64,000 nucleotides of DNA from Ctena decussata. Taxonomy: Eukaryota > Mollusca > Bivalvia > Lucinida > Lucinidae. Each line of letters opens with the position of its first letter. Positions within the stretch are counted from its first letter, which is position 1. The stretch spans positions 53,623,454-53,687,453 of the forward strand of contig OZ022502.1 of assembly GCA_963989385.1 (NCBI GenBank). Direction: 5' to 3'. Made by a program: the position numbers and the translations under genes. The notes beneath the pieces were generated by a model. That model ran no database searches. It had not been told where the DNA came from and worked only from the letters and a program-made list of their open reading frames with translations. Shown piece by piece: positions 1-64,000 of this stretch.

Positions 1-290
1 TCCTTGTTTTTTGTTTGATTCTTTAGTGCAAGGACACTTGATGTAGTCAGGTGTTGGAGTCTTGCCTTACGCCCGTTCAATGTACAGGTACAAGCCAAAA
101 ATGTAAACAAATTAAATTCAGGGCAGTAACACTTGATGCAGTCAGTAGTTGACATAGAAATAATGGAACATCCTTCCTGTGATGTAGGCAATGTTAAGAT
201 ACAAGCCAACACACTAGCACTTGATGCAGGCAGCAGTTAGAAACAAAAAGTGAAACGTCCTGCCTTACATCTAGAGACAGCTGCAGATAC
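1..290. repeat. Three degenerate ~100-bp tandem units
   Basis: ACTTGATGYAGKCAG recurs at about 37, 128 and 217, each time followed about 40 bases later by a CTTCC/CCTGCCTTAC-like segment and ACAAGCC. No gene visible. Confidence 0.55.
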
Positions 291-1340
291 TAACCTAAAT
301 TTATCTTCAAAACAAACAACCCAGGGCACTGATGCATGAAAAAAATAGGGTAAACATTGAAATTGATTTTACGTGGTCACCTTTTCTTTATCGTTCTGTA
401 CAGATGATAGAAAATATGTTGACTGTTTTGGATGACTACACTTGTTTGCAGAAGTGTGAGGAGGGGAGAGGGCGCGGGGCACATTTGGAGATTATCCTTG
501 GCTTCCAAATCTTAGCCAGTGAAGAAAACAATTGCATACAGAATGGGTATTAATGTAGGACCTCATTTATAATTTATGTCACAGATAAACAAGTGCCGCA
601 GTGAAAGATCCTACCTATACTTTGAAACTGACATTCTACAAAAACCTGACCTATCCCCAAATTTCAGTTTCAAAAACTATTTTACCGGTTTCAAAATCTT
701 TTAAAACTTTTTAAAAAAAGAGGGGATATATTTACCCTAATTCTAAACAAATATTATAGCTTGACAAATACAGTAACAGATCTAAATATTAAAATTACTT
801 TTTATGTTTGATTATGTATAGTCGGTTTTTTGACAGATTTTTCAAATTCTGTTGACCATAAAAATATTTGTATAAGTCAACATATAAGTTTATGGTATCA
901 GAATAATTCTCAGGGTACCTGCACTTCATTTCAGTAGGCAACAAATGCATTCAAATTATACTGTTAATTTGACAGGTTCTAACTTAGCCCTACCCATCAT
1001 TTCAGATAAGGGGTTCTGCAAGGTGCGACCCTAAGCCCTGCAGTTCTTGAATTAAATTGATTAACACATGTTATTAATTGGTTTACCCCAGGTAATCAAA
1101 ATATTAAGTATGAAGGAAATCTAAGCGTGGGCCATTTTGAAACACCCCCTTTATGAAAGAGGATTTGAGCGGATTGGACTTACAAGCTAAGAACGATGTA
1201 ATTTTGGACACAACCTTAAACAGTCAACAGAGTATGAAATAATGGTTAAAAGTATAAAATCGCTAAATAATCCATAAGGCCAGTTTGAGAAAACATTGTA
1301 TGCCATGTCTGATGATTGTATGTTGGTTACTTGGTCAGAA
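291..1340. other. No recognisable feature
   Basis: AT-rich sequence with only short chance ORFs. Nothing conserved or repetitive is evident apart from a T/A-rich stretch at 690-840. Confidence 0.5.
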
Positions 1341-2735
1341 ATGTAATTAAAAACAAGAGTTGTCAGACGACAACGAAGCGCGCCTAATGGGTGCCTTACT
1401 CTCAAGGTTACAAAGTATCCTGACTCAAAACATTGTTAACATAGTTAACCAGGGGTGAATGTGGTAGCTAGTGCACAAATGAAGTTTGCATCAGAAGCTA
1501 GACTAAGTCAGTTGTTCCCTTTGGCATACAGGGCCGACTTGTATGCCATTATCTGGACACTTTGTGGACATTGAGGGTCGAGTCCTCGTGCACCAGATGG
1601 AGAGATACCAACTCCGTCTAACTTATAATGCCTCATGGTGACAAAGGGTGGTTCCTAGTATGGGTTTTCACACCACCTTTACCCAGTACTAAGTCGGTCT
1701 GCTGACATCTCCTTACCCTTTGCAGACTTCTCATGTTTACTTTGGACCCACACCATAACCCCATCCCTAGCCTGAACCAGTTGTCAAAGCCTGGTCTCCA
1801 TATAAACTATTTCATCTGTGATCATTATGTTCAGTTTCTAACTCTACAGAGCAAGTAATGGCACCAGACTTATGGTTTTATTCCCATTTTGCAAGTGTTT
1901 AATATGACCTGTTATACATTCTGACCCCTGGCCCCACCCAGGGGAACTCTACCACAAAGTAAAGATGTTGGTCTGGGAAAGTATCATACTACATCTAAAC
2001 TTTGTAGCATATAAGGTATCGAAGCTATGAGCTCGAAGAGAAATGCATATTCATATTGCATATTTATTAAATAGTGTTAAAGGTATAAGGCAAAATCACT
2101 TAACCATGAATAAAGGTCAAGGACACAAGCGTCTGCATGGATGCTTTGCTACTGCTGCAACCCAACACTCCAAATACAAAGCAGGTAGTGATCTATAAAT
2201 AGTATATGAGGTCATTCGCAATGTCAGGCTGATCCACTATGCCAGGCACAATGTTAATTCATCAAATAGTGTTTCAGATATAAGGCAAAATCAGTAGACC
2301 GTGAATAAAGGTCAAGGGCACAGGAGTTAGCATGGATGCTTTGCAGCAGCTGTAATTGTAGGGATATGTTTTTTGTCCAAGTATCAACTCTCTTTTCTCA
2401 AAGGTATTATGAAAATTGAAAATATTGCCTTCAAAACAGTGCCAAACAGCAAAGTCAATCAACCGTAACATATAGGCCAAGGGCACACAATTGTGTGATG
2501 CTGCTGCTGCAGTCATATGGATGTATATGTGTACCAAGTATGATGACTGTAGCTACTGTAGTTTGTAAGAAACAGAGTTAAACATCGAGTTAAACGCAAA
2601 AGTTAACATTGGTTAACCTGATCACAGACGCCGACGAGGACGCTGGCGGAGACGCGGACGCTAACGCTAATAGATACTTGGACTACGACGCCGCGGGTAT
2701 CGCATAAGCCCTCCTTTGCTTCGCAAAGGCGCGCT
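1340..2735. repeat. Mollusc-type modular repeat with degenerate tandem units
   Basis: Starts with a small hairpin (GTTGTCAGACGACAAC, 1358-1373). Related modules (AAGGCAAAATCA...GAATAAAGGTCAAGG) occur at about 2085 and 2283, with a weaker one near 2440. It ends in a GACGC-rich segment (2620-2690). The 2.5 kb transposon is inserted at its right edge, and the ~168-bp array after 5290 may be its continuation. Confidence 0.55.
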
Positions 2736-2740
2736 AACTA
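2736..2740. other. 5-bp target duplication AACTA (left)
   Basis: AACTA directly precedes CACTGGG and is repeated at 5286-5290 directly after CCCAGTG. Confidence 0.7.
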
Positions 2741-3884
2741 CACTGGGTGGTTGCTTAGTCCCGGTAGGCGGTGATTTTTTCTGACAATTGTCCACGATTT
2801 TTTCTGACAATTTATGTCTCATAAGCGTGACGGAGCAATAAGGTAAGTAAACAAACTTATTTTCAACACTTTCTTGGGATCTTTCGCAATCAGGCTGTTT
2901 ACTTGAGCATTCTATAGGCGTATTTTGTCATTTGTCATAGTTTTCTTTGTGAAATAGCCTCGGCAAACTAAGGACAAAAATTACTGCAAATGTCAAGGAT
3001 TTTTTTCTACAACGGCTTTAGTGTCCCGGATTTCTTCCTACAGTGTCCCGGATTTTTTCCTACCACTTATACTGCATTTCAGAGTCTAAAACTAGCAGCA
3101 TAGTAACAGCAATTAGATTTTTTCAGTGTGGGAATTAATTTTACTTCATCGAATGAACATCAAAAGCATTTCTGTCATGTATGCCTTATCATGATGATGA
3201 AATCGAAAATATGGACCCTTTAGAAGCAAAGAATACGTAAAAGACATAACTTCAGAAGTCTTTGTTTACTTGAGTTCTCTTTTCAAGTCCAGTCCCAATA
3301 AGCATAGTCTGCTTTTTTTCATTCTTTCTGACCATTTCTTACTTCCAAAAACTAACATTTCAAATCTTATTTAGCTTCACAGGATGCTGGAGGTGTTGTG
3401 CGGCGGCAGTTAAGTCTCCCCGTACTCCATCATAGTGCAGATTATATAATTTCTAGTCCTTTCGAATCACTGATTTCATTTCGAGTCGTTTTTGAAAATA
3501 GAGTAGCCCAGCTGCTGCTAGGGGGCATGGCTGGGTTTGCACATTTGAATGAAACTTCACTGAAACTGGTGTTAGGTACCGTGGGGCGGTCCTTAATCGC
3601 CCCTAGGTATTCATTCATAGTGGAAATAAAATTATTGTATAAGTTCTGGTCCTTTGGAACCACTTATTTCATTTTGACTTATTTTAATAATACAGTAGCC
3701 GCTGCTAGGAGCATGGCCGGAGGTGCACATTTCATGACTGGTCATGAGCAGCCGCAGTTAAACCGAGTATGCTATTTTCATTTCTTTGGTGTTTCCTTGC
3801 TTTCAAAGGATCTGACTTTTCAGAACTTTTTCTGTTATAGTTTTGCAGTGCTGTATACAAAACTGTACAGGCCCTCAAGAGAAG

Positions 3885-4091
3885 TACTGGCTGGATGGAT
3901 GGATGACTTGCGATTTTGCGTCCTTTTCAATAGTATTTCAGTCATATCAGGACGTTGGGAGGACGATAATGAAAGGCTGTGTGCAATGGAACCACGTTTA
4001 CGTTTGAAAAGATTCTCGCCTCAAGAGGGGATCGAACTCGAGACCGCTAGATCAGCAAGCCAGCGTTTAACCTACTGAGTAACAGGGCTCC
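3885..4091 (-). mobile_element. tRNA-derived SINE, minus strand, (ATCC)n tail
   Basis: Read on the minus strand from 4091: an A-box-like TTACTCAGTAGG and a B box GAGTTCGATCCC about 50 bases later, then ~120 bases of body and an (ATCC)n tail at about 3890-3903. It lies inside the 2.5 kb transposon. Confidence 0.65.
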
Positions 4092-4194
4092 AGCACCGGC
4101 TGGACATGTGCACTGCTTTCAGAATTATCAAGCCTAACATAAACTACGCTATAGTGAGGAACAGGTAGCTGTTGTACACCAAGGATAGTACAAA

Positions 4195-4227
4195 TGGAAA
4201 AATTGATGCTGTGGACACACACACACA

Positions 4228-4306
<79 letters not shown>

Positions 4307-4480
4307 GCACACAGGCACAATTTTGAAGAATATATATAAATCTTCTACGCTGCCTAAGCGAGAAAAAACACCCTGGCCGCGACGGAACTCGAGTCTTCAA
4401 CCTTCTCGGTACCACTGAGTAAAAAAGATAGGCAATGATCGGGAATGTTCTGCCAACTGAGCTTTCCTGGCAATGGACGA
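4195..4480 (-). repeat. tRNA-like segment joined to a long (CA)n microsatellite
   Basis: (CA)n at 4214-4302, almost uninterrupted. Next to it, on the minus strand, an A-box-like AGCTCAGTTGG (about 4460-4472) and a B-box-like CTCGAGTTCC (about 4382-4392), spaced farther apart than in an ordinary tRNA. Probably a SINE with the microsatellite as tail. Confidence 0.6.
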
Positions 4481-5299
4481 CCATGTGGCCACGTCGTTCA
4501 GTTTATAGAGTTAGTATAGCAGTCTCGCATGCATTGGGAAGGCCACTGAATATTGTTTAAATCTCAGCTCTTTACTACATGATATTCCATTGAAATTTTA
4601 TATATGGAGCAATAGAATGGTCTGTATTTAATGAAAAAGCTGGTCTTTTAATGACCAACAAGTATTTCGTCTTCCATTTATGCATCACAATTAAAGTTTG
4701 AGACATGCTTTAATCTTCTATTCAATCTACGCGCAATAAAGTATCATACTGACTACTCATTTTGTAGTTTGCGTAGTCAGAAAAAAATCAGGCGCTTAAA
4801 ATCTATTGTAGGAGCGAATCCGGGACTTGTAGGAAAAATCCGGGACTTATGAAAAGTTAAAATCTGCTGACAGACCCATTTATATTATTGTAAAGTGTCA
4901 AAAAGTAATATAATATGTTTCCCAACACCGATTTATGATTAAAAATAGCTTTTCCCTATGGTAAACTTCGAAGACATAGACAGAGCGGACAGTTCATCAA
5001 GATGTACCCTAAAAGAAAATTTCCTGGTTTAATTTATCTGTTGACAACGTTAAACACTTGTATTGTATCCAATCTGCCTAAGATCTACCTGGAATACGCT
5101 TAAGATTTGTAAATTAATGATTTAATTGACGATATTCACCATTTTGTAGCATCATTTTTGTGTTATGACGTCACGGAGAAAAAATCATTGACAATTTGGA
5201 AAAAAATCCGGGACCGTTGTCAGAAAAATCGTTGACGATTGTCATAAAAAATCACCGCCTACCGAGACTAAGCAACCACCCAGTGAACTAGAGTAAATG

Positions 5300-6185
5300 C
5301 AAATGTGGATGCCATGCTGATGTAAAAAAATGTTGGGTCCAATGCCAACAGAGCATGAGATATAGGTCAAGCATTCAAATGATAGCCAGATCCCAGAAGG
5401 CCATTCAAAGAAGGACCTTCATCCCAGGTTTGTTGATTATACCCAATGTATTCAAAACGCAAATTGCATCATAGTCTGAGAGAAATGGACTTAAATGCTA
5501 GGGTCAATGTAATTTTGGATGCGGAATTTTACAAAGTCAGCAAAGCATAAAATATAGATCAAGGGTAGAAAACTGTGCAACATGCCTCAAGAGCATTCTT
5601 AGAAGAAACTTTGTACCAAGTTTGATGATTGTAGGTATTATAGTTTGGGAGAAAATGACTTAAACACTAGTGTCAATGTAATTTTAACGTGAAATTTTAC
5701 GAAGTTAGCAGAGCGTAAAATATAGGTCAAGGGTAGAAAACTGTGCAACATGCCTCAACAACATTTTAGGAAGAAACTTTGTACCTAGTTTGATGATTGT
5801 AGGTATCATAGTTCGAGAGAAATGAACTTAGACACCAGGTCAGGGTAATTTTGGAAGTGAAATTTTACAAAGTCAGCAGAGCGTAAAATATAGGTCAAGG
5901 GTAGAAAAATTGCAACATGCCTCGAGAACATTCTAAGAAGAATCTTTACACCAAGTTTAATGACTGTAGGTATCATAGTTTGAGAGAAATGAACTTAAAC
6001 ACTAGGGTCGAGGTATTTTGGATGTGAAATTTTACAAAGTAAGCAGAGCATGAAATATAGGTCAAGGGTAGAAAATGTGCAATATCCCTCGAGAACATTC
6101 CAAGAAAAAACTGTATACCAAGTTTGATGATTGTAGGTATCATAGTTTGGGAGAATTGAACTTAAACGCTAGGGTCGAGGTGATT
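5300..6185. repeat. ~168-bp tandem array, five clear units
   Basis: Unit marker GAGAGAAATGAACTTAA recurs at 5478, 5649, 5815, 5982 and 6151 (spacings 171, 166, 167, 169). Each unit holds AAAATATAGGTCAAGGGTAG and ends with a TGATGATTGTAGG segment. A weaker unit lies before 5478. Similar ~160-170 bp modules are known in bivalve mobile repeats; that link is an inference. Confidence 0.85.
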
Positions 6186-6186
6186 G

Positions 6187-6245
6187 TGGACGGACGGACG
6201 GACGTACGGACAGAATGACTGACGGACGGACGAACGGAAAAGTGA
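6187..6245. repeat. Imperfect (GGAC)n microsatellite
   Basis: GGACGGACGGACGGAC with interruptions, directly after the tandem array and probably its natural end. Confidence 0.7.
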
Positions 6246-6261
6246 ACTCCTATATCGCACT

Positions 6262-6480
6262 TTGCTTGCAGGTGCGACAAAAACGGTCCTAATGCGTGTG
6301 CAAACAACATACATTCAGATCAGCTTGCGCACTCGCTCAGTCTGGTCTGATAAGTGTCACATAAACAATGTATGGAACCTGAGGAATCAGTATTGCAAAC
6401 GTCAAATTCTCTTATCAGACTGCAGACTGATCCAAGCTTTCCCAGTTGGCACTTTCCTGACGATCCATGGTGTTGAGCGA
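6262..6480. repeat. Diverged palindromic MITE (family P1-like)
   Basis: Contains CAGATCAG and TCAGTCTGGTCTGATAAG on one side and CTTATCAGACTGCAGACTGATCC on the other, in inverted order. It resembles the P1 family, but the ends are too diverged to place. Confidence 0.45.
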
Positions 6481-6519
6481 AGCTCTGTGTAATTTCAAAG
6501 AAAGAAAGAATAAGACCGT

Positions 6520-7060
6520 CTGAGATTAAGGGGGGCCTCTCATGGGGTTTGGGGAGCTGGGGAGAATGGCCATTTATTTTCAGGGAGCTGGGGAGCACTA
6601 GCAATTATTTTCAGGGAGCTAGGGAGCAAGCTCTTAATTTTGGGGAGCTAGGGAGCACTGTCAAAATGTGATTTTCTAAATTGGCTTCTGGGGGCTACGC
6701 CCCCCCGACCCCCCCCCCCCCCCCCCCCCCAATTGATACATATCAATAGTACTATTTTAGTCTTTCTTTTTAATAAAAAATGACTTCGGATGTGCATTCA
6801 GACTTGCAAATGCTAGCATTTCGGGTTCAATTCTGGCTGGTGGTGGAAATGACTTCCAAACAATTTTAGGAAGCAGTCTTGAATATTTTTAGGGAGCTGG
6901 GGAGCATCTGAATTACTTTTAGGGATTTGGGGAGCAGTGGCAAAATAATTTTAGGGAGCACGAGAAAATATTTTAAGGGAGCTGGGGGAGAATTGGGCAT
7001 TATTTTCAGGGAGCAAGGGAGCACTGATCCCCCCCTTCCCCCCCCCCCCCCCCCCGGGCC
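6520..7060. repeat. GGGGAGC-rich irregular array with poly-C tracts
   Basis: About ten copies of an AGGGAGCTGGGGAGCA motif spaced 25-40 bp apart between 6545 and 7022, separated by ATTTTCAGG-like linkers. Two C-runs interrupt or bound it (about 6703-6730 and 7029-7055). A GGCCG-GAA-CGGCC palindrome follows at about 7056-7068. Confidence 0.7.
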
Positions 7061-7490
7061 GGAACGGCCTCATTAAGGACGAGTCATTTATTATCAGGTA
7101 TGTGTGTTTTCGATGATCCAAACATGCGATAATAAATAACCGGTCCAGTTAAGAAGCAATTTCTCTTATTGCAGCAAATTCTACTATATGAACCCTAAAT
7201 AATTAATGGCAAACAATACAGGCCCAGATTAGGGAGCTATATGAGCAGATTTAGACTGCACTATTTTTTCAGTTGTGAACAGTTTGTTTAAAATTATCAT
7301 TTGTATCAAGTAAAATAAATTCAGCAGTAAATTGAGACTCAATATTTGGTTAGTTTTCAGTTGCTGAAGATTACAATTGTATAACCATCAGGTCAAGAAC
7401 AAAATAGCTGTCTATGCTATTAAGACAGCTTAACATCTAGTAGTAAACCCACTGACAAATTTTGTGGACTTCCAGGCAGATAATACAAAA
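7061..7490. other. No recognisable feature
   Basis: AT-rich; a weak inverted pair ATTTATTATC / GATAATAAAT (7087-7136) is all that stands out. Confidence 0.45.
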
Positions 7491-7494
7491 CTTG

Positions 7495-8105
7495 CGCATT
7501 CACTGGGTATATATCACGCATTCACTGGGTGCAATATTAGCGTTCACTGGGTACACTACAATTGGTGGCTTACACGTTTACTTCGTTCACAGTGTCGCGT
7601 TCACTGATACAAATAACTCGTTCATTGATTTTCAGGGTACAATCATATAATACAGAATATCTCATAAACTAAACGACAGACAATGACGAAATTTAATGTA
7701 TTTGCAGCTATATACTTGCTTCTACTTCTGCTTGCAGAAAACATGAAACAGAACATAGCGTATTATGGTAAAAAGAAGAAAACCTTTTTATTTTCTACGC
7801 TTTTAAGATAATGAACATAATAAAATGGGTTTTACCCTATTCCATGAGATATTCGCAAAGGTTCATTATCATAATATGAAACATACCATTACAGCCAAGT
7901 AAGGTATGTGTAGATATATTTTCAGAACATCTTATATAAACACGAAAATCCTCGCAGAAGCTGACCACACACGTAAAATTAAAACATTTTTACTGCGCGT
8001 TCACTGATTGGCTGCGCGTTCACTGAATTCTGGGCGACCATCGATTCCTCAGTGTATATTTACCAACCCGTGAATCTGTCATGATTATAGAGTTCACTGT
8101 AAATA
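7495..8105. repeat. Cluster of GTTCACTG motifs
   Basis: GCATTCACTGGGTA, GCGTTCACTG and close variants occur about nine times: near 7497, 7517, 7541, 7581, 7598, 7617, 7996, 8016 and 8090. The two groups are 350 bp apart, in the same orientation. Confidence 0.6.
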
Positions 8106-8186
8106 CCTAATACAGTCGTGATGACTGGCGATTCAGTACTTCCATTTACTTGAAAAGCGACATTATACTCCGATTAGTTGATCAAC

Positions 8187-8284
8187 CCTACTGGGCAAGC
8201 AACTTTGAATCAACGCTGATTCAACGTCATGACGCTGAATCAACGTTGACTCAATGTTGATTTGATATCGTGTTGTTGCTGGGT
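8187..8284. mobile_element. Short MITE of family P2 (TTGATTCAACG type)
   Basis: CTACTGGGCAAG ... TTGCTGGG ends, with alternating TTGAATCAACG and TTGATTCAACG blocks inside. Confidence 0.65.
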
Positions 8285-8446
8285 CGTCCTCATTTACAAA
8301 AAGATTGTCGGTGCAGATTGTGTAGACTCTTACTGGAAGCAACTGAAAAGAAGTGGTAGTGGTACATGTACTACATAGTCTAGTCCTATATTATTATTTC
8401 CATACTGTTTTGAGTTAACAATTCCCGAACGCATGTAAGCCATTAA

Positions 8447-8554
8447 CCCAGTGGGCACATAACGTTGAAATGACGTCGTACTGACGTCGATGCGACGTCA
8501 GTACGTCGCATCGACGTCAATATGACGTCATTTCGACGTCGCGTGCCTGCTGGG
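8447..8554. mobile_element. Short MITE of family P2 (TGACGTCA type)
   Basis: Ends CCCAGTGGGCACA and TGCCTGCTGGGA. The interior is almost entirely GACGTC blocks spaced about 10 bp, including full TGACGTCA palindromes. Confidence 0.75.
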
Positions 8555-8810
8555 AAGTACACCGCCTACGAATGTTTTTGACAATGGGCAAAGACCAGCC
8601 AGTTCATCTGGCCTACACTCAGTGAGTGTCAAATTAATGTTATTGTGCGTGGTAAACGAGCTTTGGTAACGACATAGGTGGTACTACATAGTCTGGTCGT
8701 ATCTGTATTGCTTTGTGTCTTGATACGGCTCTCGAGGTTTCAGTGGTATCAGAATGCAATATTTGCACAATGCGGTAATATTTTGGTTAGTGTATATCAG
8801 AGTAGTATGA

Positions 8811-11600
8811 GTTTTCTCCCTTAATAGTCGTAAACATATTCTTTTTGGTCTCTTCTATCGTCCGCCAAATTCTGATGCCAATTATTACTCTAATATAGAA
8901 GATTCCTTAGCATTAGCACTAGATACTGGCATGGCCGATATAATTGTGACTGGTGACTTTAACTTGAATGTTCTCAATTATCAATCTGCGAGAAAAATAG
9001 AATTACTTTGTCAGCAGTTCTCATTCTATCAGACTATTGACCAGCCCACTCACTTCACTGAAAACTCGTTTTCCCTAATCGATATTAACAAAAATAATTT
9101 ATTACTTAGTGGTGTTGGGGATCCCGTCCTTAATCAAGAAGTAAGATATCATTGCCCAATTTTTGGTATTTATAAGTTCTCCAAACCCAAATTTAAATCA
9201 TTTGTAAGACACATATGGCGATATGAGCTAGGAGATTACAATCTATTACGACAAAAAGCATCAGCTATTGATTGGGACTCTTTGCAAGACGATGATATAG
9301 ATAAATATGCAAATAGTTTAAATACTACTATAAATGCCATAGCTAATGAATGTATACCGAATAAACATATAAGAGTTAAACCTTTCGAGCCGCCTTGGCT
9401 AACCTCTTCTATTAAAAGGCATATACGGCATATCAAAAAAGTTAAAAGAACAAATTTAAATATACACTGGACTAAATTTAAAACACTACGCAACGAAGTA
9501 ATTAGCATGATTCGTGACTCGAAAAAATCTTTTAATGAAAAACTTGCAGAGAAATTAAACTCAAAATCACTTACAGCAAGAGACTGGTGGTCAACCCTCA
9601 AAACCTTTATATCGCCGAGCACTAAGTCAACTATTCCACCACTTGAACATGATAATCATATATATACAGATGAACATGACAAAGCAAACATTCTGAACCA
9701 TTTCTTCCAAAGTCAGACGATATTAGACGAGAATAATGCAACTCTTCCTGACAAAGTACCAAGTGTAGTTCGCTCACAGTTAAGCAGTATTGTTCTTTCT
9801 CCTCTCGAAGTGGAATCAATCCTTAAAACACTGAAAGTGGGAAAAGCTTCTGGTCCAAATGCAATCAGTAATCGAATTCTTCGGGAACTAGCAAGTGAAC
9901 TTTCCTTTCCATTTTGTTCTCTTTTCAGCCTGTCTCTCCGCACCGGCAGTGTGCCTCCTTCATATAAGGAAGCCAATGTCTGCCCTGTCCCTAAGACAGG
10001 CGATTTGTCTAAAGTCTCCAATCATCGACCGATATCACTTCTTAACTCAGAAGCTAAACTTTTTGAGAAGCTCATATTTAAATATCTATTCAATCATTTT
10101 CGAGATAAAAATTTGCTATCTTCTGTTCAGTCTGGTTTTATACCTGGTAATTCGACGGTAAACCAGCTTACTTACCTTTATAACACTTTCTGTGAAGCTC
10201 TAGACTGCGGTAAAGAGGTTAGGGCTGTCTTCTGTGACATCAGCAAAGCTTTTGATCGTGTATGGCATGCTGGTCTTCTTCACAAACTCGAAGCTGCTGG
10301 TGTCACAGGAGAGGTTCTAACTTGGTTTACAAACTATCTTTTTGATAGAAAGCAACGAGTTGTTCTCCCAGGAGTTGTCTCAGACTGGGCTTCCATCAGA
10401 GCTGGTGTTCCTCAAGGATCAATCTTAGGCCCTTTGCTTTTTCTACTATATATTAATGACATCGTAACTGACATAGGTTCAAGTATCCGACTGTTTGCAG
10501 ACGATACCAGCCTCTATATAGTTGTAGAAAATCCTTTATTAGCTGCTGATTGCCTGAATACTGATCTCGATAAAATTACTCTCTGGGCTCAAACTTGGTT
10601 AGTTAATAGACCTCAACATCCGCCTCTTCTCATGCAAAACGTACAGATTAAAGAAGTTGACTATCACAAGCATCTTGGCTTATTTCTCTCGAATGACGGC
10701 AGTTGGCATCAACATATAAACTATATCACAGAAAAGGCATGGTTTAGAATTAATATTATGAGAAAGTTGAAGTTACAATTAGACAGAAAATCTCTAGAAA
10801 CAATATATTTAGCGTTTATTCGACCCTTGTTAGAATATGCGGACGTCACTTGGGATAATTGCTCTCAGTATGAAAAAAATGAATTAGGCAAAATTCAAAA
10901 TGAAGCCGCAAGGATAGCTATAGGAGCCACTAAACTTGTTTCTTTAAATGCGCTATACAACGAAATTGGTTGGGAATCACTGCAAAATAGACGACGAGAT
11001 CACAAACTTATTTTATTTTATAAAATGATGCATAATCTTACACCTTTATACCTATCATCTCTAGTCCCACAACCAGTCAGTGCTCTATCTCGATATTATT
11101 TGCGTAATTCTAATGACCTCCAAACTATTGCTGCCAGAACAAACCAGTACTACTACTCATTTCTGCCTTCATCTATCAGAGCCTGGAATAGTTTACCTGA
11201 TGAGGCAAAACAAACCGACTCTGTAAATTCATTTAAATATTTTCTTAAGAAAGATAAAAGAACAGTCCCTAAACACTATTATTCTGGAACCCGGAAAGCT
11301 CAAATCTTACATACGCGGCTTAGGACCAATTGTAGCTCACTTAATCTAGATCTGTTTCTTAAAAATATTTCTGATTCGCCTCTTTGCAGTTGTGGTAGTA
11401 TTGAAAACAGTCAGCACTTCTTTTTCCACTGTAGGCATTACCAAACACAACGAAACGAACTTTTGAATGCGATTACGGAATACCAAACTCCTTCTCTAAA
11501 TCTTTTGTTGTATGGTGACATGTCCTTATCTCTAGAAACAAATATAAGTATTTTCACTCATGTACAGAAGTTTATTCTCGAAACACGCCGGTTTTATTAG
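8811..11600 (+). mobile_element. 5'-truncated LINE with open endonuclease-RT ORF (jockey/CR1-like)
   Basis: Open from just after a TGA at 8808 to the TAG at 11598-11600. The frame already reads conserved endonuclease sequence (GLFYRPPNSD, IIVTGDFNLN) before the ATG at 8931, so that ATG is internal and the true N-terminus is missing. Reverse transcriptase motifs follow: CDISKAFDRVWH (A), AGVPQGSILGPLLF (B) and LFADDTSLY (C, about residues 520-528 from that ATG). A short gap occurs after WAQTWLVN, where the normal FNP..KTE..L segment is missing, so the enzyme is probably impaired. The C-terminus carries a zinc-knuckle-like CSCG ... QHFFFHC motif common in this LINE group. Its product would nick DNA and prime reverse transcription in the nucleus. 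A MITE ends 256 bp upstream and another begins 170 bp downstream. Confidence 0.9.
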
Positions 11601-11769
11601 TATGAAGAACGTTATCAATTTGCGACGATTTCATTCCATATCATTAACAATAGGTTAAAAGTCCGAGCCCCCTCTCTAAAGCCCAAATTCCATCTTGACT
11701 GTTTGAGATTATTTTTTCTCTTTCCTTCCTTTTTATATTATTTCCTATCTGTATGTATAAGGTGACCTA

Positions 11770-11863
11770 TCGTTGGATCGATATTGAATCGGCGTTGATT
11801 CAACGTAACGACGTTGAATCGACGTTGATTCAATGTTGATCGAACTCTGTGCGCCTGCTGGAT
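11770..11863. mobile_element. Short MITE of family P2 (TTGATTCAACG type)
   Basis: GTTGATTCAACGTAACGACGTTGAATCGACG core and a GCGCCTGCTGG right end; the left end is worn. It lies 170 bp after the LINE stop codon. Confidence 0.65.
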
Positions 11864-12265
11864 ATATTTATTCAATTGCCTTTGCTGTTCTGCTGTTTTT
11901 GTAATGTTTTCTTTAAAGTCCGCCAACAATGATACAAATTGTATATATATATTTAGGATAAGAACTCGATAAGCTTTAGCTTCCGTTCTGATCCTTTAAA
12001 TGTTCTCATGTTATGTAAATACATGTGGTATTGTGATGTTATGAAATAAAATATGTTTAAACTAGAAGCAAAATGCACCCGCCTCCTAAACGTTCTCGAA
12101 GTTAGGGTAACAATTACTGTAAATGTCCTCAAAATTGAACTATTTGGTTTAATAATGCAGTAATACGTCCATAATATGCAGATAAAATGGCAACTGTGTT
12201 GATCCCTTTTAGGAACAGTCTGTTCTGGGTCTGCACTTTTTGCATAGACCTGTCTGTCATCATAT
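11864..12265. other. No recognisable feature
   Basis: AT-rich intervening DNA with chance ORFs only. Confidence 0.45.
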
Positions 12266-12500
12266 GAGCCGCGACATAACAAAACCAACAAAGTGGCATG
12301 TGCGCCCGGCAAAGACTCAGATCAGCCTGGGCATCCGCCCAGTCTGATCAGGGTCTTTGCTGTCCACATCAAGGTAGTTTGGACACTAAGCTACCCTTTA
12401 AGCGCAAGCGAAGAACTGATTAGTTTAGGTGGGGCCCAGATTGCTCTGAATCTTCGCTGGACGCACATGCCACTTTGTTGATTTTGTCGTGTCTCGGCTA
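12266..12500. mobile_element. Palindromic MITE family P1
   Basis: GAGCCGCGACATAACA ... TGTCGTGTCTCGGCT, ~235 bp, arms reverse-complementary throughout (CAGATCAGCCTGGGCATCC region pairs with its partner near 12430). Confidence 0.8.
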
Positions 12501-12769
12501 TTATGCACTTTGGTCTTACTAGATATGCGTATGCTCTGACTTGCATGGAATTACCGTGAGACCGAATTTTTCACTTCTCCAATACGCAAACATCTTTCGA
12601 AAATAGTCCCAAATGTATATTGATATCAGACAATCCATTAAAGAGAAGATACCCGACAGCTATATCATGATTTTCTATTTGAACGAAAGGTCGGTAATAG
12701 ATAATTTAGAAAATTTGGTATATAATCAGGGGAAACAACTCTGTCATTTTGATTGTTTGACTTCCTTCA

Positions 12770-12991
12770 GGGGCCGTATTCATAAAACGACTTAAGTGGT
12801 TGCTATGCTGTTGCTAAGGCTAAATTTCTTTGAAGGAGATTCCCTACAACTATGAAATTTGCCATGGAGGAACAGCCTGAAAAGACTGTTCCTCCAGAGC
12901 AAATTTCATCGTTGTAGGTAATCTACTTTATAGAAATTTAGCCTTAGCAACAGCATAGCAACGACTTAAATTGTTTTGTGAATATGACCCC
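12770..12991. mobile_element. Palindromic MITE family P3
   Basis: GGGGCCGTATTCATAAAACG at the left and its near reverse complement GTGAATATGACCCC at the right. Long arms contain GTTGCTAAGGCTAAATTTC and GAAATTTAGCCTTAGCAAC. The second copy is at 33851-34047. Confidence 0.85.
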
Positions 12992-13640
12992 TCATGTGGG
13001 GTTGACTCTTAGAGAACACAGTTTTCCTTTTTGTACATGTAGCCGAGGTCTTCTGCGAAATATCTGCATGAAACATAATTTTTATGCATTTTGTACAGTT
13101 ACCTTACCTGTCCGTAAGGCTTAAAAGCCTGTCGCTCTGTCAGTGGTAAAAGCGTCTAAACAAACATCATTATGAGAAGCAGTTTGGCCTTCACATTTAA
13201 GTGATAAAATATTGGTCGATGTCCATATTTTGAGTCATATAACTGGTAGTTAATTTTTAACTTGTTCGCCTATTAGTTGGACAATTTTACCTGAAAGGTT
13301 TGGGGTAATATGGTCCACCCTTAGGTGTATATTTTCTATTTTATCTTAGCAAATTGAGGGTGAAAACAATATTTTGTATAATTGTTGTTAGATTTGTGCC
13401 TTGCTATAAGTAAAATCCAAAATAATTCAAACTCGAAACTGATGTCAGAATAAACAAGAGAATGCTTAAAAGCGGTCCTTATTCCCCCAAATTACCCCGA
13501 GTCCCCTAACCCTTCCTCCGCACGAAAGCAATCGCGGCTTCCCTTATGTCTCATCGATGTTATTGTTCAATGTATCCTCATAAGCAGTTTTATTTCATCT
13601 GCCTTTTCTCTTGAAGTTTTGTGATCACTTACCGGAGAAA
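12992..13640. other. No recognisable feature
   Basis: Only chance ORFs and no repeats that I can match elsewhere in the window. Confidence 0.45.
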
Positions 13641-13659
13641 GAGATAGAGTTTATTAATT

Positions 13660-13760
13660 GTCCCGAGGGTGGTTTAAAGATCGGATAATGAAACGAGTCC
13701 GAAGGACGTGTTTCTTTATCGGATCTTCAAACCTCCCGAAATGTATCAATCCCATATTTT
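13660..13760. repeat. Stem-loop repeat
   Basis: TTTAAAGATCGGATAA pairs with TTTATCGGATCTTCAAA around a GAGTCCGAAGGACG centre. A similar palindromic arrangement with a CCTTCGGCG centre is at 31690-31780. Confidence 0.55.
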
Positions 13761-13849
13761 AAATGGGACGATTCAATAAACTGTGTAACCCCGTTAGCAC
13801 TTTCGTATTTCTTACATTAAAAGAATATTTCAATCTGTTTTTATGTTTT

Positions 13850-14161
13850 CAAGGGTCCTTCCAAGAGCCAGTACACAATTGGGCGAAATAATATATGTAA
13901 ATTTAATTGTTTTGATCGCCATTTGGAAGGAGCAAAACTTGTCATAATTAAATTTATTTACTGGTCTATGGAACTTGAACCATGCCTTTACCTTCGTTCT
14001 CGACGATATAAGGCTCGAAGAAACGTCAATTATAGCACATTGTGGAGCACGTGTGATAAAAGGCAATGCAATCCCTCATAAAATAGACGAATTCGTAAAA
14101 CCGTTCAGTTCCACATACCAGAAATATACACCAAAGTTTGCTATTGGGTTGACAGTTTGTG
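13850..14161 (+). repeat. Dispersed repeat, left half, interrupted by the P-type element
   Basis: Matches 38690-39020 in patches: TTTGATCGCCATTT, GACGATATAAGGCTCGAA and CCAGAAATATACACCA. Its continuation is at 24616-24705, beyond the transposon. Confidence 0.65.
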
Positions 14162-14169
14162 ATTTAAAT
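14162..14169. other. Left 8-bp target-site duplication, ATTTAAAT
   Basis: ATTTAAAT abuts the left end of the P-type element. The identical octamer lies at 24608-24615 directly after the right end. The octamer is itself palindromic, so the exact edge rests on the inverted repeats, which start cleanly at CACAGG. Confidence 0.85.
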
Positions 14170-14515
14170 CACAGGAGCCTGGTTGGCTGTATTTGCATCT
14201 GACAACACGATTTCCCCACCCACAACAGTTTTTATGTAATATCCTATAGAAGTCTTGTTTCTAATGGAATAAGCAGGTCTCCAAACTTTTCTTTACCTTT
14301 ACACATTGAATGAATACATAAACTGTTGATCTACCACGAAGATCAATTCTAAATGCTATTCATTTATATATAAACAAATCTACCATTCGCTAGAAAAAAC
14401 AAAAGGAGAGACGGCGGCCATGTCTTTCGCAACGGAATGTCGCTTGCGTGCGTAATAAATTTTGCTGGTTCCCGATATCACCACAAAGCGCTTGAAGAAT
14501 CAAGCACCAGGGGTC
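14170..14515 (+). repeat. Left terminal inverted repeat of the P-type element
   Basis: This arm matches the reverse complement of 24265-24607. The outermost 28 bases differ at only two positions; similarity then continues with small indels through 14370, becomes perfect over 14371-14469, and fades after about 14515. The terminal ~30 bp is close to the length of classical P-element terminal repeats; the longer internal similarity is unusual. Confidence 0.85.
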
Positions 14516-15380
14516 CATAGATGCACCAAAACACCGGAACGCACCTGTAATTATCAGATAGGGGTTTTCTTTAATTGTGTGTGGTTTTAGGCCTGGAATA
14601 TTATTGTATGTCATTATAGAGAGGATAACAAATTAGGATTTCAATTTGATTTTACAGAAAAAAAGTTTACTGGTAATAATGTTTTCCTGTTCAGGAATAG
14701 AGACAGAGAGTGTATGGCGGGGGGGGGGGGGGGGGGGTTGGGGGGATTTCCACGGACCCAAATAAAATCACTGAACTTGGACGTTTCGGTCACTTTTAGG
14801 GAGGAGATAACTATCACAACCTTACATTTCTTAAAAGTGAAAGTGAAACTACACTTTATAAATTAAAAGTTGTTATATCGTTTTTGAGTCCATTTTGCCA
14901 TTTTATTGTCTGAAGATACAATATCTATGTACTTAGTCATATACATTTCATTGCTTACTATACACATATAGTGTCTATTCCTACCCGAATTTGTAAGTGC
15001 ATATTTTTCTGGACTGGGACATGCATGATGTATTGGTGTTTTTATCTTTATATTGTTTTATTGGGAGTGGGGTGGAGGTGATGCGTATGTAGCTTGTCGA
15101 ATACGCTACCTTTGGAGATACATAACAAGCGAGTACCCCTCCTCCAACACCAGCACCAACATAAGAACACCTGTCCAAGGCGCTAGTAAATAAGTGCACC
15201 GATCTGTCCTATTTGAATGTTCTAAAGTTCAGCACTGCAGGTTTCTTTCTCATAGCTGACATAATCCTGAGAGGAAAACAAACTCCAATGACTCAGCCCT
15301 GTGGACTTCAACAGTTTCATCAGGTTAAACACGTCCGTGTGATTCATACCCCAGTACTACACACTTTTATATAGTAAAAT
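14516..15380. other. Non-coding interior of the P-type element, left side, with poly-G tract
   Basis: No credible ORF. A G-run with few interruptions lies at about 14719-14747, enough guanines to form a quadruplex. The rest is AT-rich and presumably holds the promoter and first non-coding exon of the helicase transcript; nothing specific can be pointed to. Confidence 0.45.
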
Positions 15381-15616
15381 GAGCTGCGACACGACAAAAC
15401 CAACAATGTGGTTGTGCGCCCTGCGCAGACTCAGATCAGCATGGGCATCCGCCCAGTCTGATCAGAGTCTTCGCTGTCCGCATGGAGGTAGCTTAGACAT
15501 TTAGCTACCCTTTGAGCACTTAACGAAGAGTCTAGTCAGTCTGAGCGGATGCTCAGACTGATCTGCGTCTGCGCTGGGCACACGACCACATTGTTGGTTT
15601 TGTCGTGTCGCGGCTC
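15381..15616. mobile_element. Palindromic MITE family P1, copy inside the P-type element
   Basis: Starts GAGCTGCGACACGACA and ends TGTCGTGTCGCGGCTC. The whole ~236 bp is one interrupted palindrome with GATCAG/CTGATC-rich arms. Same family as 12266-12500, 27325-27515, 37393-37628, 42228-42465, 57731-57848 and 61666-61900. AAAT flanks both sides, a possible short target duplication. Confidence 0.8.
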
Positions 15617-15682
15617 AAATGTGTGTTTTAGGGGTATACAATTTTCCTTATACTTGCTCGTAAACATAGATCGTGGGCAATC

Positions 15683-15717
15683 GTTAGAACCGCCTCAATG
15701 ATCGAGGCGGTTCTAAC
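15683..15717. repeat. Perfect 14-bp hairpin, GC-rich
   Basis: GTTAGAACCGCCTC, a 7-base loop, then its exact reverse complement. It lies just outside the large palindrome that precedes the helicase gene. Confidence 0.75.
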
Positions 15718-15723
15718 TTGAAG

Positions 15724-16116
15724 GCATCAAAGAGTACAACATAAAATGGTATTAGTGGTCATTCTCTTCGAAATTTTGAAATTATTATTTTTTGCTTTGT
15801 TGGTGCTACATTTGACCTAGTGCACGATGTGGAGGCTATATTTGACCTTCCTGAACTGCTAACAACATCTGGAAATCTTTTCTGAAATATGAGTGATGCC
15901 TATGAAACTACAATTTGCAGTTTCACGGGCATCACTCATATTTCAGAAAACATTTTCAGATGCTGTTAGCAGTTAACATAGGCCATGTATAGCCTTCACA
16001 TCGTGCACTGGGTCAAATGTAGCAGCAACAAAGCAAACAATAATAATTTAAAAGAAAATCGAAAAAAAAAAACCTGACCACTCAAACCATCCTACGTTGT
16101 ACCCCTTGCTTTGAGC
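15724..16116. repeat. ~390-bp near-complete palindrome upstream of the helicase
   Basis: Two arms of about 190 bp are imperfect reverse complements meeting with almost no spacer near 15913. Examples of paired segments are GCTTTGTTG / CAACAAAGC and CTGAAATATGAGTGATG / CATCACTCATATTTCAG. It ends about 125 bp before the helicase splice acceptor. It may be a separate foldback MITE or a structural part of the P-type element. Confidence 0.75.
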
Positions 16117-16271
16117 AAAATAAGAAAAATACAGCAGCATCAAAGCAAAAACTAATGATTTCAAAAAGTCAAAAAAATTCAATTCTTTTCCAATAATAAA
16201 TGCAGGAAAATTAGCAATCTGATCAAAATCTTTTCTCTTCAGGGCATATGAACTGAATCACCATAGAAAAG

Positions 16272-18305
16272 ATGGATGCTGATCAAATAGCTGCATGGAA
16301 TGCAATCATGAATGGACATAATCTTGTCCTGACAGGACAGGCAGGCACGGGGAAAACATTCACTATTAAACATTGTGTAAACGAACTTAGAAAAACTGGT
16401 AAAAATGTTGCCCTTACATGCTATACCGGAATAGCATGCTTGCAGTATGAGGGTCTAAAACCAATGACACTTCATAAGTTCGCCGGATTGGAGGATGGAC
16501 GTCATCCAGATAATAAACTTTTACACCTTTTGCAAACAGATGAACGATTTGGGGATGTTAAGAAACGTATAATTGAAACAGATGTCTTAATAATAGATGA
16601 AGTGTCCATGGTCAGTAGGAAAATTCTGGAAAGTACTGAATTCTTGTGTAGGAATTTAAGAGGGGGCACTTACTGTTTTGGTGGATTGCAGGTTATATTG
16701 TGTGGTGACTTCTATCAACTCCCCCCAATTCAGGATAAGCAGTATGGGGATGATGGTAGTTACTGTATGAAGTCCCATTTCTTTGAGGGGATGTTTCCCC
16801 ATGTGATACATTTTCAGACAGTGCATAGACAGAGGGAAGAAAAACTTATAAAATGTGTCTCTGAGCTTGAAAAAGGAAAGCCCAGTAAAGAGACAAACGA
16901 GTTTTTTTCAACATTAAGCAGGCCATTAACCGTTGAAAATGAGTCCGAAGTTGTAAAGTTATTTGCAAGGAATGAAGATGTTGACTTGTACAATTATCAA
17001 AAATCAATGGCCATGGAAGGTGAATTGAAGGTATTTGAATCTGAAGATAAAGGTGATGATAAATTTCTAAGGAAAGTACTAGCTCCAAAACGGTTGGGAT
17101 TAAAAGTAAATGCCCCAGTAATGCTGCTCAGGAATTTAAATGAACGCCATGTAAATGGTCTAAGGGGGAAAGTTGCAAGAATCAATGATGCCTCTATTGA
17201 CGTGAATTTTAAAGTTCATGGAAAATCAGAAGTTGTAAGAATTGAAAGATTTTGCTTTTCTAAGTATGACCCAGCTACAAATAAGTGCATAGCGAGCAGG
17301 ACACAGTTTCCCCTGAAACTGGCATTTGGGATGACGATACATAAGGCGCAAGGAATGTCAATAGAATTCGTCGAAGTAAACTGTAAGAAGGCAACATTTC
17401 CTGGTCAAGTGGGAGTAGCTGTCGGTCGAGCCCAAACATCAGGGGGCTTACGTGTACTAAACTATAGCCAGTATCTATTGAAAGAGCACCCAAAAGATGT
17501 GAGAGATTTTTATGAAAATTATAATCCCAATGTAACGTATGAAAATGATCGGAGTTGCTGTGGAAACCACGAGTGCTTTCAAAATGAAAACTTACACATA
17601 GTAGTAGATGAAATTGATTCTGACTCAGAAATTGATGAATTAATTGATAATGTTGAACAAATGGAAAACAAATCAGATCATAGTTACACAATGAATATTG
17701 CAGTTGACACGTCTCCTATCAGGACCATTTTACAAAGTGCTTTCAATGATTTTAAGGATACTCCTTCAGAAGCAACGGCACGCAATGCCCTAGATGTGAT
17801 ATTAAGTAAACCTAATAATGTCTCAGCATGGTATGTTAAACAATGTTCTGCTATGGAAAACATATATGATAATTGCTGCTCCGTTCAAGCAGGTAACCTT
17901 AAACAAAAACATCTTACTGATTTTTACACGATGTTTCAGCAGTACATGGTATCAGAAGAATACTCACAAAGTATCAAATCTGTGTCTGAGGTAGAGTTTT
18001 CGAGCCACTTGTTTTCATCAGTCATGTTTTTAATCCAAGAGAAAATTCTAAAGGATAAAGCAGCAACAGTAGAAATAACAGAACAACCAGTGCTGTCAGT
18101 ATTTCCTTCACCAGATTCCACCATATCTGCACCAGGAAAAGGAAAAATTCGATATGTGGGAGGCTACTGTGTTGCCAAAGTCCGATATAGGCTCTGCAAG
18201 TCTATGCGAAACTGTTTCTATGTTCCTGGAATGACTCCTGAAATAAACAAAATTCAAGAGCAAATCAATATACTAGATGATATGACAATATCAGCTGCAG
18301 ATTAG
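16272..18305 (+). CDS. PIF1-family DNA helicase, transposon passenger gene
   Basis: A 677-residue protein with all superfamily 1B helicase motifs. Walker A is GQAGTGKT (about residues 22-29), the DEAD-like box is IIDEVSM (107-113), motif III is GDFYQLPP (145-152), a VHRQ motif follows near 184-187, TIHKAQG lies at 355-361 and VGRAQT at 384-389. Such enzymes unwind DNA 5' to 3' in the nucleus. There is no Rep/HUH nuclease upstream, so it is not a Helitron protein. Residues ~410-677 form an unrecognised extension ending in a conserved-looking VGGYCVAKV segment. The ATG is the first after an in-frame TGA; a good splice acceptor (pyrimidine tract then CAG, 16231-16242) lies just upstream, so a 5' non-coding exon is likely. 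It sits 80 bp before the PHD gene on the same strand and converges on the transposase gene. The helicase core looks undamaged. Confidence 0.88.
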   Translation: MDADQIAAWNAIMNGHNLVLTGQAGTGKTFTIKHCVNELRKTGKNVALTCYTGIACLQYEGLKPMTLHKFAGLEDGRHPDNKLLHLLQTDERFGDVKKRIIETDVLIIDEVSMVSRKILESTEFLCRNLRGGTYCFGGLQVILCGDFYQLPPIQDKQYGDDGSYCMKSHFFEGMFPHVIHFQTVHRQREEKLIKCVSELEKGKPSKETNEFFSTLSRPLTVENESEVVKLFARNEDVDLYNYQKSMAMEGELKVFESEDKGDDKFLRKVLAPKRLGLKVNAPVMLLRNLNERHVNGLRGKVARINDASIDVNFKVHGKSEVVRIERFCFSKYDPATNKCIASRTQFPLKLAFGMTIHKAQGMSIEFVEVNCKKATFPGQVGVAVGRAQTSGGLRVLNYSQYLLKEHPKDVRDFYENYNPNVTYENDRSCCGNHECFQNENLHIVVDEIDSDSEIDELIDNVEQMENKSDHSYTMNIAVDTSPIRTILQSAFNDFKDTPSEATARNALDVILSKPNNVSAWYVKQCSAMENIYDNCCSVQAGNLKQKHLTDFYTMFQQYMVSEEYSQSIKSVSEVEFSSHLFSSVMFLIQEKILKDKAATVEITEQPVLSVFPSPDSTISAPGKGKIRYVGGYCVAKVRYRLCKSMRNCFYVPGMTPEINKIQEQINILDDMTISAAD

Positions 18306-18385
18306 CCGAAACTACGTAGTCTGGCCCATGTTCCTACTTCTGTATGTATTCTCTGCTCTTGAAGGAACTTCTTTAGATTTTAATT

Positions 18386-19615
18386 ATGGCAAACACTATA
18401 TATGAAGAAACCCTAGACGAAACAACCAGGAAACAAAATACAGCAGAAGGCCTTACAAATATTTGTGACGATGTTTTCGAATATTTCGAAATGGTTGAAC
18501 AAATTATAAGAACACTTTTGACAATTAAAACACTCTCTGAGAATAGAAAGCACTTATATAAGTTCGCTCTGCAACAACTGCTGTCGAATGAAACTTTATT
18601 TCAGGCGTTTTCTAGCAAATGCTGTAATAAGAGTTTTTCTGAATCCACTGTAGAGTCTGGATTACATGATCGTGTACTGTTTGAAAAGCTAATGCGTCTT
18701 TTTTTATCAGTATCTGTGGCGCAATTCAGAAAAGATTATCTAAGAGCACTGAAAAGAGAAAAAAGCAAAGCTTTAAGGAAAAGGGTTCTTGATAAAAGTG
18801 TTAAGAAAGAAATAAGTGGACCCATTGATGTGAAATTTATAGAAAAGGATAGTTCAGACAAAAAAGGTGTTTCCCATTTGAAACTTAAGGCATTAGCCCT
18901 TCAGTCAAATACATTTTTCACAGATTTCAAGAAACAGGATATTGTTCGACTCCTTCACGCATATGGAGAAACTGCTTCTGCAAGATCCACAAAGAAAGTT
19001 TTGGGAGAGAATCTAATTCATATATTGAGAGACGATGCATGTATAAAGATGGTTAATCCTGAAAGCCTGAGTCCTGCTATACCAATACAGTCAGCAATTA
19101 CTGAAACGCCAGATATACCAACAGATAGACCAGCTGAGGTCGTACGAATAAGAGCTGAAATCTATGAGCCAGTAGCTTCAACTTCAGGTTCAGTTGAAGT
19201 TGTTGAAGAAGTTGTTTCAATAGCTGAAATCTATGAGCCAGTAGCTTCAACTTCAGGTTCAGTTGAAGTTGTTGAAGAAGTCGTTTCTGAAGAAACGATA
19301 CCCCAGCCTGCAAAAAAGATTCGAGTTACAGAAGCAAGAGGAAAAGGCAAAGGGAAGGGGAAAGGAAAAGGCAAAGGAAAGGGAAAAGGCAAAGGAAAAG
19401 GAAAAGGTAAAAGAAGCGTAAAGGAAGTAGAGGAAGTAGATAATACCGAAGAAGGGTGCGGTATTTGCATGAAATTGTACTTAGAAAATGAAGAATGGAT
19501 TTGCTGTGATGCCTGCTCAATTTGGTATCATAGAAATTATGTTAGTTTGAATGACGATGAATGGGCTTATCAACAAAATGAAGAGGCAGTGTATATATGT
19601 CCAATGTGCGTCTAG
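18386..19615 (+). CDS. PHD-finger protein with Lys-Gly tract, transposon passenger gene
   Basis: A 409-residue protein. Residues 1-250 are charged and mostly helical in character with no family I can name. A 69-bp exact-looking tandem duplication (19154-19222, 19223-19289) encodes a repeated acidic 23-residue unit, followed by a strongly basic (Gly-Lys)n tract at about 19335-19412, likely to bind nucleic acid. The C-terminus is a PHD zinc finger: CGIC, CDAC, WYH, then CPMC. The cysteine expected three residues after the histidine (HxxC) is a tyrosine here (HRNY), one base away from Cys, so zinc binding may be impaired. PHD fingers normally read histone H3 tails. The ORF begins 80 bp after the helicase stop in another frame, and a TTTAG acceptor-like site lies just before its ATG. 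The two could be one gene split by an intron or by mutation, or two genes. Confidence 0.75.
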   Translation: MANTIYEETLDETTRKQNTAEGLTNICDDVFEYFEMVEQIIRTLLTIKTLSENRKHLYKFALQQLLSNETLFQAFSSKCCNKSFSESTVESGLHDRVLFEKLMRLFLSVSVAQFRKDYLRALKREKSKALRKRVLDKSVKKEISGPIDVKFIEKDSSDKKGVSHLKLKALALQSNTFFTDFKKQDIVRLLHAYGETASARSTKKVLGENLIHILRDDACIKMVNPESLSPAIPIQSAITETPDIPTDRPAEVVRIRAEIYEPVASTSGSVEVVEEVVSIAEIYEPVASTSGSVEVVEEVVSEETIPQPAKKIRVTEARGKGKGKGKGKGKGKGKGKGKGKGKRSVKEVEEVDNTEEGCGICMKLYLENEEWICCDACSIWYHRNYVSLNDDEWAYQQNEEAVYICPMCV

Positions 19616-19862
19616 ACCTTCATTCCAAATATACACTTGGCCTTTGTTGTCGGTGATAACAAACTAATGACAAATCACACAGTTCGGACAAATTGATCTT
19701 TGAATACAGAAATGAGGTAGTTATCATCAGGTGCACACCAAATTGTCTCAATTACCTGTGCCTTAAAATAGTATGAGAGAAAACTGATTAAAATTATTTG
19801 ATTGTGTAATATTTACCTGTTGCATGATAAACACCTTGCCGGGTGGCATGGCAACTTGGCCT
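19616..19862. other. Intergenic spacer between convergent passenger and transposase genes
   Basis: 247 bp separating the stop codons of the PHD gene (plus) and transposase (minus). AT-rich, presumably holding both 3' ends; I see no clear AATAAA in either direction. Confidence 0.5.
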
Positions 19863-21866
19863 TTAATTCACGGAGGACGATGATCTATTTTGGACCTGGG
19901 ATATCCCGAGAGGTTGACGTTGGAATATAGAGGCTCCACTCCCACCTGCATTGCTCTTCCTTGAAATTGTCGTCTGGCCAAGAATGATGGAATTGACGCT
20001 TCGGCTAAAGGTAAGATAGTTCGGGTTTGTATTTGCCCCGTTATGTAATCCTCTTTGTTGGGAAAAGAGATTTTCAATCGCATCACTATTGATCCGCGCA
20101 GGTGTGATTGAACCAAATGACCTTTTGAATTTTGAACAACAGAGCTCATCAAAGCCTATAAGTAATGAAGCAATGTCTTCTCTTGTTTGGAATGATATTA
20201 GTGCTTTTTCTTTATTTTGGGCTTCACCGCTGTTAACATCGTTTTCCCAATTTCTGAACCAATTCAGGACGTTTCTGATCTCAGTGAGTCGTGTGTCATT
20301 ATCACTATGAATGGGTCTGTGATCCCTGAATACTTTCACAAGCACTGAGGTGTGTTCCAGAAATTCTATTGTACTGTTTAACTCAATACCTTGTTCACCA
20401 AGATGCGTTTTGTAGCATTTCATTAGGTGCAGCATGTTTTCACTAAGAACATCCTCAGCGAGTTTATTCCTCATCTTTAACTGTGAATTCAGGAAGAAAT
20501 GATCATTTGTTAGACAAGGAAATACATTCAGAGTGTTTGCAGTTGTGTCCCATATATACGCTTTGTACCAATGTTCCCATATTATATGGTGTCCCTTGAA
20601 AAGCAACTGCTTCCTGTGCACCGGCTTAAATCCACTTTTTGAGACATTATTGCGAATTTTTTTCATCACATGAGAATAATTCATAATGATACAAATACTG
20701 GGCGAATAAGGGTCAAATATGTTATTGAATGTCATCGTTGTCATGGTATCAGATTTTTTGGCATCCTGTGGTAGGAACATTTTCATAAAGTCACGATTGG
20801 CTTGAGCTCCATCTAGACTCACATAGGTCACTTTAAAACCAAATATGCCGAGCATCTTAACACATTTCCAAAACATGAGATATAGCTCAGAAGGACTGGC
20901 TGAATCGGTTGCGAAGTGTGCCACAGGAAACCTAAATCCTGTTTGTCCCAGGAAAAGAATTTGTAAAGCATGTGAAGCTAATTTGGGCTCATGTTTACCC
21001 ATCAGAGCATTCATGTATACAGACTCTGTGCAACTTTCCACGAATCCAATCAACTCGAACGCATCTCCTTTCTTTTTCATCTGTAAATCGTCCTGAATTG
21101 TCATCTCATCAATCAACAAACCACCTTCATAACCTTCTTCTGGCAAATTTATTTTTTCCGCTTCTATTTTCATCCACTGAAGTACTTCTTTTTTTACACC
21201 TGCCTCCTGATCAACTCGATTTTTTACACGCTGTATCTGTCTTACAGATGGAAGGGTTAGAAAGCCGCTTTTAGTCAAGTCTTGGTAGCCTCTGGGGGAC
21301 CTGCAGTACAATGTCAAACAAAGCCGGATGATTTCGGGACTCCATCGACGACTGTGCGGACTTGCATTTAAAGTCTTTAGTTGAGACTGGAAGAGACTAG
21401 CTGTTTTTTCAGGTAATGATTGTAATATTGATGACATGTCTTTGTGATCATTTTCACACAGGTTTATACCGGAGTCAGTTAGTTTGTCCTTTGAATTAGG
21501 TACACACTCAATATGTTGGGGTTCTATTGCAGCTTTATTTAATGGATAAGGCTTGTCACTTGATGCTTCAACAACTGTATCATTAATTCTAATGTCTTGA
21601 TGAATATTTAGATCAGTTTCTTTTTGTTTCCATTGTAATCCTAAGTACAATTTCGTCAGAGTCTCCCAGTGTTCCTTACTTCGAACAGATTTGATCAACG
21701 TTCCTTTGAAAACGTGCTTTATGGCACGGCCTATCTCCTTGCCAGAAAATTGTCCTTTGAGTTTTTTCTGGACTTCAGTTAGATACACGCCACCATTTTC
21801 AGATTGAACAATATTTTGGCCCAACCTGGAAGAACAATTTATACTACTGATCAATAAATGTTGCAT
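19863..21866 (-). CDS. P-element-superfamily transposase with RFX-like N-terminal domain
   Basis: A 667-residue protein. It has the RNase H-like core of P-element/THAP9-type transposases: LIDEM (candidate catalytic D253), LDGAQANRDF (D352) and, near the C-terminus, RINSDAIENLFSQQRG (E598, with D595), which is the family's hallmark distal block. Between them lies the long insertion that binds GTP in P transposase; its usual D-x-PH sequence is MNYSH here, a possible loss. Residues ~20-82 (GGVYLTEVQKKL ... YLGLQW) resemble an RFX-type winged helix; no THAP zinc motif is present in this ORF. An in-frame TAA lies 18 bases before the ATG, and an acceptor-like TTCTTCCAG at about codon 11-14 leaves room for an upstream exon. 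It faces the helicase/PHD genes tail to tail. It should cut and paste the element by acting on the inverted repeats. No internal stop is seen. Confidence 0.85.
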   Translation of the reverse strand: MQHLLISSINCSSRLGQNIVQSENGGVYLTEVQKKLKGQFSGKEIGRAIKHVFKGTLIKSVRSKEHWETLTKLYLGLQWKQKETDLNIHQDIRINDTVVEASSDKPYPLNKAAIEPQHIECVPNSKDKLTDSGINLCENDHKDMSSILQSLPEKTASLFQSQLKTLNASPHSRRWSPEIIRLCLTLYCRSPRGYQDLTKSGFLTLPSVRQIQRVKNRVDQEAGVKKEVLQWMKIEAEKINLPEEGYEGGLLIDEMTIQDDLQMKKKGDAFELIGFVESCTESVYMNALMGKHEPKLASHALQILFLGQTGFRFPVAHFATDSASPSELYLMFWKCVKMLGIFGFKVTYVSLDGAQANRDFMKMFLPQDAKKSDTMTTMTFNNIFDPYSPSICIIMNYSHVMKKIRNNVSKSGFKPVHRKQLLFKGHHIIWEHWYKAYIWDTTANTLNVFPCLTNDHFFLNSQLKMRNKLAEDVLSENMLHLMKCYKTHLGEQGIELNSTIEFLEHTSVLVKVFRDHRPIHSDNDTRLTEIRNVLNWFRNWENDVNSGEAQNKEKALISFQTREDIASLLIGFDELCCSKFKRSFGSITPARINSDAIENLFSQQRGLHNGANTNPNYLTFSRSVNSIILGQTTISRKSNAGGSGASIFQRQPLGISQVQNRSSSSVN

Positions 21867-22099
21867 GTGGAACCCGGGAGGAGGTTACACTGAATATTTC
21901 TGGCTTCATATGCTCAGCACCAGCAGCATCTTAGCAAGCCAAGGGTTCTAAATGCACTTCGTGCCTTACGCGTGGACTTAGTACCCTTGGCATACGAAGA
22001 TGCCTCAGCATGAACTGTTTACTAAAAATATCTGTTCCGACATGTTACCTTAAAAACAGATATTTTCAACATTTCAGCATATACTACTAAATATATTAA
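21867..22099. other. Upstream flank of the transposase ORF, with stem-loops
   Basis: Presumed 5' region of the minus-strand transposase gene. It holds a perfect 12-bp stem (22025-22036 with 22055-22066, AAAATATCTGTT) and a shorter CCAAGGGT / ACCCTTGG pair (about 21940-21990). No promoter motif is recognisable. Confidence 0.45.
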
Positions 22100-22250
22100 T
22101 CTAGTGTAGCAAACCCATGTGACAATACAAAAATTTTCGGCTATGGTGTTGGAGTGCGCCAAGGTGAAACCTTGTCATCAATACTATTTCATATATTTCT
22201 GAAAGATCTTAATGACTTTTTATCATATTCCTTTAATCGTTTAACACATG
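22100..22250 (+). pseudogene. LINE reverse transcriptase fragment A
   Basis: Translates as ...FGYGVGVRQGET.SSILFHIFLKDLNDFL, the motif-B block (VRQG) and following helix of a LINE reverse transcriptase of the GVRQGE type. This differs from the GVxQGS type of fragment B directly downstream, so two elements are joined here. Only about 50 codons survive. Confidence 0.7.
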
Positions 22251-22276
22251 TTACCAATAATTCACTCGGACACTGC

Positions 22277-22448
22277 GCCGCTGATTCAAGAAGGGCAGTT
22301 GTGAGTTACTGGCGAAAGTATGTGCACTTAGTACTGGTTAACCGCTTAGGAGGTCTAAGCCTGTCCAGGAATAGTGTGGTTAGGTTAACTGACCGTCCCG
22401 ACATGACCATAGTTGTTTACCGTGGACGTTAAACAACAAATCAACCAA
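22277..22448 (+). mobile_element. 5'-truncated tRNA-type SINE (family S1) inserted in a LINE fragment
   Basis: Homologous to the tRNA-headed SINEs at 56070-56356 and 56549-56822 (shared segments GGAATAGTGTGGTTAGG and GTCCCGACAT), but lacking the tRNA head. Flanked by a perfect 10-bp target duplication CGGACACTGC at 22267-22276 and 22449-22458, proving insertion into pre-existing LINE sequence. Confidence 0.85.
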
Positions 22449-23115
22449 CGGACACTGCAGCTATAACTTGTGGTGTCCTTCAAGGCAGTATTCTAGGGCC
22501 CTTGTTATTTTTATGTTATGTGAATGACATGGTGATAAGTTTTGATCCGGACCGTAAACTTTTGTTATATGCTGATGATAGCACAATCCTGTTTTCACAT
22601 AAAAATCCAGATCAGATAGCACACAAACTAGGGAAAGTTCTTGAATCTTGTTCTGACTGGCTAGTTGACAATAAACTGTTATTGCACCTTGGTAAAACAG
22701 AATGTATACTATTTGGGTCAAAAAGCAAACTGACGAAAGTTAAAGACTTCAAGGTTACATATAATGGTCACATGATTGAACATACAACATCTGTAAAATC
22801 TCCTGTCGGGGAAATTGGTTGTTAACAACAATTTGTCCAGAGTAAATGCTCGTCTAAAGTTTATGTACAGACATAAAACGAGTCCATCCTTAAGAGCAAG
22901 AAAAAACTTATGTTCAGCCCTGATTTTGTGTCATTTTGATTATACTTGTTCTTCATGGTATGCAGGCCTCACCAAAGGTCTTAATAAAAAACTACAAATT
23001 GCTCAAAATAAAGTCATAAGATTTATTAATTCTCTTGGACCCAGAACAAGCATAACTTCTTATATTTTGTCAGAGCTGAATCTGTTTAATGTTGAAACCC
23101 GGGTAATCTTAGTTT
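22449..23115 (+). pseudogene. LINE reverse transcriptase fragment B (jockey/CR1-like), frameshifted
   Basis: Begins in motif B (GVLQGSILGPLLFL), continues through motif C (LLYADDSTILF) and the thumb region (WLVDNKLLLHLGKTECILFG). A frameshift near 22810 moves the rest (SRVNARLKFMYR ... SSWYAGLTKGLN ... LGPRTS) into another frame, which fades out near 23115. It lacks the endonuclease and most of the polymerase; a dead 5'-truncated copy. It lies inside the P-type element and was presumably inserted into it. Confidence 0.85.
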
Positions 23116-23431
23116 CAGAGGTATTTTGGTCAGGTATTGGCTTCAACCCAATTATATTATTAATTATATTCATTTTATTCATTTTCATCATAGAATAGAT
23201 CTTATATGAGATGTGATATAAAGGATATGTGTATTAGTAGACAACAAGATATGTTCGATAATGTATTTATTGCACATACTTATTCGTCTGATTTTCAAGA
23301 GAGAGAGAGAGAGAGAGAGACTTGGGTGATTGCATACTATGGTGTCAATTTTGGCACTTCGTTGCAGATACCACTCATTCGTAAGCTTCAATATAGATGT
23401 TTCCTGGTGCCAATAAACATCGTTGCGCAGC

Positions 23432-23496
<65 letters not shown>

Positions 23497-24264
23497 TCAC
23501 AGCCCCTGTATGCTCGGAGCCCGATTTGTGTGTGTGGGGGGGGGGTCCCCACCTTGCCTTGATTTACCAGGGTATTGGCTTTTGAAATAGTAAATCTTTA
23601 TCAGACCCACCCTGGTGGTCTGAAGTTGGACCCCATCTAAGATTTTTTTCTGGATCCGCGTGGGGACCCAGCTCCAGATCAGGGTATTTCCAGCTTCAGG
23701 CAAGGGGAGTCCGACAAATATTACCATTACAAAAACCCATTTCCTGGACAATCGAGGGGGTCAGGACACCCTTTCCCCACTCCCACTGGATCCCTGCTTC
23801 CGAAAAGGTGGGAACATTCACAAATTCAAATTGTGGTATAATTCAGTACATGTGGCTATGTGATAAGAACCAGATTCGTAGGGGTCTTTCATACTCCTGG
23901 TTAACTCCTGGTTACTAGCCATCTCGACCCCAGGCACAGGCAGTCATTTTGGCAAAACCACTGTCTTTCAAGCCCCGTTTCTGTCTTCTTTTCTCTACAT
24001 CTTTCCTTCTCCCTCTCACTCCAATTCTTTCTAAGGGGTCTCGCCCCCTGTCTACTAGGGGTCCAAATACGAGAGAGACCCTGTGCCCGAACGAAGCAAA
24101 ATACATGAAATGATGTTAAGCAGTATACACACAAAGTACTATTCTTTGTAACATAATCGCACCATTTATATAAATTGATCCCCGAAGACATCGTTTCAAC
24201 CCCCTAGTTTCAACTCTGGTGTGTAGTGGCGAGTCGTAGAAATTGAAATTTGAATTCAGCGCGC
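23116..24264. other. Non-coding right interior of the P-type element with GA microsatellites
   Basis: (GA)n tracts at about 23298-23320 and 23435-23495 (the second interrupted). A T-G-rich stretch with a G-run follows at 23529-23545. No reliable coding sequence except the speculative exon at 24081-24191. Confidence 0.5.
24081..24191 (-). CDS. Possible upstream exon just inside the right inverted repeat (speculative)
   Basis: A short open stretch on the minus strand starting at an ATG at 24191, about 75 bp inside the right terminal repeat, with a Cys-rich start (WCDY ... CVYC). Its position, upstream of the transposase and next to the repeat, is where a promoter-proximal first exon of a P-type transposase would lie. 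A GT at about 24099-24100 could be a donor, but it is weak. No homology is recognised, so this is only a candidate. Confidence 0.2.
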
Positions 24265-24607
24265 CGTTGGAAGTTACTGGTGTTTAAATTTTCAAGCGCT
24301 GCATTGTGACATCGGGTACCAGCAAAATTTATTACGCACGCAAGCGACATTCCGTTGCGAAAGACATGGCCGCCGTCTCTCCTTTTGTTTTTTCTAGCGA
24401 ATGGTAGATTTGTTTATTTTAATATTTATTGTTTTCAGAAGTTATTTTTGTGATAGATCAACAGTTTATGTATTAGTTCATCGCACAAAGGTAAAAAGAA
24501 GTTTGGAAAGTAGCAGATTGAGAAAAAAATAAGACTTCTATTGGATGTATATAGGATTTGTGGTGGGTGGGGAAATATATGCAAACACAGTCAACCAGGC
24601 TCCTGTG
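24265..24607 (-). repeat. Right terminal inverted repeat of the P-type element
   Basis: Reverse complement of the left arm, ending in CCTGTG at 24607, directly before the ATTTAAAT target duplication. It contains the 99-bp block (24318-24416) identical to 14371-14469. The block is CpG-rich and includes the sequence GGCGGCCATG, which resembles a YY1-type site; that resemblance is only suggestive. Confidence 0.85.
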
Positions 24608-24615
24608 ATTTAAAT
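24608..24615. other. Right 8-bp target-site duplication, ATTTAAAT
   Basis: Second copy of the octamer found at 14162-14169. Sequence beyond it (24616-24705) continues the host repeat that was interrupted at 14161, as judged against the uninterrupted relative near 39010-39110. Confidence 0.85.
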
Positions 24616-24705
24616 AGCATCTACTGCTTTCTCAATATCATAAAAGGAAACTCATGCCTCTTTTATAGCTGTAACTGCAGTGGAAAGATAAAGCTTGGAA
24701 AGTCG
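24616..24705 (+). repeat. Dispersed repeat, right half, after the P-type element
   Basis: CTTTCTCAATATCATAAAAGG and TTTTATAGCTGTAACTGCAG match 39034-39090 with few differences and continue the interrupted left half at 13850-14161. Confidence 0.7.
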
Positions 24706-25185
24706 TTCTAAAAGCCGGTACTTGGCCGTACTTTAATAGCCAATCTCCAAATATTACGAGGAAAGTAGCCAATCTACAGAGATTTCTTTCTTTCAGAGAA
24801 ATATATCCTTGAAGAGAACTGGGAAATAGAATCTGTATATTCAACAGAAATTCTTGTATTTCTTCGCTAAGAATGTTGCCATTCACTGTCTTACTCCTTG
24901 TGTTGTTACTTCATATTACTATTTCCCGGTTGGTGTCGTCGGCGGGATGTGGAATTTGTCTCATTTCATAATCATTGCCATTTTACACAACACAAGGGCA
25001 TACATGTAGCTACCTATACTGCAAATACGCAGGTGCGTGTTGAAAGTTTGTCAAAATTGATAAAATTTCAAAATGCACCTGCACATTTACATGCTGATTT
25101 TTTTTTATAAATTAGACAAAGTTTCAATACCAACTACCAAAGTGGCCGATATACTACATTTTCCTTCAAGGATTAAAGTTTAAAA
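24706..25185. other. No recognisable feature
   Basis: Unique-looking AT-rich DNA. Confidence 0.45.
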
Positions 25186-25189
25186 GATG

Positions 25190-25403
25190 ATTGTGCGTAG
25201 CATAAATGATTGCTCCTAGTGACGCCCCTGCCGGGTAAAGATCAAAACGTGAGTGTGCATAACATGAAAGTGCTCCTAGTTATGCCCCTGCCGAGTAAAG
25301 TTTAAAACATTATTGTGCGAAACATGAAATTGCTCCTAGTTACGCCCCTGCCGAGTAAAGTTTAAAACATTCTTGTGCGTAACATGAGATTGCCCCTAGT
25401 TAG
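25190..25403. repeat. ~66-bp minisatellite, just over three units
   Basis: TTGCTCCTAGTTACGCCCCTGC-type unit recurs at about 25210, 25271, 25331 and (partial) 25391, each with CCGAGTAAAGTTTAAAACAT after it. Confidence 0.85.
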
Positions 25404-26300
25404 TTACAGAGTCATGGCATTGTACGTTTACATCGTGAAATGTTTTTCCTTGTTTATAATAGATATTATCGGTCTATTTATATTTTCTTGTGATCACCCA
25501 AAAACGAATTACGACGCCTCTTGACGGGTTTTGTTTTACATAATTTGAACTTATAATAGAATATGCTGAACCTCAAGTAGTCTTGCTACCTGTTTGTCAA
25601 TTGAGGGGTTGTTATTTTTTGAAAAGCAATATTGTTTTCTATATCAGACAGCAATGTCCGTACTTTTTTAGATCCGTTCTTTCCACTGTTAGTGTGTTGG
25701 GAAGACTGTACTCTGCTTTCTCTTATACTTTTATATCGAACGTACGGCCTATTACATACAAAAACTAACTTCGTATCTGGCTGGAGGTGTGTCACATGTC
25801 GTCCACAAATGCTCAATCGCTGATGATCTAGTATGAGATACAATACTAATGTACGGACTTTCTTTTCAGCTTTAAATGAAAAAAAAAAAACTTCTGTATT
25901 ACCATTATTCAGTCACTATCCCGATTTTCTAAGGTTTTCGAAAATGATGAAACCAATATTCTTTCATCTTAGCGCTTTGAATACGTGCAATTAACAGACT
26001 AAGTGTCATGTGTATATCTTCAAAGTAGGAAATAATTTTAATTTCTTAGCGTATGTTTTCTTATTATTGGCTCATATTCTAAAGACAAAACGTTAGTGGC
26101 ATTATCCTAAAACACAGGAGAAAATGTTTGAATGAAGCAGACTTTTAAAACACAAGATACATGTATTTTCAAAAAAAAAAAAAGATACTTTTTTTACAAT
26201 TCAATGATGACAAAGTGTATGTGTAACAAGTAGTTTCTTTCTGAACGATTACATGATACAGATGTAGCAGAAAAAAAACCCAAATACCAAAGATTTGAGG
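25404..26300. other. No recognisable feature
   Basis: AT-rich with A-runs (25880, 26170) and chance ORFs. A TAAAACAC-type repeat is not convincing. Confidence 0.45.
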
Positions 26301-26305
26301 AGAAT

Positions 26306-26530
26306 GGGCATACATTCAGGGGAAACGACTCTGCCATTTTCATCTGTGTTTCACTTTTATGTAGGGCTCAACTCTTAAGGAGAAGAATTTGCTCCTTTAG
26401 GAGCAAATTCTTTCCTTTAAGAGTAGAACCCTTTTCCTTTAAGAGTAGATCCCTTTTCAGAAAGTTGTTATTGCCCAGGAAAGCAAACAGACAGTCACAA
26501 AAGTTATCTCCCTTTAAAAAAATAATTATG
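26306..26530. mobile_element. Dispersed repeat family R3 (likely MITE)
   Basis: Ends with GGGAAACGACTCTGCCATTTTC at left and GTCACAAAAGTTATCTCCCTTT at right. The centre has a GAGCAAATTC / GAATTTGCTC stem. Other copies: 33208-33425, 45885-46085, 48333-48475; an end piece is at 55848-55915. Confidence 0.65.
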
Positions 26531-26629
26531 CAAAAACATGAGGGTTAACCCATACACCTTAAATGTAGAAGGCATTAGATATCATACTAGCGCTGAGTCT
26601 CTAACAGACCTCCATACAAGCTTTACGCG

Positions 26630-26850
26630 TGTCACAGGTCGACCAATAGCTCAACAACCTTGAGTTCTCCCGGATAGCGAGAGGACCTGGGTTCGAGTCC
26701 CGGTCGGGCCACGTTTTTTTCTCCCCTGTCACATTTGGTGGCCAGTGTCACAGGGGAGGAAAAAATCGTGGCCCAACCGGGACTCGAACCCAGGGCCTCT
26801 CGCTATCCGGGAGAACTCAAAGTTGTTGAGCTATTGGTCGACCTGTGACA
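26630..26850. repeat. ~100-bp inverted repeat, each arm a tRNA-like cassette with T-run
   Basis: Left arm (plus) and right arm (minus) are about 95% identical. Each reads TGTCACAGGTCGACC, an A-box-like ATAGCTCAACAAC, a perfect B box GGTTCGAGTCC, then GGGCCACG and a run of six or more T. The D-arm/acceptor pairing is poor, so neither arm is a normal tRNA. The arms are separated by about 15 bp. Confidence 0.75.
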
Positions 26851-26943
26851 TTTTCACCCTGCTTAATTAGATTCGTCCCCGAATCTACCCGGTACCACGG
26901 AGGAACCAACGAGACATGCACTTAACAGGAAAGGAAAAAATCG

Positions 26944-27016
26944 TGGCCCGACCGGGACTCGAACCCAGGGTCTCTCGCTTACCGTGCGAACACTCTGCCA
27001 AGTGAGCTACCGAGCC
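26944..27016 (-). tRNA. tRNA-like gene or pseudogene, cloverleaf intact, anticodon GGT
   Basis: A 73-nt cloverleaf can be drawn by hand on the minus strand: acceptor GGCTCGG/TCGGGCC, D stem GCTC/GAGT with GG in the loop, anticodon stem TTCGC/GCGAG, T arm CTGGG-TTCGAGT-CCCGG, discriminator A. The loop is ACGGTAA, giving anticodon GGT (Thr) but with C instead of the universal U at position 33. A T6 terminator follows 4 bases after. It belongs to the same cassette family as 26630-26850 (flanked by AGGTCGACCAA), so it is more likely a transcribable repeat than a translating tRNA. Confidence 0.5.
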
Positions 27017-27029
27017 ACTTGGTCGACCT

Positions 27030-27182
27030 TTGACACAAGCTGCAGTCGTGCAATCTACTCGACTGCTTGTGATTCAGCCCTACTAAACTGGAGTTCGATT
27101 CCTCTGGGTGTATTAGGATAGTTCATGTAATTGAGACAAGAAGCCTTCGGGCTTTAAGAACAGTAAATAAAGTAATGTAATG
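27030..27182 (+). repeat. SINE-like fragment with B box and hairpin tail
   Basis: A B-box-like GAGTTCGATTCC at about 27092, then AGCCTTCGGGCTTTAAGAA and AGTAAATAAAGTAA near the end, as in many SINE/LINE tails. No clear A box. Confidence 0.4.
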
Positions 27183-27324
27183 GGTATAGCTTTCATTAAT
27201 TTAAGTTCTTTGTATTGATCAAATCTACACAATAATTTTGTTCTTGAATAAAAATACAGATGAAATCAAAATGTGTAGTAAAATCTCTGCTTTAAACTTT
27301 TACTGTCCACTGTATTCTATAAAT

Positions 27325-27515
27325 GAGTCGCGATACGACCAAACCAACAAAGTGGCATGTGTGCCCAGTCTGATTAGAGTCCTTGCTGTGCGCTTAAATG
27401 GTAGCTAAGGGTCTAAGCTACCTCTATGCCGACATCAGATACCCTGATCATACTGAGCGGATGCACAGGCTGAACTGAGTGCGCTGGGCGCACATGCCAC
27501 TTTGTTAGTTTTGTC
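27325..27515. mobile_element. Palindromic MITE family P1, truncated at the right
   Basis: GAGTCGCGATACGACC start, CACTTTGTTAGTTTTGTC end; the final CGTGTCGCGGCTC is missing. Ends 28 bp before the mariner element. Confidence 0.75.
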
Positions 27516-27542
27516 AAATGAAGATGCCCAGTAAAGGACATA

Positions 27543-28452
27543 CGAGGGGCGTTCGGAAAGTTTTGCAAATGACGTAATTTCTCGGTAACCATAATACAGA
27601 CAGAACTTCTGATTGCAAAAACACATAAAGCAATATTATGCAAAGAGAACTCTGCAAACAAGGTGCATTTTTTTAAAAAGGACGCATTGTATACTTCTTT
27701 GAAAGAGGTATACCCTAAAGACACTGCAGAATTTTACTTTAGTAGGCCGTAATTTATATATCAGCAGTCTTTGATATCTTTTTATCTTTGTTAGTTAAAG
27801 ACAATGCCCAGACAATGTTGTTCTGTAAATATCGCGAAAATAAGTTTTAATCTGGCTTCCGTACAGGGCCGGGAATATGGATTATCCGTACTTTATGCTG
27901 TAGCAATTTCTCCATTTCTACTAAAATTTGATGATTTTGTAATGAAAACAAGTGTATTAGAATTTAAAATATTGTCGGCAATAGCATTTACATGGGTCAA
28001 CGAAAACCTGTCAACAAATTCAAATAAATGCCAAAAATGAAGCCTCTGCAAGCTTTCAAAAATGACGTTAACGTAAAATTCAATAACGTCATAAGAACTG
28101 CGCATTGCTTTGCAAGGAATATATCGATAACAGTTGCCGCACTTCTAACTTTTGTATGGATATTATAGGCAACGATGAACAAGCAAATGACAAAGATAAA
28201 TTTGGTATTTACAAGGATATTTGACTTGAATGCCTAACACTGAAAATATTTTACATATACAATTAGCCCAGTGGTATGACTGGGACCTATTAAAATGCGT
28301 GGTAACTCAATAAAGAAAAGTGTCTTTGTATAGTGTTTGGTATCATTGTAAAGACAAAATACAGTGCTTTCGGTACATGCATAGCAGTTGTACCCAGCAT
28401 GCTCCTAACCAAAGTCATGGGACCATTTGCAAAACTTTTCGAACGCCCCTCG
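27543..28452. mobile_element. 910-bp non-autonomous mariner-type element
   Basis: Terminal inverted repeats CGAGGGGCGTTCGGAAAG... and ...CTTTTCGAACGCCCCTCG, about 30 bp with one or two mismatches, flanked by TA on both sides (27541-27542, 28453-28454). TA duplication and CGAGGGG ends are typical of mariners. No D,D34D transposase remains in any frame; ORFs inside are short and unrelated. Confidence 0.85.
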
Positions 28453-28990
28453 TACTTCCGAAGCACTACCCACCCAAGACACAACGAAACGCAAACGATA
28501 GAAGGGAAAAATACCAACACAAAAAAAACTCCGTACATCACAAGAAAAACTACAACAGAACAACATCGTTGCGATAACAATTCTACAGCCAGTCAAGCTG
28601 AAACAAAAAATGGGACAAAAATTTCAGTAAAACTCGAGGACAAATACGCATAAATAGTTCCCAATGTTCAGAATTTCAGTTAAGGTAGGATACACTGCCG
28701 TTTAAGTTCTATAGTACATTTAAGGAAAAGTGGGTTTGCAGAAGTTGCCAGATACTAAAAGTTTGTAAAGTTACTAACGAGATGATGTTATAATAAAATT
28801 TCCTTTTAAAAGGAAGGCTTGCCCAGCTAAGCATGAGTTGTTATTGAAGTGAAACTGATTGTTAGTGCACTTTCTGCTGCTAACTTTTATTAGCAAAGTA
28901 TTTAATATCTAACTTGTTGAATGGTGGCATTATCCACGGGTGTAAGGTAAAAACAAGTGTAGAATTTATTTGAAAAACAAATAGAAGAAA
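28453..28990. other. Mostly featureless; short shared repeat at 28793-28835
   Basis: TTTCCTTTTAAAAGGAA and GGCTTGCCCAG at 28799-28828 recur at 51000-51040, including a perfect TTCCTTTTAAAAGGAA palindrome. Otherwise nothing. Confidence 0.5.
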
Positions 28991-28996
28991 TATTTA

Positions 28997-29008
28997 GCAC
29001 ACACACAC

Positions 29009-29042
<34 letters not shown>

Positions 29043-29045
29043 AAA
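28997..29045. repeat. (CA)n/(CAA)n microsatellite
   Basis: CACACACACACA followed by about eleven CAA units. Confidence 0.85.
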
Positions 29046-29770
29046 AAAGTTTTCCAACGAATTGGCCGGCCGTTTTAGGCATGTCTCAAGGAAAATAACT
29101 ATATGGACCTATTTCAAGTCTTTTCTTCACGGCTGTTGAGTCACATTTAGTCTGAATCAAAATTTTAGGAAAGACTGTTTCAAACCCATGTCTTTGGAAT
29201 CTTGGCAATTCTGAACTTGGCATCAAATGAAGAAAATAAATTTATATTTACTGAAGTTTATTTTTGGCTTAAGTGGCATCAGAGGAAGTGACTGGAACAA
29301 AATTTGACACTCTGAGAAGAAAATGCATGCTGCTGTTGTTTGGGACAATAACTTGCTTTACACCATTTGGGAACAACAAAGCACGGAACCCATTGCATTC
29401 GTATTTCCACGAACTCCCGACAAATGAAACTATGTTTTTACATCAATTTTGTTACTCATTTGTGAAGTTCTGACTAATTTAACGCCAAGCAACAGACGAA
29501 AAATAGTTATTAACCAACGTGTTTGGTAATGAAGTACAGCAGCCGTCACTATGAGATGACATATATGAAACGTTACGTCGGCCAATCATCTATCTGAATT
29601 ATCCGTGACGTTGCTTACGCGTAAGATTGCATGAATGTGTGTTGTTCGTGGATGTATGAACAACATCAGCCCAGTATAGGTTCATCTAAGGAAATCGTCG
29701 AAGAGTGTAAATATTTCTCTGTACATTTGTATAGCTGAAGTAAGAAGGCAACATTAGAGAGTGTTATAAA
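29046..29770. other. No recognisable feature
   Basis: Unique-looking sequence with chance ORFs. Confidence 0.45.
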
Positions 29771-29774
29771 AGCA

Positions 29775-29885
29775 AGAAAAGTGTCCACACAACCCCCACC
29801 CGCACCTACTATAATCCAAATCAGTAGAACGCCCCGGCACTGGAAGTTATACCCAGCATCATCGCAACATCCAACCGACCCCTCC
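29775..29885 (-). mobile_element. SINE family S2 fragment
   Basis: AATCAGTAGAACGCCCCGGCACTG and ACCCAGCATCATCGC match 43065-43110 and 33800-33845. Confidence 0.55.
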
Positions 29886-31050
29886 ATTGCCATAAAGCTA
29901 TCAATGAATCCCAACAGTTTCACGTTTGAACAATTCTGAATTATCCAATTTTTCTGTACCTGTGTCATTGTAAGAGGCTATTTTGTTCATGGTATTCATG
30001 TTCAAGCTATTCTGTTCATGGTATTCATTTTTCATGCTATTCATGAACATGTTGATGGCCTATAGGAAATTTATCAGATGCTAAAAATGTGTACATAATA
30101 TATCGCTTTGTGCCATGGAAATGCCTGTTGCAATGCGTATGCGTTAATTACTCACCTACATTACCGAACACGGTCCGTTGTACATATAAGCCACACACAC
30201 AGATACATGGGATACATTTTTTTCAGTAAATGTGATAAGGGAAGAAAATCGTCAAAGGCGCTTGTTTCTAAATTTAAACAATAAATTTGAACTCTGCTCT
30301 TTCAGATTTAACACTGATACACAGATCAGCCCACTCCGGCAGAAGCGCAGTCTGATCAGTCTAGCCTCAGCATGAAAGATGAAGAATATATATATGCCGA
30401 AAAAGACTGGTCAGATCCAACGAATGCATCGGTGCTGGACAGTGTGCCGGCTGCTCTGACTAGTCAGATTATGCGATGCCCTCTGGCCTATTTTTCGCGA
30501 CGCCGCTGCAAGATTTTTTGGAAAAGCTAATGCTTTGCGCTAAGCTATATATAAACACTGTTTCTTATATTAGTTTTGGTATATTTCTTAGGATGCAAAG
30601 CCAAAAACTTTGCATTGCATTCAGAGTTTTATTTTTATGCAATCAGCTTATAAATAGCAAAAGAAATGTGGCCAAGTTCAAGGCACTTGTAAAAGAAAAA
30701 CGTGCTTTTTAACGGAAATATTTAAAAAAAAAAAAAAATAGAAAGAAAGTACATGTACTATCAAAAATAGAATAAAGTTCCCATCTGTTATTTTTAGCAG
30801 ATGAGGCAAATCGGATATGGATAAAAATAGACAAAATCGGACGAGGTCTTTGTTTGTTATGTCTGTGAAGAAAATAATGAAGAAATGCTGTCTCAAACCG
30901 GAACGAACTTTCCGATCTCTTTGGCTTAATTGCGGCCCTAAAAAAAGTTTAGAACGAATCGTTGCAGTACACACTCTCCTGGTATTTTCCGACTAAGCGT
31001 GACGTATCGTTTCTTCCGAAAATAACTCGGTATCACTAAACCACTTGAAT
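29886..31050. other. Little recognisable; a diverged P1-like palindrome at 30310-30480
   Basis: 30310-30480 has CAGATCAG ... CAGTCTGATCAG and inverted partners, as in worn P1 MITEs. ATTCATG repeats occur at 29985-30050. No gene. Confidence 0.4.
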
Positions 31051-31053
31051 ACT

Positions 31054-31077
31054 GGCTTGCGCTCGACAGCGCAAGCC
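31054..31077. repeat. Perfect hairpin GGCTTGCGCT with CGAC loop
   Basis: Ten-base arms, four-base loop, followed by AAAAAC. A sister hairpin with the same outer eight bases and a CGAA loop is at 57701-57724. Confidence 0.75.
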
Positions 31078-31680
31078 AAAAACTAAGACGTATCTAGGGT
31101 CCCAGTTGTCATTTCCCGTTTTTTAACATTGCGCCTACACTAAAAACTGACATGGGACTTGACTTATTTTGATTAGTTAGGTGTCAGTCTAATATTTAAT
31201 TGCTTTTGTTCAAATTTCTCGTAAAGCAGCCGAGGTGCAAACTATTTTTTTTCTTTATATGCATTATTGCAGGCCCAACCAAACAGTCGACGAAAAACAC
31301 ATTAGTTAAATGGAGACCACCTGTTTTTTTGTTTCTATTCCAGTTTGATGCTGAAAGATACGCGTCAGAACAACTTTTTACAATTAAGAATCTCTTATGA
31401 TCCATGTTATACTTGAAACAAATCCAGTGTTAGACTCATTTTGAAATTGCGTTAAAATGTCCATGAAATATGTACACTGCTTTTCTTGTCGGGATGCCAG
31501 CAAAGCCCCAATTTTATCTTCTTTCTCAGTTGGGAAACAAAGGTTATTGTCCAGTTTATACAAATACCATGTAACTAATGAGAATGCATGCAGCCATTGC
31601 AGTAGACCATGGTCAAGAAATGTTTATAACATCCCAAGATCTCCTGGCTTAGCAAAGACTATTTTACAGGATATATAGAG
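31078..31680. other. No recognisable feature
   Basis: Short overlapping ORFs on both strands, none with a recognisable domain. Confidence 0.45.
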
Positions 31681-31684
31681 GTTC

Positions 31685-31975
31685 TTACACGAGTGGTCAT
31701 TTCATATGAAATTATTAAACGAGCCTTCGGCGAGTTTCATAAATGTAATATAAAATGACCACGAGCGTAAGATTCTGTTTATCATATGACCTTTTAAAAT
31801 GGGATTTTATCGCCTTCAAAAGCAACATTATTTCGATATGAAAACGCATTGTCAACACGGTTGATGTCAATGACGTTACATGTACGCGCCATAAAAATGT
31901 TATATTACACTTGTGGTCATACGGTTTTTATAAAACGACGACGTTATCCACTGAATAACAGTGACGTCATATGAT
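31685..31975. repeat. Palindromic repeat with CCTTCGGCG centre
   Basis: GAGTGGTCATTTCATATGAAA and its inverted partner (TATAAAATGACCACGAG) flank CGAGCCTTCGGCGAG. A second, weaker pair around 31910-31975 shares GTGGTCAT. Similar to 13660-13760. Confidence 0.55.
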
Positions 31976-32420
31976 AAGCTGTAAAAGGAAGAAGAACAAA
32001 AGGCAGACACAAAAAGAGATGGGAAGACAATATGGGTGGAATTGCCAGTACATAAAAGGTAGCTGAAAACAGAGATTGCTGCTGGGTGAGCTGTGGTTCC
32101 CAAACGACCATGCAAGCTCATGGGACAGACTATGCCAGACTACGCTACAGGTGTAGTGGAAAGGCGAGCTAGCTTACCGAATCGACGTTAAACTCCTATT
32201 TTGCGCAGTAATAATATTAATAATAATAAAAGGAATACAGTATTTATCCCAGATAAACCCCATTTTTCTAATTTTTGTACAGAAGGGTGCGGTATCACGG
32301 GCGCGCAGTCTTGTAGTACATATAGTACTGATGATTCTTTGGGCGAGTAACACTTTTCTTCGCCTAAATATTTACATATATATATAGCTGCACAACCACA
32401 GGCGCTTGAAGTTTATTAAA
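31976..32420. other. No recognisable feature
   Basis: Nothing beyond an ATAATA-rich stretch at 32208-32235. Confidence 0.45.
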
Positions 32421-32512
32421 TATATTCCAATGATGCCGCTAAACATCCAGGCTATGACCAGAACCGTATATTCCAATGATGCCGCTAAACATCCAGGCTA
32501 TGACCAGAACCG
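32421..32512. repeat. Perfect 46-bp tandem duplication
   Basis: The unit at 32421-32466 (starting TATATTCCAATGATG) is repeated without change at 32467-32512. Confidence 0.95.
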
Positions 32513-33200
32513 AACAAATTTATCAAGTTTATAGATGCATTTTGAAACGATGTTTACAGGTAAGAGGTTTGCTTTTGTTGGGGTGTTTCGAACTGGCAGT
32601 CTTAGCAGTCCGAAAATCGCCGCATTTTTGCTTGCATACCTAGTCATTTTTACGAAATGGCCTATAGACTGCGTCAAGTTTAAAGGCCTTTGAGTTCTTT
32701 AAGCATAGAACTTCAAGTGCCTGTGATACAACCTACATGTATAAACACTATACAATAACGCAAAGTTATGCGACGAGAAAAGTTTTACATGAACCTCTGG
32801 GTAACGTTTTTCATCGTGCATCTGTCTTTGTTGTTGTTACAGTTTGAGTCCTCAGGCTCGATTGATTTTGTAGTAAAAGCTTCTTTTCTCTTTAATTAGG
32901 ATAAACTGGGCTGTATAAGCATAATCTTCATTCGTAAAAAACATGACAAAAACAACTGAAAATAAAGACGTTGTCTGGCTCGCAAAAATACATGTAGTTA
33001 TAGATATATTCAAATGTTGTGTTACCCATATACAATCAGTCTCTGTCTGCAAAGGCGTGTACTATGCTGATTTTTCCAATAAACCAAAACACATCTAGGT
33101 ACAAAAAAGTAAGGCACTCGTTCTGTAATACTTATAACACTTAGTTACATTTAGCTTAGCAGAGAAAAATATTAGCTATTTGTTTAAGAAGCAGGAGTCT
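32513..33200. other. No recognisable feature
   Basis: AT-rich, chance ORFs only. Confidence 0.45.
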
Positions 33201-33207
33201 ATCTTCA

Positions 33208-33425
33208 TGTTTTTTTCGCCATTTTTACAGAAGGAACAACTTTTGTGACTTCCTGTTTGCTTCCCTGGAGGACAAAGCCGTTTCAAAATGGGGTAGATAT
33301 TTATAGGAAAGAATTTGCTCCTCTAAGATCAAATTCATTCATGTAAGAGTTGACCCGAATTGGGGGGGGGGGGGGGGGGGCAAATGTCAGAGTGGCAGAG
33401 TTGTTTCCCATGAAATTGCACTCAT
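33208..33425. mobile_element. Dispersed repeat family R3, with poly-G tract
   Basis: TTTGTGACTTCCTGTTTGCTTCC, then GAATTTGCTCC and GAGTTGTTTCCC at the far end. A 20-base G-run lies at 33361-33380. Confidence 0.65.
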
Positions 33426-33610
33426 GCACCTTAAAAAGAACTCCTATATGGCTGTAGAAATTTCACGTAATCATTTCACTATCAGTTCTGGCATATATAA
33501 AGTTACGGTTGCAAAGATATGTAATGTCATAGCTCTATACTATAGCAACTATTCAGTCTTGACGCTTGTCTGATTTCTTTGAAGTTGGGGAGGTGGCAAA
33601 CACAGAATTG

Positions 33611-33850
33611 ATTGATTGGTTGGTTGGTTGGTTTGGGTTTAACGGCTCTCTGAGACACTATATCACTCTATACCGAGCCGACTTCTAGCGAGAGGGAAAT
33701 AGAAAATATTCAATAAATAGAATAGTTGAGACTAGAAAGATCCAAACCCCATCCTGCACCTGCTGCGAGCACGGCCGGTCCTAGCTAAACCATTAACCAA
33801 ATTAGTAGAAATCCCGGCACTGTAAATTGCACGGTACCATCGTGCGACCT
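33611..33850 (-). mobile_element. SINE family S2, minus strand, (AACC)n tail
   Basis: (TTGG)n at 33614-33632 then GGGTTTAACGGCTCT, body, and CGGCACTGTAAATTGCACGG. Parallel to 42900-43135. The inverted MITE P3 follows directly. Confidence 0.65.
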
Positions 33851-34047
33851 GGAGCCGTATTCATAAAACGACTTTAGTGGTTGCTATGCTGTTTGTAAGG
33901 CTAAATTTCTTTGAAGGAGATTCCCTACAACAATGAAATTTCTGTTCCTCCAGACCAATTTCATAGTTGTAGGGAATCTCCTTTAGAGATATTTAGCCTT
34001 AGCAACACCTTAGCAACGACTTAAGTGGCTTTATGAATACGGCCCCT
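33851..34047. mobile_element. Palindromic MITE family P3, second copy
   Basis: GAGCCGTATTCATAAAACG at the left, TTTATGAATACGGCCCC at the right, with TTAGCCTTAGCAACACC arms. Same family as 12770-12991. Confidence 0.85.
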
Positions 34048-34287
34048 GACCTTGACAAAATAGAAACCCTAAATATTGAAGACACTATTGTTTAAGCATA
34101 ATTACCAGTTCTCTGGTTAGCAGTGACATGCAATGTATGCTCATGCAGGCCGGAACTGACAGCGAAATGGTAACGTGTCATGTATGTATCCGAAATATTT
34201 TAAGCAAATAGATTCATGGTTCACTATATGTACCGCTCTGTCAATCAAGGATTACCGTCAACATGGCGATCAAAGAACCTAAATGAT
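34048..34287. other. Presumed 3' region of the GPCR gene
   Basis: Downstream of the GPCR stop on the minus strand; no clear polyadenylation signal found. Confidence 0.35.
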
Positions 34288-35325
34288 CTAAGTAGCAACT
34301 CTAACCGAATTTGTCTTTGGCTCCTGCAACGATAGTTCTGTAGCTTGGAATCTCTTCCTACACAGTAGTTTTTGAACTTCCTTTCGAAATTTAGTGCCGC
34401 TGAGATAGTACAGAATACAGTTGATTGAATGATTGATATACATCATTAGGTTAGCGAATGTTTCCCACCAAAATAAAAAGGCCAAGTGCTCTGTTGACGC
34501 GTCATCTTTCCAGTACGGTTCACCGATTGGATAAACCACAATCGGAGTGATACAGACAAAGAAGACGGCACTAAGCACCATTAATGTAACAGTTAATTGT
34601 GATATCTGTTTACTCTGTTTGATGCTGTTTTTCTGTGTAATAGCAGGTATGACCGCTCGTCTACTCCTTCGTTGACTAGCAACAACTTTGTAGATAATGG
34701 CACAGTTACCGACCAGCAAAACAAAGATAGGGATGAGGTAGAATACACATAAATCAATCCAAACCCATTCATACTGAATAAAATGTCCATAACTAGGATA
34801 TAATGGGCTACATTTTGTAATCTGTGTTTCAGTGCCATTATTTGTCGTTAGAGTACCATATCCATATAAATAATGGCTGTTAAGAACCAGTAGTAGCAAT
34901 GTAATAGCAACAATGAAGCCAATTGCCGAATTTCTGGTACACATGATATTCCTTTTGTGTGGTAACCATGTGCTTAGCACGCGCTCCATCGTAACACAAA
35001 TCAGCATCCAGGAAGAATACTGCGTCACAACATAGACAATAAACCAGTGAAATTTACATCCAGATTCAAGAAGATCCTCTCTAATGTCAATTTTAAATGT
35101 GTACTTTATCCATTGCCGTAGGAGACCAGTGTTCAGAGCAAGAAAGTCTGAGACGGCTAAAGCAATAAGGTACAAAGTCGTTGATGTCTTTCTCGGTTTC
35201 TCCCTGGACAAAACTACAATTGTAATAATACTACCAGCACTTCCGCAGATAATCAAAATCGGCGATATTATTTTCCACATTAAATCAGCGGATTTGTAAT
35301 GAAGGTGATCCTCAATCTGCATCAT
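34288..35325 (-). CDS. Intronless class A (rhodopsin-type) G protein-coupled receptor
   Basis: A 345-residue seven-helix receptor, full length in one exon. Approximate helices: 17-40, 50-72, 90-117, 133-155, 188-213, 243-267, 280-308. Landmarks are LAVSDF with Asp60 in helix 2, Cys90 and Cys172 for the conserved disulphide, ERV (114-116) in place of DRY, CITP in helix 6 in place of CWxP, and NCILY (302-306) in place of NPxxY, followed by a basic helix-8 start (TKFRKEV). One N-glycosylation site (NGT, 163-165) is in the second extracellular loop. No signal peptide. It should couple an extracellular ligand, probably a peptide, to G proteins at the plasma membrane. It resembles the FMRFamide/orphan peptide-receptor group expanded in molluscs; the ligand cannot be told. 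Two adjacent ATGs begin the ORF. It is the only clear cellular gene in the window. Confidence 0.88.
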   Translation of the reverse strand: MMQIEDHLHYKSADLMWKIISPILIICGSAGSIITIVVLSREKPRKTSTTLYLIALAVSDFLALNTGLLRQWIKYTFKIDIREDLLESGCKFHWFIVYVVTQYSSWMLICVTMERVLSTWLPHKRNIMCTRNSAIGFIVAITLLLLVLNSHYLYGYGTLTTNNGTETQITKCSPLYPSYGHFIQYEWVWIDLCVFYLIPIFVLLVGNCAIIYKVVASQRRSRRAVIPAITQKNSIKQSKQISQLTVTLMVLSAVFFVCITPIVVYPIGEPYWKDDASTEHLAFLFWWETFANLMMYINHSINCILYYLSGTKFRKEVQKLLCRKRFQATELSLQEPKTNSVRVAT

Positions 35326-36580
35326 GTTGACGTAACACGGTGTCCCTTTCGCTTCTTAATTTAACGTGTCATGCAGGTAAACTATCTCTTCCAGATAACC
35401 AATGTTTCACCCGACTTCTCCAATGCATATCCATGGTTAATGCCTATTTTAATCGTTATTGCATTTGCTTAATATTTTGTTTGGAGAATAATGTCATTCT
35501 TACTGTATATCCACTATTGTCTGCCTACTAGTTCTCTTTGTTTCAGGTTGTTGTTCCAGTTTTAAGTGTACTATCACGATGCCACGCCACGGTCAACTTT
35601 AATTCAACACACAATTATAAAACAGCACTTTTGATCTACAGGACTGCAGTTGTTTTAACTGAACGTGTTTTTCCATTCTAAGCAGAAATTGGGCAAATTC
35701 CATCAACGTTATTACTATAAATATACGTATATTGGTACTTTAACCAATACCGGTATTTACGAAAAGAATGCTATTTTTCTGACCGACGCTGTGTCAACCT
35801 AAAGAGTCTAATTTTGATTTATATTATTTTCTCATGCATTTCTTGTTCAATACTTAGGGTCATTGCGCTAAAATTAGTTCCGAGAGATTTCAGTTGCATT
35901 ATGACAAATTCATTCACTGACCAGTGTTAAATACTCCTGTAAATAATGAAAATCAAACAACTCCATCGGAAAATTAGAGCTGTGTTACAGTGGAACTATT
36001 ATCAAAGAATATGGTTCGTGACAAAAGAATCTAACAGGAAAACTGATTCATTTTCCGATAGCTTCTGTAGCTAGCTATTGGTCTAGATCGAGAAAGGTAA
36101 TCTTTAGCAATTTGAATTCCTTGGTGACTTGAACACTTTGTTAATAGCGTGATCCTTGGGGCTTATTTCTTGGGTACCATGAACTGCCAAAGTAATAGAA
36201 CAGAAGTGCCGAAAAAAATCAGCAGTGTTAATCCATATGAGGCTCTTAGTGAAAAGTCTGATCAGACTCTGCACTGTGCGGCATGCAGTCAGTATCATCT
36301 GACGCATTGGTGAAAAGTTAACTCATTTTCTATTTAATTTCTAGATTAATCAAAATTAATCAGGCGCCGAAAATATTTAAGATTTATTTTGCTGTTACTT
36401 TTCATTACAAGTAATCTGCAGGATTTAGTCAGCATTTAGATTTACACTTTTCTTCGTAAAAATTATTGAAAATGTACTTGCATGGATGACACAATAACAC
36501 ATAAATGGAAAATTATAATCCGTTCTCATGCATGAGGTATTGTTTTATTACATAAGGTCAGTCTAGACTTCTTATGAAAG
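35326..36580. other. 5' flank of the GPCR gene; no recognisable feature
   Basis: AT-rich. GTCTGATCAGACTC at about 36258 is a lone palindrome reminiscent of P1 MITEs. No promoter can be named. Confidence 0.4.
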
Positions 36581-36582
36581 CA

Positions 36583-36655
36583 TCCCAGCAGGCATTCAAC
36601 CTTGAATCAACCTTGACTCAACGTCATGAGGTTCGTGGTTGTGTGCCCAGTGGGA
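36583..36655. mobile_element. Short MITE of family P2 (TTGAATCAACC type)
   Basis: Ends TCCCAGCAGGCA and TGCCCAGTGGGA, with TTGAATCAACCTTGACTCAACG inside; 73 bp. Confidence 0.7.
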
Positions 36656-37392
36656 TGTGTTTATTGCCCAGGGTGCACATCTCAGGATATATTGAGCACT
36701 CGCTGTTCTTACAGCTGTTGAAGTCATGATTAACAGAGAAATAGATTATTTGAGAATGGATTATTGGTTTGAGTAATCACACTTTTTTACTATCTATCTC
36801 TATATCTATATATACTACGTCACTGTCTCACCGCGTGTTATGCGCCGGGTTAGTAAGAATAAAGTAAAAAATGATATACTGAGATTTGAAAAAATGATAG
36901 TAAAATTAGAATTGTAAGAATTTCAGGTAGCATTTCACTTATAATTTGAGAGGAGCATGGCATACAAGGTATTTTCATAAGCTGTGCCCAAGATACAGTG
37001 GGACTCTAACCCCGACTGCCTCTATGGCCATTCGGCTATGGGAAACCTTTACCTTTACCTATCACCTTGTATTGCCTGAATCGTAAGTAAGGTAGAAGCT
37101 GTTATTAATAGGTATTTGCTGATATTGATATAATTAAAGAGTAGTTTGCGGCTATGCCACGGACTTTGATTAAGAGTTTTGAGGGGGAAATCCAGCATTG
37201 GAAATGTTTTTGATAAAGTTTGGAAATTACAGACATTGTTCTGTACTATGTTTAACTAACAGTGTATAGGGAGTCATTCAATGGCCTAGTTATTTCATTA
37301 CTTGTATGGAACCGGGGAATTTCTTTGATGAATATCCGTTTTCCTGGATTAGGACATAACATGATTAAGGCAACGAATAAACGGGAATATTT
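36656..37392. other. Mostly featureless; short repeat at 36920-36968
   Basis: GGTAGCATTTCACTTATAA and GAGAGGAGCATGGCATAC at 36926-36965 recur, inverted and direct, at 48861-48930. Confidence 0.5.
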
Positions 37393-37628
37393 GAGCCGAG
37401 ACACGAGAAAACCAACTATGTGGTTGTGCGCCCAGCGCAGACTCAGATCAGCCTGGACATCCGCACAATTTGTCCACACTCTTCGCTAAGTGCTCAAAGG
37501 GTAGATAAGGGTCTAAGCTACCGCCATGCGGACAGCGAAGACTCTGATCAGACTGGGCGGATGCCCAGGCTGATCTGAGTCTGCGCTGGGCGCACAGCCA
37601 CATTGTTGGTTTTCTCGCGTCGCGGCTC
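37393..37628. mobile_element. Palindromic MITE family P1
   Basis: GAGCCGAGACACGAGA ... TCTCGCGTCGCGGCTC, flanked by ATTT on both sides. Confidence 0.85.
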
Positions 37629-38599
37629 ATTTGTCCATACAGACACGCAAAAAACGTTTGATCTTATACAGTCCGCCATAGAATGAATGCACGATTGTGT
37701 ATTTATTGTTATTGCATTTCAGCAAAACAAAATATAAAGCTAAATGACAAGTTGGTGTGTTCGTTTCCAATTTAAACATGTAAAAGTTCAGTTAAACTTT
37801 GATTTGAATTGGGAATGAAACCACAGTTCGACGACTTGGATATGTTGAAAAACTTCTCATTCTTAGTTGTTGTAACAAATACAGAAATTGATAACTTATG
37901 ATACGTTTGTATGCTTTCAGCGTTGTTTTTTAATGGTGCCAATGAGAATGAATGTATTCTTTTGATCACTTGAAAGAAAGTTGAGGTTTTGCTTCCAGGC
38001 ACACGTTTAGGTACCATAAAATAGATGATGAGTCTGTTTACTACATCTTCATTAATTCTGTGCAAATGAACATGAAATGAATGATAAAACGCCTTTGGAC
38101 GGAAAATATTGAATAGCCTATTAGCAATTACGTAGTCTGCAAAATAAAGGGATCAAACATGGTTTTTCATGCATTAACAAGGGACCTGGCAAAATGTCAA
38201 TGCAATGAAAAATAATGTTTGATCGCTATTATTGCATAAATTCAACCACAATGCTACACAAATAAGGAAAATATTTGGGCATATTTTTCGGCCTCATCGA
38301 CCTTACCTAGCAGATACCTACTTGCACTACGTATTTCTATTTAAATCCTCGTTTCAGGCCACGGTCAGCGATCGTGATATTTTTTCACCTTTAGCAGCAG
38401 TTCACAAGTCAAAATCATATTCAATAAAGTTTTCACTCGATTACGACTGCACTTCCATTTTTACAATAACCAGATTTTATATAAACCTTGCGTACAAGTC
38501 TTTGATCGATACCTGCAACTGTAAACTTCCCACTTGCTTCTGTATTGATGAAGTAACGACCTGAATCGTGCATAAGAAAAGCGCCAAAGCCGTGCACCA
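37629..38599. other. No recognisable feature
   Basis: Chance ORFs only. Confidence 0.45.
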
Positions 38600-39110
38600 A
38601 CAGCGCGGAAGTTTCCTTGTTAAAGGGATACGTAAAGTAAGCCAAAAGGTGGTACCACTCTTTAATGGTTTTATGACCCTGTAACGTCAAATTAGCGCGA
38701 AAGAATACACGAAAATTGACATGTTTTGACCGCCATTTTGTTTTCTGAAAGGGCCAAGGTTTGTCAAAACACTTTACTTGCCTACGGCGCTTGCATAATG
38801 CCTTTACAATCATTGTACGGCTACTGGTCCTGACGATCTAAAGCTCGAACAAAGTCTCGCGGTTATGAGCTGAATGATACGTTTCTTAGAGCACTGTGCG
38901 AAGCGTGTGTGTTTGATTGTTTCAGTTCCTGGTCTTTGCGTACATTTTACTTTTATAGAATCATTCAGCTGACACACCAGAAATACACACCATTTGTTAA
39001 AGGTTTGACATTTTGTAATTGAGCGTCTGTTGTTTTCTCAAGATCATAAAAGGCAACTCTGACAGTGTTTTATAGCTTCAGCTGCAGCGGAAAGAAAAAC
39101 TTGAAGTGTA
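38600..39110 (+). repeat. Uninterrupted relative of the P-element target repeat (empty site)
   Basis: Aligns across 14161/24608 without the 10.4 kb insert. TTGACATTTTGTAATTGAGCG at 39005-39025 spans the equivalent of the insertion point, and CTCAAGATCATAAAAGGCA follows. It confirms the element boundaries independently of the inverted repeats. Confidence 0.65.
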
Positions 39111-39815
39111 TGGGTACACATTGGAAAGGCTGTATTTTTATGCTTTGAAAGACTGTTTGTTTAAAGTTGATTAATCACGGTCTTTTACAATGACAAAACT
39201 ATAGTGAGAAGCTTGCAGCGATACCTCACAATAAAATATTTACATGACAGAGTAATGGGGCCTTTAAGAAGTACATGCAAACAAACCTTCTGGTATTTAG
39301 GAACATTTCTGTAAGTAAGGACAATTGAATGCAGCTGGATCTCTTCTGACATAGGCTCTCTATTTATTACTTAATTGACACATTATTAGAACGCTGAAAC
39401 TGCACGTTATATGAACATTTTGTATCGATTCAGCACTTATGATGTAATTAAGTCTAATTGACTCATTAATGTATGTAATTAAAATAGCATAGGATTCAAG
39501 GACATCGTTGATGCCTCGAATGTCTTCATGCGACTCAATCAAAACTGCAGCGTCAAGTGAAAATATCAGCATGCATTAGAGCAAGAGCAAACAGAGAAAC
39601 AGACCAGTCTGCCTATCCATTGAAGCTGATTAAGGTTTTCCTTTTACGCATCAACATTATGTGTGTACATGTATCTATATATGTCCGGTTAAAGCACGAC
39701 ACTATGAACCCTTTTCAGACTGGAAACCTGTTTTGGAGACATAGGCAAACAGTGTGGACCCAGTTCAGACGCCGCTGAACGCGGCGCCTGACCAGGGTCA
39801 ACAGAACGGCAAGTA
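39111..39815. other. No recognisable feature
   Basis: Ordinary-looking non-coding DNA up to the LINE truncation point. Confidence 0.4.
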
Positions 39816-41835
39816 TTGCAGAACCTGATTTTATTGCTTCATAGGAACCGTATGATACACCATAAAGAGCATATTAACTCTAATGTCCCTTCAGACATAT
39901 TCTTTGAAATTCCTGAAATTAACGTTTCATTTGTAAGAAAATTTTTAACAACTTTAAATTTTACTAAAGCGATTGGTCTCGACGAAATTGGACCTAGGCT
40001 TCTCAAAATTGCACCAGACATTTTATGCGGTAGCATATCATTTATTGTAAATAAAAGTTTGACATCAGGTATTTTCCCTGATATTTGGAAAGTAGCAAAA
40101 GTAAATCCGATATTTAAATCCGGTGCTAAAGATGATGTAAATAACTATCGACCAATTTCGATACTCCCAACACTTTCTAAGTTAATTGAGAAATGGATAA
40201 ATATAAAATATATGTCATTTTTGAATAGTCACAAACTGTTCCATCAACGACAAAGCGGCTTTAGGTCAGGTCACTCAACTGAATCGGCATTAACTCTGAT
40301 GATAGATTCATGGCTAAAAGCTATAAATGATGGAAAACTAGTAGGCTGTGTTATGGTTGATTTTCGAAAAGCCTTTGATCTTGTTGATCATCAAATTCTT
40401 ATACATAAGTTACGTTTGTATAAATGCAGCGAAAAAACTTTATCTTTATTTGAATCTTACTTAACTAATAGAAATCAAAGAGTAATAATTAATGGTACTA
40501 AATCATCAAAAGAACCTATTACATATGGGGTTCCTCAAGGGTCTATTCTTGGCCCGCTCCTATTTTTAATTTTTATAAATGACCTACCTTTGGAACTTAA
40601 AAATACAGTGGCCTCGACTGATTTATATGCCGATGATACAACTTTATATGATGTTCAATCAAATAAGCAAATACTTGAGACTAATCTTCAATATGCATTA
40701 AATGTACTAGATAATTGGTGTAAAGAAAATGGAATGGTGTTGAATACCGATAAAACTAAAGTGATGCTCATTACAAGTAGACAGAAAAGAGCAAATATGA
40801 CAGATAAAACGCTAGCTCTTAAATATATTGATTTTGACTTGGAGACAACATGTAGTGAGAAAATTTTAGGAGTACATATTGATGAAAACCTGATGTGGAA
40901 TGACCAGTTTCAGTTTCTTGCGAGAAAGGTCTCTTCATACTTATGGCTTCTTTCTCAGATAAGATCTTATTTATCTATTTAATACCGATTATCATTTTAC
41001 AATGCTTATATAAGGACACATTTGATTATTGCAGTGTCATTTGGGGTAATTCTTCTAATTTTAATCTTTCAAAGATTACGAAATTGCAAAGACGAGCATG
41101 TAAGATTATTTTAGGTAGTGAATACACCAATCTGGAGGAGGCACGAACACGTCTTAAAATATTATCCTTTGATAAAAGTGTATTTTTGCAAAAAGCCAAG
41201 GTTATGTACAAAATTGTTTATAATATTGCACCTCAATATTTGTCAGATTTGTTCCAATTAAGGGGTACTGATGCAAATGATACTGTAAATTTACGATCAA
41301 TTTCAAACAAGAATTTATTAATTCCGAAGCCGAAAATTAACTTATTCAAAAATAGTTTATCATATTCCGGTGCACTTGTATGGAATAGTATACCGTTAGA
41401 AATTAAAAATGCGCCAACTATAAAGTTGTTTATTAACGGATGTACGAATTGGATGAAAAATGAAATACATTAATCCTTATACCTTCACTGCCGTTCAGTA
41501 TGTCGGTATGTATGTACATTATATGTAATATTTCTTTCTTTCTTTTTTTTTTTTTTTTGAAAAGGGGGGTAGGGGTTAATTGTGCATATGTATGTACAGG
41601 TAAGTTATAAACATAAATTTGTGTACGTACGTACATGCATGCTAGCGTGCGTGCGCTCATTTATTTCATTTGTGTGCATCATGTACATGCATCATTTTAG
41701 TTGTACAGTTTGCTTATGTTTAATGTAGTATACTTTTTTAATTGTTGTTTGCAAGAGGGCCTCAAGGAAGATTGGCTATGCCAATTGAGCTACCCTCTTA
41801 AAATAAAGCCATTACTTACTTACTTACTTACATCC
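39816..41835 (+). mobile_element. Broken 5'-truncated LINE with 3' tail (jockey/CR1-like)
   Basis: Reverse transcriptase from the fingers to the C-terminus: VDFRKAFDLVDH (A), YGVPQGSILGPLLFL (B), DLYADDTTLYD (C). One in-frame TAA at 40981-40983 and a one-base frameshift near 41020 split it into 388- and 176-codon pieces. The second piece carries the typical thumb and C-terminal LINE sequence (FDYCSVIWG, LQRRACKIIL). The endonuclease is absent. The 3' region is non-coding with a long T-run at 41537-41560, then AAATAAA and a (TTAC)n tail at 41810-41830, a plausible true 3' end. It is a dead copy, of a different lineage from the one at 8811. Confidence 0.88.
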
Positions 41836-41849
41836 ATCGACCAGACCAA

Positions 41850-41999
41850 CACCGGGTAGGCGGCAATCGAAAACGCTCGTGCAATCGACCAACGCGGATC
41901 AAAAATCGTTAGAAACAACGTTTTCGATTGCAAATTGGCGACGTTTTTGATCCGCGTTAATTTATTGTTTGGAGCGTTTTCGATGCCACCTACCCAGTG
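41850..41999. mobile_element. 150-bp MITE with CACCGGGTAGG ends
   Basis: Inverted ends CACCGGGTAGGCGGCAATCG and its partner finishing CCTACCCAGTG, plus an inner pair GCGGATCAAAAA / TTTTTGATCCGC. The ends resemble those of the 2741-5285 element (CACTGGGTGG). It sits 15-20 bp after the LINE tail. Confidence 0.75.
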
Positions 42000-42227
42000 T
42001 GAGACATAAAATATTTCAGCACATTTTCGGGCATGCCCACATGAATATAAGAACAATACCATCGTAAAGCTAACAGGCATTATCCTATGCGGACAGGCAC
42101 TTTCAGAATTACTGATCAACTTCCGCTTTTTACCCTGCATCAGATGATATATTTTGTTGTTTTAAGATATTTAGGTTTTTTGCCTTGTTTTATACATTCA
42201 ATTATGTATCAAAAAAAAAAAAACAAC

Positions 42228-42465
42228 GAGCTGCGACACGAGAAAACCAACAAAGTGGCATGAGCGGTGAGCGCAGACTCAGATCTGCCTAGGCATCCGC
42301 CCAGTCTGATCAGAGTCTTCACTGTCCGCATGAGGCTAACTTCCACTCTTAACTTTCCTTTAAGTGCAAAGCAAATACTCTGACCAGATTAGGCAAATGC
42401 CGATGCTGATCTGAGTCATTGTTGGGCGCACATGCCACTTTGTTTGGTTTGTCATGTCGCGGCTC
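42228..42465. mobile_element. Palindromic MITE family P1
   Basis: GAGCTGCGACACGAGA ... TGTCATGTCGCGGCTC. Confidence 0.8.
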
Positions 42466-42895
42466 AAATATGGAATAGCAACTACCGGTTAATACAATGA
42501 AATAAAGAAAACAAATCAAATACCCGTATCAAATAGTGGTCATTTCCTCTTAGGGCTTGACCAAACATAATAACATATACTGTGGCAATTCTCCGAACAG
42601 ATGGTTACCAGGTCAAGTCCATATTAGTAATTCCAAATTAGCTAAAATTCTTCTGATATTAGTCGTGTGTGCTATTGTAAACTAGAAACCTAATTATGCT
42701 TGTGTTATTATATTCATACATACTTGAAATTAACTTCATAACTCTGTCGCCAAAGCTTTTAGTGCTCGTTGGCACAAAGCAAAGGCATCAACGTACTGTA
42801 AGCTGCTTTTCTCATATTTAGTGAAACAGCACGGTAACTACTTTTCTGTTATATCCGTATATTAGCTCGCTGTCGAACATTTCAACACATACATC
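42466..42895. other. No recognisable feature
   Basis: Nothing beyond chance ORFs. Confidence 0.45.
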
Positions 42896-42899
42896 TTTA

Positions 42900-43135
42900 G
42901 TTGGTTGGTAGGTTGTTTTGGGTTTAACGGCTCTTTGGAGACAGTATTTCAGTATATTGAGCAGTCTCCCAGAGGGGGAAGAAAGGAAAGACATATGATA
43001 GGGGAGAGAAAAAATGTCCAAGCCCGCATCCACTGCAAGCACCGTAGACCCTTACCCTACAGCTGTACAAATTAGTAAGACGCCCCGGCACTGAATGTTA
43101 CCCATGACCATCGCGCAACCACGACCACCCCAATA
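42900..43135 (-). mobile_element. SINE family S2, minus strand
   Basis: GTTGGTTGGTAGGTTG then GGGTTTAACGGCTCTTTGG, AGCACCGTAGACCC and ACGCCCCGGCACTGAATG; the same order as at 33611-33850. Confidence 0.65.
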
Positions 43136-43189
43136 CTTAAAGCACCAAAACTAAAAGTAGCTGAATTTGCAAACAACACAAGAATAATA

Positions 43190-43192
43190 GGG

Positions 43193-43222
<30 letters not shown>
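43190..43222. repeat. (GA)n microsatellite
   Basis: GAGAGAGAGAGAGA with one AAAG interruption. Confidence 0.85.
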
Positions 43223-43224
<2 letters not shown>

Positions 43225-44220
43225 TGACTTCCTCATCCGGTCAGTCCCAGCGGCACATGTATATAACAATTTGTTTATCAGTTAGGCGCACTATGAAATG
43301 TTATGGATTAAATTATGTAATTTTGCACCCCGTGTAAAGATGTCTTCGTTTATCGCCGGTGATACCCCCTCTTTACCATACATTAAATCCCTCATTGTAC
43401 ATTCTTTTACGAAGTTTGCGATGTCTACTTTCTATTATCAAGAGCTCTGAAAAACTGAAAGGTTAGTATCTACATGTATCTTATTTCTTTATAGCTTTCT
43501 ATAAACATTAACCTTGCAAGTACTGTACAAATTATTGAAACAACACGTACACGCCAGAAATCATGTTATTCTGAGAATTCACAGAGCAGAGAACAACATT
43601 TACTCTGGTGATAAAGACTAACCATCTTTGGTTTAACCTGCGAATTATCCCATGGAGCATAATGCAAAATAAATCTTGTTCAAAGATAATCCGAGATTTT
43701 TAAGCGACGTGAAATTTGACCTAAAACCCTAGACCTGTGTCAGGCGGAGATGTTTGAAATTTTGCCTTCACACAATCTCACTTGCTCACTTCTCTGATAC
43801 CTTTTTATCTGCCTTCAGTATACAGATGTTGTCTGGGGTCTTATAAAAATAAAGATTTCAGAGAGGTGAAATTTTAAAATGCTAAAAATGCTACTGAGCT
43901 GATTTCTAACATCGTCGACTGAAATCAGTCTAACTTGAGTCTATACTGGGACCAAAACAGTCCTATCACACCCGGCCCTTTGTCGGTGAATTTAAGCAGC
44001 GCAAAATATGAGAGGTTACGGTTGAGCTGAGACAAGCAAAAATGTTTTGTTCTATTAAAAAAAAAATTATAAAGTGATCAAACTTGCTCACAGTTATCAA
44101 ACTTGTTCACATCACACTAACATAGCATGCAAATGCTGCAGCACACGAGCAATGGTTGTTTAAAGTAACCCGAGACTAATCGAGTTTTGGTAGTTTTTAG
44201 GCTCGACTACATATACCCCT
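43223..44220. other. No recognisable feature
   Basis: AT-rich; no ORF or repeat stands out. Confidence 0.45.
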
Positions 44221-44225
44221 CTTGT

Positions 44226-44325
44226 ACGATGTTCTCCAGGAGGCTCAGAGCAACCTCCTGATCCTCATAAAGATATTCTACAAGAGGTTCCGCACGGAAC
44301 CTCTTGTAGAACATCGTTATGAGAA
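44226..44325. repeat. Compound palindrome with a perfect 17-bp stem
   Basis: TTCTACAAGAGGTTCCG (44276-44292), two bases, then its exact reverse complement (44295-44311). Outside it ACGATGTTCT (44227) pairs with AGAACATCGT (44309), and a CAGGAGG / CCTCCTG stem lies between. Confidence 0.85.
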
Positions 44326-45880
44326 CCGAAACACCAACAACGAGTCACAGTATACAAGAGACCTTTAACCGGAATTTTCAAATCTTTATCAAAAATCTAG
44401 TGAAAGACTCCAAAATACTTTCATGCTATTTTGGCATGCCCAGACGCACTAGAAGTAGGTTAAGCCGATTTTTGTTGGTGAGTTTTTGTATTTACTTAAA
44501 TCATCAGGTAGCACGAAGTCTCATGCAACCCATCGAGGTCAAGACGGAGTTACATTAACGTTGTGAAATAAGACTTTGCTTCTCTTTCACGTCTAGACTC
44601 ACTGATATTCCTTTGCCAAACAATTCATGCTGAGTAAAGAGAATACCGTCTGTGTTATCGCTATCATCGCAAACAGTGAAGAATGTCCGTTTACCTTTTT
44701 TTATTTATTGCACAATATAAAGAAAGCCCAATTTAGAATTTTAAGTGATTCTTAGCTTCTTGGGAAATGAAGAAAAACTCTTTTTCATGAATAGCTCTCT
44801 AAAGTTTTAAATTTAAATCAAAACGAGACAAAAATATTAAATATTTCATGACATGCATGCCTGTGACATATTTCTTCCTCCTGTTATCAAAATTTCCCCA
44901 AGACCTACTATAATTTGTGCAATAAAAACTGAAAATTTTCATGAATTTGATATTAATATTGTAAACCAGGTTTAAATTTGCATATAAATTGACATTTTAC
45001 ATCTCTTTGGGAACAAAACAGTACAAATACGTAATTGTCCTGTACACGACAGAATGGTGATTTGAAATTTTATGTGCATGAATCACACAAGTACCGCATA
45101 TAAAGCTGACACTCAGCTATAAAATGCGTGAAATTTTAGAATTTAAGAGGAAGCAATAAGAAATTTTTCATTTTATGCATGTTTGTGGCCTAGAACAATT
45201 AAGCCCTTTTCTCTCGATATAGCAAGCTTGAGTCGCGAACTGACAAATACAGTCAACCAAAACTCAATTTGCATGCAAAAGTGATCCATTATGAGGCAAA
45301 TATTTGATATATTTCTAATAAAACATATTGTGACGTCTCACTATTGCACAAAAAAGTTTTATAGAAAAAAATCAGATAACAGTGGCGTTGCAATTCACAT
45401 GTTCTTTGAATCACTGTTTTTATATTTAGAATAAATACGGTCGTCAAAATTTATATTTCATATTGACCCATAACTTTACCTGTTCACATAAAAATATCAA
45501 GATTTCTCAATTTGGCAACAAATGAAATTAATGAAATATATGCTTATAAATGATAAAAGATAATGTCATAAGAAAATCCTAGGCATGGAAACAACATGTT
45601 GATAGCTATTATTGCATAAAAACTTACAAGCATAATTCGAGCGAAAAAAGTACAAAGAAGCACATTTTTGAGTGGGCAAAAAGTTTATGAAAACATCAAC
45701 GCCAGCTGCGAAATTTTGAAAAAGCTATTTCCAGACCGAAACGCAATGTCATTTCCTAAGTCAATTTCTAAGACCTCCCTTCAGTTCTGGGCTAATGACG
45801 TCACGGGCAGCAACCTCGTTATGAGCCATAAAGCCAATTTATAACACCACGTGAAGTCTGGTTTACGTGAATGGGAACAT
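44326..45880. other. No recognisable feature
   Basis: About 1.5 kb of AT-rich sequence with no credible ORF and no repeats matched elsewhere in the window. Confidence 0.5.
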
Positions 45881-45884
45881 TTCC

Positions 45885-46085
45885 AGGCAAAGCAACTCTG
45901 TGATTTTCATTTTTGCCCCCAGACCGCCCCCTCCATCCCCAACTTATCAGTGGGGTCTAGTCTTAAAGACTAATTCTTTTCGTTTAGAATAAATGTCATT
46001 TGGAAGGGTAATGTCCATGGAAGCAAACAGGAAGTCACAAAAGGTGTCCCCGTTTGTAAAAATGGCAGAAAAACAATCTTATGGA
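45885..46085. mobile_element. Dispersed repeat family R3
   Basis: AAAGCAACTCTGTGATTTTC at the left and AAGCAAACAGGAAGTCACAAAA at the right, as in 26306-26530. Confidence 0.6.
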
Positions 46086-47085
46086 GATAATCCTCCATAG
46101 TTTACCGTCATTGTTTCGATCGGAGAAACCTTTTGTGACGTCCTTTTTGGGCAACAAAACGCCTCAATATGCTTTGATGCTTTAAAAATTTGCTTTTCTA
46201 GCCTTTGAAAATGTTTATTGACGCACTTATGACCATTTAGGCTAAGTGGTCAGAAGTCCGTCAGTAAACATTTTCAAATGACATTCCTCTGAAACCGTAA
46301 AGCAAATTGTAATCAAGTTTCATATAGAGTATCTAGAAGATGGAAAAGCAAATAGCATGGAAGTATATGGAAGGGTCTTGTATTTGTACTATAAGCTCGC
46401 CTGGGGCCGTGGACTCAGGAGAACTTAACAATCAACGATAACGTATCGGTTGTGTTAGAATAAAAACCTAGGTGTTCGCATAACACAGCACAATGGAAAC
46501 TATCAGAAAGAATATATATTGGAAGATGGGTTTCATTTTATTCTAGAATGCTCTTAGTATCACAAACCACTATCGTATTCAAGCTTAAATTATCAGATAA
46601 GCAAACATCCTACATTTAAAATTATACAGGCGGAGAACAGAACTGTTTCACGCGATCTGTCACTTTTGTTTTCAAAAGTGTGAAGAAAGTGCATGCTTTC
46701 AGCCAGCCAACTGTCCTCTTCTACTGCAACAGCAGCTTGATGTTGAGAATGTTTAGTAAGTACTTCTATAATTTTACAAGGTTACATTAGACAGAAAGGA
46801 GAAATTATTTTTTTACACAGTATATACTCAAACATGATAAATTATTTCAAATGTTTGCCTGTCCATCGCTAGTGAGCTTCACGTCGCCTCAAATGCTATT
46901 GTTAGCAAAAACTACAAATAAAACTGACAACCAATGTAATTATGACAGTTATTATGTACAAATGATTTAAAAACATAGTTTTGTCGTACATTTATAAATT
47001 GCATGAATCTGGATTTGCAAATATAGAACTGCTCGTGATATGCATGACCTGCCGTGACACTGATAATCCTATTTGATCCAAAACG
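46086..47085. other. No recognisable feature
   Basis: A short inverted pair AAAATGTTTATTGACG / CAGTAAACATTTTC at about 46207-46276; otherwise nothing. Confidence 0.45.
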
Positions 47086-47089
47086 GTGA

Positions 47090-47265
47090 TTAACGCATTT
47101 TTGATCAGCAAAAGCTAAGACCAGCCTTCGCACCCGCGCAGTCTGATCATAGCCTTACCTGTTCGCACGCAATATGTGAGGAATTTACTGGCCTAAAACG
47201 AACAAACTCACAGACTGATCCGAGTCCGCTGTTTGCCGATACAGTAGGCATTTTTTTTGCGTGAC
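47090..47265. repeat. Diverged palindromic MITE (family P1-like)
   Basis: GCAGTCTGATCATAGCC on the left and CACAGACTGATCCGAG on the right in inverted order; the ends are worn. Confidence 0.5.
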
Positions 47266-47705
47266 GCTGGTCATATGATAGGAGGTTTAGCTGTCTGGGC
47301 GCCAATTTTCTCACCCATTGGACAAGAATATCCCTTTCTAGAGCTGCCTGAGATTTTTCTATCTCGGCCTGCTATCTCAGCATAGGCTCAGAAAGCTGTC
47401 TCAAAATGTCAGTTATATAGAACAGACCAAGCAATTATACACACTTAATTTCAACAAATCCACTTGCTACCTGTCATGTAAATTGCATGCAGAATGAAAT
47501 TGACACCAAGTGATGCACAGGAAATGTCACTGTAGATTTCTAATTAGCTGGCAGTCATAAAAAGCATGCACAAGGTGAAATTAACACACATGTCAATCTA
47601 TTAATAGAAAACGAGTTTGAAGTTTAAAGGAATGGCCCCAAAAAGAAGTTAAGAATTCAATGAATATTCGGTTTTATAAAATATAATGGGTGAGAACAAT
47701 AATCA
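47266..47705. other. No recognisable feature
   Basis: CTATCTCGGCCTGCTATCTC is a short local repeat near 47360; nothing more. Confidence 0.4.
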
Positions 47706-47706
47706 A

Positions 47707-47844
47707 TGATGGGGTAGAGGTCTCGACAAGGAAATCTCAGGCTCGTTTTCAGATTATTTGTCTAATGCTCGACAAGCCTTGCTTAAGACTAAATAATATG
47801 AAAACTAGCCTGAGATTTCCTTGTCTTGGCCTCAACCCCATCAT
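47707..47844. mobile_element. 138-bp palindromic MITE
   Basis: ATGGGGTAGAGGTCTCG-type left arm pairs with CCTTGTCTTGGCCTCAACCCCAT on the right; AAGGAAATCTCAGGCT pairs with AGCCTGAGATTTCCTT. Arms of about 50 bp. Confidence 0.8.
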
Positions 47845-47879
47845 AGATTCTATTAGTCCACTTGCATCATTGGCGGTCG

Positions 47880-48037
47880 GGTCGGACGATGTTTGTGTAA
47901 CTTTCAGAGCCTGGGTGTCCTGCTAATATGGATGATAGAAGGGCAAGGGCCGGAAATGCTTGATGCGGTGCGGGATGTGTGTGATGTGGTGTGTGTGTGT
48001 GTTGGGGGGGAGGGGAGAGGGGGTAATCATATCTATC

Positions 48038-48072
<35 letters not shown>
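47880..48072 (+). repeat. SINE family S2 fragment and (CT)n microsatellite
   Basis: 47880-47955 resembles the reverse complement of 29775-29885. (CT)n occupies 48040-48072, preceded by GT- and G-rich stretches. Confidence 0.55.
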
Positions 48073-48074
<2 letters not shown>

Positions 48075-48330
48075 AGAGACGGTTCGATATAGGCCGAAAT
48101 ACCGTCTCAAAGAGTGTTATAACAATAACAATAACATAACAATCCACCAACCAATTCTTAGATAAATCATAGAAGATCGTATACATTATTAATACGCAAC
48201 TGCATCTGAGCAAGGTAGTGTCCGACAATAATAGTTGGTTTCGAGAAACAAGTTAGAGCGCGTATTTTGTCACTACTCTGTCATATCATAAAATTACTCG
48301 CAGCCATTGTGTATCAGTACACTGTCACGT
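48073..48330. other. Short inverted pair, otherwise featureless
   Basis: TTTGAGAGACGG / CCGTCTCAAAG at 48072-48115 forms a stem just after the (CT)n tract. Confidence 0.5.
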
Positions 48331-48332
48331 TT

Positions 48333-48475
48333 TGTCGGCATTTTTAAAGGGAAATAAATTTTGTGACTTCCTGTTTGCTTCCTTTGACAACAAAAAAACC
48401 TTTCAAAGTATGGTCTGTTATAAAACGAAAACAAATGCAAAAAAAGGAGCAAATTCTTTTCTTTATTGGTTATTC
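48333..48475. mobile_element. Dispersed repeat family R3, partial
   Basis: GTGACTTCCTGTTTGCTTCC and GGAGCAAATTCTTTTC in the same order as at 33208. Confidence 0.6.
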
Positions 48476-48708
48476 CCTATTGAGAATAGAGGCCAAAATA
48501 TAAATGGTAGAGTCACTCTCTTGAAAGTATTTTCATTCACCATTATGACGTGTATTATATTATCCTGGTTCCAATGACAATACAGAATGAAATTTGAGTA
48601 TAATTATTAGTTTGAGAAAATCTGAAGTTTCTATAAAAAGAATTTCAGTTTGTAATATTGAAAAATTATTGGTGCATAGCATACACTCTTTGCCATGCTT
48701 CGAAAAAC

Positions 48709-48849
48709 AATGACGTCATAGATCTGTTACCATAGCAGCTGAGAGTTCATATTGATGTCAAAGTGATGTCATCAAGACGTCATTCTGCACTAAGCACAAT
48801 ACAGTTGCTAATTCCATTGTTGCTTTGGTAACAGATCTATGGCGTCATT
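48709..48849. mobile_element. 141-bp MITE with TGACGTCATAGATCTG ends
   Basis: ATGACGTCATAGATCTGTTACC at the left pairs with GGTAACAGATCTATGGCGTCAT at the right. The centre is GATGTCA/TGATGTCATC-rich. Confidence 0.75.
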
Positions 48850-48860
48850 TGACTTTTAAT

Positions 48861-48931
48861 TCGAGAGGAGCATGGCATACAGTGTTTCCATGCTCCTCTT
48901 GAACTATAAGTGAGATGCTACTTGAAATTCA
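48861..48931. repeat. Stem-loop repeat shared with 36926-36965
   Basis: TCGAGAGGAGCATGG and CCATGCTCCTCTTGA form a stem; the right flank TATAAGTGAGATGCTAC matches 36926-36945 inverted. Confidence 0.65.
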
Positions 48932-49636
48932 TGCAATGGAAAGTGTGATTTTCTCAAACCTATAAATCATTCTCACATAATTCAATTCTCTGTTTGACAT
49001 GAAAATTATTTTAAGCAAATGCCGTTTCTCGACAAGCTTCGTAAAAAAGCATGATTAGCGAAACGTCTTGGTTTTGCAAGCTTTTATAAAGTGGTGGGTG
49101 GTAAACTTCATCTGAAATATAATACAATGTGTCATTCATGTTTTTTTTTGTTTGTTTTTTCTTCTTTTTTTTGTATACAACAAAATTGAGGAAGGATGTG
49201 ACTAAAACCAAAGCAATTAAGCAGATGTAAAAACTTCATTTTTGCCGTTGGTATCTCGCAATAAGTTTGTCACTTTGCGCGTTTATTATTTATATGATTT
49301 ATTCCTCGCCAGGAAAATGACAGTGCAGCATGCCTACACATGATGAGTAATTTCCGTGGGTCAGTTTATAACCCTTTTAAAATGAAATAACAGTCAGTTC
49401 AGATGTAATACTTAGCAATTTGGATGTGTTGACAGTAGCCTGTTTTCATACCATTCATTATAGTTTCAAACTGAACGCTATTGGTTCGTGTAATGAACTT
49501 CGCAGATATCTGACTAATATGATACCGCTTTAAAACTCCTATAGTTTTACTTTTGAATAAAATGATGATAGCTAAATGAATTTTGGGTTTGTATGAATAT
49601 TTTATGACTTACGCAGTTGCATCTGACAAACAGTCT
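48932..49636. other. No recognisable feature
   Basis: T-rich tract at 49141-49172; no gene. Confidence 0.45.
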
Positions 49637-49639
49637 CAG

Positions 49640-50985
49640 AATCAGAATCAGAATTGTTTACTGGTGATACGTCGAAAGACAATCATTCACAGGGACCTGT
49701 GATCAGTAAAGTTGGCCCCTATAGTCCTTAAAAGAGAAGTAAACTTAGTAATTGAAACCTCTGCACACTCGGAAGCAGAAATCAGGGAATCTGCCGGCGA
49801 ATTCCAATCTCTTATAATCTGGGGGAAAGAAACTGCACTTGTAATTGTCAGTCCCAGTCATTGGGGTTTGGTTTAAACAATATTTATTTCGAGAATTTAT
49901 CACATACAAATATACAGAATAAGTAATAAGCTTGTAAAGACCACCTTTACAAACCCAATGGGTTTTGAACTGCTAGAAAATGATGCTTCCGGGTATGCCT
50001 GCTTAGAGAAACAAGGCCGTTTGTGAAATACTGGCTGCACTCTTCAGACCCTCGTAAAACATGAGTTTGCTATTTTCCTCCTCTTTTTCAGAGATTCCCA
50101 CTGAATTTATTTTCTAGACTACCGTCCTACTGTCAGTTTTATAGGCGGAATTGTCTGTTGATAAGCTAGCCGCACTTTTCTACTCCTTCTATAATTTGAT
50201 GTATAATTTGGAGGTGGGGAGGGGCTCCCAAACTGAACTACTATACTCCAGGACTCGATGCACCAGTCCTTTAAAGTATGCTTACATACTGACATGCTGA
50301 CAAGCTACGTCTAAGAAAGCTAAGGGTCCTTTTAACCTTTGTGAAAATATTGCTGACATGTGTGTTCCATTTCAAATCGTTGGTGATGGTTATGTCCCTA
50401 TACTTGATACGCTCTACGTTGTCGAGGACCGTTTCCTCTAAAGTAAGGAGGCGTTGATCCTTGTAATCTGTATTGTACTGCATTTGACTGGTTGAAATCT
50501 CACGCCCTATATCCTTGTCCAACACCCTAAACGGCCTACATCCTCCTGAAGTTTCACAGTGCACTCACTATCTCTGATTTTGCGATAGCGAACGCAATCG
50601 TCAGCAAAAAAGTCTTAATTCTGCCTCAATATCTGCTGTCTGTAATATCGTGAATGTACAACGAGAATAACTATGGTCCACGAACGGTGCCCTGCGGGAC
50701 ACATGACAAAACGGGGGTCCAATCTGATTCATCTTTATTTACTACTACACGCTGCTGCCCGTAACAAGAAAAAAGAAAAATCTGTTCATTTCAGTGTCTT
50801 CCTGCTAATACAATAGTCAAACAGCTTACATTAGAGTAAGTAATGAGGGGTGGTGTATGAAAAGCTTTCTCGAAGTCCAAAATGAAAGTGTAAACCTGCC
50901 CGCCTTTATCCAAGATTGTAGCCCAGTCGTTTATAACCGTGATCAATTGAGATTCAAACTATGCCCCTTCCGGAATGCATGTTGT
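49640..50985 (-). pseudogene. Decayed antisense LINE with (ATTCTG)n tail
   Basis: Reading the minus strand from 50985 downward gives HAFRKGHS, LITVINDWATILDKGGQVYTFILDFEKAF (motif A region), VPQGTVRGP (B), then KYRDITITNDLKWNTHVSNI and LKGLVHRVLEYSSSVWEP, and finally SFFPQIIRDWNS. These are in changing frames with several stops. The 3' end shows tandem GATTCT units at about 49637-49655, typical of a LINE tail. Upstream domains are missing. This is a third LINE lineage in the window, long inactive. Confidence 0.82.
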
Positions 50986-51235
50986 CTGAAGAAAAATAAA
51001 GTTTCCTTTTAAAAGGAAAGGCTTGCCAAGTTAGCGCTTTGTTTCTGAAATACATGTAGTTCAATGTTTGTTGTATTTTGTGGTTTATGGTTTGTAGTCT
51101 TGAGATGGTATCTAATTGGAGACACTTTCTTCGTTTAAAAACGTCCACACGTGAAGTAAACAATGAGGTTACGCTACATTCTGGCTGTTCTGACAATCAT
51201 ATCAGTCAGGTGGCGGATTCGAGAAAAGTGCTCTA

Positions 51236-51400
51236 GAAAATGAGTTTGTGGGCACTTTCGCGGCATGATGGGCAACCATGCTAGAAATACTTATTGATAT
51301 GTCCTTGTTAATTTTTTGCCGGTTGTCAACCCTGACTGCCCATTCTGTACCGTATAAACAAGGTCAAAGGTCATTAAGTGCAAAATCACGAAAAACTGTT
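51236..51400 (-). repeat. Dispersed modular repeat, inverted relative to 54930-55245
   Basis: GAGTTTGTGGGCACTTTCGCGG and CATGATGGGCAACC match the reverse complement of 55190-55235; AAGGTCAAAGGTCATTAAGTG matches that of 55092-55111. Confidence 0.7.
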
Positions 51401-54400
51401 TAGAAAATGGCAATTGTACATTTGGGGTTTAAATATCACTGTAGTTAAATGCTGAACACACTGAAAACCTCATGCGACAATTGTAAAGCATACTTGAAGA
51501 ATTTCTTTTCAATTAAATGTGTTTGTGTCCGTCCGTTCACTTATTTTCTGAAAATACATGCATTAATAGGAATAGCTTTCAAATTGATAGTCTATAAATC
51601 AAGGACTACAATTCATAAATATATGGACAAAACTTTCAGGTTTAGTAAATTTCACTTTTATTAGCAAGCTATGATATATTTCTAGCTCAACATTTGCATA
51701 AAAAACAGTTGGCTTCATAAGCATGTGTTGTTTACGATACAAAAATTGTTTACAGTTGCCATCTGGAATCTAATGCATCACAATAGCCATAAACATTATC
51801 TTTATGGTGTTTACCCAAAAACATGGGAGCATTTTAAAACCGTGAGCTGTGAAGCACATAAAATTCAATTCAGATAATTCAGTGTTATGTAGTTTACGTT
51901 ACCAAATGGTAATAAGTCATATAAATTAATATAAAGAGATTCAATTAAATAAGAAATTATATGGTATTATGCCTGTTTTATATTTATAGATGTTTTCTAG
52001 TTTATAAAGTGGACAATAATTCATTTTCAAACTACTTTTAGACATGAAATACACATCAACAAGTCGAGAATAAGTTTTTAGATATACAGGAGTATTTCAT
52101 ATGTTCAATCAAGAATATCAATAATTGTCGATAGACATTTTGAAACTCATCGACTTGTGGTTTCGATTCTAAAGAGCGGTTCTGTTTTTATGTAAACTTA
52201 TTCAACAACGGTAACATAATTTTTTTGTATCAGTCCTACTGCTTCGCATGTAATTTACGTTAAGTCAGACAGGGTTATAGGAAGTTTATTGGAAGTATAT
52301 ATAATGAATCGAATCTAAATACTGCTATTGCCCATACGACATTATGGTAGTCCTCGTCTGAATAGCCTCTCCTAGACATTCATAATGAGACTCATCAGTA
52401 TATAACTTGCCTGGAAAAAATGAGAGAAAACTACCAAGAATTATAATCAAATACTTCCGTTTATAAGTACCCTTTCTTTAAGCGGTTCTGTGAGGGCTGA
52501 TTAGATCAGTGTACTGTTTAAATTAGTTTTCATCCAGTGGCTACAAGGCTTATAGAGATTATCTGAAATAGTGAAACGCTCCAGATTGCATGAGGCGTGT
52601 TTTGCACTGTTCAGAATTTCTCAGGAAAATGTCAAATCAAACCAAGTCTGCTGTATTCAAGCCTTGTGTGTCATGTTTACTTCTGAAACATCAGAATATT
52701 CTGATTATTGTATCTGAAGCTGGTACATTTGCTCCTCAAAACTAAGTCATCATATGTTTTGTTTTGCACAGGCATTTAACTGACTAAAACCGAATTCATT
52801 AGCCTTTGTAGTTTACGTTATAGGAAGCGTTTTAATTTCGTACCTGGAATCTATTGATATTTTTTAGAAAGTTCATAACAGTGACTTGAAACTTTGTCTA
52901 AATATGAATAGGCATACGGTAGAAGTAAACTACAGAAAAAACATCCAGGGAGGTAGAGGAGGGAGTGGGATGAAAATTGTAATAATGGACCAAGCCATCC
53001 CCAATTCCAAGGCTTATACCCTATTACTCTAGGAATCTTAATACTACATTTGCCGTTTAACAGTTATGATATCATATGTGAATAAAGCCAACTATAATTC
53101 AAGTTGTTAATATATAGACTTTATGTATGTATGGAAAAGAAGGAGTGAAGTATTATGGCTACACTACAAATCACCAAGGAAACTTAATCATTAAAACAAT
53201 CTACTATAAAACAATTCTGAAACTGCTGTTCAGGCTCTTACAACTACAAAACACTAACTCCAATGCAAGCTTCCGGCATCAGCTGACTACTGTTACACCA
53301 GCTCTGGCATCTCAACTCATCTGAAAAGGTTGTGATAGTCAAAGCATTTCGAGAAAACAGAAAAGGCGACTATTGTGCGAGGTTAACTTACTACAAGGTC
53401 ACGTTTTTCACTGCAATGCCAGCTTAGAACATTACAGGACATCTATTTTTTTTTTGCCATCTCAGGCTTCGACTATTCATCTTTATGAGTATTATACCAG
53501 TTCTGGCCAACAAATGTCCCCTGCCAGTATGCTAAAATACCACTGTAGTGGCCGACATAAAAGCACACCCTATAATGCTAATAACCCTGTTTGGTAACTC
53601 ATTCTTCGTAACGTACGTAACAGTACAGATAAGGCTTTACAAAGAGGACTATAGATAAAAGGATAGCATCTTAATCTATTAGAAGACGTCTGTAAACACT
53701 GTGGTGTCAGGTCAGGCTATTGAAAGGCATCAACAGACATCATTGCACCTGTCTATGCCATTGCAAAACCTGTGCATCAACTATGGCACCTGCTGAAATA
53801 CTTCTAGAGATACATGTATTGTAATGGCACTTCATTCTTTTATATCAACATGGGCAGATTTCAGTGCCAGATCAGTCTATTACCAGACATCTAAAAAGAC
53901 CGTGGTACCAGCAAAGGGCATGAAAAGAGGATGCATTGACATGGTTTTAGATATTCGGGTAACTACGAAGCCTCTTGAGAGTCATTTCTCTCCTTTCGGT
54001 AATTCCATATCATAGTTAGTCTGCGTCTTTATCTTGTTCGATTGCCTGAAAACCACTAAATTAAATGTAGAGAAAATTATATCGGTGCTTTATCTGAATT
54101 TGCTCTTTCAACACTGTAGTACAAGTTCAAATTCTGTCAATAAATTGTCTCTTTCAATTATGTAGTGCCAGCTGTTTGACTAACATACTTCAGAAGAGGC
54201 AAATTTTTGCCCCAGGTATCTATATAAAATTGCTTAGTAGACCATTGTTCAAGCTCTAATTACCGAACATTTTATCTAGAATATTGCAACATCTCGTCTG
54301 TTAAGGATCACGGTAGGTCATTGTAACTGACTAAAACCGAATTTATAAGATGCTGCCTAAAATATCAATGACCATGCTTCTGGATAATGATTTCTGATAA

Positions 54401-54925
54401 CTTACACCCGGTAACGTATGTAACAGTGCCAATTTCTGCATGGTTTGATTTTGACACTCCCATACATTTTCTTCATACTTGCCTTAATGTGAAAGGTAAA
54501 TATTTGCTGGTTTCAGTAAAATGGTAAATTTGGTTCAAAACATAATAGTTTGTCCATTATGTTGGGGGGAAAAAAACTCGGTAACGTAGTATACAGTTAT
54601 GCTCTACAGGAGATAACTGTAATGACGGTACAGGAAAGCAACACGATTTTTTAAACAGCAAGATTTATATCCACTTCAATATTTATTTTTATAAGAAGTA
54701 CAGGAACAGACGAATTCAGCAGATTGATATGGTAACGTATTTCAATTGACGATGACTGTCAAACGCACCAACAGTCAGACAGCAAATAACTGTATCTTGC
54801 AATGTTGGAAGATACTTTTGGAAAAACAAATAGTGTAGAAAGAATTTCCTTCAGATGGATGGGGGTAGGCTTATGGGCTATTGGTAGCTCAAAAGACTGT
54901 TTTAGAATTAATAAACCACCATTAA
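51401..54925. other. Long stretch without recognisable features
   Basis: 3.5 kb of AT-rich sequence. Weak repeated phrases around CCAGCTCTGGC / CCAGTTCTGGCC at 53290-53510 suggest decayed repeats; no ORF shows a known domain. Confidence 0.5.
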
Positions 54926-54929
54926 AAGT

Positions 54930-55245
54930 GTACTTACTGACCTTTGACCCAGTTATGATTATATACGACGTCGGCAATATAGCAAAAGCTTTTATGACAT
55001 GTTTACTTACTTCATTTGCCATAGTTGCCTCTTATTCCGCGAAAGTGCCTATTAATTGAATAATTCACTCACAAACTGGTATATGAAAATGCACTAAATG
55101 ACCTTTGACCCCATTCGGACCTTATTTGATGGCTGTTGAGCTGGCAACCGCGCAAAATGGTTTTAAGTATGTTTACTGACTGCAATTAGCCCGGTTGCCC
55201 GCCATGCCGCGAAAGTGCCCACAAACTCAAAATTTCACCTATAAA
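54930..55245 (+). repeat. Two ~160-bp tandem modules
   Basis: TGACCTTTGACCC recurs at 54939 and 55100, and CCGCGAAAGTGCC at about 55038 and 55210, with TTACTGACTGC-like sequence between. Related to 51236-51400. Confidence 0.7.
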
Positions 55246-56056
55246 CCACCGGACTATATGATAACTTTCAGTAAAAATGTCATTTTTTGTATTACTGCTA
55301 ATGAAAAATATTTCATAAAACTATTTAATAATAAGGATTTTCGTAAGCTGTTATGTATTGTTATATAAGAAATTTTAGGACCTTAGAAGATTTACTGGGA
55401 GTTACTTCGATTATTTGTTTATTTATTTATTTATTTTGTGAAACTAAGCAGAACTGTGTATGTACTTTGGAGCAAATGGACTACGCATAACTGGTGAAGT
55501 GTAAAATGAAAATAGTTCAAAGGGTATTCAAGTTACAGAGTGGACAAGAAAATGTTAATGGACATACTAATATACGGACAGAGACAGAACGACGGGAATT
55601 TGATTGCTATGTACCCTGAACTGTTCGGTTAAGACAAAGCTATGTTTATTATAAGATCGTCATGTCTTGATGTTGAAAAAATACATCTTACATTGGGAAA
55701 GTACTTTTACAAGTCTCTTACATGTAAGATGCTATATGGTTCTTGATTTCTGATATGAGATGGAAATAGTGGAAGTAGTTCGTCCTACCAGCCTCATTTG
55801 TGACAGATTGGTAGGAACAAAAATCTTACTGTTCGCAACAATGGCTATTATTACAAGGGGAATTAACTTTTGTGACTGTTTTCCTCCTTGTTTCTGTTGG
55901 AGCACATTTAAAAGCTGACTACCACTGAGACTCTCAGAGGAGGTTACAATGAAAATGATAGTTCCTTCCCCAACAGTTGCCATAGATAGTCTGCAAATAT
56001 TCAGCTTATTCTTTTGGGTATTTTGTCATCACTGAGTTCAGTTATAAGTACTGGTA
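55246..56056. other. Mostly featureless; R3 end piece at 55848-55915
   Basis: AACTTTTGTGACTGTTTTCC is an R3-family end. A (TTTA)n stretch lies at 55417-55435. No gene. Confidence 0.4.
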
Positions 56057-56069
56057 AAGCCTGTGGTAT

Positions 56070-56356
56070 GTTGTTGTTGTTGTTGTTGTTGTGTCATTGT
56101 TTTACATCCATGGTAAATAGCTGCATGTATGGTCATGCCAGGACGGTCGGTTAATTCAACTACAATATTCCTGGGTAGGCTTAGCCATCCTAAGCGGTCA
56201 AGTAGTACTAAGTGCACTTACTTTCGCTAGTAACTGACAACTGCCCTTCTTGACTCAGCGGAAGCGGAAACGAGAGTAAGTGGCCGGACCGTATATCGAA
56301 CCCAGGACCTCTGTTTGTTAGTCTGACGCGCCACAGACCGCACTATGCGACCCAGC
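56070..56356 (-). mobile_element. tRNA-derived SINE family S1 with perfect target duplication
   Basis: Minus-strand tRNA head starts at 56353 (GGGTCGCATAGTGCGG) with B box TGGGTTCGATATAC, then a ~200-bp body and an (AAC)n tail at 56070-56091. The 13-bp AAGCCTGTGGTAT flanks it at 56057-56069 and 56357-56369. Confidence 0.9.
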
Positions 56357-56548
56357 AAGCCTGTGGTATAGATTATAACTGGTAATTGGTAATGATTAAA
56401 AGTCAATGAAGGAATTAGTGTTTTTTTGTTGCTTCCAAAGGATGTTTATTTTCAGAATCTTGCGTCTTGTCCTTGGTCATCACAAATTTTGTCATTAGGG
56501 ATTTAATGTAAAAGAAAAAAGAAGTCATCTATATGTTAGTAGTTGATG

Positions 56549-56822
56549 TTTTGTTGTTATTTTATTGTTTTACATCCACGATAAAAAGCTATGGTAATGT
56601 CGGGACGGTCTATTACCCTAACCACACTATTCCTGGGCTGGCTTAGACCTTCTAAGCGATAACCGGTACTATGAGCACATTGTCATACTTTCACCAGTAA
56701 CTTACAACTGTCCTTCTTGATACAGGGGAAGGAGAAACGAAAGTATGTGGCCCGACAGAGTAACGAACCCGGGACCTTTGGCTCTTGAGTCAAAACGCAC
56801 AACCAACTGCGCTACGCGGCCC
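56549..56822 (-). mobile_element. tRNA-derived SINE family S1, second full copy
   Basis: Head GGGCCGCGTAGCGCAGTTGG (from 56822) has a good A box; B-box region CGGGTTCGTTACTC. The body matches 56070-56356; the tail is AACAACAAAAC-like. No clear target duplication. Confidence 0.85.
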
Positions 56823-56984
56823 GGTTCCTCTAAATTTCAGTAAGTTTTATTCAGAAAGGATGGTAACTGTTAAAACTGCATAGGCCTAGAAAAGGACGAT
56901 TTGATGGCAATTGTGAGATACTGATATTTTCCCACACATGTTGTGTTTCCTGAACTGATTTTTTTCAATAAGACACTTTCATGA

Positions 56985-57065
56985 AACTGAATTACAACGT
57001 ACGTTTATGAAAAAATAAGAAATTGATTTTCAATGTACGTTTATGAAAAAATAAGAAATAGTATC
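56985..57065. repeat. ~35-bp tandem duplication
   Basis: GTACGTTTATGAAAAAATAAG occurs at 56999 and 57035. Confidence 0.9.
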
Positions 57066-57129
57066 TAGTAAATACGATCAAACACCTTGTCTGTAAAACC
57101 AGTAAATGCGTTTAAATGACTTAAAATAA

Positions 57130-57182
57130 AATAAGACTGTTGGAACAGACCCTGATTAGACTGTTCCAACCAGTAGTCTAGC
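57130..57182. repeat. Stem-loop
   Basis: GACTGTTGGAACAG pairs with CTGTTCCAACCAGTAGTC with one small bulge. Confidence 0.65.
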
Positions 57183-57284
57183 TTGGATCTACACCCTACA
57201 CTGTTTGTGTTTGTACAGGCATAACAACTATTGTGGAAATATTTTAGTCCGGGTTTTACGGTGCCAGGTTTTACAACGTCTGAA

Positions 57285-57345
57285 GTCCAGGTTTAACACA
57301 GTCCGAAGTCCAGAGTCCAAAGTCCAGAGTCCAAGTCCAGTCCAT
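57285..57345. repeat. AGTCC-type short tandem repeat
   Basis: GTCCGAAGTCCAGAGTCC and variants, about eight AGTCCA/GTCCA units. Confidence 0.75.
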
Positions 57346-57700
57346 ATTTTACATAATGCCCGCGAATTGTGCATGTCGTTATTTGATCTTATTTCACAGT
57401 GGACAACGAAGAAACATTCAAATAGACCGGATAAATAAATAACAAAATAATAATAACTCATGTTTTTAGTAAGGCAAAAGATGCTAGACATGTTCGATTA
57501 TTTGGTGTGCCAGATTGTGGCGTGTCGTTATTTTACGGTGCTTAGGTAAAATAAGCAGTCAAACGAAGTTGCGCCCCGTAGACGCTCTCCAATTATTGGT
57601 TCTCCACTTGCAATTATGAATCATTCTTAAAGCTTGGAACAAATCAGCGTCTTCCGCTTGGGTGCGCATGACAGGAAGTCATAACCTGTCTGAATACATA

Positions 57701-57724
57701 GGCTTGCGGCCGAAGCCGCAAGCC
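57701..57724. repeat. Perfect hairpin GGCTTGCGGC with CGAA loop
   Basis: Ten-base arms; sister of 31054-31077. Followed by AAAAAT and directly by a P1 MITE. Confidence 0.75.
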
Positions 57725-57730
57725 AAAAAT

Positions 57731-57848
57731 GAGCCGCGACACGAGAAAGCAACAAAGTGGTAGTGCGCCCATCGCAGACTCAGATCAGCCTGGGCATCCG
57801 CCTAGTATGATCACAGTCTTTTCTAAGCGCTTTAACGGTAGCTAAGTC
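57731..57848. mobile_element. Left half of palindromic MITE family P1
   Basis: Nearly identical to the left half of 61666-61900, stopping at the centre (GGTAGCTAAG). Confidence 0.8.
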
Positions 57849-58482
57849 ATTGTAAGTAGCTTGTTATTTTTTTTTATATTTTTTTAACTATTGCAGAACT
57901 TAAATGTACAGAAAATTAGATGTGCCTGCGTGTGGGTTTTACTGCCCAAATATAGGTATGTGCTACATAGGAATTTTCGCAATCCTTTATTATTCTTACG
58001 GGCCATCAGGGTTCATCTCCCATAAAGTGCAGGTTACTATGATGCTTATATTGGTTTCATCTGTTTGTGCGACTCCACTTTGGTTGAAGGTACATCATTC
58101 TAGAGTCCAGATGCGCTGAAACAGGCGCACATGCTGCGACCTTGTACAAGTGCCCCTGTGCTTGCACCACACCCATATGCATGTTGTAGCAGACAGGCCG
58201 CAGTAAACAGTATCCAGGATGCAGTAGACAGACAGTAGACACTTCACTGGACAGTAAATAGTATAAAGAAAACCGCGAACAACATGCACTACTTTTCACC
58301 ATGCTCCAAAGCGAAGGGCGAGTGGACAGTGCACAGCAGACGGTAAACGGTCTTTAACGTTGAGGGAAAAGTATTTTCCTTCGTACAGCTTTGAGATACA
58401 TATACAGTGATCGTGAAATTGGGGGGAAGAAAACTGTCAAAGAAAAAAGAAATAAAAACAGAAAATAAAGAAAAGCAGACAA
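57849..58482. other. No recognisable feature
   Basis: A run of CAGTA/ACAGTA-like repeats at 58195-58260; no coding sequence. Confidence 0.4.
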
Positions 58483-58602
58483 AAGTTTGCAGCACCCGGT
58501 ATTCCCAGGCGGTCACCCATCCAAGTACTAACCGGGCCCGACGTTGCTTAATTTCCGTGATCGGACGAGAACCGATGTTTTCAATGTATTATGGCCGTAG
58601 AC
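58483..58602 (-). rRNA. 5S rRNA-like sequence, 120 nt, probably a dispersed pseudogene
   Basis: Minus strand starts GTCTACGGCCATAATACATTG and contains TCCGATCACGGAAATTAAGC, CGGGCCCGGTTAGTAC, TTGGATGGGTGACC and GCCTGGGAATACCGGG: the whole animal 5S rRNA in order, with length exactly 120 by my count. The internal promoter (box C region) is intact and TTTT follows at 58484-58481. Several changes fall in the stems (CATAATACATT in place of CATATCACGTT; a GCAAACTTT end) so the terminal helix is weakened. It is a lone copy, so a retroposed pseudogene is more likely than an active gene. Confidence 0.85.
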
Positions 58603-58756
58603 AACAAAGTACCGATTTTCAACATTTACAAAGTGTACTTTTGAGAGTTTGCGACCAGTAGTAGCCTATCCTGCAGTTCTTACTACTGGGACACACACTG
58701 CAGGCCTAGTAGAGCAGTCGTATCAGGATCTGCGCTGTTTGAATTTCAGTCTCATC

Positions 58757-58826
58757 ATGCCAGCAGACAAAAAATTTGAATCATCAACGAATCAACGTTG
58801 ATTCAATGTGATTCGATGTTTTGTGA
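58757..58826. mobile_element. Short MITE of family P2, worn
   Basis: GCCAGCAGACA at the left with ATCAACGTTGATTCAATG inside; the right end is lost. Confidence 0.5.
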
Positions 58827-59214
58827 TCATCGATTAAATTATGGCAAAACATCTTCGATAAGCCTCTTTATTTCGGAGAAATAATTAGCGCCTCATATGA
58901 TCAGCTTTGTCTAAAGTAAAAAGTAACCGTCTATATCAATGTTATTTCAACGGCAACGTTAATGACACGACGTTGTCAGCGTTGTGTGTCAGCTGAGCAT
59001 GAGGAATAAATCCGTTATCATTGAAAGTGGCTGGAATATTTAATGTTGCGCCACGCGAAGAAAGTCTTCAGATGAGCATTTGCGAACTGCGCATATGCAC
59101 AGTCTGCTCAGTGAGTGCATGGAAAGTCAAACACGCAACATCTTACTAATTCCAGTACGTAATACACTTTTTCTGACTAGTATAAGCAGTGCAGGCTCTC
59201 TCGTAAACGATGCA

Positions 59215-59400
59215 CTGCACTTACTCAGACAGACAACGCAGCTGCATGGACTTATCCTGGTACCCACTGTTTGCGTATAGCGTCAAACATATTTTACCCG
59301 GACAGGACTCATAACATTCAAAACAAGAGATGAGCATAAAATGCACATGAAAATAAGATCGACCCTTGATTATTTTGATTGTCAGTGATGTAACCCAAGA
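59215..59400. repeat. ~185-bp direct repeat, copy 1
   Basis: GCACTTACTCAGACAGACAACG to GATGTAACCCAAGA; the same order recurs at 59931-60100 with about 85-90% identity by eye. Confidence 0.85.
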
Positions 59401-59930
59401 ACCGCACCCTCGGAAAATTGGCACATGCGACGAGAAGAATCAGCCCAGTCTGTGGTAACATATATGCGTTCACAACATGTATAAGCAATCTTGAGCATCA
59501 TACACTGTGGCGCCGTAAAGAGTGTGAAAAGAAAAGACACTAATGGGACAGCATTCGCTTTTCCCAAGATGTGGTGCAATACATTTTTCCGTGCGCATAC
59601 CTCGTGTCGTGATAAAACCAGTCTTATTTCATAAGCAAAACGCGCGTTTCTTGACTAGACGCATGCGCAATCAGAGCAGGGTAGACTACACATGAGCGTA
59701 GACATATCTTGGTACCTCCTGGTTGCTGCGTATACATACATATTTCGTTGCCAATATTATGGGCTGAAGCACATTTTTTCCTTGCGCAGGCCATTTGAGT
59801 CGTGTCGTGATAATGTCAGCCTTGTGGTGTATGCAAAGCACCTATGTCCAGACTAGTCTGTGCACTAGCACAATCAGAATAGGTTAGGCGCAATAAGTAT
59901 GCCTTCTTGAAATCAAACGGTGAACTGCAC

Positions 59931-60100
59931 TTACTCTGACAGACTACGCAGTTGCATAGACTTGTCTTGGTACCCACTGTTTGCGTATAGTGTCAAACGT
60001 ATTTTGCCCGGACAAGGCTCATAACGTTTAAAGAGATGAGCATAAAATGCACGTGCAGATATAACCGACCCTTGATTATCAATGATGTAATCCAAGAGTT
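59931..60100. repeat. ~170-bp direct repeat, copy 2
   Basis: GGTACCCACTGTTTGCGTATAG and GAGATGAGCATAAAATGCAC are shared with copy 1, about 715 bp away. Confidence 0.85.
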
Positions 60101-60352
60101 GCAAGATTAACAAAAAAAAAATAAAAATAAAAATAACCGCACAGATCCTAAATTTTGGGATAGATGTATCTGAGGAATCACTTTAGGATCAGATCAAGAT
60201 GTTCAATGCGTCATATCCTATCAGTTTTTTTGACTAACTGTCAGCTACTTAGCATTTGTTTAAATTTGAGAAATTATCTGGTAATTTAAAGGTGTCCCAA
60301 TAGAGAGAGTAAATTAAAACGATGGAAATTGTTTGAACAGCATTGCAAGACA

Positions 60353-60460
60353 CCCGGCAGGCACATGACGTCGTAATGATGTCAAAATGGGGTCGATGCG
60401 ATGCCACCATGCTGCATCGACGTCAATACGACGTCATTTCTACGTCATGTGCCTGCTGGG
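60353..60460. mobile_element. Short MITE of family P2 (GACGTC type)
   Basis: ACCCGGCAGGCACATGACG start, CATGTGCCTGCTGGGC end, GACGTC blocks inside. Confidence 0.8.
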
Positions 60461-60476
60461 CAGTAAAGTATTTCCA

Positions 60477-60567
60477 AGCGGGCACATGACGTCAGAATGA
60501 CGTCGATGAAATGTACTGTTTGCGTCGACGTCAATGCGACGTCATTATAACGTTGTGTACCTGCTGA
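60477..60567. mobile_element. Short MITE of family P2 (GACGTC type)
   Basis: GCGGGCACATGACGTCAG start, GTACCTGCTGAG end; sits 16 bp after the previous copy. Confidence 0.75.
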
Positions 60568-60700
60568 GGAGCGGCTGTAGCGTAGTGGATAACACTCCAG
60601 ACTACCAATCCAGGGGTCGCACGATCGATCCCCCGCTTCTCCGGTCTTTCGGATGAGACTTTAAGGTAGACGAATACTGAATAGAAATATTGGCGGGGCA
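60568..60700 (+). mobile_element. tRNA-derived SINE, head plus partial body
   Basis: GGAGCGGCTGTAGCGTAGTGG (A box) with B-box region CGATCGATCCCC about 50 bases on, then CTTTCGGATGAGACTTTAAGG. It starts at the edge of the preceding MITE. Body end unclear. Confidence 0.65.
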
Positions 60701-61160
60701 TTCAAACCATTATACCGTCTAAATAACCCAAAGAGCTATAAAACATTTGGTTAAGAAAAAAACAATTTTCACCGTTTTGTTTTCCTAATAAACAATATTT
60801 TGTATTTCTACATATTATTTTTAAACATTTTCCATTAAAATTCATATCTCTAGCACATGAATGCACTTTCATTTCAGCAAATCATATAATCTGTAATATA
60901 TGATATTTGAAAAAAACTGATAACACAAAATTGCAGTTTTCTTGTTAATAAGTATATTTTTACATTCTTTGAAAAAATGCAAGAAAATTGAATTTCATGA
61001 AAAACGTCATGAAAAATATTATCAATCGATGGGGCATGCTTATGCGTATTATTTTAGTAAAGCTTACGTCGTATGTTAAAGAATAAAACAAAAAAACAAA
61101 CATTTCACCGTTTCGTTTCCTAGAAAAACAATGTTTAAGTTCAAAATATCCCCAAAACAG
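60701..61160. other. No recognisable feature
   Basis: AT-rich, no gene. Confidence 0.45.
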
Positions 61161-61164
61161 ACTG

Positions 61165-61580
61165 CCCAAATTCTGCACCTGCTGCAAGCACAGCCGGTCC
61201 TTGCCCTATTATTTATTTTCCTGTTATTCGGTTCTACCATAGAGTAATGTCGACAAAAATGCGCAGATGGAATGGAAACCGTGAAGATCTTGATCATTCT
61301 GGTTCCTAAGGAACAGCCTGATCTCAGTTTCCACTGTTTATACAGACCTATGTGCCCGAAAACTTAGGATCTTTACGGTAGATATTGTAAGTGTATATTA
61401 TAACTGTATTTACTCCACAGTTAGTCGATTTGATGATGAACAATAACTCTGTTTGTTTTTTAAACAAGCAAGAACAGAGTTCTTCCGGGATCGTCCACCT
61501 TAAATCGAGGTCCCGTCTCCATATGACCTCGTTGTTGGTGGGACGTTAAACCCGAGTTCACTCACTCACTTGTGTGCCTG
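61165..61580 (+). repeat. SINE fragments
   Basis: 61165-61205 (CTGCACCTGCTGCAAGCAC) is family S2. 61490-61580 carries GGTGGGACGTTAAACCCGAG and a (TCAC)n tail, a typical SINE 3' end, plus an AACAGAGTTCTTCCGGGATCG segment. Confidence 0.5.
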
Positions 61581-61665
61581 CTGGGTAGTATGTATCAATG
61601 TGAAGATCTGATCCGTCTCCTTGAGCTTCCAATTAGGTATCCGTTTATCTGAATCAGAAAAAAAT

Positions 61666-61900
61666 GAGCCGCGACACGAGAAAGAAACAAAGTGGTAGTG
61701 CGCCCATTGCAGACTCAGATCAGCCTGGGCATCCGCCTAGTATGATCACAGTCTTTTCTAAGCGCTTTAACGGTAGCTAAGGGTCTAAGCTACCTTCATG
61801 TGGACAGCAAAGACTCTGATCAGACTGGGTGGATGCCCGGGCTTATCTGAGTCTGCGCTGGGCGCACAACCACTTTGTTGGTTTTCTCGCGTCGTGGTTC
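61666..61900. mobile_element. Palindromic MITE family P1
   Basis: GAGCCGCGACACGAGA ... TCTCGCGTCGTGGTTC. Full length; its left half is nearly identical to 57731-57848. Confidence 0.85.
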
Positions 61901-63185
61901 AAGATAATAATATTGGAAGTCTGCCCACAGTCATAACTAATTTATTATAGGTCCACGTTTCATGAACATCGATCTTCAGACGAAAGAAGCAATTCTATAG
62001 GGAGAAGAAATAATGCCAGAATTTGTGCATATTGCCAAAATTGATAAATTCTGCATTCCTATCATACAAAACTATAATTGACAAGAAAAATGTCAGAACT
62101 GCCTTTTTAATTTGGGCGTAGAAGTTAAAAAAAACAGAAGTCATGTATAGTTTCTAAGCCTAGAAGTTCTATTATAGAGTTAGTCTAACTAGTAGTTAAT
62201 GAGTCCCATTGAATTCAGAAATCGGCGTTACGAGTTGTTACGTCAATATTGACCCAGTTAATGTTATGGTTCCCCTCTTCATTTAAATGTAAGTAGACTT
62301 GGAACCAACTTTTATTCTGGCCTGTTTACATCGCGGAATGATTATGTACAAAGTAGTTAGGTATTTTGTCAAAGTATATATTAAGTTTAAGACTTGAGTA
62401 TCTCCATGTAATACATAAATTTATATAAAAGACGATAACAGATATTTCTAGACTAATATGCACAGTGGAAGGAAAGTAAACGACGATAATTTGAGCGTAT
62501 GTGTATTCCGATTGGAAGAGTACTTCTGTCGAGTCGACCACCTAGCTGATGAAGTATCTCCGTATTTTCCTAGTGAACATCGTTAAGAGATTTGAACAAC
62601 AACGTTATCTCCATATTCAATCGATCTTGATAACACTAATTTATTAATGATCAAAAATAATAATTCAGGCCATGATAGATGAATTTAATTGTTGAATTTT
62701 GAGCTCGCATAACAAAATTTAAGCCGTGACCTAGATATTCGAGACATCACCGTATCAAAACGAAAGAACGAAGCTGAATACAAAATCCTATACATAAGAC
62801 TGTACACTCGTGATTCTCACTGGCGTTGACTTTAATGTTTAGTTCGTGAATTTATTGAAATTCAAACAGATTTCTCAGCCTAAAAAAAGACGAAACCCAA
62901 GGATTTGTCAATGAAAGTGGAAGTAAATGTCACCAATACTGCGATTTGAGCTAAGTCCTCGAGGATAATCCAGACAGTTACATTATTTTTTTTTGTTTAA
63001 TATATTATTAGAAAAGTATACCTAATATTGTATTCATATTTACAGGCATAGTTACTATATTGTACCGTTTGAAACAAGAGTAAAAGCTCTTTCAGTATGA
63101 TACTATAAGTTGCAATCCACCCACACTTGGTTCAAAACTTCATTATTTACAGGATGGGGTACAAGGTAAATATTATATAAAGGTC
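61901..63185. other. No recognisable feature
   Basis: 1.3 kb AT-rich sequence with no coding or repeat signal that I can support. Confidence 0.5.
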
Positions 63186-63239
63186 TCATCTGGCCAAACT
63201 AGCTACACTTTTGACTCATCCTGATGTTGAAAGAGTTGT

Positions 63240-64000
63240 TTTGAGGTATATTGGTGAGTTCAGAGACAGACTCACTTAACACCGGCATAACACCTATGAA
63301 CACCGGTCTGATTCCTACCTGCTTAGAGATGCATCCTGCACTACCCAGAAACTTATCGATGAATACCGGTCTGCTCAGACACACTCCCCGCACTACCTAG
63401 AAACATGTCAATGAACACCGGTCTGATTCCTTATCTTACCTGCTTTGACACACTCACTGCATTAACTAGAACTATTTGGATGAACACTTGTCTGAAACCT
63501 ATCTTCTCAGACACACTGACCCCACTACTTAGAAACATACTGATGAACACCGGTCTGATAACTTCACCGTCCTACCTTAAAACATGTTGATGAACATCGG
63601 TCTGTTTCCTACCTGCTTAGGCAAATTCACCACATTACCTAGAAATATGTCGATGAACACCAGTCATCGACATGTATCTAGGTAGTGCAGTGAATTGTCT
63701 AAAGAGGGTAAAATCAGACTGGTGTTCATTGACGTGTTTCTAGTTAATGCGGTGATTATGTATAAGCAGGTAGGAATCAGACCGGTGTTCATCGACATGT
63801 ATGATTGTGTCCGAGCATGTCAGGATCAGACAAGTGTTCTTCGAAATGTTTCTAGGTAGTGCGGTGAGTGTATCTGAGTATCTGAGTGTATCTGAGCAAG
63901 TACATATCAGACATATATTAACTGACAGATTCTTACCTGCTTTGACAAACTCAGCGCACTACCTAGTAACATGTTGATGAACACCAGTCATTGACATGTT
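63240..64000. repeat. ~60-bp minisatellite in alternating orientation, continuing past the window
   Basis: The unit GATGAACACCGGTCTGATTCC ... CTACCTAGAAACATGT repeats with ~60-bp spacing from 63290 to 63660. The orientation flips at 63650-63675, runs as the reverse complement to about 63900, and flips back, with a second junction at 63970-64000. Both junctions read GATGAACACCAGTCATYGACATGT-like sequence. Confidence 0.85.

Follow-up and report, generated by a model that had tools for sequence, protein, structure and literature searches.

A P-related transposon lineage linked to a PIF1-PHD gene in the bivalve Ctena decussata

The P element is the textbook one-protein transposon and is about 3 kb in size. 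Elsewhere, Helitrons encode a PIF1-type helicase, and RAG2 contains a PHD. Copy gain by the P element is described as relying on host repair (excerpt of PMC7776569). The RecQ helicase of Kolobok transposons also occurs beside other accessory enzymes, and PIF1 and PHD have 0 occurrences in the excerpted text of that account (PMC9587614). The locus described here lies in a window of 64,000 nucleotides from Ctena decussata (C5:53623454-53687453), the whole stretch of DNA that was analysed, and the genome searched comprised 1.66 Gb. The locus likely represents a P-related cut-and-paste lineage whose full-length elements encode a P-type transposase and, on the opposite strand, a PIF1-PHD accessory factor.

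Element ends and genomic copies

The element spans 10,438 bp of the window (14170-24607), with inverted repeats at both ends and an 8-bp duplication outside them (Table 1). The outer 29 bp of the arms are 93% matched (95% complementary over 37 nt when the duplication is counted), and the inner part matches at 82% over about 270-302 bp. Between the ends lie PIF1 and PHD frames on the plus strand and a transposase frame on the minus strand, all open from stop to stop. The reverse-transcriptase remnant lies outside the element's own gene set, and a copy on C3 aligns over most of it. The palindromic repeat at 15380-15617 is abundant, recurring in other parts of the window and at many P-type loci that were fetched, and a tandem array with units of about 60 bp lies just beyond the element at 25171-25402.

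Table 1. Features of the window element (positions in the window)
Feature	Position	Strand	Details and evidence
Left target-site duplication, 8 bp, ATTTAAAT	14162..14169		Identical to 24608-24615
Left terminal inverted repeat, starts CACAGGAGCCTGG	14170..14510	+	Pairs with right arm; found again across the genome
Nested palindromic repeat	15380..15617		Arms 94 nt, 86%; inverted-repeat search
Nested palindromic repeat	15775..16053		Arms 139 nt, 87%; inverted-repeat search
PIF1 helicase half of fused gene	16257..18305	+	682 aa stop to stop, first Met codon 16272; Pfam, Pif1 structures
80-bp insertion splitting the PIF1-PHD gene	18303..18382		Brings a stop and a frame shift; missing in C2:60.18 and C3:35.9 copies
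PHD half of fused gene	18377..19615	+	Helical region, basic GKGKGK stretch, C-terminal PHD finger (19457-19612); Pfam, profile, fold
P-type transposase	19863..21884	-	673 aa stop to stop; Pfam, profile, fold comparison
Putative catalytic (DDE) residues	21108-21110 (D259), 20811-20813 (D358), 20073-20075 (E604)	-
Transposase RNase H, N-terminal part	20778-21206	-	Pfam TNP-like RNase H N-terminal, 1.4e-13
Winged-helix-like transposase N-terminus	~21642-21872	-	Stands in the THAP position
Nested reverse-transcriptase remnant	22433..23198	+	Frames broken; PF00078, 2.2e-11
Right terminal inverted repeat	24277..24607	-	Pairs with left arm
Right target-site duplication, 8 bp, ATTTAAAT	24608..24615		Sequence, same as left

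The left 400 bp of the element matched 47 genomic places, the later, weak matches covering a short piece only. Six short relatives with two arms or one were examined. Perfect 8-bp duplications flank four of them (GTCGAACT, GGTCATAT, TGTCAGAC and ATTGCATT), the duplication of a fifth agrees at 7/8 positions with one base different (AATAGTAT/AATGGTAT), and the second end of the sixth is missing. A long copy of 14,681 bp (C2:60182083-60196763) has GTTTGCTG duplicated on both sides. All three parts have homologues in it, with stops present, and other sequence stands in place of the final ~30 bp of its right repeat, leaving one damaged end. The C3 copy (C3:35.9) holds the transposase, the PHD and the final part of the helicase, breaks off inside the helicase, and was seen with one end only. 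The original prediction of a single mobile unit at 14170-24607 with inverted ends and an 8-bp duplication is thus borne out by the recurrence of the same ends with other duplications, and, of the further copies that it called for, the short relatives show matching ends and 8-bp duplications, and the 14.7-kb C2 copy also has the three genes.

A second, diverged family is represented by an element of 13,235 bp (C1:66450574-66463808) with 419-bp inverted ends that are 99.8% identical, start with CATAGGGGCCCGG and are flanked by the duplication ACTTAGTT. Perfect duplications were found in two of the three full-length copies examined; C11:16439873-16453386 carries GCAAGAGC on both sides, and at C16:52340264-52353580 the ends are present and no duplication was found. 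The C1 transposase frame of 796 aa is 44% identical to the window transposase, the helicase exons match the window at 41% (307 columns) and 58% (38 columns), and the PHD protein is matched, finger included, by an exon of 550 aa (26% and 24%). The transposase lies on the opposite strand between the helicase and PHD exons, so that the PHD exon stands beyond it. At C11:39317193-39327792 both second-family ends are present together with a helicase match, and no transposase is among the matches listed. Copies within this family are 98-99% identical and the 419-bp ends are almost perfect, which makes recent movement likely and laboratory tests realistic. The finding that would have spoken against a single unit is that the transposase or the helicase-PHD part has termini of its own; among the fetched copies this was seen in neither of the two families with determined ends.

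A near-identical pair at C6:8.2 Mb and C11:66.27 Mb contains all three parts within common outer boundaries, the C6 homology spanning 8206824-8224551. Inspection of these shared boundaries revealed no inverted ends and no duplication, and an outer match at C6 8205663, considered as an element end, was judged by eye to be a tRNA-like repeat. This pair counts against the proposed lineage, as do the C16 copy without a duplication, the damaged C2 end and the C3 copy seen with one end. In the C6 element (L045), short direct-repeat arrays (8213.5-8215.1 and 8214.9-8215.7 kb) separate the transposase from the helicase-PHD gene and make up most of the length difference from the C11 copy.

Transposase and fused PIF1-PHD gene

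The window protein has the marks of a P-type transposase, an RNase H fold with an inserted domain and putative DDE residues. The modelled protein is predicted to share its fold with the Drosophila P transposase; all other matches score far lower, and RAG is among these weaker ones. A search of solved structures with the single transposase sequence gave no match, and a search with a transposase profile found P transposase. The putative GTP-binding insertion domain (PF21788) scores 20.2 bits, under the cut-off of 24.8, and the modelled region aligns structurally with 6p5a. A THAP-type transposase had been expected. Pfam detected THAP in 0 of 16 transposases scanned, some of whose frames start downstream (e.g., L036), and a winged-helix-like domain is found in its place. 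A THAP-spaced C2CH motif is missing from all six frames of two elements, where a spliced exon is possible. The lineage is filed as P-related, and not as a THAP-bearing P element, because no THAP was detected. The closest named relatives of the transposase are from bivalves: Mercenaria (64% and 62%), Pinctada, Ruditapes, Mytilus and Pecten. Another relative (P0062) comes from a 7.3-kb contig of an assembly labelled as a Sedimenticola metagenome; the contig is probably host DNA from a clam symbiont sample.

The PIF1 frame contains the motifs GQAGTGKT (16335), IIDEVSM (16590), GDFYQLPP, TIHKAQGMS (17334) and VAVGRAQTS (17415). Pfam identifies the PIF1 core (1.7e-26; 93.6 bits) and the Pif1 2B domain (2.9e-07; 30.5 bits), both above their curated cut-offs of 25.9 and 23.9. 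The PHD match (5.3e-05; 23.6 bits) is slightly below its curated cut-off of 24, and PHD is above the cut-off in the relatives P0001, P0004, P0100 and P0101. Together with the TNP-like RNase H these matches place the three predicted products between the same ends. The window finger misses one C4HC3 zinc ligand, with Tyr for Cys (HRNY); the C2 and C3 copies read HRNC, and the Cys is also present in the C13, C6, C9 and C14 relatives. Profile and fold searches with the PHD half matched the PHD fingers of PHF12, DIDO1, Pygopus and BPTF, with fold E-values only at or above 0.04. Several of the matched structures were solved with methylated H3 tails, and from sequence and model the finger may read H3K4 methylation. 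The helical middle of the PHD half gave no fold match at E ≤ 0.001, matches being confined to the PHD part. A helix pair at residues ~186-218 (window 18932-19030) resembles a SAP-like DNA-binding motif by eye, and Pfam gave no match there.

The PIF1 and PHD frames of the window are halves of one gene; the 80-bp stretch that separates them is lacking in two other copies, C2 and C3, whose helicase sequence passes directly into the PHD half. This stretch does not start with GT. An intact PIF1-PHD frame of 1,082 aa is present at C13:65767585-65770830, the C6 fusion measures 919 aa with its first exon excluded, and fused proteins of 881 aa (P0100) and 876 aa (P0101) from other records exceed both the PIF1 and PHD cut-offs. 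These alignments indicate that a single fused protein is the normal form of helicase and PHD, and also the ancestral one. The window copy is a decayed member of its family, with a split gene, a PHD zinc ligand gone and a nested retrotransposon piece. The description of the transposon as complete accordingly holds for its two ends and duplication, but not for the copy as such, in which the fusion is split, a ligand is lost and insertions are nested.

PIF1 helicases are a hallmark of Helitrons and the element does contain nested repeats, as would be expected if the helicase-PHD part were another transposon, for example a Helitron-related one, nested inside a P element. This reading is disfavoured and extremely improbable. 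No Rep (HUH) family is among the Pfam matches of the window-element frames scanned, and the closest solved relatives of the window helicase are cellular Pif1 proteins (yeast Pif1 chains, E 1e-54), Helraiser scoring far lower. The same gene combination also recurs inside two unrelated end sets with independent duplications, and 14 weak helicase loci of 28-32%, picked by eye, all fall among the loci unlinked to a transposase.

Linkage and co-divergence of the two genes

Matches listed in the genome search were formed into at least 50 transposase, at least 58 helicase and at least 25 PHD loci; second pieces of places already counted (11 of 80 helicase rows and 19 of 47 PHD rows listed) were left out. 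Among the matches listed, a helicase is found no more than 25 kb from 31 of the 50 transposase loci, a PHD from 17/50 and one or the other from 32/50. The transposase-helicase linkage expected by chance is 0.09, and 2000 shuffles gave a mean of 0.10 and a maximum of 3. All but one of the 31 linked pairs have their two genes on opposite strands (21 convergent, 9 divergent, 1 same strand), and the order of the parts varies among lineages, as seen in the placement of the C1 PHD exon and in the 9 divergent pairs. Transposase and helicase protein distances correlate with r = 0.88 across 20 of the 31 linked loci, those with fetched DNA; 184 of 190 distances entered this value. After collapsing to 15 lineages the correlation is r = 0.68, which was reached in 0/5000 permutations. 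In an unrooted tree, 16 linked helicases are split from 6 unlinked ones with a support of 1.000.

These data bear on whether PIF1-PHD is a captured host or foreign passenger gene, perhaps acquired on several occasions, that plays no part in transposition. Such a passenger could be absent from many elements, and among the matches listed 18/50 transposase loci are without a helicase or PHD match within 25 kb, as 27/58 helicase loci are without a transposase nearby; short derivatives are also mobile without PIF1-PHD. The unlinked loci weigh against the main reading as well. The selection signal on the gene is likewise weak within the window family. Nonsynonymous/synonymous ratios for the window against the two other copies are 0.40-0.44 for the transposase, 0.62 and 1.54 for the helicase and 0.48 and 0.81 for the PHD, so that selection on the accessory gene is not clearly evident in counts from the window, C2 and C3 copies. 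A passenger is nevertheless distinctly unlikely in view of the co-divergence over 15 lineages, the opposite-strand arrangement, the separation of P-linked helicases from the six unlinked ones and the retention of helicase motifs at ~40% identity. The two passenger genes of the original prediction are replaced by one fused PIF1-PHD gene, which is regarded as integral because it diverged together with the transposase; judged by these sequence comparisons, it is a conserved component of the element and not a passenger pair.

Viral contigs searched with a single transposase gave no match, and searches with an alignment of transposase relatives gave 42 pattern matches in viral contigs, 0 confirmed. 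Bacterial and archaeal genome contigs gave 54 pattern matches, 0 confirmed. The linkage is therefore seen in one genome, since the outside scans gave no confirmed relatives with context and other records supplied proteins only.

Proposed mechanism and comparison with known systems

In the proposed mechanism, the N-terminal winged-helix-like domain, and not a THAP, would bind the element ends, and the transposase would pair and cut them by the (GTP-dependent) P mechanism and insert the element with an 8-bp stagger. The PIF1-PHD protein would be an accessory factor. Its PHD finger could tether the complex to histone H3 tails in active chromatin, and its helicase could open the DNA where the donor was cut or where the element inserts, leading through gap repair or replication restart to copy gain. 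That the PHD steers the complex to H3K4-methylated, replicating or active chromatin, with PIF1 tying excision or insertion to replication or to the repair of breaks and the element thereby making its own copy gain, is a tentative and rather doubtful proposal. The matched PHD fingers are histone H3 readers and the PIF1-PHD gene stands apart from the transposase on the other strand, which would also suit a regulator or anti-silencing factor that acts on chromatin over the copies instead of helping to cut and join. That role is unlikely, as a PIF1 motor with its motifs, active as judged from its sequence, would be better suited to work on DNA. If the accessory-factor mechanism is true, self-made copy gain would contrast with the dependence of P elements on host repair. 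Such a lineage would be naturally suited to the question of whether DNA transposons can themselves encode coupling to repair or replication as well as chromatin targeting, and it sets the P catalytic core apart from the THAP domain.

A search of the open literature, as distinct from subscription papers, preprints and Repbase, found no description of a P-type transposon with PIF1 or PHD, and repeat databases may hold an earlier entry for the element. Compared with the Drosophila P element and its THAP9 and zebrafish relatives, no THAP was found here and the N-terminus is winged-helix-like; the elements are 10-15 kb long, with long inverted ends and an additional PIF1-PHD gene. Helitrons are defined by a Rep fused to the helicase and by having no inverted ends and no duplication, whereas the window element has inverted ends, target duplications and a DDE transposase, with no Rep in the frames scanned. 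The RAG1/RAG2 transposon relatives resemble the present elements in joining a DDE transposase to a PHD-bearing partner gene, but RAG2 is without a helicase and the transposase is from another family. Galileo, a member of the P superfamily in Drosophila, shares the P-type transposase and long inverted repeats but has a THAP domain in its transposase and mostly 7-bp duplications, and the excerpt consulted names no helicase or PHD (PMC4168063). KolobokH and other Kolobok lineages are likewise cut-and-paste elements with an accessory helicase, and differ, as far as the excerpt describes them, in having a transposase of a different superfamily, RecQ instead of PIF1 and no PHD (PMC9587614). Accessory helicases per se are thus known from the RecQ of Kolobok, and what appears to be new here is a P-related lineage, with THAP undetected, that carries a conserved PIF1-PHD accessory gene.
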